Source of the DNA: Thalassotalea piscium
GTDB lineage: Bacteria; Pseudomonadota; Gammaproteobacteria; Enterobacterales; Alteromonadaceae
DNA: 64,000 nucleotides
Direction of reading: 5' to 3'
NCBI RefSeq assembly: GCF_030295935.1
Contig: NZ_AP027362.1
Location: 1,178,001 to 1,242,000, forward strand
This document shows positions 1 to 64,000 of the stretch, piece after piece. The notes beneath the pieces were generated by a model. The model worked only from the letters and a program-made list of their open reading frames with translations, made no database searches and was not told where the DNA came from. Position numbers and translations under genes: made by a program. How positions within the stretch are numbered: the stretch's first letter is position 1; every line of letters begins with the position of its first letter.

Positions 1-420
1 AGAGTCTTTTGTATCTTTTGTTTCACTGATTAATGTGCGAAGTTCGCGTCTTAAAGAATCGGGTAGATTTCGTATTTTTTGTAATAGTTGCCCCGCTTGA
101 TGAAACTGTTCATGCAAATGGGTAATATTGCGATCTTTTGTTGCAGAATGCTTTAGTAATAACTGGGTGATTTCGCTAAGCATGTCTTGAACGTCTTGCC
201 AAGATGACGACTTAGCGAGTAATTTTCTTAATTTAGCTAGCTTATTATCTAGCTGAGCATCAGTGCCTTTTGCCGTATGTGAAAGCTTACTAATGAATTG
301 AACAAAGGTGGATGATTGCACCTCTAGATCTTTTTGTAACTCTAGACGAGCTTGTATTGCAGAATCTAGCTTCTTTTTTAATACAATAATTTCTTTATCA
401 GCAGTGGTAGATTGGCTCAT
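1..420 (-). CDS. N-terminal part of a probable diguanylate cyclase (runs off window)
   Basis: The frame is open from the ATG at 420 (minus strand) to the window edge, giving 140 residues with no stop. The visible part is helical, with charged heptad-like stretches such as LDNKLAKLRKLLAKS and LHEQFHQAGQLLQKIRN. This matches my recollection of the N-terminal helical region of a family of GGDEF diguanylate cyclases in Alteromonadales and Vibrio, but the GGDEF domain would lie outside the window and is not seen. An AAGGAA stretch lies about 10 nt before the ATG. The gene has the same orientation as queF, with about 360 bp between them. The coding call is firm; the product name is inference. Confidence 0.5.
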   Translation of the reverse strand, partial: MSQSTTADKEIIVLKKKLDSAIQARLELQKDLEVQSSTFVQFISKLSHTAKGTDAQLDNKLAKLRKLLAKSSSWQDVQDMLSEITQLLLKHSATKDRNITHLHEQFHQAGQLLQKIRNLPDSLRRELRTLISETKDTKDS

Positions 421-779
421 AGAAACTAAATTCCTTTATGTTATTACAACGTAGAGATATGCAATTCCCATACTTATACAATCTTACTAACTATATGATT
501 ATTTTTACTAGCTAAACAAACAACTACAGCGTTATGTTTTTAACCATTAGAACAACGAATGATAAAAATAAATGCCTTGTATTTGACGGTTTTTCCTGTG
601 TATAAAATTGATCACCTAATTAATGAAACTGGTATTACATTCACAAACGTAACAGTTCAAAAAGCACATAATAATAGTATACGTAAGATCAAGAAAAAGT
701 CAGTACAACTGAGCAAAAAAAGCGCTTAATAGGATGTTTTGAGTTTAAAAATTACAATCAATACCAATTAGGCTGTATT
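421..779. other. 359-bp intergenic region, probable promoter of the leftward gene
   Basis: This AT-rich stretch lies between the end of queF and the start of the partial leftward gene. I see no ORF, RNA gene or clear terminator. It presumably carries the promoter of the leftward gene. Confidence 0.4.
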
Positions 780-1625
780 TTATTGCCTTAACGTTCTTAA
801 ATTTGGCGCAGGTTTACTTGTGGTTGAACGATAAGGATTAATGTCTAAGCCTCCACGGCGTGTATATCGTGCAAATACGGTAAGTGAGTCTGGTTTGCAG
901 TATTTCATCAAGTCGATAAATATTCTCTCAACACATTGCTCATGAAACTCATTGTGCTGACGAAATGAAACTAGGTACTTTAACAACGACTGATGACAAA
1001 TTTTAGCGCCTTTATAATCAATATAAATTGTCCCCCAATCTGGCTGATTAGTGATTAGGCAGTTAGATTTAAGGAGATGGCTGACTAATTTTTCACTGAC
1101 AGGTTTTGGTGAAACAGATAGTTGAAGTAAGCTAGGGTCTAGCTGATAACTATCTATTTCAATATCTAAGTCATCAATACATTCATAATCACTTTTGATA
1201 AATGATAAGGCAGGGCATTGTTCAACGTTAAATAATGTAACCTCTACTTCACCTTCAACAATTTTTTGTAGATCAGTGAGAAGTGCTTTTTCTACATCTT
1301 TACCAGAGTTAAAGCGGCTTTGATTAAAGCTATTTAAATATAATTTAAACGATTTTGACTCTACAATATGAGCAGTGGTGCAAGGAAACCTAAACTCTGC
1401 CAACGCAACAATGGGCTTGCCTTTACTATTTAACCAAGATAACTCATAGCCATACCAAACATCTTCACCTTTAAAAGGTAAAGTACTTGCTGTTATCGAA
1501 AGTTGATCTCGGTTTAGACTACGCGGTACACCTTGTAGTAAACTAGGATCGTAATACTGACTATAGCTAGTTGATTTACCTAAAGTAAGTTGGTCTAATA
1601 ATGAATTGTTACTGTATTGACTCAT
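780..1625 (-). CDS. queF: NADPH-dependent 7-cyano-7-deazaguanine reductase (QueF type II)
   Basis: QueF reduces preQ0 to preQ1 in queuosine biosynthesis, in the cytoplasm. The 281-aa length fits the two-T-fold-domain type II enzyme. Diagnostic pieces are the QueF motif ESKSFKLYLNSFN near residue 90, the catalytic cysteine in SNCLITNQPDWG near residue 190, and the C-terminal ARYTRRGGLDINPYRS. The ATG at 1625 is the natural start. It is transcribed divergently from syd, with a 58-bp gap, an arrangement I know from related gammaproteobacteria. No preQ1 riboswitch is visible upstream. Confidence 0.95.
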   Translation of the reverse strand: MSQYSNNSLLDQLTLGKSTSYSQYYDPSLLQGVPRSLNRDQLSITASTLPFKGEDVWYGYELSWLNSKGKPIVALAEFRFPCTTAHIVESKSFKLYLNSFNQSRFNSGKDVEKALLTDLQKIVEGEVEVTLFNVEQCPALSFIKSDYECIDDLDIEIDSYQLDPSLLQLSVSPKPVSEKLVSHLLKSNCLITNQPDWGTIYIDYKGAKICHQSLLKYLVSFRQHNEFHEQCVERIFIDLMKYCKPDSLTVFARYTRRGGLDINPYRSTTSKPAPNLRTLRQ

Positions 1626-1683
1626 GATGTTAAATTATTGGGTATTTGTGTTCTATTTTACTGTATTTAGTTAGGAGAAGATA

Positions 1684-2256
1684 TTGTTAAACAGCGGTTT
1701 ATCCTCGTCACTTTGGTTGTTTAGTCAAAACTATGTTGAAGCTTATAAAAATCAGCTTAATCATTTACCGCTAGTTGAAATAGATGAGCAGTGGCCATCG
1801 TCATGTATTGTAAGTCAGTTTGACGAGCAGTTTAATACTTGGTTACCTCACAAAGTTGAGTCAACATTATCATTTGAAAACGTCGAAAAAGCTTTAGATG
1901 TAGAGTTACACACAGATATTTGTCAATACTTTACAACAATTTTTAGCGATAGTATTGCAGCAAATTGCGAACATGGAGAGTTGTCTTTGCTGTTCGCATG
2001 GAGCGAAGAAGATTTTGCACGATTGCAAGAAAATATTATTGGACATATTTTAATGAAGCGAAAGTTAAAGCAAAAAATTACTGTGTTTTTCGCAATCACA
2101 GATGATGAAAACTTTATCTTATCTATCGACAATGCCGACGGTTCTGTTTGGGTTGAAGGTATTGGTTGTGAGCCGCACAAAAAATTAGCAGACTCGTTGA
2201 ACGAATTTATTCAACAATTAACGCCATTTGTATATCAGGGAGACCATCCTAAATAA
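1684..2256 (+). CDS. syd: SecY-interacting protein Syd
   Basis: This 190-aa protein resembles E. coli Syd (181 aa), a peripheral inner-membrane protein that binds SecY and monitors translocon integrity. The shared core includes WSEEDFARLQENIIGHIL near residue 105 and the preceding YFTTIF segment. The start is TTG at 1684, preceded by TAGGAG with suitable spacing; no in-frame ATG lies nearby. It is divergent from queF and convergent with the next small gene. Confidence 0.92.
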   Translation: MLNSGLSSSLWLFSQNYVEAYKNQLNHLPLVEIDEQWPSSCIVSQFDEQFNTWLPHKVESTLSFENVEKALDVELHTDICQYFTTIFSDSIAANCEHGELSLLFAWSEEDFARLQENIIGHILMKRKLKQKITVFFAITDDENFILSIDNADGSVWVEGIGCEPHKKLADSLNEFIQQLTPFVYQGDHPK

Positions 2257-2264
2257 GCTCAACT

Positions 2265-2585
2265 TTATTTTATCTTATCTATTTTTGATTCTAACTTGGT
2301 TATCCTCTGTTTTAATTGAACAATTTCTTGTTGGAGAGGATCAATCGCGTCAGCAATTAATTGCGTGATATTGTTAGTTGCTACAAGTGTTGAAGATGCT
2401 TTTATTTCAGTATCTCTGTTCAGGTTTATATTTTCTGGCTGATGTTGCCAATTTTTAAGCGTATTAATGAGCAAAGCTAAAGGAGCTGGTTGGCTTAACT
2501 TAGTTTTCACTAAGGCAAGAGTGGGCTTTTTACCTGCATTAGCGAGCTGGTTAGCGATGATTAAAATTTCTTCAGAAGTTGTCAT
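2265..2585 (-). CDS. Small KfrA-like helix plus coiled-coil protein
   Basis: The 106-aa protein has an N-terminal helical segment (EEILIIANQLANAGKKPTL, then LINTLKNW) like the N-terminal DNA-binding part of KfrA-type proteins. It ends in a coiled coil (LQQEIVQLKQRITKLESKIDKIK region). Function is unknown; DNA binding is an inference from the helical pattern. It converges on syd with an 8-bp gap. The ATG at 2585 is the only plausible start. Confidence 0.7.
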   Translation of the reverse strand: MTTSEEILIIANQLANAGKKPTLALVKTKLSQPAPLALLINTLKNWQHQPENINLNRDTEIKASSTLVATNNITQLIADAIDPLQQEIVQLKQRITKLESKIDKIK

Positions 2586-2770
2586 AATAATTAAATAGCT
2601 GTGTTTAATTGACCATATTTTAGCTAAATAGTTAACTAAAGTCTTTATACAATTTAGTTTAATCTTTTCTTATTCCTTATATTTCAGTTGATTAAGGTAG
2701 TTGGCCTATAGCTTGCTATTAATTAGTTAAATAACCCATTTATTTAACAAGCTATTTTAAGGAACTTTCA

Positions 2771-3148
2771 ATGAGCAAATCATTAATTGCGCTAACTCTA
2801 CTTGCATCACTTTCATTAACAGGCTGTGTAATCGCGGTAAACGGTGAAGGAGATGGCAGTAACTTTTCATCAGACTTTAGTGATAGAGAAAGCGAAAATC
2901 GAAAAATAATTTCTAAACTTACTTTAAAGTCTAGTATTGTTGATGTGCAAAATCGCTTAGGGTTAGCAGATTTTACAGAATCTTTCGAGCAAGCAGGTCA
3001 AACGGTTAATGTGTTGTATTACCGTACACACCGTGTGCACAAAGACGGGTTAACAACTAAAGATGAATGCACTTATTTGCACTTTGTTGATGGGGCGTTA
3101 ATTGATACCGGAAATGGCGCTGACTATAGTAGAAACATAAAAAATTAA
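2771..3148 (+). CDS. DUF3192 family lipoprotein
   Basis: The 125-aa protein starts with a lipoprotein signal peptide ending in the lipobox LTGC (Cys19), so it should be a membrane-anchored periplasmic lipoprotein. The mature part (KLTLKSSIVDVQNRLGLADF, YYRTHRVHKDGLTTKDEC, LHFVDGALIDTG) fits the DUF3192 family, which has a small SmpA/BamE-like fold. It is preceded by AAGGAAC 6 nt before the ATG. Function is unknown. Confidence 0.85.
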   Translation: MSKSLIALTLLASLSLTGCVIAVNGEGDGSNFSSDFSDRESENRKIISKLTLKSSIVDVQNRLGLADFTESFEQAGQTVNVLYYRTHRVHKDGLTTKDECTYLHFVDGALIDTGNGADYSRNIKN

Positions 3149-3239
3149 TCAACTGTTTTGCAGTAAACCTGCGCTCAATATTTGATCTTATTTTAATTTA
3201 CCTGCTATGGTAGATACAAATAATAATATAAGGTTTTTT

Positions 3240-3878
3240 ATGAGCGCAGATTTAAAAAAGGAAAGTGGTGTTGAGATCAGGGCAGCCTATCTTGTTGCTG
3301 AAGACTTGAAAGTAGCCGCCTCATTATTATATCAAGCCTACCACGACGATCCCGTTTTTTTAGAAATATTTGACGGTGATAGTATCGATTATGAGCAACG
3401 TTTGCGTACATCTATTCGAGAAGAGTTAGGTGCTTTTTGGCATGCTAAACAACCTATAGTAGGACTTTATTTAGGTGAAACCATGGTTGGTGTTGCTTGC
3501 TTAAATAAATCAGACGAAGGTGTTTCTTCTGGCAGGTTTTGGCATTGGCGTTTAAAAATGCTACTTGGCGCAGGTTACTTTAGTACCAAGCAAATGATTG
3601 AAAAAGAAGATATTATTTTATCGTCAGTGCCGATGGAAACCTTTCATATGCTAGCCTTTATTGCGATTCATCCTTTGCATCAACAACACGGCTTTGGCCG
3701 TTATTTAATGGCTGCGGTGACCACCATATTGGAAGAGCACCCAGACAGCGAAGGAGTCGCCGTTTTTGCGACTACAGAAAGATATCAAACATTTTTTACT
3801 GACGTTGGTTATCAGCTTATAACAAATGTTACTGTAGGCAATGTTTCTGGCTCACTTATGGTTAATTACAGAGAGTAA
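3240..3878 (+). CDS. GNAT family N-acetyltransferase
   Basis: A GNAT acetyltransferase with the acetyl-CoA binding motif A region FIAIHPLHQQHGFGRYLMAAV near residue 150 and a C-terminal motif B region. The substrate is unknown. The frame is open from 3207, but the ATG at 3240 is preferred because TAAGG lies 6 nt upstream, giving 212 aa; the earlier ATG has no ribosome-binding site. It is followed by a strong terminator, and a Tn7-like transposon is inserted 76 bp beyond its stop codon, which makes it a candidate neighbour of the attachment site. Confidence 0.85.
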   Translation: MSADLKKESGVEIRAAYLVAEDLKVAASLLYQAYHDDPVFLEIFDGDSIDYEQRLRTSIREELGAFWHAKQPIVGLYLGETMVGVACLNKSDEGVSSGRFWHWRLKMLLGAGYFSTKQMIEKEDIILSSVPMETFHMLAFIAIHPLHQQHGFGRYLMAAVTTILEEHPDSEGVAVFATTERYQTFFTDVGYQLITNVTVGNVSGSLMVNYRE

Positions 3879-3922
3879 AGCCATATACCACTGTTCAGCT
3901 ATACAACCTAATTTATGTCAAT

Positions 3923-3950
3923 AAGGACTGCTATGTATCAGTCCTTTTTT
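3923..3950 (+). terminator. Rho-independent terminator of the GNAT gene
   Basis: AAGGACTG and CAGTCCTT pair around an 8-nt loop, followed by a T run. It lies 45 bp after the GNAT stop codon and ends 4 bp before the left end of the Tn7-like element. Confidence 0.85.
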
Positions 3951-3954
3951 AATG

Positions 3955-4109
3955 TGTAGATCTTGGGTTTTCGTGAGAAATCGATCTCAAATAGAATAAC
4001 GCCTGCAAAGAAGTTAACATTTTTTGATTTTCAATTTTGCTTCAGAGAACGCGAGAATCTTGTTATAAACATCATGAATTGCGAGAAATCCATATAATCT
4101 AATAACGCC
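3955..4109. repeat. Left transposon end with three dispersed TnsB-site-like repeats
   Basis: The tip is TGTAGATC. The motif GAGAAATC occurs at 3975 and 4083 and GAGAATCT at 4053. Two of the three repeats continue into AATAACGCC (3995-4003 and 4101-4109), giving two imperfect direct repeats of about 31 bp roughly 107 bp apart. Widely spaced sites resemble the left end of Tn7. Confidence 0.75.
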
Positions 4110-4211
4110 TAAAACAAAAAAACTTTAAATTAACTTTATAATTTTACAGATATTTTACAAGCTAATAAATTAGCAAATATAAACATTGTTTGATTTTAAT
4201 AGGAGTAAATA

Positions 4212-4697
4212 GTGATTTTATATATTGGGTTAATTTTTGTTTTTAGTATTGTTATCTTTTTTTATTTCCTTCCAAACCATAAATTTTATAGTCGTCCTCA
4301 TTATTTATTACTTTTGGGATTCAGCATATGTATTGTGGCTGCTACTTTTAACGATTTAGCAGCACTTATCATTGGGAAGTATCCAGTGTTATCAAAGCAG
4401 CATAATGTCGCTGTGTTACAGCAAGTGTCATCTTTATCATTAGCTGCCTTAGGGGGAGGTATAATAAGCTCTGCTTTTATGATTAGGGTTCAGCTTGCCC
4501 ATACTAATAGAAAGTACATATTAAGAGAGCAACTTGATTTCTTAAAGCGAAATAACGAAGATCTAAAGAAAGAGTTGGAGCAAGCAAAGATAGCGTCGAA
4601 TAAGGAACTAATGAGTTATTTTGTTGGAGAAAGGGTTTCTAACAAGAGGGAGGTTCGTAAGATAAATAAGGAACTAGAAATGCTAGACAAGCTATAG
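4212..4697 (+). CDS. Membrane protein with C-terminal coiled coil, inside the transposon
   Basis: The start is GTG at 4212 with AGGAG 6 nt upstream. The 161-aa protein has three hydrophobic segments (about residues 1-20, 30-54 and 72-92) and then a charged coiled coil (LDFLKRNNEDLKKELEQAK and beyond). I do not recognise the family. It lies between the left transposon end and tniQ, convergent with tniQ (13-bp gap), so it travels with the element. A role in transposition is not implied; it may be a cargo gene in an unusual place. Confidence 0.65.
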   Translation: MILYIGLIFVFSIVIFFYFLPNHKFYSRPHYLLLLGFSICIVAATFNDLAALIIGKYPVLSKQHNVAVLQQVSSLSLAALGGGIISSAFMIRVQLAHTNRKYILREQLDFLKRNNEDLKKELEQAKIASNKELMSYFVGERVSNKREVRKINKELEMLDKL

Positions 4698-4710
4698 TGA
4701 ATAAGCTTGT

Positions 4711-6381
4711 TTATCCAAACATATCTAGTTGTTGTTGTGCTTGCGTATTCTCAGAAAAGCAACACTCTAATACAGTATTAAGTTCATCTGATTTTTCGTA
4801 GATAAACGGTGATAATTCAGGCTCAAATTTCTGTTGTTTTAAGTGTTTGATGATTTTGCTAGAACAAGCATTTTTGCTTTCTGCCCAGTGGTCTATACAA
4901 ATATAACTTTCTAAAAACGAGGCAATAGATTCTCCTGTGTAACAACGAATTGTCGGCTTCGTGATGAGTTCATCAATGTAATCAAGCTTACCTAATTGAA
5001 CCACACGGTCTCTTGAAATACCAAGAATACGCTTGGTACGAGGCAATGTTACTGCGCTTAATGATTTTAAAAATATGGTATCAAGAAATTCTGCTAATAC
5101 ATTTTCATTGATGCAAATAGTGTCGATTAGCGTATCTTCTGTTAGGTCAATGTAAATGGGTAATTTGTGCTTGTAAATTTCGACTAATGCTTCATTACAG
5201 TCGAGCGTATATCTATCCAATAAATGTGATAAGTCAGTAAGCTTTATAGTCTCATGCTGCTTAGCTGTATTTTGCTGGCGTGTTTGATTAATAAAGTCTG
5301 ATATATCAATAAAGCTAAAACGGCCTCGCCCCACACTCGTGACGGTTGATATTGACGGTAATTTAAATAAACCACGTGCTAACGACAAATCACACTTCAG
5401 CATGTTAGCAAAACCAGTTTGATCTAAGTGGTTAATCAGTAGTTCATCTAGTGCATGATATCTATTTAACAACGCTGCTTTATTTCTCGCGGTACAAGTA
5501 GTTTTGTTATGACTTGGTAAAGGCTCACTTGAAGTGGCAGTTGTGCCGACATTAGGGTTATAGCCTGAAACTAGCCAAGTGTTGTTCAACTTGCTTTGCA
5601 TCGTATTGAAGGGGTAATAGATAGCACTTTTACCCAGTACAGCGTAATGCTGCCTTACATCACTCATTGAAGAAAGCCATTGTTCGATAACTTGTCGATT
5701 CGTTAACAAGGCATAGGCTAGCTTGCTGATATTTCCCCAATCAGGCACATAGTTAGGTAATTGCTTGATTCCGTGGTGAACAGAGTCATATGGTCTTAAC
5801 GCTCTTATCGTGGCCGTGAATAAATCTTCAACAAAATCTATTCGCTCATGTCTTGAAAGGTTATAAAAGTGCTCTACATGCACAGGTGTTGTTTCTTGTG
5901 TTTGAGCGTCAGCAATCATTTTCCAATTGCGATCACATTTGCTACAACCATAATGCAATAAATCCTCATCCCAGCTAAACGCTTCACCGCAAACACATGT
6001 AGAAATTAATTTCACATTATGCATTGGGCAATGTGTTATCGTATAAAGCTGCCAATCAGCACAAGTGTGTCGTTGAGAGGTCATGCATATAGGGCAGATT
6101 TTTGGTGCTTTGTCCATCAGTGTTCGGTAGCATAGATGGGTTTCACTGGGGCTATAGTTATCATCAAATGGTTGCAAATCGCTTATGCTATCTAGGGTTG
6201 CTGTGTACTGAGCAAAACTTAGTAGACTTTGATCACAACTATTCACCACCAGATGCTTATAATCACGAAACTCGCCTAGCATTTGCTGTACGGTAGAGTA
6301 ATCGTTATTTAATGCTAAACGTACCAAATAGCTGCGGATCGATTCACCAGCAATAGGAGCGGTTTGTGTCATTAAGTGCAT
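4711..6381 (-). CDS. tniQ: TniQ/TnsD family target-selection protein
   Basis: This protein of about 556 aa carries the N-terminal TniQ domain (PIAGESIRSYLVRLALNND) and zinc-binding cysteines and histidines in CPICMTSQRHTCADW, HCPMHN, CVCGEAF and GCSKC (about residues 95-165). A long C-terminal part follows, as in TnsD-type proteins that bind an attachment site and recruit TnsC. The ATG at 6381 is preferred over the in-frame GTG at 6390 because GAGG lies 8 nt upstream. It is the last gene of the tnsA-B-C-tniQ operon, 17 bp after tnsC. It is the only TniQ-family protein in the element. Site-specific targeting is inference from its size. Confidence 0.9.
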   Translation of the reverse strand: MHLMTQTAPIAGESIRSYLVRLALNNDYSTVQQMLGEFRDYKHLVVNSCDQSLLSFAQYTATLDSISDLQPFDDNYSPSETHLCYRTLMDKAPKICPICMTSQRHTCADWQLYTITHCPMHNVKLISTCVCGEAFSWDEDLLHYGCSKCDRNWKMIADAQTQETTPVHVEHFYNLSRHERIDFVEDLFTATIRALRPYDSVHHGIKQLPNYVPDWGNISKLAYALLTNRQVIEQWLSSMSDVRQHYAVLGKSAIYYPFNTMQSKLNNTWLVSGYNPNVGTTATSSEPLPSHNKTTCTARNKAALLNRYHALDELLINHLDQTGFANMLKCDLSLARGLFKLPSISTVTSVGRGRFSFIDISDFINQTRQQNTAKQHETIKLTDLSHLLDRYTLDCNEALVEIYKHKLPIYIDLTEDTLIDTICINENVLAEFLDTIFLKSLSAVTLPRTKRILGISRDRVVQLGKLDYIDELITKPTIRCYTGESIASFLESYICIDHWAESKNACSSKIIKHLKQQKFEPELSPFIYEKSDELNTVLECCFSENTQAQQQLDMFG

Positions 6382-6398
6382 ATCGTTCACCTCTTTGC

Positions 6399-7352
6399 TT
6401 ATTCAACCGAAGCTGCTTCTCTTGCAGCATCTAAACGGTGTGTGATTTCTGCTTCAATAGTCGTCATTGATGCTTTGAAAGGGTTAAATAAAAGCTCACT
6501 TTGAGGCTGAAATTCGATATAAGCTTTTTCTAATACCTTCAAATCAATTAATCGACTATCACCCGCAATTTCAATTGCTTCCTTAAACAGTGGCGTCAAA
6601 TCGCCAAATAATCCTGAGGTGGCGATATGCATACGCTTAAGCATGCTGTCACTGGTTAGGTCTTCTGTGCAACTAAGTACTTCCTGATATTGTGTCATTA
6701 GGTCTTTCCAATGCTCAGAGCCTAATTGGTAAGGCTGAACCTGATACATACGTCGGTTTCTACGTTTTAACTGCTTTTCTTTCTTAAACTTTGATTTACC
6801 CATGAGTAAATCGAGTGAGCTATCAATCCCAACACAAAGGAAAGGGATGCCTGTTTCATCCATCAGTGATTTAATTGCATCGGCAGCATGCTGTGCTGAT
6901 ATAGCTGAAGATTCTCGTGTAAGGTGTTGAGACTCATCAATAATGACTAACTCTGTCTTGGCAGCAATTAATCGATTGGAAAGTCTGGCTTGTAAATCTT
7001 CTTCTCGTCCACTAATTCTTCGCAGCCCCGTCAATTTGCGTAATGACCTAGCGATCAATGAGTAACTTGTCGATTTCTGAATCAGGCTGACGTAGAGAAC
7101 GGGTACAACTTCTTGACCTTCCTCAAAGTATCGAGGGTAGTTGCTGGCATAGTCTTCAACGATGTATGACTTACCAGTACCTGCTTGACCGATTAAATGC
7201 ATACCTTGTACGCATTCGGTATGGTGTGTAGCATGTGATTGGGCGATAGCGTCCTGAATGATTTCCATGTCAGGCGTATCAAAGTGAGTGTCCAAAAAAT
7301 CATTAGTCGCATCATTAATGCGTGGACTTTGCTTCATCAAAAGCTTTGTCAT
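6399..7352 (-). CDS. tnsC: TnsC/TniB-like AAA+ ATPase
   Basis: The AAA+ transposition regulator links the target-selection protein to the transposase. Walker A is GQAGTGKS (about residues 55-62) and Walker B is LVIIDESQHL (about 135-144). The frame is open to 7493, but the ATG at 7352 has a perfect AAGGAGG 5 nt upstream and leaves a 10-bp gap after the tnsB stop codon, so 317 aa is the likely product. A C-terminal tail (NPFKASMTTIEAEITHRL) may contact TnsAB, by analogy with Tn7. Confidence 0.92.
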   Translation of the reverse strand: MTKLLMKQSPRINDATNDFLDTHFDTPDMEIIQDAIAQSHATHHTECVQGMHLIGQAGTGKSYIVEDYASNYPRYFEEGQEVVPVLYVSLIQKSTSYSLIARSLRKLTGLRRISGREEDLQARLSNRLIAAKTELVIIDESQHLTRESSAISAQHAADAIKSLMDETGIPFLCVGIDSSLDLLMGKSKFKKEKQLKRRNRRMYQVQPYQLGSEHWKDLMTQYQEVLSCTEDLTSDSMLKRMHIATSGLFGDLTPLFKEAIEIAGDSRLIDLKVLEKAYIEFQPQSELLFNPFKASMTTIEAEITHRLDAAREAASVE

Positions 7353-7362
7353 GTTTACCTCC

Positions 7363-9249
7363 TTATTTTGATTTTTTTCGTCTAGTGCCAAAACCAGTTG
7401 TTGATTTACGCTCTTCGTCTGTGATGTTGGTAGTGTTGTCTGCAATGTCTTTCTCCATATCTTTAGTAGTGTTATTTGTAATTTCTTCGTCAATAATCAG
7501 TGTGTCTTGCTCGATTAAGGTGCCATTAGCTCTGCGCTTTTTAACGATATTGCCTGCTTGTCTAGGGGTTAGGTGTTTTGGTAATTTTGATTTATCAATG
7601 GTTCGTTCAAATGACTTCAAGTAACTGAAACTTGTGTCGCGAGGAACGTTTTTGACATTCGGCACTTCAATCATGCGTTGACCGAAAACAGCAGTAATAG
7701 CTGAAGCGTCAAAGTCATCTATAAGTACATCAACCGGATAAGAAATATCCTCTGAGCCACCGAGTATGAAGTTCACTTCTTTCATCAAGGCATCACAGTT
7801 AAAGCGCTGACCGCGATGCGGAATGCCATGATTTCTGTTGCAGCGTAATGTTTTAGCATTACCTCTTAGCTTGGTGCGGTCACCAAAGTCAGCCAACGTG
7901 ATCACTTCATCAATGCGAGCATGTTCTGCCCATATTTCATTGGGTGTCCAGTTGTTCATCATGCGGTTTGGTGTGTTGTTGTATTCCGTTTCGATATAGT
8001 CTTCGAACATCACCATGAACTCAGCTACCGTTATTGCAGCGGCTTTTCGAATCGTGGTGTCTGAAACCTTTTTCTTATCACGCTTGTGAAGGTAGCCTTT
8101 TTTACCTTTGAAGAACTTACTACGCCATGTATCGAACATACGCTCGACATGAGGCTTCTCTTCTGGCATACCAGAGCGGCAGTAAGTTACGTCTGAGCCA
8201 ATGGCATTCATGAACTTTTTCGTCATTGCGGCTCTAAAGCCCGGTCCATTGTCGAAAACGTAAGTTAATCCAATACCACCAGCAGGGTACTTGGCGGGAT
8301 CAGCTTTGATGCGCATGGAGTGTGATAGGCAGTGAATAACAGCCGCAGCAGATTCTTTCGGTTTTTCGCCAACGACTACTGTATACCCTAGACATGTGCG
8401 AGTTTTAACATCCATCGCAGCAATAATGCCTATTTTCCCTGCATAGGTGCCATCTTCCTTTAGCAAGCCCATGTTCACTTCAAGGCCATCACACTCGATT
8501 AAATCAAGTACATTTTGGACGTTGTAAGTCTTAGATGCTTCACGGTTTTCGCGATCTGCGAATTTTTTACCGTATCTGGCTAAATCTCTCTCGTATTTAG
8601 GCCAAGAATTAATGCGACGTTCAAATGTTGATAGGCTAGGTATGTCATATCCTTTGAACATTTTACCTTTGCGCTTAAAAGCTTTAGTGAACATGTCATG
8701 TGCGTAGGCCATTGTCGGTTCGCCTAGCTGCATGTAATAGCGACTGATCATTTTGTCCATGAATTCAAGCACGCTATCAGGGAAACGCCACTCTGTTTGG
8801 CTGTACTCTGATTTCACGACTTGCAATGCCATGTCTTTACCGTCTTCAAGCCATCGCTTGTACCACTTGTAAACTGTCTTAACTGATGTTTTTACTGGGT
8901 GGTCCTCTTTAATCTCTTCATAGACTTCATCTACTAGCTCTTGAGTCAGTCCATCAGTAGGATTTAGTGTTTTAAACTCAAAAAATTTCTCGCAATAAGC
9001 CGTGCGTCTGTCACACTCGTGTTGCTCGTCGTCTTTTAGGTGAACTACACAGCGCATTTCATAGGGCTTATCAATGACGGTGATAAGTTTTTCATTGATT
9101 GCTTGAAGCAGCTCGTAGGGTTTGTACAGATCATCTGGCTTGCTTTTATAGCCGATAAGTACACGTTCATTATCGACATATAAAATTGTGCCGTGGCAGC
9201 CTGATACTTTTAAATCAAGGCCAACTTCTAATAACAACCCACTATTCAC
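7363..9249 (-). CDS. tnsB: TnsB/TniA-like DDE transposase
   Basis: This 628-aa protein has a retroviral-integrase-type catalytic core with D in LIECDGLEV (about 254), D in YVFDNGPGF (about 333) and E in KPHVERMFDTW (about 369). It also has an N-terminal DNA-binding region and a Mu-transposase-type C-terminal beta domain (GRGQRFNCDALMKEV-like segment). It performs 3' end cleavage and strand transfer. It starts at GTG 9249, overlapping the tnsA stop codon by 1 nt, so translation is probably coupled. Length is near that of Tn7 TnsB (702 aa). Confidence 0.93.
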   Translation of the reverse strand: MNSGLLLEVGLDLKVSGCHGTILYVDNERVLIGYKSKPDDLYKPYELLQAINEKLITVIDKPYEMRCVVHLKDDEQHECDRRTAYCEKFFEFKTLNPTDGLTQELVDEVYEEIKEDHPVKTSVKTVYKWYKRWLEDGKDMALQVVKSEYSQTEWRFPDSVLEFMDKMISRYYMQLGEPTMAYAHDMFTKAFKRKGKMFKGYDIPSLSTFERRINSWPKYERDLARYGKKFADRENREASKTYNVQNVLDLIECDGLEVNMGLLKEDGTYAGKIGIIAAMDVKTRTCLGYTVVVGEKPKESAAAVIHCLSHSMRIKADPAKYPAGGIGLTYVFDNGPGFRAAMTKKFMNAIGSDVTYCRSGMPEEKPHVERMFDTWRSKFFKGKKGYLHKRDKKKVSDTTIRKAAAITVAEFMVMFEDYIETEYNNTPNRMMNNWTPNEIWAEHARIDEVITLADFGDRTKLRGNAKTLRCNRNHGIPHRGQRFNCDALMKEVNFILGGSEDISYPVDVLIDDFDASAITAVFGQRMIEVPNVKNVPRDTSFSYLKSFERTIDKSKLPKHLTPRQAGNIVKKRRANGTLIEQDTLIIDEEITNNTTKDMEKDIADNTTNITDEERKSTTGFGTRRKKSK

Positions 9250-9878
9250 TATGCTTCCTCCACGAATGTTAATTGTGTTTCGGTTGTTAATGGCTTTTGA
9301 TAGTCAAAACGAAACACTTGATGTCCTAGTAGGGCTAACGCGTGTTTTGCCTGAAAATCAATTGATTCAATGTAGGTTTTCAGTGAGCCAAAAGTTGGGG
9401 TCTTGCCAATGGCATCGGTAAGACTTGGGACACTAATTTTAGAAATGTCTAATCGACGATAATGGTGGATGCGTTTGAGGTTTTCGGTGGTCTCACCAGC
9501 ATAAACGGTTTCATCGGTGATATAGGATAAATTCAAAATTTGGGCCTCATGAAAACACATACGCAGGTGATTGAATTGTTCAATCGCTTTATCAGATTTG
9601 GTAAAAACAACGGGTTTAGTTTCTTTAATTCTTTCTCCTTTCAGTGTTTCAAGGCTTAAATCTGGGGTGTAACTTCGCTCCTTACCAGATGCGTCGATAT
9701 AGGCGTATTGTTTAGGTTGTGATTTAAAAGAAATGACCTCAGGATCGTATTCATAAAACCGCTGAGCATTACGCTCTAGTTGCGACTGTCCCCAGATATA
9801 CTCGCCACCATTGAGGTAAGATTTAAACAGGGAGATTTGGCTCCCTTTGCTAAAATTATTTCTGTATTTTTTTCTCAT
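9249..9878 (-). CDS. tnsA: TnsA-like endonuclease
   Basis: TnsA makes the 5' cuts at transposon ends, giving cut-and-paste transposition together with TnsB. Catalytic residues of the restriction-endonuclease fold appear as E in QSQLERNA (about 35), D in YTPDLSL (about 73) and K in IKETKPVVF (about 88). The ATG at 9878 (209 aa) has AAGGA upstream; the TTG at 9911 is an alternative. It is first in the tnsABC-tniQ operon. A complete catalytic set supports cut-and-paste rather than replicative movement. Confidence 0.9.
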   Translation of the reverse strand: MRKKYRNNFSKGSQISLFKSYLNGGEYIWGQSQLERNAQRFYEYDPEVISFKSQPKQYAYIDASGKERSYTPDLSLETLKGERIKETKPVVFTKSDKAIEQFNHLRMCFHEAQILNLSYITDETVYAGETTENLKRIHHYRRLDISKISVPSLTDAIGKTPTFGSLKTYIESIDFQAKHALALLGHQVFRFDYQKPLTTETQLTFVEEA

Positions 9879-9992
9879 CGTTCTGTTCCTTTCATTAAAA
9901 TTTGGGCGCAAAAGTCCTACTGGCGGTAATCGCGCTAAACATTAAATTTTTAAAATTTTGGGATGTGTAAAGAGCAATAGTCCACAAGTTAG

Positions 9993-10196
9993 CTAGAAGC
10001 GAAACTCAGTCGGTCGCTCGGTATTGTCGATAAAAGACGATATTTTTGAGGATGATTCATCCAGCAAGGGATTGGAGTTGGATAAGTGAATAGACTCACC
10101 TTTCCTAATGTGGCTTTGGATAACCACTTTGTTGTTTTCGGGCATAAAACAACTACGTACTTCTGTTTCATTGATGCAATGAATATTCGGTGTCAA
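9993..10196 (-). CDS. Small unknown protein upstream of tnsA
   Basis: A 67-aa frame starts at TTG 10196 with an excellent GAGGAGG 8 nt upstream. It points the same way as tnsA and ends 114 bp before the tnsA start. The sequence has no hydrophobic segment and I recognise no family. The strong ribosome-binding site is the main support. It could be a small operon leader or regulator of the transposition genes; that is speculation. Confidence 0.45.
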   Translation of the reverse strand: MTPNIHCINETEVRSCFMPENNKVVIQSHIRKGESIHLSNSNPLLDESSSKISSFIDNTERPTEFRF

Positions 10197-10346
10197 ATAA
10201 CTAGCCTCCTCAGTCAGTTCGGTGTGTTGACGGGATGAAGCTTAGCGCCAAAAAATAGTGACTGCAAGTGCTAAAATTGGTGCAACGATAACCGCGTTGC
10301 GTTATACTTAAAGAAAGGCTAACTGCTATTCCATACTATTTCTGAT
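10197..10346. promoter_or_regulatory. Divergent promoter region between the tns operon and the hsdS/hsdM-like pair
   Basis: These 150 bp separate two outward-reading operons, so they must carry both promoters or one promoter and a regulatory site. I see no TnsB-type GCGAGAAA motif here, which argues against a transposon end. Exact promoters were not resolved. Confidence 0.4.
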
Positions 10347-10940
10347 ATGTACAACACAGTAAAAACATTAAAAATAATTGCCCAGAACGGAAAATTTTTT
10401 CGAGGAAAGATCAAGGAGGACAAAAATGGCGAAAATTTCGTCATTCAGTTGCGCGATATTGTAAAAAACGAGCGAGGTGACTACCTCGATTTAAAGAATT
10501 TATTGCGTACCAATATCTCAACTAAAGGTCATATCGAGTACTTAAAGGCGGGAGATGTACTTATTACCGTAAAGGGAGCGAAAAAGTATGCGTTTCATTT
10601 AGAGAAAGTCCCGTCTAAAACCGTTGTTTCTCAACATTTTCTCATTTTACGCTCACCCGATCCCAAAATTATATTACCCGAATTTATAGAGTACGCGGTT
10701 AATTCATCAAGATGTCAGAATTGGTTTGCGCGTAAATGCCCCGGTAGCTATCAAAGTACACTCAGTAGAGAAACGCTAGAAAGGCTGCCTTTGCCTGTAC
10801 TACCACCAGAAGAGCAACAAAAGATAGTGAATTTGATACGCGAAACGCGTGCGGAAAAGAAACTCTTGCTCGATTTAATTGACAATAGAGAGCAACAGCT
10901 AAAAGCGCTTGCCAACAAACTGATTAATACGGACTACTAA
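10347..10940 (+). CDS. Single-TRD HsdS-like specificity protein
   Basis: This 197-aa protein is about half the length of a normal type I specificity subunit. It has one target-recognition domain starting almost at the N-terminus (LKIIAQNGKFFRGKI), the typical end-of-TRD motif (CPGSYQSTLSRETLERLPLP) and one central helix (EEQQKIVNLIRETRAEKKLL) of the HsdS coiled coil. Half-size HsdS proteins are known to work as dimers, recognising palindromic bipartite sites. It ends 1 bp before the HsdM-like gene, so the two are surely co-expressed; the S-before-M order is the reverse of most type I operons. No clear ribosome-binding site precedes the ATG. Confidence 0.8.
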   Translation: MYNTVKTLKIIAQNGKFFRGKIKEDKNGENFVIQLRDIVKNERGDYLDLKNLLRTNISTKGHIEYLKAGDVLITVKGAKKYAFHLEKVPSKTVVSQHFLILRSPDPKIILPEFIEYAVNSSRCQNWFARKCPGSYQSTLSRETLERLPLPVLPPEEQQKIVNLIRETRAEKKLLLDLIDNREQQLKALANKLINTDY

Positions 10941-10941
10941 T

Positions 10942-12423
10942 ATGTTAGAGAAAATCATCATAGATATCGTTCAGAACTATAAGTTTACTGATATTAAATC
11001 GTTTGTTGGTGATACTGAAAAACGTGACTACTTTTTGTTCTTTTTATTCTGTCGGTTAGCCGATTTATCAACGGGCGATGTGAAGTTTCAGTTAGACAAG
11101 CTCTATCACGAGACAGATATAACAGCATTCATTCAACAGCTTGAGATAATTTCAGAGCAAGTATCACCTACCAGTGCCATTAAAAAAAGCGTTGATGAAT
11201 TACTTAATAACGAGTTTAAGCTGTCACGAAAAGCCTTACCGCAAGGTGTTTTCTCTTCGTTATCAGAAGCTGAGCAAAATCATTTTGATAGAAAGTTGGT
11301 TCTGAAATTTGCCGATATCACTAGAAAAGTTGATGACCCGCTACTTATAAAACTACTACCTGAAATCAAACAATCACTAGTTGAAGATAACCTTTATATC
11401 ATCAGTGAAGTATTTAGTATTGAATCACTTAATAACGTGGATTTATTGACGACATACGATGCGGTAGAGGTCTATAGCAGGGTATTAATGCGTTTACAGG
11501 CTGTTAGTGATCCACTTCAGTTTGAAGAAGGTTTTAACTATCAGGAAATCCCCTCTGACTTTATCGATTTAATCATGGAAGCTGGCGATATCGGCAGTGT
11601 TGATAGTATCTACGCCCCATATGAAGTGACTACTGAGCAAAGTCTTTATCTAGCATTGGAATACCCAGATAAAGAAATTCAAATAGAAACTGTCACTGAA
11701 ACACCGCGCCATACTTATCGCAAATTTGCTTTAGCACAAGCGACAAATATTAATACTTCGCACACCTATTGTTTATCAAACAATCAAATTGCCACTGAGC
11801 GATACGATATGTCGATGTGTTTGCTTCAGCCTAAAATCGTTACCGACAGGAAGACGGGAAAAATAGCGGAACAAGAAGAGCAGGAAAATGTTACATACAA
11901 AGAACATTTGTACATTAGCCATATGCTGGAAATGCTCAACAAGAGCGGTAAAGCCTATGTTGTTATGGGAAAAGGGCCACTTTTTAGAAAAGGTGATATT
12001 AAAGCTCGACAGCAGCTTATTGAGGATAACGTGGTAGACGCAGTTATTACACTACCCGCAAAAATCATGAATTTTTGTCCACTACCTATGATCCTGTTGG
12101 TGCTAAATAAAGCCAAAAAGACCAATGATGTGTTGTTTATCAACGCCACAGAATTTCAAAAAGAAGAGTCTGGACGAACCGTGCTAGATGATATTGAGAG
12201 ATTGGCAGAAGAATACCGTTCAAGGCCAGCACAAACACCACTTGGTTTTACTGTATCCAATCAAGAAGTCGCGGCTAGTAAATATTCATTAAATGGCCTT
12301 AACTACGTTTCAACGGAAGAGGCTGAGCAATATAACTTGGCGGAGTTAACAGTTTCGAGAAAGCAGACAATGAATGCGCTGATGGATAAACAAGAAATAA
12401 TTAACCAGTTATTCGATGTTTAA
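10942..12423 (+). CDS. HsdM-like protein lacking methyltransferase catalytic motifs
   Basis: This 493-aa protein follows the type I N6-adenine methyltransferase plan: a helical N-terminal domain, a Rossmann-like region and a well-preserved C-terminal part (GPLFRKGDIKARQQLIEDN, VDAVITLPAKIMNFCPLPMI). Where HsdM has the SAM-binding motif IYDPxxGSGG, this has SIYAPYEVTT (about residue 222). Where HsdM has the catalytic NPPF, this has CLLQPK (about residue 293). Both are lost while the frame stays open, so this is a pseudo-enzyme, not a pseudogene. No hsdR lies nearby. It probably forms a DNA-binding complex with the HsdS-like protein. The role is unknown. Confidence 0.8.
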   Translation: MLEKIIIDIVQNYKFTDIKSFVGDTEKRDYFLFFLFCRLADLSTGDVKFQLDKLYHETDITAFIQQLEIISEQVSPTSAIKKSVDELLNNEFKLSRKALPQGVFSSLSEAEQNHFDRKLVLKFADITRKVDDPLLIKLLPEIKQSLVEDNLYIISEVFSIESLNNVDLLTTYDAVEVYSRVLMRLQAVSDPLQFEEGFNYQEIPSDFIDLIMEAGDIGSVDSIYAPYEVTTEQSLYLALEYPDKEIQIETVTETPRHTYRKFALAQATNINTSHTYCLSNNQIATERYDMSMCLLQPKIVTDRKTGKIAEQEEQENVTYKEHLYISHMLEMLNKSGKAYVVMGKGPLFRKGDIKARQQLIEDNVVDAVITLPAKIMNFCPLPMILLVLNKAKKTNDVLFINATEFQKEESGRTVLDDIERLAEEYRSRPAQTPLGFTVSNQEVAASKYSLNGLNYVSTEEAEQYNLAELTVSRKQTMNALMDKQEIINQLFDV

Positions 12424-12557
12424 GTTATTGGAATATAAAAGCTTAATTTTTCTGCGACGAGTTGATATAAATTAGTCGATATTAGCTCCATGCTTTTGAT
12501 ATGTTTTTAATTTGATTTTACCTATGATTAAAACCTCATTAGTCATGGGGAGTCAGG

Positions 12558-12872
12558 ATGAATACTGTTATCTCAGATTGGTTTACTGTTGCAGTTATGC
12601 AAGAAAATGAGCTATTGGGCGAAGTTCTGTGGGGCATTGTAGTTGATGACTCTACGTTTCGTTTTGCTAAAAATGATTATGTTTGTTCTTCCAAGATAAC
12701 AAAGGTATTTACGAGTAATCAGCTTATTCAAACGGCCTCAGACAGTATTTATCAAACGATTGGAAAAGGCCGCAAAGCAATTATTGATTCAGATGATTTT
12801 GAGTTGTTGAGAAGTGGATTTAGTCCATTGCAAATAAAGTTATTGAATAGGGAATTATCAGTACTTCACTGA
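12558..12872 (+). CDS. Uncharacterised 104-aa protein (transposon cargo)
   Basis: The ATG at 12558 follows GGGGAGTCAGG, a good ribosome-binding site. The protein has a short beta-rich N-terminal half (WFTVAVMQENELLGEVLWGIVVDD) and a helical end. The DDSTFRFAKNDYVCSSKI pattern recalls small DUF proteins common in accessory regions, but I cannot assign a family. It has its own 134-bp upstream region. Confidence 0.65.
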   Translation: MNTVISDWFTVAVMQENELLGEVLWGIVVDDSTFRFAKNDYVCSSKITKVFTSNQLIQTASDSIYQTIGKGRKAIIDSDDFELLRSGFSPLQIKLLNRELSVLH

Positions 12873-13050
12873 AAAAGTTTGTGTACGCTGTATCTGGAAA
12901 GCTATAAATTGTAGTGAATGGTTAATATATTGTTAATATGATTAAAAAATTTTGAGCAATAACAAGTAATATCAATATTTTTCTTGTATTTTTATGCAGC
13001 TATGGCATAAAAACTAGATAGTAATTTTGTGCGTTGATAAGGAATCACGT

Positions 13051-13785
13051 TTGAAAGATAAGGAAAAAATAGCACTTTTTATCGATGCTGATAATGCTCC
13101 TGCCAGTAAAATTGATGTCATTCTCTCCGAACTAGCTCGTTATGGTGTGGTTAATATTCGTAAAGCATATGGTAACTGGAAAAGTCATTGTTTAAAACAA
13201 TGGGAAGATGTCCTTCATGAATACGCTATTCAGCCTATTCAACAATTTGATTTAACTAAAGGTAAAAATGCAACTGATATTGCTCTGGTGATTGATGTGA
13301 TGGATACCTTATATACTAAAGATATCGATACGGTTTGTTTAGTTTCTTCTGATTGTGATTTTACGCCTCTTGTCACCCGCGTTTTAGCCGATGGAAAGTT
13401 TGTAATTGGTTTTGGTGAGCGCAAAGCTCCAGCAGCCTTCGTGAATAGCTGTTCTAAATTTCTTTTTCTTGATGACGCTGTTAGTGATGATAAGCCTAAG
13501 CAAGTTCATAGCCCAAGCATTAAAAGTGATACCAAATTAATGAACTTACTAAGACAAGCAATTTCAGCCGTTGAAGATGATGATGGTTGGGCAAGGTTAG
13601 GCCCAGTAGGAACACACATCGCAAACCATGCATCATTTGATCAGCGGAATTATGGGTTTAAAAAATTAAGCGAACTCTTTGCCTCAATAGACCTCTTTGA
13701 AATGAGGAAAACTAATGGTTCAGTGTTTTGGGTCAAAGATAAGAAAAACGCTAAATCAAAGCAGCAACATAATAGCCAAATTTAA
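13051..13785 (+). CDS. NYN-domain RNase-like protein with OST-HTH/LOTUS domain
   Basis: The N-terminal NYN (PIN-like) domain shows the acidic residues IALFIDADNAP, KNATDIALVIDVMD and SSDCDFTPLV, the expected metal-binding set of a nuclease. The C-terminal part (LLRQAISAVEDDDGWARLGPV..LSELFASIDLFEM) fits an OST-HTH/LOTUS RNA-binding domain. Such LabA/MARF1-like proteins are widespread; an RNA-cleaving role is inference. The start is taken as TTG 13051, with AAGGA 7 nt upstream; TTG 13027 is possible. It stands just before the large helicase gene, on the same strand. Confidence 0.85.
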   Translation: MKDKEKIALFIDADNAPASKIDVILSELARYGVVNIRKAYGNWKSHCLKQWEDVLHEYAIQPIQQFDLTKGKNATDIALVIDVMDTLYTKDIDTVCLVSSDCDFTPLVTRVLADGKFVIGFGERKAPAAFVNSCSKFLFLDDAVSDDKPKQVHSPSIKSDTKLMNLLRQAISAVEDDDGWARLGPVGTHIANHASFDQRNYGFKKLSELFASIDLFEMRKTNGSVFWVKDKKNAKSKQQHNSQI

Positions 13786-13854
13786 TCAAAAAAATAACAA
13801 TGGTGTAGTTTTAAGTTATTTTATTTAAACATTTCACGACTGAAGGGAGAATAT

Positions 13855-16800
13855 ATGGAAAAGTTCACAATAAATGCAGGCGTTGCACCAGTATATTCAC
13901 TCGCGTTTCAGCAAAATCAGTACCCTTTAATCTCATCGCTAGAATTAAAGGCTATTAAAACCGATCCTTTAAATAATGAAGAACATAATATTTATCGGGA
14001 TTTAAAAGTTGAACTTACTGCTGAAAACGAAGTATTTAGCAGTTTAACTTGGCATGTTGATTCTATCGAAGCAGGACATACTCAACTTTTACCTAAACAG
14101 TTACCCAAAATATCTTACGAGTACTTAAATAAACTAACTGAACAGGTTTCAATTAACCTTACGTTTAAAGTGTTTTTAGGTGAAGAGTTAGTTAAAACAG
14201 AAACTGTCTCGATTGACATTCTTCCTAAGAATTTTTGGGGCGGTGAAGAAAGAATGGCTGAATTGTTAGCCGCTTTTTCCTGCCCTAATACTGCATATGT
14301 AACGGAAATCGTTAAAAAGGCTTCAGAACAATTAAAGCAGGCTGGGCATGGCTCATCCTTGGATGGTTATCAATCTGAAACTCGTGAAAGACCATATTTG
14401 ATGGCTGCCGCAATTTGGAATGTTATATCAGCCTCTAATGTTTCTTATGTAACACCACCGTCAAGTTTTGCTTATTCGGGGCAAAGAATTCGATTACCAG
14501 ACGAAATTAAATCTACAGGAATTGCAGCGTGTTTAGATTTATCGTTATTGTTTTCAGCTTGTTTGGAACATATAGGTCTGAATTCTATTATAGCGTTAAC
14601 GCAAGGTCATGCTTGCTGTGGTTTATGGTTGATTGATGAGTGTTTCCCAATACTAACAAATGACGATCCAATGGACATAAGGAAGCGTATTGCTTCAAAA
14701 GACATAGTACTTTTTGAAACAACCTTGGCGACTTCCGATAGTCCCATTACGTTTGGTCAAGCTTCAGAGCACGCAGAACAACTAATTGCAGAAGACAGTG
14801 AAGACGAATTTGTATATATAATAGATCTTAAACAAGCCAGAAAAAGGCAAATAAAGCCTATACCGACAATTGCGGAGCAACAAAATAATGTAGCAAATGT
14901 TGAAGAAAACCAACCATTAGAGCTTCCTGTTGCACCAACATTACCACCAGTTCGTCCAGAAGAACTACCAATTGATGACACACCTGAAGGAAGGGTCCAG
15001 CAGTGGCAGAGAAAACTTCTCGATTTAACAAAAAGAAATCGATTGTTAAATTTATCTGCAAATGCTGTATCAGTAAAAATTTACTGTCCTGATTTAGGTG
15101 CCCTTGAAGATGAATTGGCTTCGGGTCAGACGTTTAAGTTTACTACTCCTGAAGAGTCACCGTTATCAGAAGGAAATAGAGATAAAGAGATCTTTAAGTT
15201 TAAAATTGGTGATGATTTACAAAAAGAATTCGCGCTAGAGCAGCTTCGCAGTAAAATATTAATTGCTAATGACTCGCCTAAAAAGCTTGAGAGAAGTCTT
15301 CTAACCTTATTTCGCAAATCTAAAAATGATTTGGAAGAAGGTGGTTCCAATACACTGTTTTTAGCTATAGGTATGCTTAAATGGAAGGAAACACCTGATA
15401 GTGAGAGAACATACCAAGCTCCATTAATTTTATTACCCGCCCAACTTATTAGAGCCAGTGCCAGATCTAAAATCAAAATTAAGCAGCTTGAAGGTGAAGA
15501 ACCCATTTTTAATTCAACGTTGATTGAATTTTTACAAAATGACTTCGAAATTGATTTGTCTCTATTCAAAGAGCATTTGCCTACAGATGACAGTGGTGTA
15601 GATGTTGAAAGAATATGGGCTACTGTTAGGGACAAGGTTAAAGATATTCAAGGGTTTGAAGTAAAAGAAGAGCTTGTTCTTAGCACTTTTTCTTTCGCCA
15701 AATATTTAATGTGGAAAGACTTAAAAGACAGAGTTGATGTTTTAAAAACAAACCCATTTGTTGAACATTTAATTGAAACACCACAAAAATCGTATCAGCA
15801 GGAAAGTCACTTTTATGAGCAAAGTGATATTGATGACAAGTTCAAACCATCAGAAGCATATATTCCTTTAAATGCAGATAGCTCTCAAATGGTTGCAATA
15901 GCTGCTTCTGAGAAATCTCAAGATTTTGTTCTAGAAGGACCTCCGGGAACAGGTAAGTCAGAAACCATCGCTAACATTATTAGCCATAACTTAGCTAAAG
16001 GACGTAAAGTATTATTTGTAGCTGAAAAAATGGCTGCGCTTAATGTTGTTTATAGCCGATTACAGAAAATTGGTTTATCCCACTTGTGTTTGGAATTACA
16101 TAGTAATAAAGCGAACAAAAAAGCCATCCTCGATCAATTAAAGAAAGCTTGGACAACAAGAGAAAGTGCTACTAGCTCTGAGTGGAAGAACAACGCAGAA
16201 AAACTTTTCGAATTAAAACAGCACTTAAATTTATATGTTAGCGAACTGCATAAGGAATCAAGACTAGGAATTTCTCCTAGGCAGGCTATTGCTAGAGCCA
16301 GCAAATACCAAGATAGAACAAGGTTTAAATTGAACTGGTCTTTATCTTTAGATACTGCACCTGTGTTAAGTAAATCTGATGTTGAAGCAACTTTAGAATT
16401 AGCAAAAAGAGTAGGTCTTAACTTTGCTGATGTCGAACATATTGACAGAGCAAGCCTTGAGTTATTAAAGCAAGATTCATGGTCTAATAGTTGGCAAAGT
16501 GACTTCTTATCAACATGTAATAAATTAAGTAAAGATTTAGAGGCAATTAAACTCGACTATTCAAAACTTGAAGAAGTATTAGGCTTAAATGAGTTGGGAG
16601 AAAACAATTCCACACTTGAAGAGCTAGGGGCTTTAGCCAACCTGCTTATTGAGCAAGCTAGTAACCTTACTAGTTTTATTTTTACTTCAGAGGCAAAAGA
16701 TAAATTGGAGCTACTTGAAAAGTTATGTGGCTCTAAACAACAGCTTGAAAATCAAATTTCCAAATGCAATTTATCCTTCAAGATAGAAGATGTAAGTCAA

Positions 16801-19605
16801 CTTCCTATTAAGCGTTGGATTGAAGAACTGAAAATCGCAGAGTCCAAAATATGGCCCTTAAAGTGGTTTTCTGTTCGAAAATTGAACAAGTTGGTAGTTG
16901 GTAATGGTGTTACTGGTGATGTGTCTGTAGGTGAATTGGAAGAATTAGATAAAGTAAGGTCTATTGCACAAGATATATCCGAAATTAGTGGTACTTTTGA
17001 AAAAGACAAGATTTGGAAAGGTTGGGATACTGCACAAAGTGAACTTCAAAGTCATCTAGAATATTCAAAAAATGTTTACCTACAAACACGTAAAGTTGCT
17101 GGCAGGTTAGAAAATCCAGCCGAGTTTATTGCTAAACTAAGGCAAATGATTGTAGAAAATCATGAGTTTTTTGCTTCTTCTAATTTATATGGGGCTTGTG
17201 AAAAGTTTGTTACAACATTGCCTAATTATAAGAATTCTATCAGAGAATTTATAAATTCAGGCGGGGAAGTTGATGAAGCGGTAACTCTGCATAATTTGAG
17301 GGAGTCATTATCTCAATTAAGTACGCTAGGTCCTAAATTAAAATCTTGGTGTGAGTGGGTTGAAAGTAAAAAAGAAGCTAATGAGAAAGGGCTAGATGAT
17401 TTAGTTATTGCATTGGAACAAGGATTAATTGATTCAACGGATACTGAAGAGCAAACTAAAAATGCGTTATATATTTGGCTTTGTCCTATCTTAATTGATA
17501 ATTCCGAGGTTCTACGCACATTCAAAACGTCTAGACATGAAGATTTGATTTCTCAGTTTAGAGAGTTAGATACCCTTGTTGCAGATACGACCTCTGAGTA
17601 CATTGCAAGCATCGCAGCATCTGCAAGCCCAGATCCCAATTCGCCCCAAGCTCCTGCTGAATTTGGCGTGTTATCTAGGCAGTTTAATAAAAAATCCAAT
17701 CATATGCCTACCCGACAACTCGTAACTGAAATGGGAGAGTCGTTACTTTATTTAACACCATGTTTTATGATGTCACCATTATCGGTGGCTCAATTCCTTC
17801 CTGCTAATTTCAGTTCGTTTGATTTAGTAATCTTTGATGAAGCCTCACAAATAACGGTATGGGATGCTGTTGGCTCTATTGCCAGAGGTAAGAACGTGAT
17901 AATTGTTGGTGACCCAAAACAAATGCCACCAACCAACTTTTTCTCTAAAAGTGGAAATGATGATTCATCAGACGAAGAGGACTTGGAAAGTATTTTAGAT
18001 CAAGCATTATCAGCGCGATTACCTCACCATAGATTAACTGGTCACTATAGAAGTAAACATGAAAGCCTAATTGCTTTCTCTAACAGCCACTATTATGAAA
18101 ATTCCTTGGTTACCTTTCCAAGTGCAGAAACAAAAGCTAGTGCAGTAACTATGCACAGGGTTGATGGTTTATATTCAAAGGGTAAGAACCGGAACAATAT
18201 AATAGAAGCCAATGCTGTTGCAGATTTCATTGTTACTAGCTTACAGCAGAAAAATCAATCGTTAACGTTTGGTATCGTTACGTTGAATAGCGAGCAGCAA
18301 AGATGCATAGAAGATGCTCTTGATGATCGAAGAAGAAAACATCCTGCTATTGAAAAATTCTTCCAAGGCAGTAAAAAATACGATCCAATTTTTGTGAAAA
18401 ATTTAGAGTCTGTTCAAGGTGATGAGCGCGATGTCATCATATTGAGCTTAGGTTATGGTCCAACAGAGCCTCAAGCCAAAACTATGAGTATGAACTTTGG
18501 CCCCCTAAATAAACAGGGAGGAGAGCGCAGGCTAAATGTAGCTATTACACGAGCCACAACAGAGGTTCATGTGTTTTCTAGCTTTGGCTCATCGATGATT
18601 GACCTTAGCCGTACAAGTGCTCTAGCGGTTCAACACTTAAAATATTTCCTAGAATTTGCGGAGAAAGGCCCTGTTGCTTTACCTGAAACAGCCAATGCAG
18701 ATTTTGGCGTAGATCAGTTTGACAGCTACTTTGAAGAAGCGGTTGCTTATGCACTTAGAGCGAAAGGCTGGAAAGTGCAAACACAAGTAGGTGTTGGAAA
18801 ATTTAGGATTGATATGGGGGTAGTTCATCCTGATAAACCCGGTCAATTTTTAGCGGGTATTGAATGTGATGGAGCAACATACCATAGTTCTCCAGCAGCA
18901 CGAGATAGGGACAGAGTAAGACATATCATTCTTGAGAATTTGGGATGGGAACTGTTGCGTATTTGGTCAACCGATTACTTTATAGATCCAAACGAAATTA
19001 TAGAAAAAGTGCATGTTCAATTGACTGAATTGTTAACTAAAGATAAAGAAGCCACTGATATTGTTGTTGAAGAGGAAGAAGACCTTTTTGAAGAAGATGA
19101 TGAGGAAGATGGCTCGTTAGATCCGTCAAAGTATTTTGATGAAAGTTACAAGGCAGTTTTAGAAAATGCTGCCAAAGAAATATTAACTGCAAAAAGTGGT
19201 ATTACTTTGCACGAATTAGCATCTGATATCGGCTACATGCATGATATGGCTAGGACAACTAAGAAGCAGTTAGATCATATCGAATCGGTAATCAGCTCTT
19301 GGGCTGGGATAGTGAATCATTCTGAAACGGATAAAACAGTATGGCTATCACCAGATGACTGTAAAGAAATAATTGAATGGAGAGGAGTTGATGCTTTTGG
19401 TACTCCGAGGGAGTGGAATTCTATATCGTTACCTGAAAGACTAGGGCTAGCCCAAAGAGCGCTTGCAGAAGCCCCTGATGATCCTGTTGATTTTATTTTT
19501 AATGAGTTTAGGTTGAGTCGCAGAACCAAGACGACAACTGAAAAATTCGAATCTTGGGTATCTAACTATAGAGGATTTGAATCTATAGATACTATTAATG
19601 TTTAA
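13855..19605 (+). CDS. Giant helicase-nuclease (DUF4011, SF1 helicase, Vsr-like nuclease, DUF3320), defence type
   Basis: Domains in this 1916-aa protein are, in order: a beta-rich N-terminal region; a transglutaminase-like segment with Cys in AACLDLSLLFSACLEHIGL and His in QGHACCGLW (about 223-255); a DUF4011 start at WQRKLLDLTKRNRLLNL (about 384); SF1 (Upf1-like) helicase motifs GPPGTGKSE (about 697), LVIFDEASQ (about 1326), GDPKQMPP (about 1353), VQGDERDVI (about 1522) and NVAITRA (about 1560); a Vsr/MTES-type nuclease with FRIDMGVV and GIECDGATYH (about 1650-1676); an acidic linker; and a C-terminal DUF3320-like domain. Single large proteins of this build are found in defence islands. An anti-phage function is inferred from family and context. 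RBS GGGAG precedes the ATG. Confidence 0.88.
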   Translation: MEKFTINAGVAPVYSLAFQQNQYPLISSLELKAIKTDPLNNEEHNIYRDLKVELTAENEVFSSLTWHVDSIEAGHTQLLPKQLPKISYEYLNKLTEQVSINLTFKVFLGEELVKTETVSIDILPKNFWGGEERMAELLAAFSCPNTAYVTEIVKKASEQLKQAGHGSSLDGYQSETRERPYLMAAAIWNVISASNVSYVTPPSSFAYSGQRIRLPDEIKSTGIAACLDLSLLFSACLEHIGLNSIIALTQGHACCGLWLIDECFPILTNDDPMDIRKRIASKDIVLFETTLATSDSPITFGQASEHAEQLIAEDSEDEFVYIIDLKQARKRQIKPIPTIAEQQNNVANVEENQPLELPVAPTLPPVRPEELPIDDTPEGRVQQWQRKLLDLTKRNRLLNLSANAVSVKIYCPDLGALEDELASGQTFKFTTPEESPLSEGNRDKEIFKFKIGDDLQKEFALEQLRSKILIANDSPKKLERSLLTLFRKSKNDLEEGGSNTLFLAIGMLKWKETPDSERTYQAPLILLPAQLIRASARSKIKIKQLEGEEPIFNSTLIEFLQNDFEIDLSLFKEHLPTDDSGVDVERIWATVRDKVKDIQGFEVKEELVLSTFSFAKYLMWKDLKDRVDVLKTNPFVEHLIETPQKSYQQESHFYEQSDIDDKFKPSEAYIPLNADSSQMVAIAASEKSQDFVLEGPPGTGKSETIANIISHNLAKGRKVLFVAEKMAALNVVYSRLQKIGLSHLCLELHSNKANKKAILDQLKKAWTTRESATSSEWKNNAEKLFELKQHLNLYVSELHKESRLGISPRQAIARASKYQDRTRFKLNWSLSLDTAPVLSKSDVEATLELAKRVGLNFADVEHIDRASLELLKQDSWSNSWQSDFLSTCNKLSKDLEAIKLDYSKLEEVLGLNELGENNSTLEELGALANLLIEQASNLTSFIFTSEAKDKLELLEKLCGSKQQLENQISKCNLSFKIEDVSQLPIKRWIEELKIAESKIWPLKWFSVRKLNKLVVGNGVTGDVSVGELEELDKVRSIAQDISEISGTFEKDKIWKGWDTAQSELQSHLEYSKNVYLQTRKVAGRLENPAEFIAKLRQMIVENHEFFASSNLYGACEKFVTTLPNYKNSIREFINSGGEVDEAVTLHNLRESLSQLSTLGPKLKSWCEWVESKKEANEKGLDDLVIALEQGLIDSTDTEEQTKNALYIWLCPILIDNSEVLRTFKTSRHEDLISQFRELDTLVADTTSEYIASIAASASPDPNSPQAPAEFGVLSRQFNKKSNHMPTRQLVTEMGESLLYLTPCFMMSPLSVAQFLPANFSSFDLVIFDEASQITVWDAVGSIARGKNVIIVGDPKQMPPTNFFSKSGNDDSSDEEDLESILDQALSARLPHHRLTGHYRSKHESLIAFSNSHYYENSLVTFPSAETKASAVTMHRVDGLYSKGKNRNNIIEANAVADFIVTSLQQKNQSLTFGIVTLNSEQQRCIEDALDDRRRKHPAIEKFFQGSKKYDPIFVKNLESVQGDERDVIILSLGYGPTEPQAKTMSMNFGPLNKQGGERRLNVAITRATTEVHVFSSFGSSMIDLSRTSALAVQHLKYFLEFAEKGPVALPETANADFGVDQFDSYFEEAVAYALRAKGWKVQTQVGVGKFRIDMGVVHPDKPGQFLAGIECDGATYHSSPAARDRDRVRHIILENLGWELLRIWSTDYFIDPNEIIEKVHVQLTELLTKDKEATDIVVEEEEDLFEEDDEEDGSLDPSKYFDESYKAVLENAAKEILTAKSGITLHELASDIGYMHDMARTTKKQLDHIESVISSWAGIVNHSETDKTVWLSPDDCKEIIEWRGVDAFGTPREWNSISLPERLGLAQRALAEAPDDPVDFIFNEFRLSRRTKTTTEKFESWVSNYRGFESIDTINV

Positions 19606-19621
19606 ATGGTTTAAGGAAATT

Positions 19622-20152
19622 ATGAAAAAATATTTTGTTGCTTTGTTAGGAATATCATTTTCAATAAGCGCTAATGCTGATTGGATAAAACAGACTAAAA
19701 CAGATAAATTTACGGATGAAGTTTTTTATCAATATAGAAGTTCTACAGTTGATGGGCAATATTTAACTTTAGCATGTGGAAACGGGCCAAGAGGAAGTTA
19801 TTACGAACCTGATGTTGTATTTCATTATGGAAAAGGTGGATATGAATCTAAGCCATTACAAATCAAGATACGCGTTGATAACAATGATTTTATTCAGGGA
19901 GTAGCTTGGAATAAGGATGTGAGAGAAGGTGGCTATAGTATTAACTGGGGTAATAATGGCAACCGAAACAAAGAAATAGTAGATAAAATATCTAAGCAAT
20001 TTAAATCAGGTACATTTGCACTGATTCAGCAGGGCAATAAAAATCCAGCTAAATTTTCTTTGAAAGGCTTTTCTGAAGCCTATAAACAAACGCATGACCT
20101 TTGCCAATCATCTAAGATGGAATATAAAACTGGAAGTATTTGGATTAAATAA
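19622..20152 (+). CDS. Secreted protein of unknown function (cargo)
   Basis: Starting at the ATG at 19622 (TAAGGAAAT immediately upstream) gives a 176-aa protein with a clear Sec signal peptide cleaved after SISANA. The frame is also open from 19598, overlapping the helicase gene end by 8 bp. The mature part is beta-rich with two cysteines (LACGNGPRGS, HDLCQSS) that could form a disulfide. I do not recognise the family with certainty. It directly follows the helicase gene, so it is probably in the same operon, an odd pairing for a periplasmic protein. Confidence 0.65.
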   Translation: MKKYFVALLGISFSISANADWIKQTKTDKFTDEVFYQYRSSTVDGQYLTLACGNGPRGSYYEPDVVFHYGKGGYESKPLQIKIRVDNNDFIQGVAWNKDVREGGYSINWGNNGNRNKEIVDKISKQFKSGTFALIQQGNKNPAKFSLKGFSEAYKQTHDLCQSSKMEYKTGSIWIK

Positions 20153-20166
20153 TAAGGAAGTAGTAA

Positions 20167-21423
20167 ATGCTATACTCTAAGCACTCAGAGGAGTATATAG
20201 AAAATGGCTTGTATAAAATTAATCAAAGTTTATTTTATAGCCTTTGGAGCTTCAAAAATAAGTTTGGCATTCCAAATAATACACCATTAAAAAATTACGC
20301 TGATGCCGAATTAATAAAAGGTCTTTTTTATTATTCAGTACCCGATAAAGGGGGCTTTGATAAAGTAAAGTTGTTTTCAGAAAGTACTTTAAAATCCTTT
20401 TACAAGGTTATAGTCACATCTGACTCTGAAAAAGCAGATAAATTTGATTTAAAGTCAAAAGAAGCATCTAGAATTGTGTTCCAAATACTAGAAAGTGAGA
20501 GATGGTTTATTTTTGAGCCTCTAGTTCCTCATAAAAACCCAGAAAAAGCTTACCTCTTTTGTGGTAAAACAAAGACGTTTAAAGAGTTTAAACTTGAGCT
20601 AATTAATAAAAGGCTTACTAAGTATAAAGGTAATGAACAAACACTGATTGATGAATATGAGAAGCACTTATCATCAGTCACTGATTTGCCATTTGAAAAT
20701 AAATCAAAGCATAGTTGGTATTATACGCATAAATTTCAAATTGACTCGGTTAGTATTCAATCACCGTTATTTAAGGAAATTGAGGATAATATTTCAAGGT
20801 GTTCAATAGGTGATAATTTAATATTAAATGGAGAGGATGTTTATGCAGACACTGGACTTATTGGTTTCATACCGAATGATAAACTTCCATCGCTTGAAAA
20901 TATTGGCTACTGCCATATTTGCAATATTAATTTTGGCTCAAGCACCCAACCCTCTACTGTAGAGGTTGGGCTGCGATACGAGAAAGAAAAGATCAAACTT
21001 TCCTGCCCATTAAGTTTTCCTAATGAACTTTTTGATAGTAGAACCGTGGAAGAAATAATAAGCGGGTTGAAACTTAAAGAAGAGAATGATTTGGTAGTTT
21101 TTCGCAATGTTTATATAGCAAAAAACAATTTAGTTGACTACGAATCGAGTTTTATTGTGATAGCTAGTGAAAATGATATATCTATACCCATGAAGGATAC
21201 GTTTGATATTGGGTATGGAGCGCCCGATAAATGGCAGCTACCAGTGTTAAATTTTTTAGGTGTAATTCCCGAAAAATTAGCAAGTCAATTAATAGACTTA
21301 CCATTTAAAAAAGCTGAGTTTATAGAGGGCGATGTTTATGTACATGAAGTAAATATAAAATTAACATACGAAAATGGGAATGCTTTCCCTATTTTGCAAA
21401 TCATGGAAAGGTTAGATTATTAA
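20167..21423 (+). CDS. Uncharacterised 418-aa protein, last cargo gene
   Basis: The ATG at 20167 follows AATAAGGAAGT, 14 bp after the previous gene, so it is likely in the same operon as the helicase-nuclease. No signal peptide or membrane segment is visible. The N-terminal half is lysine-rich and helical; the C-terminal half is mixed beta (IGYCHICNINFGSSTQP, FDIGYGAPDKWQLPVLNFLGV). I recognise no domain. Its stop codon lies 73 bp inside the right transposon end. It may be an effector or partner of the helicase; that rests only on position. Confidence 0.6.
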   Translation: MLYSKHSEEYIENGLYKINQSLFYSLWSFKNKFGIPNNTPLKNYADAELIKGLFYYSVPDKGGFDKVKLFSESTLKSFYKVIVTSDSEKADKFDLKSKEASRIVFQILESERWFIFEPLVPHKNPEKAYLFCGKTKTFKEFKLELINKRLTKYKGNEQTLIDEYEKHLSSVTDLPFENKSKHSWYYTHKFQIDSVSIQSPLFKEIEDNISRCSIGDNLILNGEDVYADTGLIGFIPNDKLPSLENIGYCHICNINFGSSTQPSTVEVGLRYEKEKIKLSCPLSFPNELFDSRTVEEIISGLKLKEENDLVVFRNVYIAKNNLVDYESSFIVIASENDISIPMKDTFDIGYGAPDKWQLPVLNFLGVIPEKLASQLIDLPFKKAEFIEGDVYVHEVNIKLTYENGNAFPILQIMERLDY

Positions 21424-21450
21424 TCTTGTTTTTGTAAAATTTTGGTTAAA

Positions 21451-21496
21451 TTTTCTCGCTAGGTGAAGTTTTTCTCGCGCTTCACTGTGATCTACA
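21451..21496. repeat. Right transposon end with two close TnsB-site-like repeats
   Basis: Read inward from 21496 (minus strand): TGTAGATC at the tip, then GCGCGAGAAA (21471-21480) and AGCGAGAAAA (21451-21460), 19 bp apart. Close tandem sites resemble the right end of Tn7. The first repeat has exactly the same distance from the tip as in the left end. Confidence 0.75.
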
Positions 21497-21535
21497 AATG
21501 CCAACCAAAACCTTCAGCCTTATTCTTATAAAAGG

Positions 21536-21553
21536 TGTGAGACATCTCTTACA
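21536..21553. promoter_or_regulatory. GacA/UvrY response-regulator binding site upstream of sRNA 1
   Basis: TGTGAGACATCTCTTACA matches the known upstream activating sequence TGTAAGNNATNNCTTACA with one mismatch. It lies about 170 bp before the predicted start of the Csr-type sRNA, the usual distance, and only 40 bp from the transposon's right tip. Confidence 0.75.
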
Positions 21554-21720
21554 TTGTTGTGCGATAAAGGTGTTTTTTTAGTGGTTATTCATTATACAAA
21601 ATGCTTAATATTATGTTTAATATAGCTTTATTAATAAATTTCAATGTTATTGAAATGTTAATGGTTAATTGTTTTGTTTTTACATATTTGAAAGATTTAT
21701 TGTTAGCGTAAGATAGCACT

Positions 21721-22030
21721 TGTCAGGACGATAAGGTTAGGAAGACTTACTTAGGGACCTAAAGTAGGTGTTGCTCAAGGATAGCATTCAGCAAAATGGA
21801 CTTGATCTGAATCGGCAAAGGATATGCTTTTCAAGGAAGACATTATCAGACTGATATTAAGGAAGCTAGAAATTCAAGATGAATTTCAACATGGATTAGT
21901 TTATGGAGCACGTAAGGATACGTTTAGGAGACACTAAGGATAGTTTTTTAAGGACGAAACGGGACACCAAGTATGCAGGATGCATAAAAAGCTAGTTAAA
22001 GAAATGCGGCTCTTAATGAGCCGCATTTTT
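21721..22030 (+). ncRNA. csrB: CsrB/RsmZ-family CsrA-sequestering sRNA (copy 1)
   Basis: I count 16 GGA motifs in about 290 nt, many in the loops of short hairpins: CGTA-AGGA-TACG, ATGCA-GGA-TGCAT, and TTTAGGAGACACTAAGGATA nearby. This is the signature of RNAs that titrate the translational regulator CsrA/RsmA. A -10-like TAAGAT (21709-21714) places the start at TGTCAGGA, 21721. The end is a strong terminator with stem ATGCGGCTC/GAGCCGCAT (22004-22026) and a T run. A GacA box lies upstream. No ORF covers the region. The name csrB is by family, not by orthology. Confidence 0.85.
22002..22030 (+). terminator. Terminator of Csr-type sRNA 1
   Basis: ATGCGGCTC pairs with GAGCCGCAT around the loop TTAAT, followed by six or more T. 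Confidence 0.9.
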
Positions 22031-22224
22031 TATGTCTTGAATGATCACTTATAGCCAATAGCTGACATAGATATTCAAAGCTCTACACCCAAAGCAAACC
22101 AAACGAATTATAGAGTCGAACGGCAAAATGAGTGAGGAGCGGACATTGGTAATAATTTGTGCCTTAATCATTATAGATATTACTGATAATCCTAAGTAAC
22201 AAGTCAAAAAAATCAGTTTTTAAT

Positions 22225-22278
22225 GTAACGCCATGAAAATAAACAAAAAATTTTAACGCTTTGATTTTCAGGTGTTAC
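22225..22278. repeat. Inverted repeat before the cassette region
   Basis: GTAACGCCATGAAAAT (22225-22240) pairs imperfectly with ATTTTCAGGTGTTAC (22264-22278). It sits in the otherwise empty 22031-22416 stretch, just before the first integron-like cassette, and could be a degenerate attC-like hairpin. The core sequences do not fit the attC consensus well. Confidence 0.4.
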
Positions 22279-22442
22279 TATGAATTCTCAGTAATATCCT
22301 AACTTTCAATTTAGTGTATAGTGATAATGAATTTAACCGATTGAAATATTGGGTTTTTATGGTAGTTTAATGAATGAATCGTAGATGGATATTACTGAGA
22401 CGTCTACATAATAAGTGTTATGTGTTTCTGGGAGGTTGTGCG

Positions 22443-23150
22443 TTGAAAAAAGTTGCAGTGTTCTTTCTGGTACTTGTTGTATTAGCAGTAAGTCTTTGGA
22501 GTGTTAGTTGTGCCAGAAGTTTTCAGTTTTTTGGCAAAATCATTTCAAGAGTCGAAACAGCCGATAAAGTTGTCGCCTTAACATTTGATGATGGGCCATG
22601 GAATCCTAAGTACACTCAGAGCGTAATAAATACTCTTGGCTCACTAAATGTGAAAGCAACCTTCTTCCTAAACGGTCGCGGAATTGAAAGTAACACTGAC
22701 TCAGCTCAAGCTCTGGTATCAGCAGGACATCAGATTGGAAATCATACATATTCTCATAATCGGATGATGTTCAAAGGCTTGAGTGAGGTTAAGAGGGAAA
22801 TTGATAGTACAAACGAGCTAATTCGTTCCATCGGTTTTGAAGGTGATATTTACTTTCGGCCACCATATGGCAAAAAGCTGATTGTGTTACCGTACTACTT
22901 GGAGCAACAAGGTATTGTAAGTGTGACATGGGATGTTGAGCCTGAGTCATATGATGGTATAAACGAAAGTAGCTCTGCTATTGCAGAGTATGTCATAGGC
23001 AATACTAAACCCGGCTCAATAGTGCTGCTGCATGTTTTGGGAGGTAACAACAAGAAGGCCAGGGATTCTTTGCCACTTATTATCAACGGGTTACGTTCTA
23101 AAGGCTTTAAGTTTGTTACGGTTGCTGAGCTTCTGAGTGGAAACACATAA
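22443..23150 (+). CDS. Polysaccharide deacetylase (NodB-type), cassette gene
   Basis: A carbohydrate esterase family 4 protein with the NodB motifs TFDDGPW (catalytic and metal Asp), HQIGNHTYSH (metal His pair) and YFRPPYGK. It should remove N-acetyl groups from a polysaccharide or peptidoglycan. An N-terminal hydrophobic segment (VAVFFLVLVVLAVSLW) anchors or exports it. The start is TTG 22443 with GGGAGG 7 nt upstream; the frame is open from 22374. Its stop codon TAA is the first base group of an attC site, as in integron cassettes, and GTTATGT (22417-22423) upstream looks like the other cassette boundary. Confidence 0.88.
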   Translation: MKKVAVFFLVLVVLAVSLWSVSCARSFQFFGKIISRVETADKVVALTFDDGPWNPKYTQSVINTLGSLNVKATFFLNGRGIESNTDSAQALVSAGHQIGNHTYSHNRMMFKGLSEVKREIDSTNELIRSIGFEGDIYFRPPYGKKLIVLPYYLEQQGIVSVTWDVEPESYDGINESSSAIAEYVIGNTKPGSIVLLHVLGGNNKKARDSLPLIINGLRSKGFKFVTVAELLSGNT

Positions 23151-23275
23151 CAAACGCATCAAGTCGTTCGCAGGCTCACTGGGACACCAAAACTACGCGG
23201 CGATTAGTTTGGTGCTTCGCCCAAGTTTAACCAATCACCGCTTAAGTTTTGCTGCCCCTTATGCGGGCGTTGAGG
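23148..23275. other. Integron attC site 1
   Basis: It runs from TAACAAACGC (overlapping the deacetylase stop codon) to GCGGGCGTTGAGG, the expected outer core sites of a long VCR-like attC. The internal block TCGTTCGCAGGCTCACTGGGAC is shared with attC site 2. The central part contains an inverted repeat (CACCAAAACTA/TTAGTTTGGTG). A frame in this stretch (23137-23367) is not considered a gene. Confidence 0.75.
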
Positions 23276-23290
23276 CTGTAGAATTTCTCC

Positions 23291-23316
23291 AAAAAGACGT
23301 ATTTACGTCTTTTTTA
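23291..23316. terminator. Hairpin with T run at the left flank of the IS1182-like gene
   Basis: AAAAAGACGT and ACGTCTTTTT pair around ATTT and run into more T. It lies between attC site 1 and the transposase gene and may protect the IS from outside transcription or terminate the cassette transcript. Confidence 0.6.
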
Positions 23317-23401
23317 TATTTCCTCAATTGTTTGTTTTTTAAGCTTGAAGCAAGTTCCTCGCTGTGATCTAATAGATATTATTCACCGATAGCAAAATAT
23401 C

Positions 23402-24941
23402 ATGGCCAATTATAAACCTGATTTATCCTGTCAAAGTAAGTTCATCCCCATCGATTTCTCACAACAAATAGTCCCCGGAACGTTTGAATATGCGCTTGCG
23501 CATATTATTGATAATCACCTTGATTTATCGGGCTTCGAACAGTGGTATCAAAACGACAATGGCGGCGCAGCTGCCTATTCACCGTCTGTGATGTTAAAAA
23601 TAATTCTCTTTGGTTATTCTCGTGGTTTTATCACTAGTCGCCGCATTGCTAATGCGTGTGAAACTAACATTACTTTTATGAGTTTATCGGGTGATGTGCA
23701 ACCGCATTACACCTCAATAGCTTCGTTCGTTGCTCGAATGAAAGACCAAATAGAACCTCTCTTTACGCAAGTTTTAATGATATGTGACAAAGAAGGTTTG
23801 ATAGGTCGCAACATGTTTGCCATTGATGGCTGTAAGTTAAAATCAAACGCGAGCAAAGAGTGGAGTGGAACCTTCGATGAACTAGAGCGAAAAAAAGCTA
23901 AACTAGCACGAGCAAGTAAACGTATTATCGAACGTCATCAATCTCAAGATGGCTTAAATGAAGCGTTAATAACACAAGACTTAAAACAAAAAGAAAAACT
24001 GGATAAAAGTGCAGAGAAAATCACTGAGTTTTTAGCCACACATCAAGAAAAAACAGGCAGCAAAGGCAAACCCGTTAAAAGTAATATCACTGACCCAGAC
24101 AGTGCGAAAATGACTACCTCAAAAGGCACCATTCAAGGCTACAATGGTATCGCGATTAATGACGATAAACACCAAATTATACTGCAAGCACAAGCGTGGG
24201 GCTCAGTGGGAAAGCAACAAACCTTACAGCCAGCCGTTGCACAATTAAAACAACAACTTGAGAAGCTCAATACCCAAAAACAGACAAACGCGCAGACAAT
24301 AAAGTTTACAGCAGACAGTGGGTTCAATAGTGAAGCTAATCTTGAATTTATGGCTCAAAGTGGCTTTGATACTTATATTGCAGACAATCAATTTAGAAAA
24401 AGAAATCCGCTATTTTAAAGAAAGTGAAACATACGAAACAGCGCAAGAAAAGCGGCGGTTAAAGCGCAGTAAAGGCAAGCCACGATTATTCACCTCAAAT
24501 GATTTTCACTATGATGAAGTAACGCAAACCTGCCGATGCCCAGCGGGCAATGACATGTGGCGAAGCGGCATAAATGTAAAAAGTCACAATCAACAATACA
24601 CGCGATTCTGTGGTTACTTAAAAGATTGTAAAAGTTGCCCACTGCAACAGCAATGTATGAGAAAACCGCCAATAAAAACAGGACGGCAAGTGCAGTTTAA
24701 AAATGATGAATCGTGTAAACAGCTAAGCTATATTGACAAAATGAAGGTTAAAATAGACAGCCCAATCGGTCGACGACAATACGGTAAGCGATTAGGTGCT
24801 ATCGAGCCAGTTTTTGGCAATATTACCGTCAACAAAGGCATGAATAAATTGACCTTACGCGGGAAGGAAAAAGTAAACACCCAATGGCAAATGTATTGCC
24901 TTGTTCATAATATTGACAAGTTAAGAAACAACCTGCATTAA
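23402..24941 (+). pseudogene. IS1182-family transposase, frameshifted
   Basis: Two overlapping frames together give one transposase of about 510 aa. Frame 1 (23402-24418) has the first two catalytic Asp (FAIDGCKLKSNASKEW, FTADSGFNSEANL). Frame 2 (24318-24941) has a Cys-rich segment (CRCPAGND, DCKSCPLQQQC) and the final Glu (LGAIEPVFGNITVNKG). Homology continues smoothly if one base is dropped at the CTATTTTAAAG stretch (about 24411-24421), so a +1 shift is needed. IS1182 members normally have one ORF, so a one-base insertion is most likely; programmed frameshifting is less likely. Exact IS ends were not found; the element lies within about 23280-25070. Confidence 0.85.
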
Positions 24942-25043
24942 GGGTTTAAAGCCCAACTCCACATCATACAAATCCTTATAACACTGAATTATCAGACGTT
25001 AATCCACTATTTCGTTAAGTTAACGATGTAAAAATAAAATCGC

Positions 25044-25063
25044 CAAAAACGTAAACGTTTTTG
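25044..25063. terminator. Hairpin at the right flank of the IS1182-like element
   Basis: CAAAAACG and CGTTTTTG pair around TAAA. It mirrors the hairpin on the left flank and may be a terminator. Confidence 0.45.
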
Positions 25064-25138
25064 ATTGTTAAAAGAAAACAATCCAGTTAGAGTATTTTGA
25101 TTAATAAATAATATAAAAACGAGTTATTCTACAAGCTC

Positions 25139-25145
25139 GTTAGGC
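25139..25145. other. Cassette-boundary-like core site GTTAGGC
   Basis: GTTAGGC fits the attC core consensus GTTRRRY exactly and stands 16 bp before the next small gene, as at the start of an integron cassette. The rest of an attC site is not visible upstream, perhaps because of the nearby IS. Confidence 0.45.
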
Positions 25146-25160
25146 TTACAAGGAAAGTAT

Positions 25161-25472
25161 GTGCATAAATTCAGGTTTGTAGCTTTATTTATATTAATGA
25201 TCGTTGGGTGTGAGAATAAGTTACCTGAGATTAGTACTTGTTATGGAGCAATTACAGAAGGTACTATTTGGGTTTCAATATCAGCAGATAACATAATTAG
25301 TATTGGAGACTCTGTATTCTCGGAACAACTTTTAAATAAAAAATATAATGTTGTTAAACAATCGTGTAAATCAGTTGTTGTAATAGTTCAAGCAGAGCAA
25401 TTGGCTAAGCATAAAGTCGTTTACGATACTGTAAAACTTATAGAATCTCTGAACTTTAAGGTGTCACAGTAA
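25161..25472 (+). CDS. Small putative lipoprotein, cassette gene
   Basis: The 103-aa protein starts at GTG 25161 with AAGGAAAG upstream. The N-terminus FVALFILMIVGC ends in a lipobox, so it should be a lipoprotein with Cys17 lipidated. The rest is short with no known family. It begins directly after a GTTAGGC core and ends before a partial repeat shared with another cassette, which fits an integron cassette gene. Such genes are usually of unknown function. Confidence 0.65.
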   Translation: MHKFRFVALFILMIVGCENKLPEISTCYGAITEGTIWVSISADNIISIGDSVFSEQLLNKKYNVVKQSCKSVVVIVQAEQLAKHKVVYDTVKLIESLNFKVSQ

Positions 25473-25479
25473 GCCTAAA

Positions 25480-25507
25480 AATAACAAGGACAGTCGCTTA
25501 TATTTGA
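25480..25507 (+). repeat. 28-bp direct repeat, copy 1 (attC-like half)
   Basis: A perfect 28-bp sequence beginning AATAACAAGGACAGTCGC recurs at 26373-26400. The TAACAAG start after a gene stop codon resembles the 5' core of attC, but no matching 3' core is seen, so it may be a truncated attC. Confidence 0.6.
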
Positions 25508-25528
25508 TTATAAGCCCATGGAATATTC

Positions 25529-25918
25529 GTGAATAAAAAAAATCTTCGACATAAACTAGCTCTTGCAAGCTTAATCCCCGTAATGACACCAGGGTTTCTT
25601 TTTTACACTCTTGTCCACGGTTTTTACGCTAAAAGCATCGTTATTTCGATTGTACTGCTAATTGGTTTATACCTATTTAAAAGTAGTTACCATGTTTTCA
25701 AAAAGTCTGGGGGGTTTCTTAAACGTTTTACTTGGTCTGTTGCTTTAGTAAATATTTCTTGTGTAATCATGACGTTCGCACCAGAAGCAAAAAATGTGTT
25801 TGCTGGTGCTGCTCTTTTTTTGTTTACTCCGTCAATGATATTTGCGGTCAACACGCTCACCAGTAGCAAACCAGCTAGGAGAGTTGTGATGTATAGCAAA
25901 AGGGCTTATAACAAATGA
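25529..25918 (+). CDS. Small membrane protein, cassette gene
   Basis: The 129-aa protein starts at GTG 25529 and has about four hydrophobic segments (LIPVMTPGFLFYTLVHGF, SIVISIVLLIGLYLF, VALVNISCVIMTF, VFAGAALFLFTPSMIFAV). The family is unknown. Its stop codon lies inside the start of attC site 2 (TAACAAATGA), typical of integron cassettes. Codon use and AT content look like its cassette neighbours. Confidence 0.65.
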   Translation: MNKKNLRHKLALASLIPVMTPGFLFYTLVHGFYAKSIVISIVLLIGLYLFKSSYHVFKKSGGFLKRFTWSVALVNISCVIMTFAPEAKNVFAGAALFLFTPSMIFAVNTLTSSKPARRVVMYSKRAYNK

Positions 25919-26006
25919 ATTATGTCGTTCGTAAACTCACTTGGACAAATACTCGTTGGCCTTCGGCCAAAACGTTCGTATTTGCCCCATTTTCAAAGCG
26001 TTATGC
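25909..26006. other. Integron attC site 2
   Basis: It runs from TAACAAATGA to AAAGCGTTATGC. The internal block TCGTTCGTAAACTCACTTGGAC matches attC site 1 closely, and GTTGGCC-TTC-GGCCAAAAC forms the central hairpin. The 98-bp length is normal for an attC. Confidence 0.75.
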
Positions 26007-26017
26007 GAAATCAATAA

Positions 26018-26350
26018 ATGGATAAAATAACTAAATTAAAGGGCAAACTGATATCAACATCCGTAACAGGTTGGAGAGTCGCAGTAAGTACGGCGGCATT
26101 ATTTATTTTGTGTGGTAGTGGAGTAGCTGCGTTTGGTTATACTTTATTCACAATTCCAGAGCTGCAATGTCACGCTACTTTTTTTTACCTATCTATTTTT
26201 TGGTTGTTCTCAGAATTCGCCGTAATAGCGTATTTATATTGCTACAGAAATATCCCGAAATTCGCGAGGGAGGCTGTTGTAATTTCACTGCTAATAGCAA
26301 ATTGTTGGTTTATACTTTTTATTTTCGGGTTGCAAGAATGTTCAGCGTAG
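26018..26350 (+). CDS. Small membrane protein, cassette gene
   Basis: The 110-aa protein starts with ATG 12 bp after attC site 2. It has three hydrophobic stretches (AVSTAALFILCGSGVAAFGY, ATFFYLSIFWLFSEFAVIAYLY, AVVISLLIANCWFILFIF). No known family. No clear ribosome-binding site, common for cassette genes. It is followed by the second copy of a 28-bp repeat. Confidence 0.6.
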   Translation: MDKITKLKGKLISTSVTGWRVAVSTAALFILCGSGVAAFGYTLFTIPELQCHATFFYLSIFWLFSEFAVIAYLYCYRNIPKFAREAVVISLLIANCWFILFIFGLQECSA

Positions 26351-26372
26351 TATTAAAAGTAATATTAAAAGT

Positions 26373-26400
26373 AATAACAAGGACAGTCGCTTATATTTGA
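26373..26400 (+). repeat. 28-bp direct repeat, copy 2 (attC-like half)
   Basis: Identical to 25480-25507, again placed just after a cassette gene. The sequences after the two copies differ, so this is either the shared 5' part of two truncated attC sites or a recombination scar. Confidence 0.6.
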
Positions 26401-26456
26401 ATAATACAAATCACTGAACTAAGGTTAATATCTAATCAAAATTCAAAGATGGTATT

Positions 26457-26762
26457 ATGACAACAGCGAGAAAACAGTTAATTAGTTTAACCGACACCCC
26501 TTATTATCATTGTATTTCTCGTTGTGTACGCCGTGCTTTTTTGTGTGGTGAAGATAAAAATACAGGTCAGAACTTTGACCATAGAAAAGGCTGGGTAGAA
26601 GAAAAACTTCTTAGCCTAACTCAAGTGTTTGCTATTGATGTATGCGCTTACGCTGTGATGAGTAACCACACGCATACCGTACTGTATATTGATGAAGACA
26701 CCGCTAAAGGTTGGTCAACCAAAGAAGTACTTGAGCGCTGGCATCAATGTTTTTCAAATTAA
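26457..26762 (+). pseudogene. Truncated Y1/RAYT-like transposase fragment
   Basis: The 101 residues match the N-terminal part of REP-associated/IS200-like tyrosine transposases: TPYYHCISRCVRRAFLCG and the HUH motif AVMSNHTHTVL. Full-length members have about 300 aa, and the catalytic tyrosine region is missing; the frame stops after WHQCFSN and the sequence that follows shows no continuation. It is a remnant without activity. Confidence 0.8.
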
Positions 26763-26997
26763 GTTTATATTCATAATCATTGAGTTTATTTTAAGCTGTT
26801 TATTAGCTTGTATGCTGGCTTTGTTGTAGGTAATTTATTTATGGGCGAGTGTCCTTGTTATTTTTGTTATTTTGGCTGACTTTCATATGATATTTTTTAA
26901 CTTTAACCCTTCGACCTAACGGTCATAAGTAGATTTAATAACTATTTCTCTTTTTCTATTTTTTTGCTACAGTGATAAAAGTTAAATCAGTATCGAT

Positions 26998-27041
26998 GTG
27001 AGGACGACCTCACCGCTCTATTTTTTCAGGGGACGACCCCT
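26998..27041 (+). promoter_or_regulatory. Guanidine-II (mini-ykkC) riboswitch
   Basis: Two hairpins with identical ACGA loops: GTGAGG-ACGA-CCTCAC (26998-27013) and AGGGG-ACGA-CCCCT (27028-27041), 14 nt apart. This is the defining structure of the guanidine-II riboswitch, which turns on guanidine exporters. It lies 20 bp before an SMR gene, close enough to the start codon for translational control. Confidence 0.93.
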
Positions 27042-27061
27042 AAATTTAATAGAGTGTTTAT

Positions 27062-27376
27062 ATGTATTGGTTAATCTTATTTCTCGCAGGAATTTTAGAA
27101 GCTGGCTGGTTAGTTGGTATTCAAAAATCAGAATCGTTTACAAATATCCCCTATGTAATATTCGCTGTTTTTTCAATGTCGCTTAGTCTGGTTTTGTTTT
27201 CAATAGCATTAAAAGACATTCCTGTTAGCCAAGCATATCTCGTTTGGTTAGCTATAGGTGCGTCATCAATTTCGATCATAAACCATTATTTTTTTGACCA
27301 ACCACTTTCAATTCAACAATTGTTTTGCTTTTGTTTGATCTTTATTGGTGTGGCTGGTTTAAAAATGTCTAACTAA
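27062..27376 (+). CDS. gdx: SMR-family guanidinium exporter (Gdx/SugE type)
   Basis: This 104-aa, four-helix small multidrug resistance protein has the essential membrane glutamate in GILEAGW (Glu13 region) and the usual helix 3-4 pattern (VSQAYLVWLAIGASSISII). Such proteins act as dual-topology dimers exchanging guanidinium for protons in the inner membrane. The guanidine-II riboswitch directly upstream makes guanidinium the probable substrate. A single gene is present, fitting a homodimer. The ATG at 27062 follows the riboswitch closely. Confidence 0.9.
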   Translation: MYWLILFLAGILEAGWLVGIQKSESFTNIPYVIFAVFSMSLSLVLFSIALKDIPVSQAYLVWLAIGASSISIINHYFFDQPLSIQQLFCFCLIFIGVAGLKMSN

Positions 27377-27401
27377 TACAATTAATAAATTTAGGAAATA
27401 T

Positions 27402-27815
27402 ATGTCTGGTGAAAAAAACTTAGCAAAATTAATCGCGTCTATGACGCCTGTTTTAACCGAAAATGAATATGTGTTTGCTACTCTGGAGACATATGATTTT
27501 GAACAAGTGTTGTTGCTAAACCCTATAAGCACTTTTCAAGAAAAGGAAGGGTTAACCGTTATATTGACGAAAGAAAAGGCCGATGAATTTAACATTTCTT
27601 ACTCAGGTGTTTTTAAATGTATTACATTGAATGTACACTCGAGCCTTGATGCAGTTGGTTTAACCGCTGCGGTTGCTACTAAATTGACGCAATCAAATAT
27701 TAGCGCTAATGTTATTGCGGCTTACTATCATGATCATGTTTTCATTGCACTTAAAGATGCCGAACAAGCATTAGCTGACCTTAATGCACTTACTCAACAA
27801 GGCATTGCAGATTAA
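27402..27815 (+). CDS. ACT-domain-containing protein
   Basis: This 137-aa protein fits the family of small ACT-domain proteins (DUF2241 type). It has an N-terminal segment (LAKLIASMTPVLTENEYVFATL) and a C-terminal ACT fold (HSSLDAVGLTAAVATKLTQSNIS, YYHDHVFIALKDAEQAL). ACT domains often bind amino acids; the ligand is unknown. It lies 25 bp after gdx, with AGGAAATAT before the ATG, and may be cotranscribed under riboswitch control. Confidence 0.85.
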   Translation: MSGEKNLAKLIASMTPVLTENEYVFATLETYDFEQVLLLNPISTFQEKEGLTVILTKEKADEFNISYSGVFKCITLNVHSSLDAVGLTAAVATKLTQSNISANVIAAYYHDHVFIALKDAEQALADLNALTQQGIAD

Positions 27816-28163
27816 GCATAAGGCGAACTGGTTGTTGAAAGGCATTAAATACCACTGAAATATCTACTTTATCAGAAAACTGCCTTTCAAACTTAAAACC
27901 CTTATGACTGCCATGGTGGCTTAGTTGTCTAGCAGGATAAAGGTAGCTCTACGTTTTTTTAACACTGCAAGCCGCACCAAAAGCTATTGATGTTAATGTC
28001 CGCTTTCGTATCTTTGCTGTCTCTTTTGGATCGTTGGCGGGTTATACAAATTCTTTCAGGTGTAACTTAAATGTTAAATTCTATCAGCGGGTGACTTATG
28101 TCTCATTATTTGTGACACACCACATTCACTTTTTTATAAAGGAGCCAAAGTAGACACTACACT

Positions 28164-28181
28164 TGTAAGAGATCACCTACA
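28164..28181. promoter_or_regulatory. GacA/UvrY binding site upstream of sRNA 2
   Basis: TGTAAGAGATCACCTACA matches TGTAAGNNATNNCTTACA with one mismatch and lies about 170-185 bp before the predicted start of the second Csr-type sRNA, the same spacing as for copy 1. Nothing else is recognised in 27816-28163. Confidence 0.75.
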
Positions 28182-28348
28182 TTGCTGTAAGTGACTGCTC
28201 ATTTAATTGTCAGAAAAATCAATTTATTTAATTTTAATGTTTATTTATCAATTTGTTACGCTTTATTGGTTAGTATAGGTATTGTTAGTGGGTTATTTAA
28301 ATTCTTTTAATCTGTAGTATTTGAATCAAGAAAAGCTAGAATTGTTGT

Positions 28349-28617
28349 TGTCAGGAAGACATTAGTTAAGGACAACTAAGCAAATTACCTTCAGGGGTTG
28401 AAAGTATTTGTTATGCTCAATGAACAAGGAAATAAGGATAGTGCAGGAAGCACGTAATTAATAATACGGTATGGACACTAAGCTCTTTTGAGCTGTTATA
28501 AGGAACAGTATTATTTTAAATGTTGATGGATTTTGCTTAAGGATAAGCGTGAAGGAAATTGAGGCGGGTTAATGGATGACCTAAGTTAAGAAAAAGCGAC
28601 TGGATAGTCGCTTTTTT
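28349..28617 (+). ncRNA. csrC: CsrB/RsmZ-family CsrA-sequestering sRNA (copy 2)
   Basis: I count 12 GGA motifs in about 265 nt, several in hairpin loops: GTC-AGGAA-GAC, AGTT-AAGGAC-AACT, GTGC-AGGAA-GCAC and GCTTA-AGGA-TAAGC. A -10-like TAGAAT (28337-28342) is 7 nt before TGTCAGGA, the same layout as copy 1. The terminator is AAAAAGCGACT-GGAT-AGTCGCTTTTTT (28591-28617), whose loop also holds GGA. Sequence outside the motifs differs from copy 1, so they are diverged paralogues. The name csrC is by analogy. Confidence 0.85.
28591..28617 (+). terminator. Terminator of Csr-type sRNA 2
   Basis: AAAAAGCGACT and AGTCGCTTTTTT pair around GGAT, with a T run. Confidence 0.9.
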
Positions 28618-28676
28618 GCTTTTTTGAATGTCATTTATCATTTATAACTAAAACTAAAGATAGTACCTAGTGCAGT

Positions 28677-28976
28677 TTAAAAACGATAAGGTGGTAAAAA
28701 TATATCGCGTAATTTATAACCATCTAAAGTGATAACCCCTTGGTATTGGGATACACCATCCCCGCTAAATTCAAACTCAAATTTAGTTACCCAATATAAC
28801 CCTGAGCGTTTAGTAAAGTTAAGCCGGTTAGATATTCGCGCAATAGCAATAAATTGTAAATCTTCTTTTTCACAATACTTTTGTGCATGAAAACGCGCTG
28901 TTTCAGCTACTTTACGTAGATAGATAAAGTACCAAAAAATTAAACAAACGATCAGTAAAAGGTAAATGTTTTCCAT
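28677..28976 (-). CDS. DUF3301 family membrane-anchored protein
   Basis: This 99-aa protein has one N-terminal membrane helix (IYLLLIVCLIFWYFIYL) and a cytoplasmic tail with the DUF3301 pattern (ARFHAQKYCEKEDLQFI, GLYWVTKFEFEFSGDG, GYKLRDIFLPPYRF). Function unknown. It is the second gene after the DUF3549 gene, with a 1-bp gap, as commonly seen in Alteromonadales. Confidence 0.85.
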   Translation of the reverse strand: MENIYLLLIVCLIFWYFIYLRKVAETARFHAQKYCEKEDLQFIAIARISNRLNFTKRSGLYWVTKFEFEFSGDGVSQYQGVITLDGYKLRDIFLPPYRF

Positions 28977-28977
28977 A

Positions 28978-30003
28978 TTATTGTGGGCTATTAAATAAGC
29001 TTCCTATTGCTTTGGCTAAGGCGTTACTTCTTTTTTCGTCTCGCATACAAGCGAAAATTATCATGCGCAAAGAAGGCAGAGTAACAAGGTCTTTAAAGAT
29101 AGCATCAAATAATGGTGGTTTATTGTAATTTACTAAATTTTCTAGAAAGTTCATCATGTGATCTTGTTTTTGTAATGCTAGCCAATTTCTACCTGAGATA
29201 ACAATAAAAAGTTCATCGGATAGCGTTGGTTGGTTAACGATTTCCTGAACCAATGCTATCACCATTGGGTGCTCACTTGAAGAAGCTAAAGACCTTAATA
29301 AGGCTTGCTGGTGTTCAAGGTTATTAGTATGTCGATATAAGTCGGTAATACATTTAACCAAAGAAATAGGTAATTCAATATTTTCAATCGCGCAACATAA
29401 AGGGTTTAAAACTTCTATTGGTAGGTTAGCTAAAGCGTTAATTAGTATTGTTTGATGCTCAGTGTCGTTTAGACGACTGGCAAAATCACTTAAGCCTTGT
29501 ACACCTATTTGGTGCCAGTTATCCCAGCCTAACTCACCTTTGAGGTACTGATAACATTGTTCATAGTATTGGCTAGCTGCTTGGTTAAGCGCTACTTTTA
29601 ATAGGCTATTTAAGCTAGCTAACTTATATTGAGCTGGCGTAAAGTTATAAGGGTTAGCTTTTAATAACTCTTCTTGCTTTTCAGTTGGGTCAACAGTTAA
29701 GTCGGTGCCAAGTGCTTCAATAATTATTGCGATAAAATGATCTCTAGCTCCCTGATTGATAAGGCCTCGCTCATCAAGAGGTAGTTTTACAAACCATAAA
29801 AAAGGCTGCTTAGTGGTTTTTTGCCAAAATGCTAGCGCTAAATGGGCATGCCCCTGCGACGGAAAAGGGTAAGGTACTTGATTTGCTTCAATTTTAATAA
29901 ATTGCTCTTTGGATATTTTATCTATTTTTCGCCCCAGATCATAAACACGATATTGTGAGTTAGAAAGCGCAAGTAAGTCAGAAATAGTGTTAATGGTGTT
30001 CAT
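28978..30003 (-). CDS. DUF3549 family protein
   Basis: The protein (342 aa from the ATG at 30003; an in-frame TTG lies at 30030) matches the DUF3549 family: N-terminal TISDLLALSNSQYRVYDLGRKIDKIS, then FPSQGHAHLALAFWQ and PFLWFVKLPLDERGLI, followed by a helical-repeat-like C-terminal half. Function is unknown. It is co-directional with the DUF3301 gene downstream. Confidence 0.85.
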   Translation of the reverse strand: MNTINTISDLLALSNSQYRVYDLGRKIDKISKEQFIKIEANQVPYPFPSQGHAHLALAFWQKTTKQPFLWFVKLPLDERGLINQGARDHFIAIIIEALGTDLTVDPTEKQEELLKANPYNFTPAQYKLASLNSLLKVALNQAASQYYEQCYQYLKGELGWDNWHQIGVQGLSDFASRLNDTEHQTILINALANLPIEVLNPLCCAIENIELPISLVKCITDLYRHTNNLEHQQALLRSLASSSEHPMVIALVQEIVNQPTLSDELFIVISGRNWLALQKQDHMMNFLENLVNYNKPPLFDAIFKDLVTLPSLRMIIFACMRDEKRSNALAKAIGSLFNSPQ

Positions 30004-30174
30004 AGCTAGAATAGTTACTCCGTTTAGCAAGCATTATAGAGAGATTGATTTATTAACTCCACACAAAGGCCCATTTTACTTTATAATAGTGGCTTTTAAG
30101 TCTATTAATTTCTATAAATAAAATTTATACAGTAGTAATTTTTATTACTATATAAATAATGCAGTGAAAGATAC

Positions 30175-30488
30175 TAGGGCGTGTTGATCTTACGAGTACA
30201 AATTTTGTACGAATTAAACATGATTTAATTGAGGCGTAGCGAATAAAGTGTAGTATTGTACATAAATGAGCTAGACAGCTTCCGCGTCCTGCTCACGCTA
30301 AGTACCTACTTGCGTGTAAGCAACGAAAAGTAAATCATGTTTAAACGTATCCGTAGGACAGCGCCTCTTTGGTTTTTCTACGGCGTTTTTACTTATTTAT
30401 GGGGAACAACCCCATTACATAAGTTCAGCCTTGTATAAACACCAAATAAATCGCTGCAAAAATGTATAGCAAAGATCAACACGCCCTA
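30175..30488. mobile_element. MITE-like element, 314 bp
   Basis: Perfect 17-bp terminal inverted repeats TAGGGCGTGTTGATCTT (30175-30191) and its complement (30472-30488) bound a stretch with no transposase gene. The outermost TA may be the target duplication. It fills most of the gap between the DUF3549 gene and truC. Internally I see no gene. Confidence 0.75.
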
Positions 30489-30550
30489 AGATGATAACTC
30501 CTCTTACAGCCGTTACTTCAATTTAGGTTAAAGGCAAGAAGTAGTAATAA

Positions 30551-31300
30551 ATGAGTGTAATTATAAGTGAGAAACCAGCACTAACGATACTGTATCAAGA
30601 TGAGTATCTAGTTGCGGTTGATAAACCTGCAGGGCTATTTGTACATCGGAGCTTTTTAGATAAAGATGAAATTTACTTCGCACTTCAATTAGTAAGGGAT
30701 TTAGTAGGACAATATGTTTATCCATTACATCGCTTAGACCGCCCAACTTCGGGGGTTTTACTTTTTGCACTAAATGAAGATGTTGCAAGAGCAATGGGCC
30801 AGGCTTTCACTGATAAAAAAATCAACAAAACGTATTACGCACTGACAAGAGGGCACTTATTAGGAAGTAATACGGTTGATTACCCTTTGAAAGAGAAACT
30901 GGATAAAATTGGCGATAAATTCTCTAGTGCCGACAAAGCGGCACAAAGCGCGGTAACGCACTATCAATCAATTGCTTGTGCTACGCTAGCAGAGCCTTTA
31001 GGTAAATATGATAGTGTACGTTATTCGTTAATAAAGTTATTGCCTGAAACAGGTCGTCGCCATCAATTAAGGCGGCATTTAGCACACCTTAGGCATCCTA
31101 TTATTGGTGATATAAATTATGGTGATAATAAACAAAACCCATTCTTCACTAAGCGTTTTGGCTTTAAAAGGCTAATGCTAATCGCAAAAAAAGTAGGGTT
31201 TATTCATCCAGTTACAAATTTACCTATTAGCATTGAAGCTAAGTTTGACCAACAATGGCAAGATGTTTTTAACATACTGGGTTGGACAATAGCAGAGTAG
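30551..31300 (+). CDS. truC: tRNA pseudouridine(65) synthase
   Basis: A RluA-family pseudouridine synthase with the catalytic Asp in HRLDRPTSGVLLFAL (about residue 63) and the start ILYQDEYLVAVDKPAGLFVHRS typical of TruC, which modifies U65 of tRNAs. The 249-aa length fits, without an S4 domain. It is convergent with dapD. Confidence 0.9.
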   Translation: MSVIISEKPALTILYQDEYLVAVDKPAGLFVHRSFLDKDEIYFALQLVRDLVGQYVYPLHRLDRPTSGVLLFALNEDVARAMGQAFTDKKINKTYYALTRGHLLGSNTVDYPLKEKLDKIGDKFSSADKAAQSAVTHYQSIACATLAEPLGKYDSVRYSLIKLLPETGRRHQLRRHLAHLRHPIIGDINYGDNKQNPFFTKRFGFKRLMLIAKKVGFIHPVTNLPISIEAKFDQQWQDVFNILGWTIAE

Positions 31301-31372
31301 GTGGAAGTGGTGACTACTTAACCCACTTCCTTATGAATGTTATCGCGTTTTTTTAGACAAAAAGCCTAGTAA

Positions 31373-32203
31373 TTACTCATCATCAATAGAGCGTAACAAG
31401 GCATTAATACCGACTTTTGCACGTGTTTTAGCGTCTACTTTTTTTACAATAATTGCAGCGTATAAGCTATAAGTGCCGAATTTTGAGGGTAAATTTCCTG
31501 GCACAACAACTGAACCTGCCGGTACGCGACCATAATGTACTTCACCTGTTTCACGGTCAAATATACGGGTACTTTGACCAATGTATACGCCCATTGAGAT
31601 TACCGCACCTTCTTCAACAATTACACCTTCTACTATTTCAGATCGCGCACCAATAAAACAGTTATCTTCAATAATAGTAGGGCCGGCTTGCAAGGGTTCT
31701 AATACACCACCAATACCCACACCACCAGATAAATGAACGTTTTTACCTATTTGAGCACATGAACCAACAGTTGCCCAACCGTCTACCATGCAACCTTCAT
31801 CAACATAGGCACCTATATTAACGAAACTAGGCATTACCACAACATTTTTACCAATGTAACTACCTGTTCTAACAGAAGCTCCAGGCACAACACGCACACC
31901 ATCAGCCTCAAAATCTGCTTGATTATAATTACTATATTTCATCGGCACTTTATCAAAGTAGGTGCTCTCAGCGCCATCAATAACTTGGTTGTCCCAAATA
32001 CGAAAAGATAACAATACTGCTTTTTTCAACCATTGGTGAACCACCCATTCCCCTGCAATTTTTTCAGCAACGCGAGCACTGCCATCATTGAGGGCTGAAA
32101 GTGCGTCTAATATAGCTTGCTTAACTTCATCACTTACTGTTGAAGGTGTAATATTCATTCGCTCTTCAAAAGCGTGTTCAATGATATTTTGTAGCTGAGA
32201 CAT
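31373..32203 (-). CDS. dapD: Tetrahydrodipicolinate N-succinyltransferase
   Basis: DapD transfers succinyl from succinyl-CoA to tetrahydrodipicolinate in lysine and diaminopimelate biosynthesis. The 276-aa protein has a helical N-terminal domain and then left-handed beta-helix hexapeptide repeats ([25 protein letters not shown] region), ending [11 protein letters not shown]. Length equals the family norm (274 in E. coli). It is 27 bp downstream of glnD on the same strand, the map-glnD-dapD order of many gammaproteobacteria. Confidence 0.96.
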
Positions 32204-32230
32204 GATTCTATTCCTGATCTTTATAGGTAG

Positions 32231-34846
32231 TTAAACATCTTCGCAAAGCTTTTGCGATAGGGTTTCTTGCTGTTCTAATGTTAATGCTTGGTTGTCTTTA
32301 TTTGAAACAGTAAAAACATCTTCTGCTTTTTCGCCAAAGGTAGTAATTTTTGCAGAATGTATTGTTATATCGCAAGCAATAAATACTTGTGCAAACTTAG
32401 CTAGTAATCCGGGGCTGTCTAAAGCAACTATTTCTAGTAATGTTCTATTTTTAGCTGCTGACTCAATAAAGCTTACTTGTGTTTTTACTTTAAATTGTTT
32501 TAATCGTTGGGTGTTAGCCGGTATGGTTAATTTATAATTAGGATCCGATAGCGCAGAGGTTAATGATTGCGCAATGTCTAATGCGCGATAGCTGTCACTA
32601 ATCGCTTGTCCTTGCTGATCTAAAATAACAAAGGTATTGGCGGTATACCGACCTTTACTGGTAATTATTTTGGCATCATGAATTGATAGCCCTTTAGAAC
32701 CTAATAAGGTTACGATAGTTGCAAAAATTTTAGCGTTATCTTTTGTATAGACAAATACTTCAGTACCACCACGATAAGCTTTAGGGCTAATTAAGACTAA
32801 AGGCTTTAGTTTATTGTGGTGCACAATATGTTCACTGTGCCATGCAATTTGTTGTGGTGAATACCGTAAAAAGTAATCGGCTTTAAATTCACTCCATACA
32901 GATAATAAACTGTCTAGGTCTAGTTTATTATCGAGCAGCTCTTTAGCTTGATCTTGGTTTTCACGGATCTGAGCACGTAAGTCGACTGGTTTTTCTAATC
33001 CTCGTCTAAATGCGCGCTTGGTTGTGAAGTACAACTCTTCTAATAAGTTAGCTTTCCAGCTATTCCATAAACTTTCATTGGTTGCTCTCATATCAGCAAC
33101 GGTTAAACAATACAGATAATCGAGATGTGCTTCATCACGAACGATACTTGCAAAGTTTTTAATCACTTCAGGATCGGCAATATCACGACGCTGTGCTGTA
33201 ATTGACATGAGTAAATGATATTTCACTAACCAAGCGATCATTCGCCCGTCGTGATCGTTAAGTTGGTGCACTTTGCCAAAATTAAGTGCGTCTATTGCGC
33301 CCAGCTTTGCATGATCACCGCCACGACCTTTAGCGATATCGTGAAATATGCCGGCAATATAAAGTACTTCAGGCTTTCTTATCCGTTGCACTATTTTACT
33401 ACATAAAGGAAACTCATGGTCGTATTGCGGTTGACTGAAGCGGTATAAATTTTTAATTAAACGATAACTGTGCTCATCTACAGAGTAGGCATGAAATAAG
33501 TCGAATTGCATTTGCCCAACAATATTACGCCATTCAGGCAGGTAAGCACCTAAAATGGAATGCTGATGCATTAAGGTAAATGCTAGTCCTAATCCCCTAG
33601 GGTGACGCATAATTTGCATAAATATACGGCGACAATTGGCATAATCTAACATCCCAGAAACTAGCCTACGGCGCGCATTTCTGACTAAACGGAGGGTGTC
33701 AGGGTGCAAGTCAATTATTTCATCGCGCTCTGCTATAATTAAAAACATTTCCATAATTTTAGTTGAGCGCATAAATACACGTTTGTTAAGTGCTTTAATT
33801 AAGCCATCAACAATAATAAAGTCGTCATTAACAGGAATTTCTACGCTAGTTTTATTGTTTTTTAATATCGCAAACTCAAAATGTTGTAATAACATTTTAT
33901 TAAGTTCAGCTACACGACCAATAATACGAAAAAAACGCTTCATCATGCGTTCAATTGCAAACTTTCCTTTATCACCAAACCCTAGTAACGTAGCAACGTC
34001 AGCTTGATAATCAAAAAGTAGGCGATTTTCACTTCGACCTGCAATAAAATGAAGCGCACAGCGCATTCGCCAGAGGTACTCCTGACACTCTAATAATTCA
34101 AAGTATTCATTATGAGTAAGGTATTTATGCTGAACAAGCTCTTCGAGTGAGTCTGCTTTAAAGTGACGCTTTGCTACCCACCCAATAGTTTGAATATCGC
34201 GTAAGCCACCAGGATTTGCTTTTAAATTAGGCTCTAACGTATAAGCTGCACCATGATATTGTTCATGACGTTTTATTTGCTCTTCGCGCTTAGCAATAAA
34301 GAAGTTCTGAGAGGTCCAAAACGTGTCTTCATTAATTAATGCTTGTAGGTGTTCAGATAATGCATTATTGCCACATATTTGCCGCATTTCCATTAGGTTA
34401 GTGGCAGTATTTACATCATTAGCGGCTTGCTTTAAACATTCTTTTATATCACGAACACTGTGACCAATATCAAGTTTCACATCCCAAAGTTGAGCAATAA
34501 ACGCGGCTATTTTATCTTCAAGTTCGGGTTCTGTTTGCTCTTGTGTAAGGATTAAAATATCCACGTCGGAATATGGGTGTAGCTCTCCACGTCCGTAACC
34601 ACCTACAGCCACTAAAGCTATTTGGTACTCGTCTAATTGATGTTGGCACCACAACTTAGTAAGTAAACTGTCAACGAAGTTGGCACGTGCTGTTACTATA
34701 TTAATAATATAATCAGTAGGAAACTGTGCTTTTTGCCATTCTTGAAAATCACGGCTTAGCTGACATACCTCTTTTACATTAATGTAGGGTGCTGTCACTG
34801 AAAGTGGGGCTAAGTATTGTTCTGGAACAAGTGCCGGTATAAGCAA
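32231..34846 (-). CDS. glnD: Bifunctional uridylyltransferase/uridylyl-removing enzyme GlnD
   Basis: The nitrogen sensor that uridylylates PII (GlnB/GlnK) when glutamine is low and removes UMP when it is high. The 871-aa protein has the nucleotidyltransferase motif [19 protein letters not shown] (about residue 83), an HD hydrolase domain ([15 protein letters not shown], about 515) and two C-terminal ACT domains ([15 protein letters not shown] and [17 protein letters not shown]). The start is TTG at 34846; no better in-frame start is evident. Confidence 0.95.
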
Positions 34847-34909
34847 TAGAGTTTTCTCATAATTTAGGTAATAAATGTAAGTAAACGGCCTAATTAATCA
34901 GGCCTTTGT

Positions 34910-35698
34910 TTAGTTATGTAGAATTCTTGGTATAGTTTCTTCACTTCTAAGTGTTAATATTTCACACCCAGTTTTAGTTACTACGATAGTATGCTCCCAT
35001 TGAGCAGACTTTTTACCGTCGATGGTATAAACGGTCCAATTGTCTTCTTTGTCTAATACAGTGTTTGCACGACCTAAGTTAATCATAGGCTCAATGGTAA
35101 AGCACATGCCTTCTTCCATTTTGGTTTTATCATTATTTTTGTAATGTACTATTTGAGGTTCTTCATGAAACTCTTTGCCAATACCATGACCGCAGTACTC
35201 TTTTACTATGGTATATCGCCCAGACTTTTTAATAAATTTTTGAATGGTTGCACCAATATCGCCAAATGCCACACCAGGTTTAACTTTTTTTAAGGCCAAG
35301 TATAATGATTCTTGCGTGATACGGCATAGTCTATTATCTTCTGGTGACACGTCACCGAGAAGGAACATTTTACTAGTATCACCATGATATCCATCTTTTA
35401 TGACGGTAATATCAATATTCAGAATGTCGCCATCTTTAAGTACTGTATCGTCGGGTATACCATGACAAACAACATGGTTGATAGAAGTGCAAATTGACTT
35501 TGGAAATCCATGATAGTTAAGTGGAGCCGAAATCGCATTCTGCACTGTTTCAGTATATTCAGCACAAATTTTGTCTAATTCGTTGGTTGTAACCCCCACT
35601 TTTACGTGAGGTGCTATCATTTCTAATACGTCAGCGGCTAACTTGCCAGCCACACGCATTTTTTCAATTTCATCTTGGCTTTTTATTTGGATCGACAT
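34910..35698 (-). CDS. map: Type I methionine aminopeptidase
   Basis: Removes the initiator methionine from nascent proteins. The 262-aa protein has the metal ligands Asp in NIDITVIKDGYHGDTSKMF, His in EYCGHGIGKEFHEEP and Glu in FTIEPMINLG and near the C-terminus (WEHTIVV). It lies 63 bp upstream of glnD. In E. coli map is divergent from rpsB; here a DsbA-like gene stands between them. Confidence 0.96.
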   Translation of the reverse strand: MSIQIKSQDEIEKMRVAGKLAADVLEMIAPHVKVGVTTNELDKICAEYTETVQNAISAPLNYHGFPKSICTSINHVVCHGIPDDTVLKDGDILNIDITVIKDGYHGDTSKMFLLGDVSPEDNRLCRITQESLYLALKKVKPGVAFGDIGATIQKFIKKSGRYTIVKEYCGHGIGKEFHEEPQIVHYKNNDKTKMEEGMCFTIEPMINLGRANTVLDKEDNWTVYTIDGKKSAQWEHTIVVTKTGCEILTLRSEETIPRILHN

Positions 35699-35813
35699 TC
35701 ATGCCTCAAGTCTGTAAATTTTGTACGTGAAAAACTACAAGTATGATCACGCTAGAAAATAGCGATAATTCTACATGGTTTTTATTCATTTCCCAATGCC
35801 GTTTTGAATTCGT

Positions 35814-36419
35814 TTACTTAGCAAGTTCAAGTTTTACCGCTTCAACAATTGCACTAGGGTCCTTCAAATACAGGTTGTGATTGAGTAATATTAAGTCATC
35901 GTTTACGGCCAGTAAGAGCGCAGGTATTGCTTTAGTTCCAATAACCTCTTGAATTTCTTCAATATAACCTAATACGAATTCAGCGTCTTTTGTAAACTTG
36001 TCATGCTTTAATACTTTTGCAGGTGCAGATAATTTAAATTGAGTGATAATATCATCAAAATCATCAGCTACTTTTAGCGGATTACCTTGTTCAAAGTGCT
36101 GCTTCTGTATAGCAGATAACAATGAAAGTGCATCCGAAGGCATTTTATTTGCAACCCAAGCTAATAAATTGGCGGCAATGGTGGAGTCAGCAGCATTTTT
36201 AAGTTGGTGTTTATATTCAGGCGTAAAAACTGTGTTACTGTCTTGTTCTGCTTGGTCTAAAGTTTTGCTGCCTATTTGCTCATCGCCCTCATACCTTGCA
36301 CAATGCCATAAATGCAATTCAATGTCTGGAAATGCTTGTTTTATAGCCTTTACCAAAGGTGTTGCTGTATAACTCCATGGGCAATGACTGTCATAGATGA
36401 AAAAAAGTTCGGCTACCAT
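35814..36419 (-). CDS. DsbA-family thioredoxin-fold protein
   Basis: The 201-aa protein begins with the thioredoxin-fold pattern ELFFIYDSHCPWSYTATPL. The active-site segment is CPWS, with only the first of the usual two cysteines, so a classical disulfide oxidase role is doubtful; glutathione-linked or isomerase-like roles are possible. A cis-Pro lies in GTKAIPALLL. No signal peptide, so probably cytoplasmic (FrnE-like branch). Confidence 0.8.
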   Translation of the reverse strand: MVAELFFIYDSHCPWSYTATPLVKAIKQAFPDIELHLWHCARYEGDEQIGSKTLDQAEQDSNTVFTPEYKHQLKNAADSTIAANLLAWVANKMPSDALSLLSAIQKQHFEQGNPLKVADDFDDIITQFKLSAPAKVLKHDKFTKDAEFVLGYIEEIQEVIGTKAIPALLLAVNDDLILLNHNLYLKDPSAIVEAVKLELAK

Positions 36420-36659
36420 AACGCTACTATATTTTAATTAGTGATACGTTATTTTACCTTGCAATTTACTATTAGCCTACCTTTAACTGTCAATTTAATT
36501 AGCGTTACGCTATTAAAATGCTGGTTAAATTTTCGGTTCTATGGTATAAAGTGCGCCGCTGAATTATGCCTTGAATTTAGTAAAGGTTTAATATTGGCTC
36601 TAAACGAATGTTGAAATCAACATTTATACAATAATCTCACATACATTTAGCAACAAATA

Positions 36660-36732
36660 TACCGGGGTGCCAAGCTCAATAAAATGGGCAATATAGGTCG
36701 TGTATATTGAATGTATGAACGCTTAACCCCAA
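36660..36732 (+). promoter_or_regulatory. rpsB leader (S2 autoregulatory element, probable)
   Basis: The segment contains CCGGGGTGCCAAGC and, near its end, GCTTAACCCCAAAGG, which can pair (GGGGT/ACCCC and AAGC/GCTT). This fits the conserved gammaproteobacterial rpsB leader through which ribosomal protein S2 represses its own operon. It ends at the ribosome-binding site of rpsB. The rest of 36420-36660 is presumed promoter; nothing else is recognised. Confidence 0.6.
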
Positions 36733-36744
36733 AGGAAAATTATT

Positions 36745-37473
36745 ATGCCAAACGTATCAATGCGCGATATGCTTAAAGCCGGTGTACATTTCGGCCACAA
36801 AACTCGTTATTGGAATCCAAAAATGAAATCTTACATTTTTGGTGCTCGTGACAAAGTTCATATCATCAACTTAGAACAAACTGTTCCTATGTTCAACGAA
36901 GCACTTGCTTTTATATCAGGTGTATCTTCGAAGAAAGGTAAAGTGTTATTTGTTGGTACTAAGCGCGCAGCAAGCGACGCTATCAAAGACGCAGCAATTA
37001 AATCTGACCAATTCTACGTTAATCATCGCTGGTTAGGCGGTATGTTGACTAACTGGAAAACAGTTCGTCAATCTATCAAGCGTTTAAAAGATTTAGAATC
37101 TCAAAGCACTGACGGTACATTCGAAGCGTTAACAAAGAAAGAAGCGTTAATGCGTACTCGTGAAATGGAAAAACTTGAGAAAAGTCTTGGTGGTATCAAA
37201 AACATGGGCGGTTTACCAGACGCTTTATTCGTAATAGATGCTGATCATGAGCACATTGCAATTAAAGAAGCGAATAACTTAGGTATTCCAGTAGTTTCTG
37301 TTGTTGATACTAACTCAAACCCAGATGGTGTTGATTACATCGTACCTGGTAACGATGATGCGATTCGTGCAGTAACATTGTACTTAGACTCAGCAGCTAA
37401 CGCTGTGTTAGAAGGTCGTGAAAAGAACATCGTAGTACAAGCTGAAAAAGACGATTTTGTAGAAACTGAGTAA
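36745..37473 (+). CDS. rpsB: 30S ribosomal protein S2
   Basis: The 242-aa protein begins [25 protein letters not shown] and matches S2 throughout ([46 protein letters not shown]). RBS AAAGGAAAA precedes the ATG. First gene of the rpsB-tsf operon. Confidence 0.98.
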
Positions 37474-37504
37474 CACTCACTTTTAACAAACGTTTTATTT
37501 AGCT

Positions 37505-37537
37505 ATTGCCACATTTGCTTAATACAAATGTGGCAAT
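37505..37537 (+). terminator. Attenuator-like hairpin between rpsB and tsf
   Basis: A perfect 13-bp stem ATTGCCACATTTG/CAAATGTGGCAAT around a 7-nt loop, without a strong T run. A partial terminator or RNA-stability element between rpsB and tsf is known in E. coli, so it may reduce tsf expression relative to rpsB or mark a processing site. Confidence 0.65.
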
Positions 37538-37572
37538 GTATTAATATTTATCTGAATTTGAGGAATTAACTG

Positions 37573-38424
37573 ATGGCAATTACTGCTGCACAAGTTAAAG
37601 AGTTACGTGAACGCACAGCTGCGGGCATGATGGATTGTAAAAAAGCGCTACAAGAAGCTAACGGCGACATGGAACTTGCGATTGAAAATATGCGTAAGTC
37701 TGGCCAAGCTAAAGCTGCTAAAAAAGCGGGTAATATTGCCGCTGAAGGTACTATTTTAATTAAAGACGCTGATGGTGTTGCTGCTTTAGTTGAAGTTAAC
37801 TGTCAAACAGACTTTGTTGCTAAAGACGCTAACTTCTTAGCTTTTGCTAACGAAGTTACTGATGCTGCTCTTGCTTCAAAAGCAAGCATTGAAGAGTTAC
37901 AAGCGCAATTTGAAGAAAAGCGTATTGCATTAGTGACCAAAATTGGTGAAAACATCAATGTACGTCGCGTAGAGTACATAAAAGGTGCTAGCTTAGCTTC
38001 TTACCGTCACGGTGCTACTATTGGTGTTGTTGTTGCAGGTGAAGGTGATGCAGAGTCACTTAAGCACATTGCTATGCACGTTGCTGCAAGCAAGCCTGAT
38101 TATATCAACCCTGAAGATGTGCCAGCTGATGTAGTTGAGAAAGAAAAAGCCATTCAAATCGATATCGCGATGAATGAAGGTAAGCCACAAGAAATCGCAG
38201 AAAAAATGGTTTCAGGTCGTATGAAGAAGTTCACTGGTGAGGTTTCGCTTACTGGTCAAGCTTTCATTATGGAGCCTAAGAAAACAGTTGGCGACATTCT
38301 TAAAGAAAGAGGTGTAACTGTTTCATCATTTATTCGTTTAGAAGTTGGTGAAGGAATTGAAAGAAAATCAGAAGATTTTGCTGCTGAAGTAGAAGCACAA
38401 CTTGCTGCGGCTAAAGGGCAGTAA
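37573..38424 (+). CDS. tsf: Elongation factor Ts
   Basis: Nucleotide exchange factor for EF-Tu. The 283-aa protein has the N-terminal UBA-like domain ([19 protein letters not shown]) and the TDFVAKD motif of the core. RBS GAGGAA 8 nt before the ATG. Length equals E. coli Tsf. Confidence 0.98.
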
Positions 38425-38497
38425 TTAAGCAGATAATTGCTTAAAAGACTTCTTTTTTCAGTTTAGACTTTCGATAGTTAGCTAAACGTATTAAAAT

Positions 38498-38528
38498 AGC
38501 CGCGGTTAATTTCAACCGCGGCTTTTTT
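38498..38528 (+). terminator. Terminator of the rpsB-tsf operon
   Basis: GCCGCGGTT and AACCGCGGC pair around AATTTC, followed by six T. Confidence 0.92.
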
Positions 38529-38551
38529 ACACCTACAGGAATGGTTATTTT

Positions 38552-39295
38552 ATGAGCGTTAACCCCAAACCAACATATCGACGAATTTTATTAAAACTTA
38601 GTGGTGAAGCCCTTATGGGTGCTGAAGGATTTGGTATCGATCCAAGTGTTTTAGACCGAATGGCTCAGGAAATTAAAGAACTAATCGAAATGGGGATCCA
38701 GGTGGGGTTAGTCATTGGTGGTGGCAACTTATTCCGTGGTGCCGGACTTGCTGAAGCTGGTATGAATAGAGTGGTTGGTGACCAAATGGGCATGCTCGCT
38801 ACTGTAATGAATGGTTTAGCAATGCGCGATGCACTGCACCGTGCGTTTGTAAATGCTAAGTTGATGTCAGCAATTGATCTGGCTGGTGTATGTGATACTT
38901 ACAACTGGGCTAATGCTATTGGGCTGCTCAAGTCAGGCCGAGTTGTTATTTTTAGTGCTGGAACGGGAAACCCTTTCTTTACTACAGATTCTGCAGCATG
39001 TTTACGCGGTATTGAAATAGAAGCGGATGCTGTGTTAAAGGCGACGAAGGTTGATGGTATATATTCTTCAGATCCAGTAGCTAATCCGGATGCTGAATTA
39101 TATACTCATTTAACCTACCAAGAAGTGTTAGAAAAAGAATTAAAAGTAATGGATCTTGCGGCGTTTACTTTAGCGCGAGACCATAATATGCCAATTAGAG
39201 TGTTTAACATGAACAAGCAAGGGGCATTAAAAGCAGTGGTCATGGGTGAGCAAGAAGGCACAACTATTGATCATGCTGAAAATTTAGAACAATAA
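38552..39295 (+). CDS. pyrH: UMP kinase
   Basis: Phosphorylates UMP to UDP; hexameric amino-acid-kinase fold. Motifs are [33 protein letters not shown] and VDGIYSSDP. The 247-aa length is standard. It follows the tsf terminator and is 28 bp before frr, so the two are probably cotranscribed. Confidence 0.97.
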
Positions 39296-39323
39296 TAGAC
39301 TGTTTTTTTAAGGAAATATTAAA

Positions 39324-39881
39324 GTGATAGATGATATTAAACAAGATGCCAAAGAGCGTATGGCAAAAAGTATTGAAGCTTTTAAAACTAGCCTAAATAA
39401 AGTAAGAACTGGCCGCGCACATACCTCATTACTCGATAATATCAGTGTTGAATATTACGGCATGCCAACTCCTTTAAACCAAGTAGGCAATGTGTCAGTA
39501 CCTGATGCACGTACAATTGCAATTACTGTATTTGATAAAGGAATGATCTCAGCTGTTGAAAAAGCCATTTTGGCTTCTGACTTAGGCTTAAACCCGTCTT
39601 CTCAAGGTACTCTTATCCGCATACCTTTACCGCCATTAACTGAAGAGCGCCGTAAAGACCTCGTTAAAGTAGTAAAAGGTGAAGGTGAAGGTGCTAAAGT
39701 AGCTATTCGTAATATACGACGTGATGCAAATTCAGATATTAAGTCTTTACATAAAGAAAAAGATATTAGTGAAGATGAAATGCATAACGGGGAAGATGAA
39801 ATTCAAAAAATTACTGATACCTTTGTAAAGCAAGTTGACGCGATTTTGGCAGATAAAGAAGCCGAATTGATGGAAATTTAG
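39324..39881 (+). CDS. frr: Ribosome recycling factor
   Basis: Splits post-termination ribosomes with EF-G. The 185-aa protein has the RRF signature [22 protein letters not shown] and [23 protein letters not shown]. Start GTG at 39324 with AAGGAAA upstream. Confidence 0.97.
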
Positions 39882-40017
39882 CAACACATAATTGATATTA
39901 CGCTGTAGTACTAAGTTATGCCAATTCATCTCTTATCCTGAATTTGGATATTGAGGTTAACTGGATAGATATAATAACTAGCTACAGCGTTTTTGTATTT
40001 GAAGAGTCGGAGTTTAT

Positions 40018-40767
40018 GTGAGTGTGATTGAACCTATGACAGATGAGTTAATTAATATACCTCAGCATGTCGCTATTATCATGGATGGCAATGGTCGTTG
40101 GGCGCAGTCACGTGGTAAAAAAAGAGTTATTGGTCATAAAAATGGTGTAGAGTCTGTTCGGTCAGTAGTTTCAGCGGCTAGAAAACAAGGTATAAAAGCA
40201 TTAACCTTATTTGCCTTTAGTAGCGAAAATTGGCAGCGCCCTGAAGGCGAAGTGAATGTGCTAATGGATTTGTTTATGTATGTATTAACCAGAGAGGTTA
40301 AAAAACTACATAAAAATAATATTCGCTTTCAAGTGGTAGGTGAGCTTTCGCGTTTTTCTGAAAAACTTCAAAAAATGATCAAAAGCGCAGAGCTGTTAAC
40401 GCAAGACAATAATGCAATGGTACTGTCTATTGCTGCAAACTATGGTGGTCGTTGGGATATTGCTAACGCAGCACGAGTCCTTGCTGAAAAATCGGTAGCC
40501 GGAAAAATTACTGCCTCTGAAATTAATGAAGCATCGCTTGCTCAAGAAATCTGCTTAGCAGATTTACCTGAATTAGACTTGTTGATTCGAACAGGCGGTG
40601 ACTATAGAATCAGTAACTTCCTTTTGTGGCAAGCCGCATATGCCGAACTTTATTTTACAGATGTTTTGTGGCCTGACTTTAAAGAAAAAGAGTTTTTAAA
40701 GGCTATAGCATGTTTTGATAGCCGTGAACGTAGATTTGGCCTAACAGGCGAACAAATTAAAAAATAA
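40018..40767 (+). CDS. uppS: Undecaprenyl diphosphate synthase
   Basis: Cis-prenyltransferase making the C55 lipid carrier for peptidoglycan and O-antigen. Motifs are [31 protein letters not shown] and [18 protein letters not shown]. Start GTG 40018; the ATG two bases earlier is closed by a stop codon. First gene of a tight envelope operon with cdsA and dxr. Confidence 0.96.
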
Positions 40768-40805
40768 TAACTAAAAAGAATTTTAAAATAGAAAAGGGTT
40801 AACGT

Positions 40806-41672
40806 TTGTTAAAACAAAGAATTATTACAGCTGTTATCTTAGCTCCTTTGGCTATTTCGGCAATATTTTATTTACCGTTAGCCAACTTTGCCGCGCTAAT
40901 TATGGTAATAATGGCATTAGGGGCTTGGGAATGGGGCCCATTAATGGGGTTTGATAAAAGTAATCGTAGAATGGCATTTGTGGTGGGAACAATTGCCCTG
41001 ATCAGCATACTTTGGTTAAAATTTCCGATTGAACAGTTGTGGCTGAACCATCACACCTTACAGCAAGGTGCTATTTATGTTTTGTGGCTAGCTGTAGCGT
41101 GGTGGCTACTTTCTGCGACGTTAACCTTTCTTTATCCTCGTTATAGTAAGTTTTGGTCAAGTCACCGCTCTATCAGAGGTGTATTTGGTTGGTTAACTTT
41201 AGTACCCACCTGGCTTGCTTTTATAGTAATTCGCTCTAATGAATATCAAGTCGACCCTTATCATGGCGCACAATTAATTATGTTTTTATTTTTAATGGTG
41301 TGGGGTGCAGATATAGGTGCTTATTTTGTTGGTAAGTCTATTGGTAAGCGTAAATTACTGCCTAATGTTAGCCCCGGTAAAACTCTTGAAGGTTATATAG
41401 GTGGCGTAGTATTTTCTTGTATTTTAATTTGTCTTGCTGGTTATAACTTAGGTTGGAGCCAACAAGAGTATCTACTTGTGCTTCCTGTTACGGTATTAAT
41501 TACCACTATATCGGTGTTAGGTGATTTGAATGAAAGTATGTTTAAACGCCAGGCGGGAATAAAAGATAGTGGCACTATTTTGCCAGGACATGGCGGTATT
41601 TTAGATCGAATTGATAGTCTAACAGCAACTGCACCGGTATTTGCTTTGTGTTACGCAGTAATTGGCTGGTAA
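40806..41672 (+). CDS. cdsA: Phosphatidate cytidylyltransferase
   Basis: Makes CDP-diacylglycerol from phosphatidic acid and CTP in the inner membrane. The 288-aa protein has multiple membrane helices and the signature KDSGTILPGHGGILDRIDSL near the C-terminus. Start TTG at 40806 with AAAGGG upstream. Confidence 0.95.
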   Translation: MLKQRIITAVILAPLAISAIFYLPLANFAALIMVIMALGAWEWGPLMGFDKSNRRMAFVVGTIALISILWLKFPIEQLWLNHHTLQQGAIYVLWLAVAWWLLSATLTFLYPRYSKFWSSHRSIRGVFGWLTLVPTWLAFIVIRSNEYQVDPYHGAQLIMFLFLMVWGADIGAYFVGKSIGKRKLLPNVSPGKTLEGYIGGVVFSCILICLAGYNLGWSQQEYLLVLPVTVLITTISVLGDLNESMFKRQAGIKDSGTILPGHGGILDRIDSLTATAPVFALCYAVIGW

Positions 41673-41675
41673 ATT

Positions 41676-42893
41676 ATGATGCGTAATATATGTATATTGG
41701 GCTCAACAGGCTCAATAGGTATCAGCACGTTAGATGTTATTCGACAACACCCCTCTTTATTTAATGTTGTAAGCCTATCTGCGAAAGCTAGCGTTGATAC
41801 AATGTTTGAACAGTGCCTTGAATTTAAACCCCAAAACGTTGTAATGGTATCAAAAGTACATGCTACAGCACTTAAGCAGAAGCTGTTAGACAATGGTGTA
41901 AATAATGTTGTCATAAGCTCCGGTGAACAAGCGCTTGTTGATATTGCAGAGTCTGATAGCAATGATACTGTGATGGCTGCAATTGTAGGCGCTTCTGGGC
42001 TATTACCTACATTAGCTGCGGTAAAAAAAGGTAAGCGGGTACTACTTGCGAACAAAGAGGCGCTGGTTACTTCGGGTGCCATTTTTATTGAAGCTGTGAA
42101 ACGCTCGGGTGCTGAGTTACTGCCGATCGATAGTGAACATAATGCTATTTTTCAATGCCTACCAGTAAAAGCACAAAGTAATACAGGGTATTGTAACCTT
42201 GCTGAGCAGGGAGTAAGTAAAATACTGTTAACAGGCTCTGGTGGGCCATTTAGAACTTTACCTATTGAGCAACTTGAATTTGTTACACCTGATCAAGCAT
42301 GTGCTCACCCAAATTGGGAGATGGGCCGTAAAATTTCGGTTGACTCTGCCACCATGATGAATAAAGGATTAGAGTTAATCGAAGCTAAGTGGTTATTTAA
42401 TGTTGAAGTTGAAGACATTAAAGTTGTTTTACATCCGCAAAGTACGATTCATTCTATGGTGCAGTATAAAGATGGTTCAGTTATTGCTCAAATGGGTAAC
42501 CCAGACATGCGTACTCCAATCGCACATGCTTTAGCCTACCCTGACCGTATTACCGCAGGCGTTGAACCACTTGATTTCTTTACTACGCCATCTTTTGAAT
42601 TTTCAGATGTTGATTTTGACCGTTACCCTAACCTAAAACTAGCGATTGAAGCATGCAAGTCAGGGCAGGGCGCTTGTACAGCACTTAATGCTGCTAATGA
42701 AGTTGCTGTTGACGCCTTTTTGAGCAAACAGATTAAATTTACCGAAATAGCAAAAATAAATGAAACTTCTGTGAATAAATTTGTCTCAGAAGAGGTGATA
42801 ACAATTGATGATGTTATTCGCATTGATAATTTAGCACGAGCGCTTGCTCGCGCTTTAGTTGAAAAGTGTGCCAGTGTAGCCGAAGGTAACTAA
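41676..42893 (+). CDS. dxr: 1-deoxy-D-xylulose 5-phosphate reductoisomerase
   Basis: Second step of the MEP isoprenoid pathway (DXP to MEP, NADPH-dependent). The 405-aa protein has the nucleotide-binding start [29 protein letters not shown] (metal and substrate residues) and [11 protein letters not shown]. It begins 3 bp after cdsA; translational coupling is likely. ATG at 41676 or 41679. Confidence 0.97.
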
Positions 42894-42898
42894 GTAGT

Positions 42899-44254
42899 AT
42901 GTTTGATTTTTTGTGGAATTTATCTTCATTTATTATTGCATTGGGTATTTTAATTACCGTACATGAGTATGGTCATTTCTGGGTAGCACGTAAAAATGAT
43001 GTGAAGGTAGAGCGCTTCTCAATAGGTTTTGGTAAAGCGCTTTGGCGAAAAAAAGATAAACAGGGTACTGAATTTGTTATCGCATTAATTCCGCTTGGCG
43101 GTTACGTTAAAATGCTTGATGAGCGCGTTGACGAGGTAGCTGATGAAGATAAGTTACGCACTTTTAATAGCAAAAGTGTTTATCAACGAATTGCTATAGT
43201 TGCTGCCGGTCCAATAGCCAATTTTTTGTTTGCAATAGCTGCCTTTTACTTAATGTTTATTTTAGGTATGCCGTCAGTTAAACCAATCATTGGTGAAATA
43301 AAAGTTGATTCTATTGCCGCGCAAAGCCAGTTGAGCGCAAATAGTGAAATAATTGAAATTTCAGGACAAAGCACCTTAGATTGGACCGATGTTAATTTAG
43401 CGTTAGCGTCACAAATCGGAAAACAACAAGTTAGTATTACTGTTAAAGAAAATGGTAGTGCAACACCTAAAAGTTATTTATTAGATACAAAAAACTGGCG
43501 TTTTGAGCCAGATAAAGAGCCTGCCTATGAAGGATTAGGTATTAAACCTTATCTAACAAAGCAACTGAATGAATTAGCGCTGGTGGGTAAAAACTCTCCA
43601 GCTGAAAAATATGGTTTAAAGGTTGGTGACCAGTTTGTAGCGATTAATGGTAAGGCTGAACGTAATGACTGGGAGTACTTTTCGACAGAAATTAAAAAAT
43701 ATCCTAGCCAAGAGCTCACATTAACGGTAAAACGTAGTTCGCAAACGCTTAATATAAAGGTAATACCTGACAGTGTTGAACGAAATGGAGCATTAATAGG
43801 CTACCTTGGTGTTGCGGCAAAGTCAGAACCTTATCCAGAAAAATATTTAATTGAAATTGGTTATGGTCCAATTGAGGCCGTCGGTAAAAGTATAGAAAAA
43901 ACTTGGAGCTTAATTGGTTTAAGTTTCGATATGATAGGAAAACTGATCACAGGAGATGTGTCAGTTAAAAATTTAAGTGGTCCAATAGGTATAGCGCAAG
44001 GAGCAGGGGATCACGCAGGGTATGGTTTTGTTTATTTTTTAGGCTTTTTAGCATTGATTAGCATTAATTTAGGCATAATTAATATTTTACCGGTACCAGT
44101 ACTTGATGGTGGCCATTTAGTTTACTACCTTATAGAGCTAGTAACGGGCAAGCCCGTATCAGAAAAAACTCAAGAAATTGGGTTCAAGTTTGGTACACTA
44201 GCGCTCTTAGGGTTAATGAGTATCGCATTATTTAACGATTTTTCGCGATTATAG
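42899..44254 (+). CDS. rseP: Regulated intramembrane protease RseP
   Basis: Site-2 zinc protease that cleaves RseA to release sigma-E and clears signal-peptide remnants. The 451-aa protein has the zinc motif HEYGH in the first membrane helix, GGYVKM, two PDZ domains (about residues 110-200 and 210-290) and the third ligand region ILPVPVLDGGHLVYYLIE. It lies 5 bp after dxr and before bamA, the canonical order. Confidence 0.97.
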   Translation: MFDFLWNLSSFIIALGILITVHEYGHFWVARKNDVKVERFSIGFGKALWRKKDKQGTEFVIALIPLGGYVKMLDERVDEVADEDKLRTFNSKSVYQRIAIVAAGPIANFLFAIAAFYLMFILGMPSVKPIIGEIKVDSIAAQSQLSANSEIIEISGQSTLDWTDVNLALASQIGKQQVSITVKENGSATPKSYLLDTKNWRFEPDKEPAYEGLGIKPYLTKQLNELALVGKNSPAEKYGLKVGDQFVAINGKAERNDWEYFSTEIKKYPSQELTLTVKRSSQTLNIKVIPDSVERNGALIGYLGVAAKSEPYPEKYLIEIGYGPIEAVGKSIEKTWSLIGLSFDMIGKLITGDVSVKNLSGPIGIAQGAGDHAGYGFVYFLGFLALISINLGIINILPVPVLDGGHLVYYLIELVTGKPVSEKTQEIGFKFGTLALLGLMSIALFNDFSRL

Positions 44255-44284
44255 AGAAAATAAGAAGTATTAAGTAATTACTAT

Positions 44285-46750
44285 ATGATGATTAAAAAAA
44301 TAGCCCTTGCGGTTTTATTAGGTGCCTTTGGTAGCACGGCACAAGCTGCTGAAGCGTTTCAGGTAGAAGATATTCAAGTAAAAGGATTACAACGTGTTGC
44401 CTTAGGCGCTGCGTTAACACATATTCCTTTTAATATTGGCGATACTCTTAACGATTTTCGAATTTCTCAAGCGATTAAAGCCTTATATCGTTCAGGTCAT
44501 TTTAACAATATTGTCGTTTCAAAAAATGGTAATCGCATAATTTTTCGCGTACAAGAGCGTGAAACTATCAGTAATATCACCTTTGAAGGCAATAAAGACC
44601 TGAAAGATGAGCAGTTAACTGAGAGTTTAGATGGCAGCGACATTCGTATTGGAGAAACGCTCGATAAAACAGTAATCTCTGGCCTAGAATCAGGTTTAGA
44701 AGACTTTTACCACAGTGTTGGTAAATATAATGCTGATGTTAAAGCTGAAATTACTCACTTGCCTCGAAACCGTGTTGATCTAAAGTTTATTTTCAGTGAA
44801 GGTGATGCAGCTGCTATTAAGCAAATTAATATAGTAGGTAATGAAATATTCACCGATCAAGACTTACTTGAGAATATAGAATTAACTTACGATTCACCTT
44901 GGTGGGATTTTATGGCGCAAGATCGCTATCAAAAGCAAACCCTACAAGGCGATATGGAAACCATAGAAAGTTATTATCTTGATCGTGGTTACCTAAAATA
45001 TAAAGTTGACTCAACCCAAGTGTCGATGACCCCAGATAAAAAATCGGTATATATTACGCTTAACGTTACCGAAGGCGAGCAATATAAAGTAAGTGATGTG
45101 GACTTTGTTGGCGATATGGCCGGGTTTGAAAAAACTATTAGAGCAATTAACCCTCTAAAGTCTGGCAAGCTTTATAATGGTGCAGAAGTTACATATACCG
45201 AAGAAACTATAAGTAAGTTTTTAGGGCGTTTTGGTTATGCCTACCCTAAAGTTACTACTATCCCATCGATAAACGAAGAAGATAAAACAGTTAAATTGTC
45301 TATTTCAATAGATCCTGGTAAACGTATCTATGTAAACCGTATAAACTTTCAAGGTAACCACGTAACAGCTGACAACGTATTACGACGTGAAATGCGTCAA
45401 ATGGAAGGTGCTTGGTTATCAAACAGTATGGTTGAAGGTTCTAAAGCGTGGTTATCTCGCTTACCTTATATGGAAACAGTTGAATTTGAAACGAAACAAT
45501 TACCAAACGAAGACGATTTAGTTGATATTGACTTTACCGTTAAAGAACAGCCTTCAGGTTCATTTACTGCAGGTATTGGTTATGGTTCAACGACGAAGTT
45601 AAGCTTGAATGCAGGTATTCAACAAAATAACTTTTTAGGAACTGGTAACCGCTTAGCGTTTAATATCAATACGATTAGTTATTCTCGTAGCGTTAACATC
45701 TCATACACTGACCCATACTTTACTAAAGATGCTATTTCTTTAGGTGGAAATATTTACTACAACGAGTTTGATGCTGGCAGTGCAAACCTTGTTGAATATA
45801 ATAATAAAACTTACGGTATAGGTGTTAATTTTGGTTTTCCGATCAACGAATACTTACGTTTAAACTTTGGTCTAGGTTATAAGAGTAACGGTATAACTCG
45901 TTTACAAACTTATGAGCAAATTCAACGCTTTTATGAATTGTTTTCTGATCCAAATAACCCTGATGGCGGTCTAGAGTTTGAAACGTTTGACGTGTCAGCA
46001 GGAATTTCCCGTTCAACGCTAAACCGTGGTACTTTTCCTACGGCAGGATCACAGCAAAGTTTAACTTATAAAATGACCACACCAAATTCTGATGTGAATT
46101 ATTTTAAAATTAACTTAGATACAAAATGGTATTTCCCGATTGCTAGAGGCTGGAGTGTTTTAACACGTATGCAATTAGGTTATGGTAATGGCTACGATAC
46201 CATTAATGGTAATGACCAAATACTACCGTTTTGGGAAAACTTTAGAGCGGGTGGTTCAGACACGTTACGTGGTTTTGAAACCAACACAGTTGGACCTCGA
46301 GCTATTTTTAGATATCCTAGTGGTATTCCTGGCACACCAGATCCTGTATCAGGGTCAAGCTGTTGTTTAGGGCCAGACCATGATGTAGTGCAAGCATCTA
46401 CTCGTTCAGTTGGTGGTAATGCCATTGCTTTGGCTGGAATTGAGCTAATTGTACCTACGCCATTCCTTGATGAAGGTTTTGCTAATAGCGTACGTACCAG
46501 TTTATTTGTTGATGCCGGTAACGTTTGGGATACTGAGTTTCAAATTAACGATTACAAAGACTTAGCAAGTAAAGAGTTTGAGAAAATAGCTGATTATTCT
46601 GACGTAGGACGCTTTAGAGCTTCAGCAGGACTTTCAGTACAGTGGCTATCTCCCATGGGACCAATGATTTTTAGTTTTGCTAAAACATTGAAAGAAGAAA
46701 CGGGCGATGATACAAAATTCTTTACCTTTAATATTGGTAAAACCTTTTAA
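44285..46750 (+). CDS. bamA: Outer membrane protein assembly factor BamA
   Basis: Core of the BAM complex inserting beta-barrel proteins in the outer membrane. The 821-aa protein has a signal peptide (GSTAQAAEAF), five POTRA domains (about residues 22-420) and a C-terminal 16-strand barrel ending in Phe (FNIGKTF). The FRASAGLSVQWLSPMGPM segment is typical. An extra Cys pair lies in GSSCCLGPDH in an extracellular loop. Confidence 0.97.
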   Translation: MMIKKIALAVLLGAFGSTAQAAEAFQVEDIQVKGLQRVALGAALTHIPFNIGDTLNDFRISQAIKALYRSGHFNNIVVSKNGNRIIFRVQERETISNITFEGNKDLKDEQLTESLDGSDIRIGETLDKTVISGLESGLEDFYHSVGKYNADVKAEITHLPRNRVDLKFIFSEGDAAAIKQINIVGNEIFTDQDLLENIELTYDSPWWDFMAQDRYQKQTLQGDMETIESYYLDRGYLKYKVDSTQVSMTPDKKSVYITLNVTEGEQYKVSDVDFVGDMAGFEKTIRAINPLKSGKLYNGAEVTYTEETISKFLGRFGYAYPKVTTIPSINEEDKTVKLSISIDPGKRIYVNRINFQGNHVTADNVLRREMRQMEGAWLSNSMVEGSKAWLSRLPYMETVEFETKQLPNEDDLVDIDFTVKEQPSGSFTAGIGYGSTTKLSLNAGIQQNNFLGTGNRLAFNINTISYSRSVNISYTDPYFTKDAISLGGNIYYNEFDAGSANLVEYNNKTYGIGVNFGFPINEYLRLNFGLGYKSNGITRLQTYEQIQRFYELFSDPNNPDGGLEFETFDVSAGISRSTLNRGTFPTAGSQQSLTYKMTTPNSDVNYFKINLDTKWYFPIARGWSVLTRMQLGYGNGYDTINGNDQILPFWENFRAGGSDTLRGFETNTVGPRAIFRYPSGIPGTPDPVSGSSCCLGPDHDVVQASTRSVGGNAIALAGIELIVPTPFLDEGFANSVRTSLFVDAGNVWDTEFQINDYKDLASKEFEKIADYSDVGRFRASAGLSVQWLSPMGPMIFSFAKTLKEETGDDTKFFTFNIGKTF

Positions 46751-46812
46751 TTTTAAAAACTGATCCCTATATCTATAAAAATGATCAGAAAATCTATAAG
46801 TAGGAGAAGACA

Positions 46813-47334
46813 TTGAAAAAGTTATTTAAATCTATTGCCATCGCAACAGTTGCTTCAGGCGCAATCTTATCAAGTGCAGCAGCTATGGCGGCAGATCAAA
46901 AAATTGGTGTTGTTAATTTTCAAGAAGTAATGGGTACAATTCCTCAAACTGCTGCAATTATGCAACAGTTAGAATCTGAGTTTAAAGATGAGCGCGCAGT
47001 TGTCGCTCAATTAGAAAAAGACATTAAATATTATCAAGAAAAAAAACAACGTGATGGTGCGTTGATGAGTGAGAAAGAAAAGGCTGATCTTGATAAGCAA
47101 ATAGGTGATTTATTTGCTCAATATCAAGAAAAAGGCAAAGCTTTACAACAAAAAGCGGGTGTTCGTCAAAATGAAGAGCAAAGTAAATTAATCGCGTTAG
47201 TTAGACAAGCGATTGATGGCATTGCTGCAAAAGATAAATTCGACCTTATTTTACAACAACAGGCCGTTGCTTTTGCAAAACCAGATGCTGACATTACCAA
47301 AAAGGTTGTTGAGCAAGTAAGTAAGCTTAAATAA
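46813..47334 (+). CDS. skp: Periplasmic chaperone Skp/OmpH
   Basis: Trimeric chaperone carrying outer-membrane proteins through the periplasm. The 173-aa protein has a signal peptide cleaved near AAAMA-ADQ, the start KIGVVNFQEVMGTIPQ and a long coiled-coil body (QLEKDIKYYQEKKQRDG). Start TTG at 46813 with TAGGAG upstream. It lies between bamA and lpxD as in E. coli. Confidence 0.94.
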   Translation: MKKLFKSIAIATVASGAILSSAAAMAADQKIGVVNFQEVMGTIPQTAAIMQQLESEFKDERAVVAQLEKDIKYYQEKKQRDGALMSEKEKADLDKQIGDLFAQYQEKGKALQQKAGVRQNEEQSKLIALVRQAIDGIAAKDKFDLILQQQAVAFAKPDADITKKVVEQVSKLK

Positions 47335-47498
47335 CAACTTTAGGGTAAACCCTACATAAGCTACGATAAATTCATTGTAACCTACTATGGCTTTCAGATC
47401 GTCTATACTTAATAGACTGGTCTGGAGGCCTAAATTGTTTTTACAAAGACACTGAGCAATTGAGTAGCTTTGTACACATCTTTAAAAAATAGGTTCTT

Positions 47499-48536
47499 AT
47501 GAATTACACCCTACAAGATATTGCAGATAAAATTGGTGCTTCAGTTCACGGCGATAGCCAATGCAAGGTTAGCAAGCTTGCGACCTTAGTTGATGCTGGT
47601 ACTGGAGAAATAGCCTTTTTATCCAATTCGAAATATAAAAGTCAACTCACCGACACTAAGGCAAGTGCAGTCATAATTAACCCAGACTGTTTAGAAGATT
47701 GCCCAACGAATGCGTTAGTGATGAACAATCCTTATATTGGCTATGCTATGGTCGCGCAGCTATTAAACACTACACCAAAGCCTGCTGATGCAATTCATCA
47801 CAGCGCTGTTATTGATTCAAGTGCTTCTATCGGTGTGAATGTTTCTATAGGTGCTAATGCTGTTATAGAGTCTGGTGTTCGATTAGCAGATAATGTTTGT
47901 ATAGGTGCAGGCTGCTTTATTGGTAAGAATGCTATAATTGGTGAAAATACCGTACTGTGGGCAAACGTAAGTGTTTATCACCAAGTAGAAATAGGAAAAA
48001 ACTGTTTAGTTCAATCAAATACAGTTATCGGCTCTGATGGTTTTGGTTATGCTAATGATAAAGGTCGCTGGATAAAAATACCGCAATTAGGTACTGTGAT
48101 CATTGGTAACGATGTCGAAATAGGTGCTAGTACAACAATTGATCGCGGCGCCTTAGGTAATACCATAATTAATGATGGTGTTATTTTAGATAACCAGTTA
48201 CAGATCGCTCATAACGTAGAGATTGGATCTGGCACAGCAATGGCCGCATGTAGTGTTATCGCGGGTAGTACAAAAATTGGTAAAAATTGTACCATTGCAG
48301 GCTTAGTAGGTGTTAATGGACATATTGAAATAGCGGATAATTGTATTTTTACAGGTATGGCTATGGTCACTAAGTCTATTACCGAACCTGGCGTATATTC
48401 TTCAGGCATGCCATGCGCACCCAATAAAGAATGGCATAAATCTAATGCGAGAATTAGGAAATTAGACACGGTTAATGTTAAAATAAAAGCGCTTGAACAA
48501 GCACTTAAAGAGCTTAAGCTTCAAGCTTCGAATTAA
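47499..48536 (+). CDS. lpxD: UDP-3-O-acylglucosamine N-acyltransferase
   Basis: Third lipid A step, adding the N-linked acyl chain. The 345-aa protein has an N-terminal uridine-binding domain, a left-handed beta-helix of hexapeptide repeats (IGVNVSIGANAVIESGV and on) and a C-terminal helix. The catalytic His lies in LQIAHNVEIGS. RBS is weak. It is followed closely by fabZ. Confidence 0.96.
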   Translation: MNYTLQDIADKIGASVHGDSQCKVSKLATLVDAGTGEIAFLSNSKYKSQLTDTKASAVIINPDCLEDCPTNALVMNNPYIGYAMVAQLLNTTPKPADAIHHSAVIDSSASIGVNVSIGANAVIESGVRLADNVCIGAGCFIGKNAIIGENTVLWANVSVYHQVEIGKNCLVQSNTVIGSDGFGYANDKGRWIKIPQLGTVIIGNDVEIGASTTIDRGALGNTIINDGVILDNQLQIAHNVEIGSGTAMAACSVIAGSTKIGKNCTIAGLVGVNGHIEIADNCIFTGMAMVTKSITEPGVYSSGMPCAPNKEWHKSNARIRKLDTVNVKIKALEQALKELKLQASN

Positions 48537-48561
48537 TATTAGAATCTAAAAGGAATGACAA

Positions 48562-49014
48562 TTGGATTTACAAAAAAATGTAATGGGTGTTGAAGAAATT
48601 CAAAAGCTCATACCACATCGCTACCCAATGCTTTTAGTTGATCGTGTGCTTGATTATCAACCAGGTAAGTGGTTGCACGCGATTAAAAATGTCACGATTA
48701 ATGAGCCGATATTTACAGGCCATTTTCCTGAGTTAGCTATTTTTCCAGGGGTATTAATACTAGAAAGTTTAGCACAAGCAACAGGTATATTAGGATTTAA
48801 AACGACTGAAGGTCGTGGCGATGATGAAATGTATTTATTTGCTTCAATCGATAACGCCAAATTTAAACGTCCGGTAGTACCAGGTGACACAATGCACTTG
48901 CATGTAGAGTTTATTAAAGAGCGCCGTAATATGTGGAAGTTTTATGGTGAAGCTAAGGTTGATGGTAATATTGTATGTTCAGCTGACTTAATGTGTGCTC
49001 GACGCAAACTGTAA
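48562..49014 (+). CDS. fabZ: 3-hydroxyacyl-ACP dehydratase FabZ
   Basis: Dehydrates 3-hydroxyacyl-ACP in fatty acid synthesis and competes with lipid A synthesis for 3-hydroxyacyl-ACP. The hot-dog-fold protein of 150 aa has the catalytic His and Glu in [22 protein letters not shown] and starts with [17 protein letters not shown]. Start TTG at 48562 with AAAGGAAT upstream. Confidence 0.96.
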
Positions 49015-49029
49015 ATAGAGGTTAAAGAT

Positions 49030-49800
49030 TTGATCCACGAACAAGCAATAATAGAAGCCGGTGCTCAAATCGGCAACAATGTCACTATTGGCCCTTGGAC
49101 GTTTATCAGCAAGGATGTTGTAATTGGTGACAACTGTAATATTAGTTCACATGTTGTTATTAATGGTCCAACAAAAATAGGTAAGGGTAACCGTATTTTT
49201 CAATTTGCTTCTATCGGTGAAGATTGCCAAGACTTAAAATATGCAGGTGAAGTAACCGAATTAGTTATTGGTGACAATAATACCTTTAGAGAATGCTGCA
49301 CAATACATAGAGGCACTATTCAAGACAAAGGTATAACGTCTATTGGTTCTAACAACCTATTTATGGCATATACGCATGTTGCTCATGACTGTGTTGTGGG
49401 TGACCACTGTATTATGGCCAACAATGCTTCTATCGCTGGGCATGTTCACGTAGGTGATCATGTTATTTTAGGCGGTATGAGTGGTGTTCATCAGTTTTGT
49501 CACATTGGCGCGCACAGCTTTATAGCAGCTAATAGCCTAGTCTTAAAAGATGTTCCTCCTTATATTATGGCCGCAGGAGACAGTGCTAAGCCTTATGGGT
49601 TAAACAGCGAAGGCCTTAAAAGACGAGGCTTTAGTACTGAAGTAATTTCTTCAATTAAAAAAGCTTATCGGATGGTATATCGTCAAGGGTTAACCATAGA
49701 CGCAGCATTAGATAAAATGAAAAGTGAACTGACTGATAGCAAGGATTTACAGCTGTTTGCTAGCTTTGTAAAGTCTTCAAGTCGTGGCATTATTCGCTAA
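49030..49800 (+). CDS. lpxA: UDP-N-acetylglucosamine acyltransferase
   Basis: First step of lipid A synthesis. The 256-aa protein is a left-handed beta-helix; the catalytic His lies in AYTHVAHDCVVGDHC, and GGMSGVHQFCHIGAHSFIAA is characteristic. Start TTG at 49030, with GAGG upstream. It lies 15 bp after fabZ. Confidence 0.96.
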   Translation: MIHEQAIIEAGAQIGNNVTIGPWTFISKDVVIGDNCNISSHVVINGPTKIGKGNRIFQFASIGEDCQDLKYAGEVTELVIGDNNTFRECCTIHRGTIQDKGITSIGSNNLFMAYTHVAHDCVVGDHCIMANNASIAGHVHVGDHVILGGMSGVHQFCHIGAHSFIAANSLVLKDVPPYIMAAGDSAKPYGLNSEGLKRRGFSTEVISSIKKAYRMVYRQGLTIDAALDKMKSELTDSKDLQLFASFVKSSSRGIIR

Positions 49801-49807
49801 TATCGCT

Positions 49808-50989
49808 ATGAACAATCAACTTTCTGCTCAAGCTACCGAAACTAGCGAAGCAAAAGCCCATCATACTCCCACGTTTGCTATTGTTGTTGGCGAACACTCT
49901 GGAGATACCTTAGGAGCAGGTTTGATGGTTGAGTTATCACGCCATTACCCTGATGCTAAGTTTATTGGCATTGGTGGCCCTAAGATGTTGGCTTTAGGCT
50001 TTGAAAGCTTATTTGCAATGGATGAGCTATCTGTTATGGGCTTAGTAGAAGTGCTAGGGCGGATCAAACGCTTATTACATATAAGAAAATCATTAACCCA
50101 ATACTTTATCAAACATAAACCTTCTGTTTTTATTGGTATTGATGCACCAGATTTTAATTTATCATTAGAAGAGAAGCTTAAAAAAGAAGGCGTAAAAACA
50201 GTACATTACGTTAGCCCTTCGGTATGGGCATGGCGTGAAAAACGTGTTTTTAAAATTGAAAAAGCCACCAATATGGTGTTATCTCTCTTACCTTTTGAAA
50301 AGCAATTTTACGATAAACATCAAGTTCCTTGCACCTTTGTTGGGCATCCTCTAGCGGACGACATACCGTTATTATCTAACAAGGCAGAGGCTAGAAGTAA
50401 ATTGTCATTACCGCAACAAAATAAAATTGTGGCATTAATGCCTGGAAGTCGTGGTGGCGAACTTGAGCGTTTAGTGCCACCATTTTTAGCTAGTGCGCAG
50501 CTTCTATTGGCTTCAGATCCTGACGTGGTATTTGTCGTGCCAATGATCAGTGAGAAAAGAACAGCGCAATTTAATAAAATAAGGCAAGAGTTAGCACCAG
50601 AATTGCCCGTTATCGTAATAACGAATCAAACCCAAGACGTAATGGCTGCAAGTGACTGCTTATTAATGGCTTCAGGTACAGTGACTTTAGAGGCTGCTCT
50701 GATTAAACGCCCCATGGTTATTTGTTACAAGTTTAATTTGTTAACGTATTGGTTAGCCATGTGGTTAGTGAAGTTAAAGTGGTTTTCTTTACCAAATTTA
50801 TTGGCTAATCGCACTTTAGTGCCTGAATTGCTTCAAAATGAAGTTGAGCCTGCTCATATCGTGCCTTTAATTAAAGAAAGGCTATACCAGGATCAAGAAA
50901 CTTTGACACAAGCATTTACCGATATTCACAAGCAATTAAAGCAAAATGCAAGTGAAAAAGCGGCCAAAGCAGTAATTGAGTTGCTATAA
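49808..50989 (+). CDS. lpxB: Lipid-A-disaccharide synthase
   Basis: GT-B glycosyltransferase joining two acylated glucosamines. Motifs are [16 protein letters not shown] near the N-terminus, [14 protein letters not shown], and [13 protein letters not shown]. The start is taken as the ATG at 49808 (393 aa); an in-frame GTG at 49784 overlaps lpxA. Neither has a good ribosome-binding site, so translation may be coupled to lpxA. Confidence 0.95.
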
Positions 50990-50990
50990 C

Positions 50991-51617
50991 ATGACGCAAC
51001 CTAAACGTATTACACCTCCATTTGAATACCCTATTGCGTATTGTATCGCTGGTGTTGATGAAGTAGGCCGAGGCCCATTAGTTGGTGATGTAGTCACCGC
51101 AGCTGTTATTCTTGACATAGAAAACCCCATTGATGGACTAATGGATTCAAAGAAGTTATCTGAAAAAAAACGAGCTTTACTTTTTGACCAAATAAAGGAA
51201 AAAGCAATTGCTTGGTCAATCGGTAGGGCTTCACCTGAAGAAATAGATACCTTGAATATTTTGCATGCAACAATGCTAGCAATGCAGCGTGCTGTTCAAG
51301 GGCTTAGTGTTGTACCTGACTATGTCTTAGTTGACGGCAATAGAACACCAACCTTTGGTAGTGAACAGGGAAAAATAGCAAGTCAATCTGTGGTTAAAGG
51401 AGATGACAGAGTCGCTGAAATAAGCGCTGCATCTATTTTAGCTAAGGTGGTTCGAGATAATGAAATGATCGCGTTAGACAAATTACATCCTCAATACGGC
51501 TTTGCCAAGCATAAGGGCTATCCAACTAAACATCATTTGGAAATGATCGCACAATATGGTGTACTACCAAGTTATAGAAAAAGTTTTAAACCAGTCGCCG
51601 CAATTATTAATCAGTAG
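50991..51617 (+). CDS. rnhB: Ribonuclease HII
   Basis: Cleaves RNA in RNA-DNA hybrids, including single ribonucleotides in DNA. The protein (208 aa from the ATG at 50991, 1 bp after lpxB) has the active-site motif [16 protein letters not shown], further acidic residues in YVLVDGN, and SILAKVVRD. The frame is open upstream to a TTG at 50976. Confidence 0.96.
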
Positions 51618-51631
51618 AGTTATATAAAGTA

Positions 51632-54600
51632 ATGTCAGAAGTCGCGCCAACAGCAGAGCAAACAATAGAGGCGTCCACTCCCCCTAAATTTATTCACTTA
51701 AGAGTACATAGCGACTTTTCGATGTCTGATGGACTTAACAAAGTTAAGCCCATAGTTTCTAAAGCAGCTGATCTTAAAATGCCGGCTATTGCGTTAACTG
51801 ACCAAACTAACCTTTGTGGGTTAGTAAAATTTTACCATGCAACAGAAGGGGCTGGACTTAAGCCGATTATAGGTAGTGACTTTTGGGTTAAGAGTGATGA
51901 ATTGGAAGATGAACTGTTTCGCTTGGTTGTTATTACCACTAATAATGACGGTTATAAAAACCTAACAGAGTTGATATCTAAAGCTTATTTGCGGGGGCAT
52001 ATACAAGGCCGAGCCGTAATTGATAAAGCATGGCTACCTGAACATTCAGAAGGACTCATCATACTTTCTGGTGGTCGAGATGGTGATATTGGTAAAGCGC
52101 TAATTAAAGGCAATAAAGACCTTGTTCAGCGCATGGTAAGCTTCTATCAACAGCATTTTAATAATTGTTTTTACCTTGAACTCATTCGAACAGGGCGAGA
52201 TAACGAAGAGCGATACCTTCATTTAGCTGTTGAGTTAGCAGAGCAAGAACAGCTACCTGTAGTAGCGACTAATGAAGTTGTATTTTTATCTGAAGATTTA
52301 TTCGAAGCTCACGAAATTAGAGTAGCGATCCATGATGGTTACACATTAGACGATAAGCGTCGTCCAAAGAAGTATAGTCCACAGCAATACTTGCGAAGTG
52401 AGCAAGAAATGCTGGAATTGTTTGCTGATATTCCTGAAGCTCTCGAAAATACGGTAGAAATTGCTAAGCGTTGCAATGTTACAGTGCGCCTTGGCGAATA
52501 TGTTTTACCTGACTTTCCTACCAATGGCATGAGTATCGAAGATTACCTTGTTAAAGTATCAGAAGAAGGTTTAGAAGACCGTTTAGCGTTTCTATTTGAT
52601 AAAAACGCGCCAGATTTTGCAGAAAAGCGTAAACCCTACGATGAACGACTAGCGATCGAGTTAGAAGTTATTAATAACATGGGATTTCCTGGTTATTTCT
52701 TAATTGTTATGGAATTTATACAATGGAGTAAAGATAACAATATTCCGGTAGGTCCTGGTCGTGGTTCTGGCGCAGGTTCATTAGTGGCATATGCTCAAAA
52801 AATTACCGATCTTGATCCACTAGAGTATGACTTATTATTTGAACGTTTTCTTAACCCTGAACGAGTGTCAATGCCCGATTTTGATATTGACTTTTGCATG
52901 GATCGTAGAGATGAAGTTATTGATCATGTAGCAGAACTTTATGGTCGAGATGCTGTTTCTCAAATTATTACCTTTGGTACTATGGCCGCAAAAGCAGTCA
53001 TTCGAGATGTAGGGCGGGTATTAGGACACCCGTACGGTTTTGTTGATCGAATTTCAAAGTTGATCCCTGGCGATCCCGGCATGACATTAGCGAAAGCGTT
53101 TGAAGTTGAAGCAAAACTTCCCGAAGCTTACGCACAAGACAGCGAAGTACGCGACCTTATAGATATGTGTCGTATTTTAGAAGGTACTACACGAAATGCA
53201 GGTAAACATGCCGGTGGAGTAGTTATCTCGCCAACAACTATCACTGACTTTGCGCCATTATATTGTGACGATGAAGGGAAAAACCCAGTTACCCAATTTG
53301 ACAAAAATGATGTTGAAGATGCTGGTTTAGTTAAGTTTGACTTTTTAGGGTTACGTACCTTAACTATTTTACAATGGGCAGTGGAAATTGCCGATGAAAA
53401 ACTAATTAAAGCTGGCAAAGAACCGATCAATATTGCAGCGATACCGCTCGATGATAAAAAGTCATTCTCAATGCTGCTTAAGTCCCAAACAACGGCCGTG
53501 TTTCAGCTTGAATCAAGTGGTATGAAATCATTGATCGATAAACTTAAACCCGACTGTTTTGAAGATATTATCGCACTAGTAGCGCTTTTTCGGCCGGGAC
53601 CACTTCAATCAGGCATGGTTGATAACTTTATCGAACGAAAGCATGGCCGCGAGGCTATTTCCTACCCTGATGAGAAGTGGCAACATGAAGACTTAAAACC
53701 CATCCTTGAACCCACGTACGGTATCATTTTATATCAAGAGCAAGTGATGCAAATAGCTCAGGTTCTTGCAGGATACACGCTAGGCGGAGCTGATATGTTA
53801 CGTCGTGCGATGGGTAAGAAAAAACCCGAAGAGATGGCAAAACAACGTGAAGGTTTTGAACAAGGTGCAAAAAATCGTGGTGTAGATGGTGAATTAGCGA
53901 TTAAAATTTTCGATCTAGTAGAAAAATTTGCTGGTTATGGCTTTAATAAATCACATTCAGCTGCTTATGCACTAGTTTCTTATCAAACCCTGTGGATGAA
54001 AGCGCATTTTCCAGCACCATTTATGGCTGCTGTAATGTCCGCTGATATGGATAATACTGACAAAATAGTGACCTTAGTTGATGAATGTAAAAACATGGGC
54101 ATCGACTTATTACCTCCAGATGTAAATAGCGGACATTATAAATTTACCGTTAACGATAACGATCAAATAATATATGGCATTGGTGCAATAAAAGGTGTTG
54201 GTGAAGGCCCAATTGAGGCCATTATCAGTGCGCGTGAAACCGGAGGGCCTTTTGTTGATTTATTTGATTTTTGCGCCCGTTTAGACTTAAAAAAAACCAA
54301 CAAGCGGGTCTTAGAAAAATTAATTAAAGCTGGAGCGATGGACGCATTAGGGCCTCAGCTTGAAAAAGGGCCACACCGTGCTGCATTATTTGAAACCTTA
54401 CCCGAAGCTATTAAAGCGGCAGAGCAACACGCTAAGGCACAAGCTATTGGGCAAAATGATTTATTTGGCTTGATAAATGAAGAGCCTGAAGATACACGCC
54501 AAGCCTTTAAAGACGTATTGCCATGGCAAGAAGAAGTATGGTTAGAGGGTGAAAAAGAAACTCTTGGGCTATATCTAACGGGTCATCCGATTGATCGCTA

Positions 54601-55174
54601 CTTAAAAGAAATAAAAAAATACTCTACTGGCCGATTAGTTGCAATGCAGCCGACAGGTAAAGATCGCACTGCAACGGCAGTAGGATTAGTTGTTGCTGTA
54701 CGAGTGCTAGTGAATAAACGGGGTAGACGTTGGGCGTTGGTAACACTTGATGATAAAAGTGCCCGTATGGATGTTAGGTTTTTCCCCGATGATTATGATA
54801 CTTTTGCAGATTTGTTAGTAAATGATGCTATTTTAGTGTGTAGTGGACAGGTCAGCTTTGATGATTATTCCGGAGGCATTACAATGACGGGCCGAGATAT
54901 CATGACAATTGTTGACGCAAGAGAAAATTACGTGACATCATTAGATATTCACGTAGAAAAATCATTGATATCATCGGACTTTGTAGCAAGGTTAGAACAA
55001 ACATTAGAACCTTATAAAGAAGGAACTTGCCCGGTAAGGGTGTATTATCAAACTGATGAAGCACAAGCTATGCTAGAATTAGGTGTTCAATGGCGTGTAA
55101 CACCAGCAGATGCACTCTTACATCAATTAAAGTTATTGTTAGGTGAAGAAAAACTTGCCTTACAATTTAAATAA
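51632..55174 (+). CDS. dnaE: DNA polymerase III alpha subunit
   Basis: Replicative polymerase of the chromosome. The 1180-aa protein starts with a PHP domain ([16 protein letters not shown]), then the polymerase core with the catalytic acidic residues in [16 protein letters not shown] (about residue 415) and [16 protein letters not shown], then [24 protein letters not shown], and an OB fold plus C-terminal tau-binding region. It lies 14 bp after rnhB. Confidence 0.98.
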
Positions 55175-55313
55175 ATATATTGATTTTGTAAAACTATAGC
55201 GTTAAATCCTTTACCATTAGATTACAAAATTAAAAAAGAATTCATTGATTGTGCACAAATAAGCATGGTCGAGACAATTTATAGCGATACAAGAACCTAG
55301 GTAATAAAAACAT

Positions 55314-56270
55314 ATGTCATTAAGCTTTTTAGATTTTGAGCAGCCAATAGCTGAACTTGAAGCGAAAATTGAAGAACTACGCTTGGTTGATGACGGCCAA
55401 GAGTTAAATTTGGATTTAGAAGATCAAATTACTCAACTTCGCGATAAAAATAATGAGTTAACCAAGAAAATTTTTGCAGGTTTAGATCCTTGGCAAACAG
55501 CACGTGTTGCAAGACACCCTCAGCGACCTCACACGTTAGACTATTTACCACGTATTTTTACAGACTTTGATGAACTCGCAGGCGACAGGGCCTATGCTGA
55601 TGACAAAGCGATTATTGGTGGAACAGCATATATCGACAATACACCTGTAATGGTTATTGGGCATGAAAAAGGCCGAACTACGCATGAAAAAGTAAAGCGT
55701 AACTTTGGTATGCCAAGGCCAGAAGGTTATCGTAAAGCGTTACGCTTAATGAAAATGGCAGAGCGCTTTAATATGCCAATTATCACTTTTATTGACACAC
55801 CAGGTGCTTATCCTGGCATTGGTGCAGAAGAACGTGGTCAAAGTGAAGCGATAGCGATGAACTTAAAAGTTATGTCACGCTTAAATGTACCTATTATTTG
55901 TACAGTAATTGGTGAGGGTGGTTCAGGTGGAGCTTTAGCTATTGGCGTAGGTGACCGTGTTAACATGTTGCAATATTCAACGTACTCAGTAATTTCACCG
56001 GAAGGCTGTGCTTCTATTTTATGGAAAACTGCAGAAAAAGCACCAACGGCAGCTGAAGCCATGGGCATTACTGCAACCCGTATTAAAGAGCTGGGTTTAA
56101 TTGATAATGTTATTGGTGAACCATTAGGTGGCGCGCATCGCGATATTGACACTATGGCTGCAATGTTAAAACAATCAATTAAAGAGAATCTGGCTGAGTT
56201 AGAAGGACTCTCAAAAGAGGCGCTAATTGAGCAACGTTACCAACGATTAATGTCTTACGGTTATTGTTAA
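55314..56270 (+). CDS. accA: Acetyl-CoA carboxylase carboxyltransferase subunit alpha
   Basis: Pairs with AccD to transfer CO2 from carboxybiotin to acetyl-CoA, the first committed step of fatty acid synthesis. The 318-aa protein has the typical [18 protein letters not shown] start and [24 protein letters not shown] plus [15 protein letters not shown]. Length matches E. coli (319). Confidence 0.97.
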
Positions 56271-56276
56271 TTACAC

Positions 56277-56310
56277 TAAGCAACTTACTTTTATTCAAGT
56301 AAGTTGCTTA
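56277..56310. terminator. Hairpin between accA and tilS
   Basis: TAAGCAACTTAC pairs with GTAAGTTGCTTA around a 10-nt loop, 7 bp after the accA stop codon. No good T run follows on the plus strand, so termination may be partial. Confidence 0.55.
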
Positions 56311-56336
56311 ATTCAACATTTATCCAACTGGTATTG

Positions 56337-57749
56337 ATGATGCAGTTGATATCAATTCAAAGAGCATTAAAAGAACAGCTTCAATGTTATCCTACAAAAA
56401 ACCTTGTTATAGCTTGTAGTGGCGGAGTTGACTCTCTCGTCTTGTTGTACGAAGTGGCGAGTTTAGTTAAAGCTAAGGTAATTAAGAACAAAATTACCGT
56501 TTGCTATGTAAATCACGGTCTAAGTGAACATGCTGTTACATGGCATAACTTTGTTCAACAGCACTGCCATAAGCTTTCGTTAGCTTTTATCGGAAAAAGG
56601 GTTCATATAGATAAAAATGCTAATCAAAGTTTAGAAGCGCAAGCGAGAGATGCTCGATACCGCGCGCTCTACGATGTCGCAGGCAACAAGGGTATTGTGA
56701 TCACTGCTCATCATCAAGATGATCAAATTGAAACTTTCTTCTTAGCACTAAAAAGAGGCTCTGGCTTAAAAGGCCTAAGTTCAATGTCAACGTATGGTAG
56801 CTTACAAACAGAAAGTGGTAGCTTAGCGCTACTTCGGCCGTTATTAACTATTTCACGACAATGCATTGAAGATAGAGCTAAAGCTCTTTCACTGGAGTGG
56901 GTGGAAGATGAGTCGAATCTTGACCAACAGTTTGATCGTAATTTTTTAAGGCAAACTATTATACCAATGTTAGCGCAGCGCTGGCCTGGTATTGGCCAAT
57001 CAATTGCAAGAACCACAGAGCACTGCCAAGATGCACAACAACTGATTGATGACGTTGCCAGTAACGATCTACATCAATGCTTAAACCAAGATAATGAGTT
57101 AGATGTAAAAAAACTATTAACATTATCCTCTAGCCGCTTTAATTATGTTATCCGTTACTACCTCAATCAGCATCACCAGTTAATGCCTAGTAGCCAAGTA
57201 TTAGCACAAGTAAAAAAACAACTATCAGCAAGTGGTGATAAAACTCCACAAGTGAAAGTGGGCAATAAGTGGTTTAGACGTTTCCAAAATAAATTAATGC
57301 TCACCGATGACTTTGCCGATCTGTCAAGCTGGCAGGGTATCGTTGATATTGCAAAACTTAAACAAGCGCCGTTATTAATATTACTACCTGATAATGTTGG
57401 CAAATTATCTTTATCAATTAGTAATTCTGATGAAGCGAAATTACCTGCAGATAATATTACCTGCTTGTTTATACCAGACAAAATTGAGCAATTATCGATA
57501 CAGTTTAATCATAATAATCCGACTTGTTTACCTGATTACAGACAACACTCTCGCTCACTTAAAAAAATATTTCAAGAACTTAAAATCGCACCTTGGCAGC
57601 GAAAGCGTGTACCACTTATATTTGAACAGGAGACATTGATCGCTGCCTTAGGGCAGTTTACATGTCAGCCTTATACGGCTAAATGTGCTGGTACTGATGG
57701 AATAATTAAACTTAATGTTCACTGGCTTGCAAGTGATAACTCAGGTTAA
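56337..57749 (+). CDS. tilS: tRNA(Ile)-lysidine synthase
   Basis: Converts C34 of the AUA-reading tRNA-Ile to lysidine. The PP-loop is ACSGGVDSLVLLYE (about residue 25), with HHQDDQIETFFLALKRGSGLKGL and the C-terminal TilS domains. The ATG at 56337 (470 aa) is preferred over the TTG at 56304. accA-tilS adjacency is common in gammaproteobacteria. Confidence 0.94.
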   Translation: MMQLISIQRALKEQLQCYPTKNLVIACSGGVDSLVLLYEVASLVKAKVIKNKITVCYVNHGLSEHAVTWHNFVQQHCHKLSLAFIGKRVHIDKNANQSLEAQARDARYRALYDVAGNKGIVITAHHQDDQIETFFLALKRGSGLKGLSSMSTYGSLQTESGSLALLRPLLTISRQCIEDRAKALSLEWVEDESNLDQQFDRNFLRQTIIPMLAQRWPGIGQSIARTTEHCQDAQQLIDDVASNDLHQCLNQDNELDVKKLLTLSSSRFNYVIRYYLNQHHQLMPSSQVLAQVKKQLSASGDKTPQVKVGNKWFRRFQNKLMLTDDFADLSSWQGIVDIAKLKQAPLLILLPDNVGKLSLSISNSDEAKLPADNITCLFIPDKIEQLSIQFNHNNPTCLPDYRQHSRSLKKIFQELKIAPWQRKRVPLIFEQETLIAALGQFTCQPYTAKCAGTDGIIKLNVHWLASDNSG

Positions 57750-57903
57750 ACTTAGTCATAAATCGATATCATCGGGATGTTTGCCTATAGCGCAATTATT
57801 TATAAGTAGTTAGCTCTTCATAATCACCCGAGCTTTCGCGTTAATTAATCAAGAAAATATAACTTTAAAATTACTCATAACTATTATAACAATCGGAGAT
57901 ATT

Positions 57904-59076
57904 ATGAATTTAGTGTTGAAATTAATAGCCGGCATATTGGCTGGTATGTTAATTGGACTATTTGCACCTGACTTTATTGTGCAGTTGATCTTTACTATCC
58001 AAAACTTAATTGGTCAGCTGATTAAGTTTACCATTCCCTTAATTATTCTATTTTATATCGCTAGTGGTATTGCCTCATTACCAAGAGGCTCCGGCTCATT
58101 ACTAGGAAAAACGGTAGGTTTAGCCTATGGTTCGACGATTGTTGCTGGTGTTTTAGCTTTTCTCGTAGCAAGTAATGTTTTACCGGGCTTAACCGCAGGT
58201 AATTTAGTTGAAGTAGCAGAAGGTGAAAAACTGAAGGGGTTTATAGATATCGCTATTGCACCATTATTTGATGTCATGTCGGCGTTAGCAATTGCTTTTA
58301 TTTTTGGTATTGGCATCAGTGCAACCAATTCAACAAATTTACGCAATACTTTGAATGAAGCAAAAGATGTTATTGAACTCTTATTATCAAAAGTAATTAT
58401 TCCAGCCTTGCCATTTTATATTGCAGGTGTATTTGCTGAAATGACGGTCGATGGCACCGTATTTTCTACATTAAAAACTTTTGGTGTCGTATTGGTTTTA
58501 GCATTAATTATGCATTGGGTCTGGATCACAGTGCTTTATGTGATTACGGGTAGTGCATTAGGTCGATCGCCAATACAGCTACTGAAAAATATGCTACCTG
58601 CATACTTTACTGCATTAGGTACTATGTCGAGTGCAGCTACTATACCAGTTTCATTAAAAGCGACTAAAGAAAACAAAGTCAGCGATGGTGTTGCTAACTT
58701 TACCGTGCCTTTATGCGCCTCTATTCATTTAAGTGGTTCAACAATTACAATTGTTACTTGTGCTACAGCAGTTATGCTATTGTCTCCCGATATCGCAATG
58801 CCAGGGTTTGGCGCAATGTTTGGTTTTATCCTAATGTTAGGGGTAACTATGATTGCAGCGCCAGGAGCGCCAGGTGGAGCTGTTATGTCAGCCCTAGGGT
58901 TATTGGCTGGTATGTTAGGGTTTACTGATGCTGCAGTAGCGTTAATGATTGCTTTATATCTTGCGCAAGACAGTTTTGGTACTGCATGTAACGTAACTGG
59001 TGACGGAGCAATAGCCTTGTGGGTTGATAAGTTTGCGGGTGAAAAAGGCTTAGCTGTTGAGCATAAGGGTGAATAA
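57904..59076 (+). CDS. Dicarboxylate/amino acid:cation symporter (DAACS family)
   Basis: The 390-aa membrane protein has about eight helices and the DAACS signatures TIPLIILFYIASGIASLPRGSG, a serine-rich re-entrant loop (GTMSSAATIPVSLKA) and QDSFGTACNVTGDGAIALWVDK. It should import a dicarboxylate or amino acid with Na+ or H+; the substrate cannot be told. RBS CGGAGAT before the ATG. It is followed by a terminator. Confidence 0.9.
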   Translation: MNLVLKLIAGILAGMLIGLFAPDFIVQLIFTIQNLIGQLIKFTIPLIILFYIASGIASLPRGSGSLLGKTVGLAYGSTIVAGVLAFLVASNVLPGLTAGNLVEVAEGEKLKGFIDIAIAPLFDVMSALAIAFIFGIGISATNSTNLRNTLNEAKDVIELLLSKVIIPALPFYIAGVFAEMTVDGTVFSTLKTFGVVLVLALIMHWVWITVLYVITGSALGRSPIQLLKNMLPAYFTALGTMSSAATIPVSLKATKENKVSDGVANFTVPLCASIHLSGSTITIVTCATAVMLLSPDIAMPGFGAMFGFILMLGVTMIAAPGAPGGAVMSALGLLAGMLGFTDAAVALMIALYLAQDSFGTACNVTGDGAIALWVDKFAGEKGLAVEHKGE

Positions 59077-59160
59077 AACTTACCCTAAAATTTAGGGTAG
59101 TACTGTGCGTGTACATTATTGTGCGTAGAAACATACCCTAGCTATTTTATATTTATTTTG

Positions 59161-59189
59161 AAAAGGACAAGCTTGCTTGTCCTTTTTGT
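59161..59189 (+). terminator. Terminator after the DAACS symporter gene
   Basis: AAAGGACAAGC and GCTTGTCCTTT pair around TT, then a T run. An additional palindrome, TACCCTAAAATTTAGGGTA, lies about 65-80 bp upstream, just after the stop codon. Confidence 0.88.
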
Positions 59190-59275
59190 TATAGCCCCAA
59201 TTCCTACGTAATATCAATGGTTAAATTGTTGATGAAATGGCATAATAGCGCGCAAATTTCTTGGAGAATAACCTT

Positions 59276-59845
59276 ATGGCAACTGAGCAAGCGTTAAAAT
59301 CGCGTAGTAATAATCAATGTGAGTTATGCACATCTTCATCTTCTTTAACGGTGTACTCTGTGCCACCAACAAGTGATGGTAGTGCACAGCAGTGTATCTA
59401 CATTTGTGATACATGTTTGTCTCAAATTTCAGGCGAAACAGCGTTAGACAAAAACCACTGGCGTTGTTTAAATGACAGTATGTGGAACCAAGAGCCTGCG
59501 GTACAGGTTGTTTCATATCGTATGTTACATAAATTATCTACAGAATCATGGGCACAAGATGCGCTCGACATGATTTACCTAGAAGATGATGTAAAGACCT
59601 GGGCAGAGCAGGGGATTGCAGCAGAACGTTCAAATGGTCCTACGCGCGATAGTAATGGTGCAGAGCTTCAAGATGGCGATAACGTTACCTTAATTAAAGA
59701 CTTGAAAGTTAAGGGAGCAAACTTTACCGCAAAGCAAGGCACAATGGTACGTGGGATATCATTAACAGATAACCCTGAACATATAGAAGGGAAGGTTAAT
59801 GGCACACGTATCGTATTAATTTCAGCTTATTTGAAAAAAGCCTAA
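59276..59845 (+). CDS. yjdM: PhnA/YjdM-type zinc-ribbon protein
   Basis: The 189-aa protein has the N-terminal zinc ribbon NQCELCTSSSSL and YICDTCLSQ and the C-terminal PhnA domain (RDSNGAELQDGDNVTLIKDLKVKG). Despite the name PhnA, the family is not the phosphonoacetate hydrolase and its role is unclear. The start is ATG 59276 with TTGGAGA upstream; the frame opens at 59261. Confidence 0.9.
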   Translation: MATEQALKSRSNNQCELCTSSSSLTVYSVPPTSDGSAQQCIYICDTCLSQISGETALDKNHWRCLNDSMWNQEPAVQVVSYRMLHKLSTESWAQDALDMIYLEDDVKTWAEQGIAAERSNGPTRDSNGAELQDGDNVTLIKDLKVKGANFTAKQGTMVRGISLTDNPEHIEGKVNGTRIVLISAYLKKA

Positions 59846-59866
59846 AGCATCTTGCTTTGGCTTTTT
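59834..59866 (+). terminator. Terminator overlapping the end of the PhnA-type gene
   Basis: AAAGCC(T)AAAGCA pairs with TGCTTTGGCTTTTT with one bulge and a short loop; the stop codon lies in the left arm. The remaining 59867-60154 stretch is AT-rich and shows only the presumed promoter of the next gene. Confidence 0.8.
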
Positions 59867-60154
59867 GCTGTTAATATATGCCATTTTATCAAAGGTGTGA
59901 AAATGTATGTTTTTACGCCTTATTTATCAATAGCGAGTGGATTATTTCTTTATTTTTTCCTGGGTATACCAAAGTCATAAAGATAATAAAAGAGGTGTAA
60001 AAAATTTGTAGTTAAATTTATTTTGAAAGTGATAGTAGTTTAATGTAATGTTAATACATTGTACTGATGTGTTAAAATATACAAACAGCGCATTAATAAA
60101 AAATTTACTTGTTGTTGACTCTTATCTATCTAAGAGTCTAGGTTTAAAATAAAT

Positions 60155-60520
60155 ATGAATTATAAAATTGAAGTATTAGCTGGCACTGAAATCGTTATAG
60201 TGACTCATGGCAGTCTAATAAATTTAGAAAAACGCTCACTTATACTAAATGAGTTATGCCAAGAATATAATTTATTTAAACAATTTAAAATTTTAGTTGA
60301 TGTTAGTAATGTACAACAAGAAATGTCAGCGATTGAACAAAAAATATTTGGGAAATATATATCGTCAAGAGAGGAGTTAATGGGGGCTTCAATTGCGATG
60401 CTTTTTAATGAAAAAAAATCAATTGATGAACAATTGACGGTAGAGTCTGCTGCAAACGGCCTTGAGATAAAGATGTTTTCTTGTAAAGACGAAGCATTAA
60501 GTTGGCTTAAGAGTTGTTGA
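60155..60520 (+). CDS. STAS/SpoIIAA-like small protein
   Basis: The 121-aa protein follows a SpoIIAA-like pattern: beta-rich start (YKIEVLAGTEIVIVTHGSL), a central KILVDVSNVQQEMSAIEQK helix region and a C-terminal FSCKDEALSWLKS. This resembles small cytosolic STAS-like proteins; the function is unknown and the family call is tentative. Confidence 0.6.
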   Translation: MNYKIEVLAGTEIVIVTHGSLINLEKRSLILNELCQEYNLFKQFKILVDVSNVQQEMSAIEQKIFGKYISSREELMGASIAMLFNEKKSIDEQLTVESAANGLEIKMFSCKDEALSWLKSC

Positions 60521-60541
60521 CCTGTCGCTTTTACTTTAAGG

Positions 60542-60913
60542 TTATTCGTCCTGCCACTCTAGCTCATCGAGGACTTTTCTTGCCTGCGCAACAGTACAGT
60601 CGGTCAATGCCATTAATTCGTTTATAGTTATGTTTGAACGCTTACGAGCAATAGCCAGTAGGTGTTGATGGGTAAGTGTTTGGCGACAAGCTTTTAAATG
60701 TTTAGCTAACCAGAGCCAACTATCTTCATTAGCCTCTTCGATCAGTTCTATCACTCTACTAATTTGTTCATGTGTTGCTTTTAATTGCCAATTACGCGAA
60801 CGACCTATTCTACTTAATTCACAACCTTGCGCTCTTATTATTGCTTTAAGGGCGTAAGCCTTTAATACTCTACGTAAAAAAGACGGTAAAATTATTTGTT
60901 CAGTTTTTGCCAT
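60542..60913 (-). CDS. Small conserved protein (possible 'ribosome recycling factor family' RRF_GI type)
   Basis: The 123-aa protein has a basic start (LPSFLRRVLKAYALKAII), a conserved-looking GCELSRIGRSRNWQLKA block and a C-terminal HTH-like segment (SNITINELMALTDCTVAQARKVLDE). I recall similar Vibrio and Alteromonadales proteins annotated as ribosome recycling factor family, unrelated to Frr. A nucleic-acid-binding role is only a guess. Confidence 0.65.
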   Translation of the reverse strand: MAKTEQIILPSFLRRVLKAYALKAIIRAQGCELSRIGRSRNWQLKATHEQISRVIELIEEANEDSWLWLAKHLKACRQTLTHQHLLAIARKRSNITINELMALTDCTVAQARKVLDELEWQDE

Positions 60914-60971
60914 GATGTTTTGGCTGTATTTATAAAAATAAAGCGTGTTTAATTAAAGGTATTTGACGTGG

Positions 60972-61736
60972 TTACCACTTTTTCTTAGGTTGAAAAAGTA
61001 AGTCTAAGTCATCTTCTTCTGCTTTAGCCTTTTTGGCAGCATCTGCAGCATTAGTGGTTTTTAGCGCTTCGGTAATATCAAGGAGTTGATCTTCTAATTC
61101 TGATGCTTTCGTTGTGGTATATTCACTTTGCTTTGGATGTGCTTTTAATGTTTGTAGGGCTTTTTCAAAATATTGTCGAGCAGAGCCAAGCATTTCTTTT
61201 TGGAAGGCTTGCATACCTCGCTTATGTAAGCTCTCAATATTAATTTTAAGTTGCATTGCATCAAGCTGGAGGTCTTCGGCCATAAATACCTGAGAATCTA
61301 GTGAACCTTTGCTCTGCTCTGAGCGCAGTACGGCTCGTAATTTTTTTATGGTTTGTAAAATAAGTACCAATTGCTGTTCATTGTCGGGTAGAGTAAATGC
61401 AGTATTATCAGTGGTGTTTGCACCTAACTCCTTACTTGCTTTTAAACGAGCTTCCATTTCTTGTACACGAGTTTTAAAACCCTTGACGCTAGGAAGTATT
61501 GAATACATTGCTTTCGCGGCATTAAGACTTCTTTGATTAAGTACCTCAACAACTTTTGGATTAGGTGGTAAATGAGCCATGTTTAATAAAAGCTCTTCTG
61601 TTTCATCAATTATGGCTTTTTGCTTAGCAGCCTTAGCGCGCTTTTCTTTTTCTATTTTCTCTTTGTGCTGCTGAATAGCGTTGATGGCAACTACTATTAT
61701 AATTAATGCAATAACTAAGCCTATGATGATGCCCAT
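60972..61736 (-). CDS. Membrane-anchored coiled-coil protein
   Basis: Starting at the ATG at 61736 (254 aa; GGA 8 nt upstream; a TTG at 61748 is the alternative), the protein has one N-terminal membrane helix (MGIIIGLVIALIIIVVAINAI), a basic coiled coil (KEKIEKEKRAKAAKQKA), helical TPR-like segments (MQAFQKEMLGSARQYFEKALQTLKAHP) and a charged end (EEDDLDLLFQPKKKW). Function unknown. It is divergent from cysB. Confidence 0.75.
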   Translation of the reverse strand: MGIIIGLVIALIIIVVAINAIQQHKEKIEKEKRAKAAKQKAIIDETEELLLNMAHLPPNPKVVEVLNQRSLNAAKAMYSILPSVKGFKTRVQEMEARLKASKELGANTTDNTAFTLPDNEQQLVLILQTIKKLRAVLRSEQSKGSLDSQVFMAEDLQLDAMQLKINIESLHKRGMQAFQKEMLGSARQYFEKALQTLKAHPKQSEYTTTKASELEDQLLDITEALKTTNAADAAKKAKAEEDDLDLLFQPKKKW

Positions 61737-61960
61737 GTATATATCCAATTTTAAATTATATAACTACTCTACCAGTCTACAAAAAATGTGCTGTTAAGCA
61801 AAGCGTTAACTTATATTTAATTGTTAGGTGTTTTGTAGTTTAATTACAACATTTAACGGCAGTATCTAATCTGACGGCGATAAAACGCATTGGTTAGTAC
61901 AATAAAGCATCACATATCACTGTGATAAAACGCAAATGAAATATTTTTACAGAAAGTTAA

Positions 61961-63001
<1,041 letters not shown>

Positions 63002-63018
63002 ATTTATCCAGAGAAGAT

Positions 63019-63048
63019 AAAAAACGCCAGCAACAGCTGGCGTTTTTT
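63019..63048. terminator. Bidirectional terminator between cysB and sdaA
   Basis: AAAACGCCAGC and GCTGGCGTTTT pair around AACA with A and T runs on the two sides, serving the convergent cysB and sdaA genes. Confidence 0.92.
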
Positions 63049-63062
63049 AGTATCACTTTAAA

Positions 63063-64000
63063 TTAACACTCAATAATATTTACAGCTAAGCCGCCGCGAG
63101 AGGTTTCTTTATATTTGGTTTTCATATCATTGCCTGTTTCCCACATGGTTTTAATTACTTTGTCTAAGGAAACCTTTTGAGTGCCAGTACCCCGCAAAGC
63201 AAGACGAGAGGCATTAATCGCTTTCACCGACCCCATTGCATTACGTTCAATACATGGCACCTGTACTAGGCCACCAACAGGATCACAAGTTAAGCCTAAA
63301 TTATGCTCCATGCCAATTTCAGCAGCATTTTCAACTTGCTTGGGACTACCACCCATAATTTCGGTGAGCGCGCCTGCTGCCATTGAGCAAGCAACACCTA
63401 CTTCTGCTTGGCAACCACCTTCAGCACCTGAGATTGTCGCGTTGGTCTTATATAAAATACCTATTGCTGCAGCTGTTAGTAAATAACGAATACAGTCCTC
63501 GTCATCAACCTTTTTAATAAACTTATTATAATAGCATAATACTGCAGGGATAATGCCTGCAGCCCCATTAGTAGGGGCAGTAACAACACGACTGCCTGCT
63601 GCGTTTTCTTCGTTTACAGCTAAGGCAAATAGGTTAACCCAATCCATCGCAGATAACGGATCATTCGTTGTTTCTACAGATAAAGAGCGAAATAAAGCAG
63701 GAGCGCGGCGGTTTACTTTTAATCCGCCGGGTAAAATGCCTTCTGTTTTCATACCACGAGTAATGCTTTCATGCATAGCTTGCCAGATAGCAATAAGTTG
63801 TTTACGAATTGTTGCTTCGTCGTTTAAGCACTTCTCATTATCCATCATAATTGTGCTAATACTTAAGCCTTTCTCTTGTGCAATACTGAGTAATTCATCT
63901 GCAGAAGAGAACTTATGTGGTCTGTCAATATTAGAGTGCAATGACAAAGCTTTGTCTTTTTCTTTCTCAAAATCACAGTCTTGTACAATAAAGCCCCCAC
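63063..64000 (-). CDS. sdaA: L-serine ammonia-lyase (partial, runs off window)
   Basis: Iron-sulfur serine dehydratase making pyruvate and ammonia. The frame is open to the window edge, giving about 312 of the usual 455 residues. Upstream of the TTG at 63947 the reading [14 protein letters not shown] shows the gene continues, so that TTG is not the start. Cluster cysteines lie in [12 protein letters not shown] and VPCIERN. Other signatures are [18 protein letters not shown] and [16 protein letters not shown]. Confidence 0.93.

Follow-up and report, generated by a model that had tools for sequence, protein, structure and literature searches.

A catalytically dead type I methyltransferase pair divergent from tnsA as a probable regulator of Tn7-like elements

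The window, a stretch of 64,000 nucleotides from the genome of Thalassotalea piscium, contains a Tn7-like element in which a dead type I methyltransferase subunit (HsdM) and a half-size specificity subunit (HsdS) are encoded divergently from tnsA. We propose that a dead M-S complex, derived from a type I restriction-modification (R-M) methyltransferase, probably regulates its own promoter and that of tnsA. Computation reveals a pair with dead motifs that is placed exclusively beside tns genes, interrupted palindromes in the control regions and, by one informative comparison, a dependence of these palindromes on HsdS subtype.

Results

The pair and its element

The first gene of the pair (10347..10940, plus strand) encodes a single-TRD HsdS-like protein of 197 aa, and the second (10942..12423, plus strand) an HsdM-like protein of 493 aa; both frames are uninterrupted. 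Alignment of the latter with active HsdM confirms the motif losses described in an earlier note on this DNA. At the position of motif I, which binds SAM (11614..11634, plus strand), APYEVTT replaces DPxxGSG (DPCCGSGG to APYEVTTE in the alignment), and at the position of the catalytic motif IV (NPPF; 11821..11835, plus strand), SNPPF has become LLQPK. At the sequence level, the Pfam N6_Mtase match (2.3e-25) covers residues 314-462 only, as do the PDB sequence matches, to EcoR124I M and others. An AlphaFold model of the full-length protein (pLDDT 77.6, pTM 0.76) resembles type I M subunits from residue 1 to residue 462 (best matches by Foldseek and VIA; Z 25.5 for 7vs4_B, with 377 residues aligned and rmsd 5.4), and hence the N-terminal side is likewise HsdM-like. 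The view that the protein resembles HsdM on both sides of its active site is thus borne out, by sequence for the C-terminal side and by the model for the N-terminal one.

The partner had been described as a half-size HsdS with a target-recognition domain (TRD), and this too holds. It matches Methylase_S with 26.1 bits (cut-off 22) and has one TRD followed by one long C-terminal helix (residues 154-195), lacking the two TRDs per chain of type I HsdS. Its model matches single halves of S subunits, and the nearest solved structure is Esub1 (PDB 8vsr/8vsq, TM 0.71-0.75). No HsdR was found among the proteins neighbouring the pair, in agreement with the earlier note: the pair's large neighbour (13855-19605) encodes a DUF4011/MTES_1575 protein of 1916 aa (PADLOC PDC-S37). 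From sequence and models, then, the window pair is a dead type I M with a half-size S.

The tns operon is complete (tnsABC-tniQ), runs leftward and is divergent from the pair. All four genes lie on the minus strand: tnsA at 9249..9911 (Tn7_TnsA-like_N, 6.3e-05), tnsB at 7363..9249 (628 aa; assigned by weak rve and HTH_Tnp_Mu_2 matches and by homologous tns operons), tnsC, a TniB-like AAA ATPase, at 6399..7493 (TniB, 1.7e-21), and a single large TniQ/TnsD of 559 aa at 4711..6390 (TniQ, 9.5e-09). Between tnsA and hsdS lies a divergent control region of 435 bp (9912..10346), not of 150 bp as had been given before.

Tn7-like transposons have TGT...ACA ends and duplicate 5 bp of their target. A second element of the kind studied here, L031, lies in the window's own genome (G000:C1:186671-209561, about 23 kb); its ends are TGTGGA, with 4-bp flank matches when two genomes are compared. 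The right end of the window element (28100..28124, minus-strand reading TGTGGTGTGTCACAAATAATGAGA) matches that of L031. Its left end is probably, but tentatively, placed at 3953..3975 (TGTAGATCTTGGG...), by eye against the L031 left end TGTGGATCTTCG; local alignment against the L031 element did not pick it out. Comparison with relatives did not recover an empty site for the window element. Rfam gave no RNA match at the insertion site.

Several other genes of the element deserve mention. An NYN-LOTUS protein precedes the DUF4011/MTES_1575 protein, and the two (13027-19605) are candidate defence cargo. Near the right end, still inside the element, a Guanidine-II riboswitch precedes the gene of a small membrane protein resembling an SMR exporter (26996-27376). 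A DUF6957-like small protein recurs in elements with the dead pair (window 12558-12872, L034:8987-9424 and, by eye only, L146:14659-15018).

Recurrence within the family

We searched 397 genomes of the window's bacterial family with an HsdS profile and read the neighbourhoods of the matches. HsdS of the Tn7 type is divergent from tnsA or its operon at 11 loci: the window, L031, L145/L065, L032, L033, L034, L146, L147, L148, L149 and L150. A dead HsdM accompanies it at nine of the ten loci beyond the window (two copies being nearly identical), while L149 has lost HsdM and kept HsdS. Motifs I and IV are missing from all nine distinct Tn7-associated HsdM proteins, and the gap between tnsA and hsdS ranges from 84 to 679 bp. 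The other profile matches were mostly half-HsdS genes ahead of an active hsdM (DPxxGS[GA], NPPF); a few, L177, L178, L180 and L181, stood out as odd.

Trees that include R-M homologues (16 for M, 14 for S) unite the Tn7-associated proteins in a single clade in each case, with support 100 for M and 95 for S. Same-clade homologues with intact motifs, which by the earlier note would speak against its reading, are absent from the tree, every HsdM of the separate Tn7 clade being dead. The tie to Tn7-like elements that it had suggested is conserved, with the HsdS clade adjoining tns genes at 11 of 11 loci. Away from tns genes, the dead-pair clade was not found in the genomes and plasmids searched. 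The plasmids, queried with two HsdM and one HsdS, yielded only relatives of ordinary type I R-M systems; nine matches in viral contigs were restricted to the C-terminal region of HsdM or reached slightly beyond it; a sample of 369 genomes from the class gave no further case outside the family; and a sample from the order contributed search hits only.

The reverse search, from TnsA, gives 40 matches in 60 sampled genomes of the family, spread over 25 of them. Three are dead-pair loci. At the other loci that were read, the slot is occupied by active type I R-M systems, by XRE regulators, by a cold-shock-like protein or by the attachment gene itself; the dead pair is therefore one occupant among several.

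L031 has a near-identical copy, L145, in Colwellia chukchiensis (G657:C13). Small insertions aside, the two are 99.7-100% identical over shared segments, and both are inserted about 180 bp past the engB stop codon (engB being identified by reading the sequence). Since near-identical elements sit at one place in two genera, the transfer between genera was recent.

Exchange between backbones and conservation

The histories of the pair and of the transposase differ. L033 and L034 are joined by the TnsB tree at 100/100, a grouping that the M data reject (p-AU 0.006), whereas L032 and L146 are joined by M (98/98) and by S (96/99), a grouping that TnsB rejects (p-AU 0.014); the clades for these tests were named after the trees had been seen, and some branches are long. 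Judged from these trees, the pair has been transferred between tns backbones that are unrelated to each other, and each time it came to occupy the same divergent slot.

Among the Tn7 loci, median identity is 32% for S and 27% for M, and 15-19% for TnsA, TnsB, TnsC and TniQ. R-M loci show the reverse order within the pair, with 89% for M vs 40% for half-S. Between most elements, M is 22-32% identical. Frames of M and S are uninterrupted in ten elements at 22-62% protein identity, and amino-acid-changing differences amount to 0.23-0.35. Silent sites are saturated, so dN/dS is uninformative. The proposal that selection keeps the dead M stands.

Palindromes in the control regions

The window control region contains an interrupted palindrome, GCAACG-N7-CGTTGC (10282..10300), which is the predicted site of the pair. 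It lies 46 bp before hsdS and directly before TATACT. At the equivalent place, the paralogous L031 has GAAACG-N7-CGTTGC, with one mismatch. The window site has no twin in its region. Across the 3.9-Mb host genome, its exact sequence has this single occurrence, inside the control region of the element. A scan of this region for consensus promoters gave nothing above chance, and no convincing promoter around the palindrome.

Comparable palindromes, mostly with a 7-bp gap between half-sites of 5 bp, occur in the control regions of other elements: CCCAC-N7-GTGGG twice each in L147 and L148 and once in L149, CTCAC-N7-GTGAG twice each in L146 and L032, and CATTC-N8-GAATG twice in L033. Exact twin sites are present in five of ten regions, vs 0.06 expected from shuffles. 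In L032, L146, L147 and L148, the twin sites flank a divergent -35-like pair, TTGATC-N11-TGTCAA. No clear matching site was seen in the control regions of L034 and L150, and no further exact copies of the predicted sites elsewhere in the loci examined (4-20 kb).

The half-site appears to follow HsdS. L146 and L032 have a common half-site with HsdS 55% identical and TnsB only 26%, and the half-site of L146 differs from that of L148 and L149 although the TnsB of L148 (48% identical) and of L149 is closer to that of L146. This suggests, mainly from one discordant comparison, that the half-site tracks the HsdS subtype and not the transposase.

Half-HsdS genes in R-M operons

Half-HsdS genes also open many type I R-M operons, in which an active hsdM follows (L151-L176, L189-L194). 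Twin near-palindromes lie upstream of them in nine of 31 regions (0.38 expected), and in L156, L164, L166 and L190 two GCAYC-type sites, 61-68 bp apart, surround a promoter-like TTGAC... sequence. These genes look as if they were autoregulators with twin operators. Such autoregulators would be a type I counterpart to the C proteins of type II systems, of which we found no description in the literature searched.

Two of the odd loci carry a second degenerate M (EPPM/EPPF, GACGLAR) with a half-HsdS (L180:9497-11373, L181:9670-11540), directly upstream of an active hsdM and with twin TTCGT-N9-ACGAA sites. In another locus (L164:2324-19533), a Tn7-like element with two TniQ genes carries, divergently from tnsA, a half-HsdS, an active hsdM, an hsdS and what is probably an hsdR. 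It is plausible that L164 represents a possible ancestral state of the dead pair and gives a picture of the module's arrival.

Discussion

Together, these observations suggest a model in which two half-HsdS chains dimerise via their long C-terminal helices and a dead HsdM holds each of them, giving an M2S2 complex. With a dead HsdM on each half, the HsdS dimer would therefore read an interrupted palindrome. The complex would bind the palindromes of the divergent hsdS-tnsA control region and thereby control, most likely repress, both its own expression and the tnsABC-tniQ operon. Such repression would keep transposition low and self-limiting. Formation of the complex, its binding and the sign of the regulation are what we infer, and L149 bears on the composition: since it keeps HsdS and a site with HsdM lost, either M may be dispensable or L149 may be decaying. 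Position alone proves little, because other genes, active R-M systems among them, are also found in the slot next to tnsA.

Among the functions offered earlier, regulation of transposition gained ground, since the divergent promoter region contains palindromes of the predicted type and their half-site tracks the HsdS subtype, while a second target selector gained no support. In the latter explanation, dead M-S on bipartite target sites would recruit TnsC with TniQ as the link, playing in protein form the part of Cascade or TnsF. A dedicated clade that is always beside tnsA and is exchanged between backbones would fit it, as would the elements of the second backbone, which have a small TniQ and a TnsD-like TniQ; a small TniQ beside a TnsD-like one is a hallmark of an additional selector (PMC10293859). 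However, the sites predicted for the pair belong to the control region of the element itself; the 4-20 kb examined per locus contain no further exact copy, and the window's site has one copy in the whole genome. The pair is also found in elements with a single TniQ, the window with its one large TniQ among them, and L031 and L145 lie at the identical place downstream of engB, as expected from targeting of the TnsD type. The small TniQ, moreover, is broken in two of three readable cases and intact in L149, which lacks M. The broken copies have one in-frame stop (L032:16394-17293) and a frameshift (L148:14955-15870), with an intact dead pair in both elements; a partnership of the pair with the small TniQ was set aside on these grounds. 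We consider a target selector unlikely. It is slightly less likely still that dead M-S has two jobs, in which it would control tnsA and in addition either guide the transpososome to bipartite sites of incoming DNA or sense host methylation at the palindrome, such that the element jumps only under certain restriction states. If true, it would be a target-selection or entry-sensing system made from a restriction enzyme.

The pair could also act outside transposition. As an anti-restriction decoy, dead M and half-S would join the type I subunits of a host and block restriction during entry into it. This would suit a mobile element with a recent transfer between genera (99.7-100% identity over shared segments) and an M whose C-terminal part is best conserved, but it leaves the cognate palindromes, the divergence from tnsA and the conserved TRD unexplained, and 22-32% identity between most elements is little for a mimic of host subunits; we regard it as improbable. 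To much the same degree we doubt that the pair is cargo, one more pair of defence genes without a tie to transposition. Active type I R-M systems do occupy the corresponding slot of other Tn7-like elements (L164; also L296 and L301), yet the pair comprises neither a nuclease nor a working methylase, searches of genomes and plasmids turned up its clade nowhere but next to tnsA, it is always first in the slot, and its cognate sites are at the tnsA promoter region. Least probable of all, and already disfavoured, is an R-M remnant decaying on its way out. Every catalytic motif is lost, M is already gone from L149, and L164 offers a plausible active ancestor in the corresponding slot. Against this stand the intact frames in ten elements at 22-62% protein identity, with silent sites saturated and amino-acid-changing differences of 0.23-0.35, and the identical loss throughout one clade that has been exchanged between backbones.

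If the dead pair is indeed a regulator, an R-M methylase has become a dedicated component of a transposon, with its sequence reading alone being used. Regulation by the pair would also offer a testable answer to the question of self-limited transposition in these Tn7-like elements. We found no description of R-M parts used as a DNA-binding switch at a transposase promoter in the open-access literature.

Comparison with known systems

The TnsF protein of Tn6022-like elements (PMC10293859) is, like the pair, a Tn7-like accessory derived from an enzyme and devoid of an active site. It stems from a tyrosine recombinase, shares its operon with a small TniQ and has the comM site as its target (PMC10293859). 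Unlike TnsF, the M-S pair is divergent from tnsA, and its predicted sites fall within the promoter region. The survey of Tn7 selectors in which TnsF is described does not mention restriction or Hsd proteins (PMC10293859); it would miss the pair because only genes in an operon with tniQ were examined.

RptR (PMC12255303) resembles the proposed half-HsdS regulators in being the first gene of a type I R-M operon, in having multiple operators and in repressing its own promoter. It is, however, a 79-aa helical dimer that acts on TAGCTA, whereas half-HsdS is unrelated in fold; the window HsdS differs from RptR in size, fold and site. Esub1 (8vsr/8vsq, with the phage protein Prx) is, like the window HsdS, a stand-alone chain of about 200 aa.

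With the type I M2S core (HsdM/HsdS), the window pair has in common the M fold over almost its full length, the TRD and helix of S, and the adjacency of the two genes. It differs from this core in lacking motifs I and IV, in lacking HsdR and in having one TRD instead of two. The core acts on asymmetric genomic sites, whereas the predicted sites of the pair are palindromic and lie in a promoter region. NgoAV, truncations of EcoDXXI and EcoR124I, the 'type 1 1/2' enzyme M.AhdI (PMC3874165) and M-half-S constructs (PMC6158711) all have one TRD per S chain, as has the pair. Homodimers of single-TRD HsdS read interrupted palindromes, as described for the EcoDXXI and EcoR124I truncations and NgoAV (PMC3874165), and so do M-half-S constructs (PMC6158711). 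The half-HsdS homodimers and the window pair agree in M and S as separate chains and would agree in an interrupted palindromic target, predicted in our case. The homodimer systems methylate their targets, whereas the M of the window lacks the catalytic motifs.
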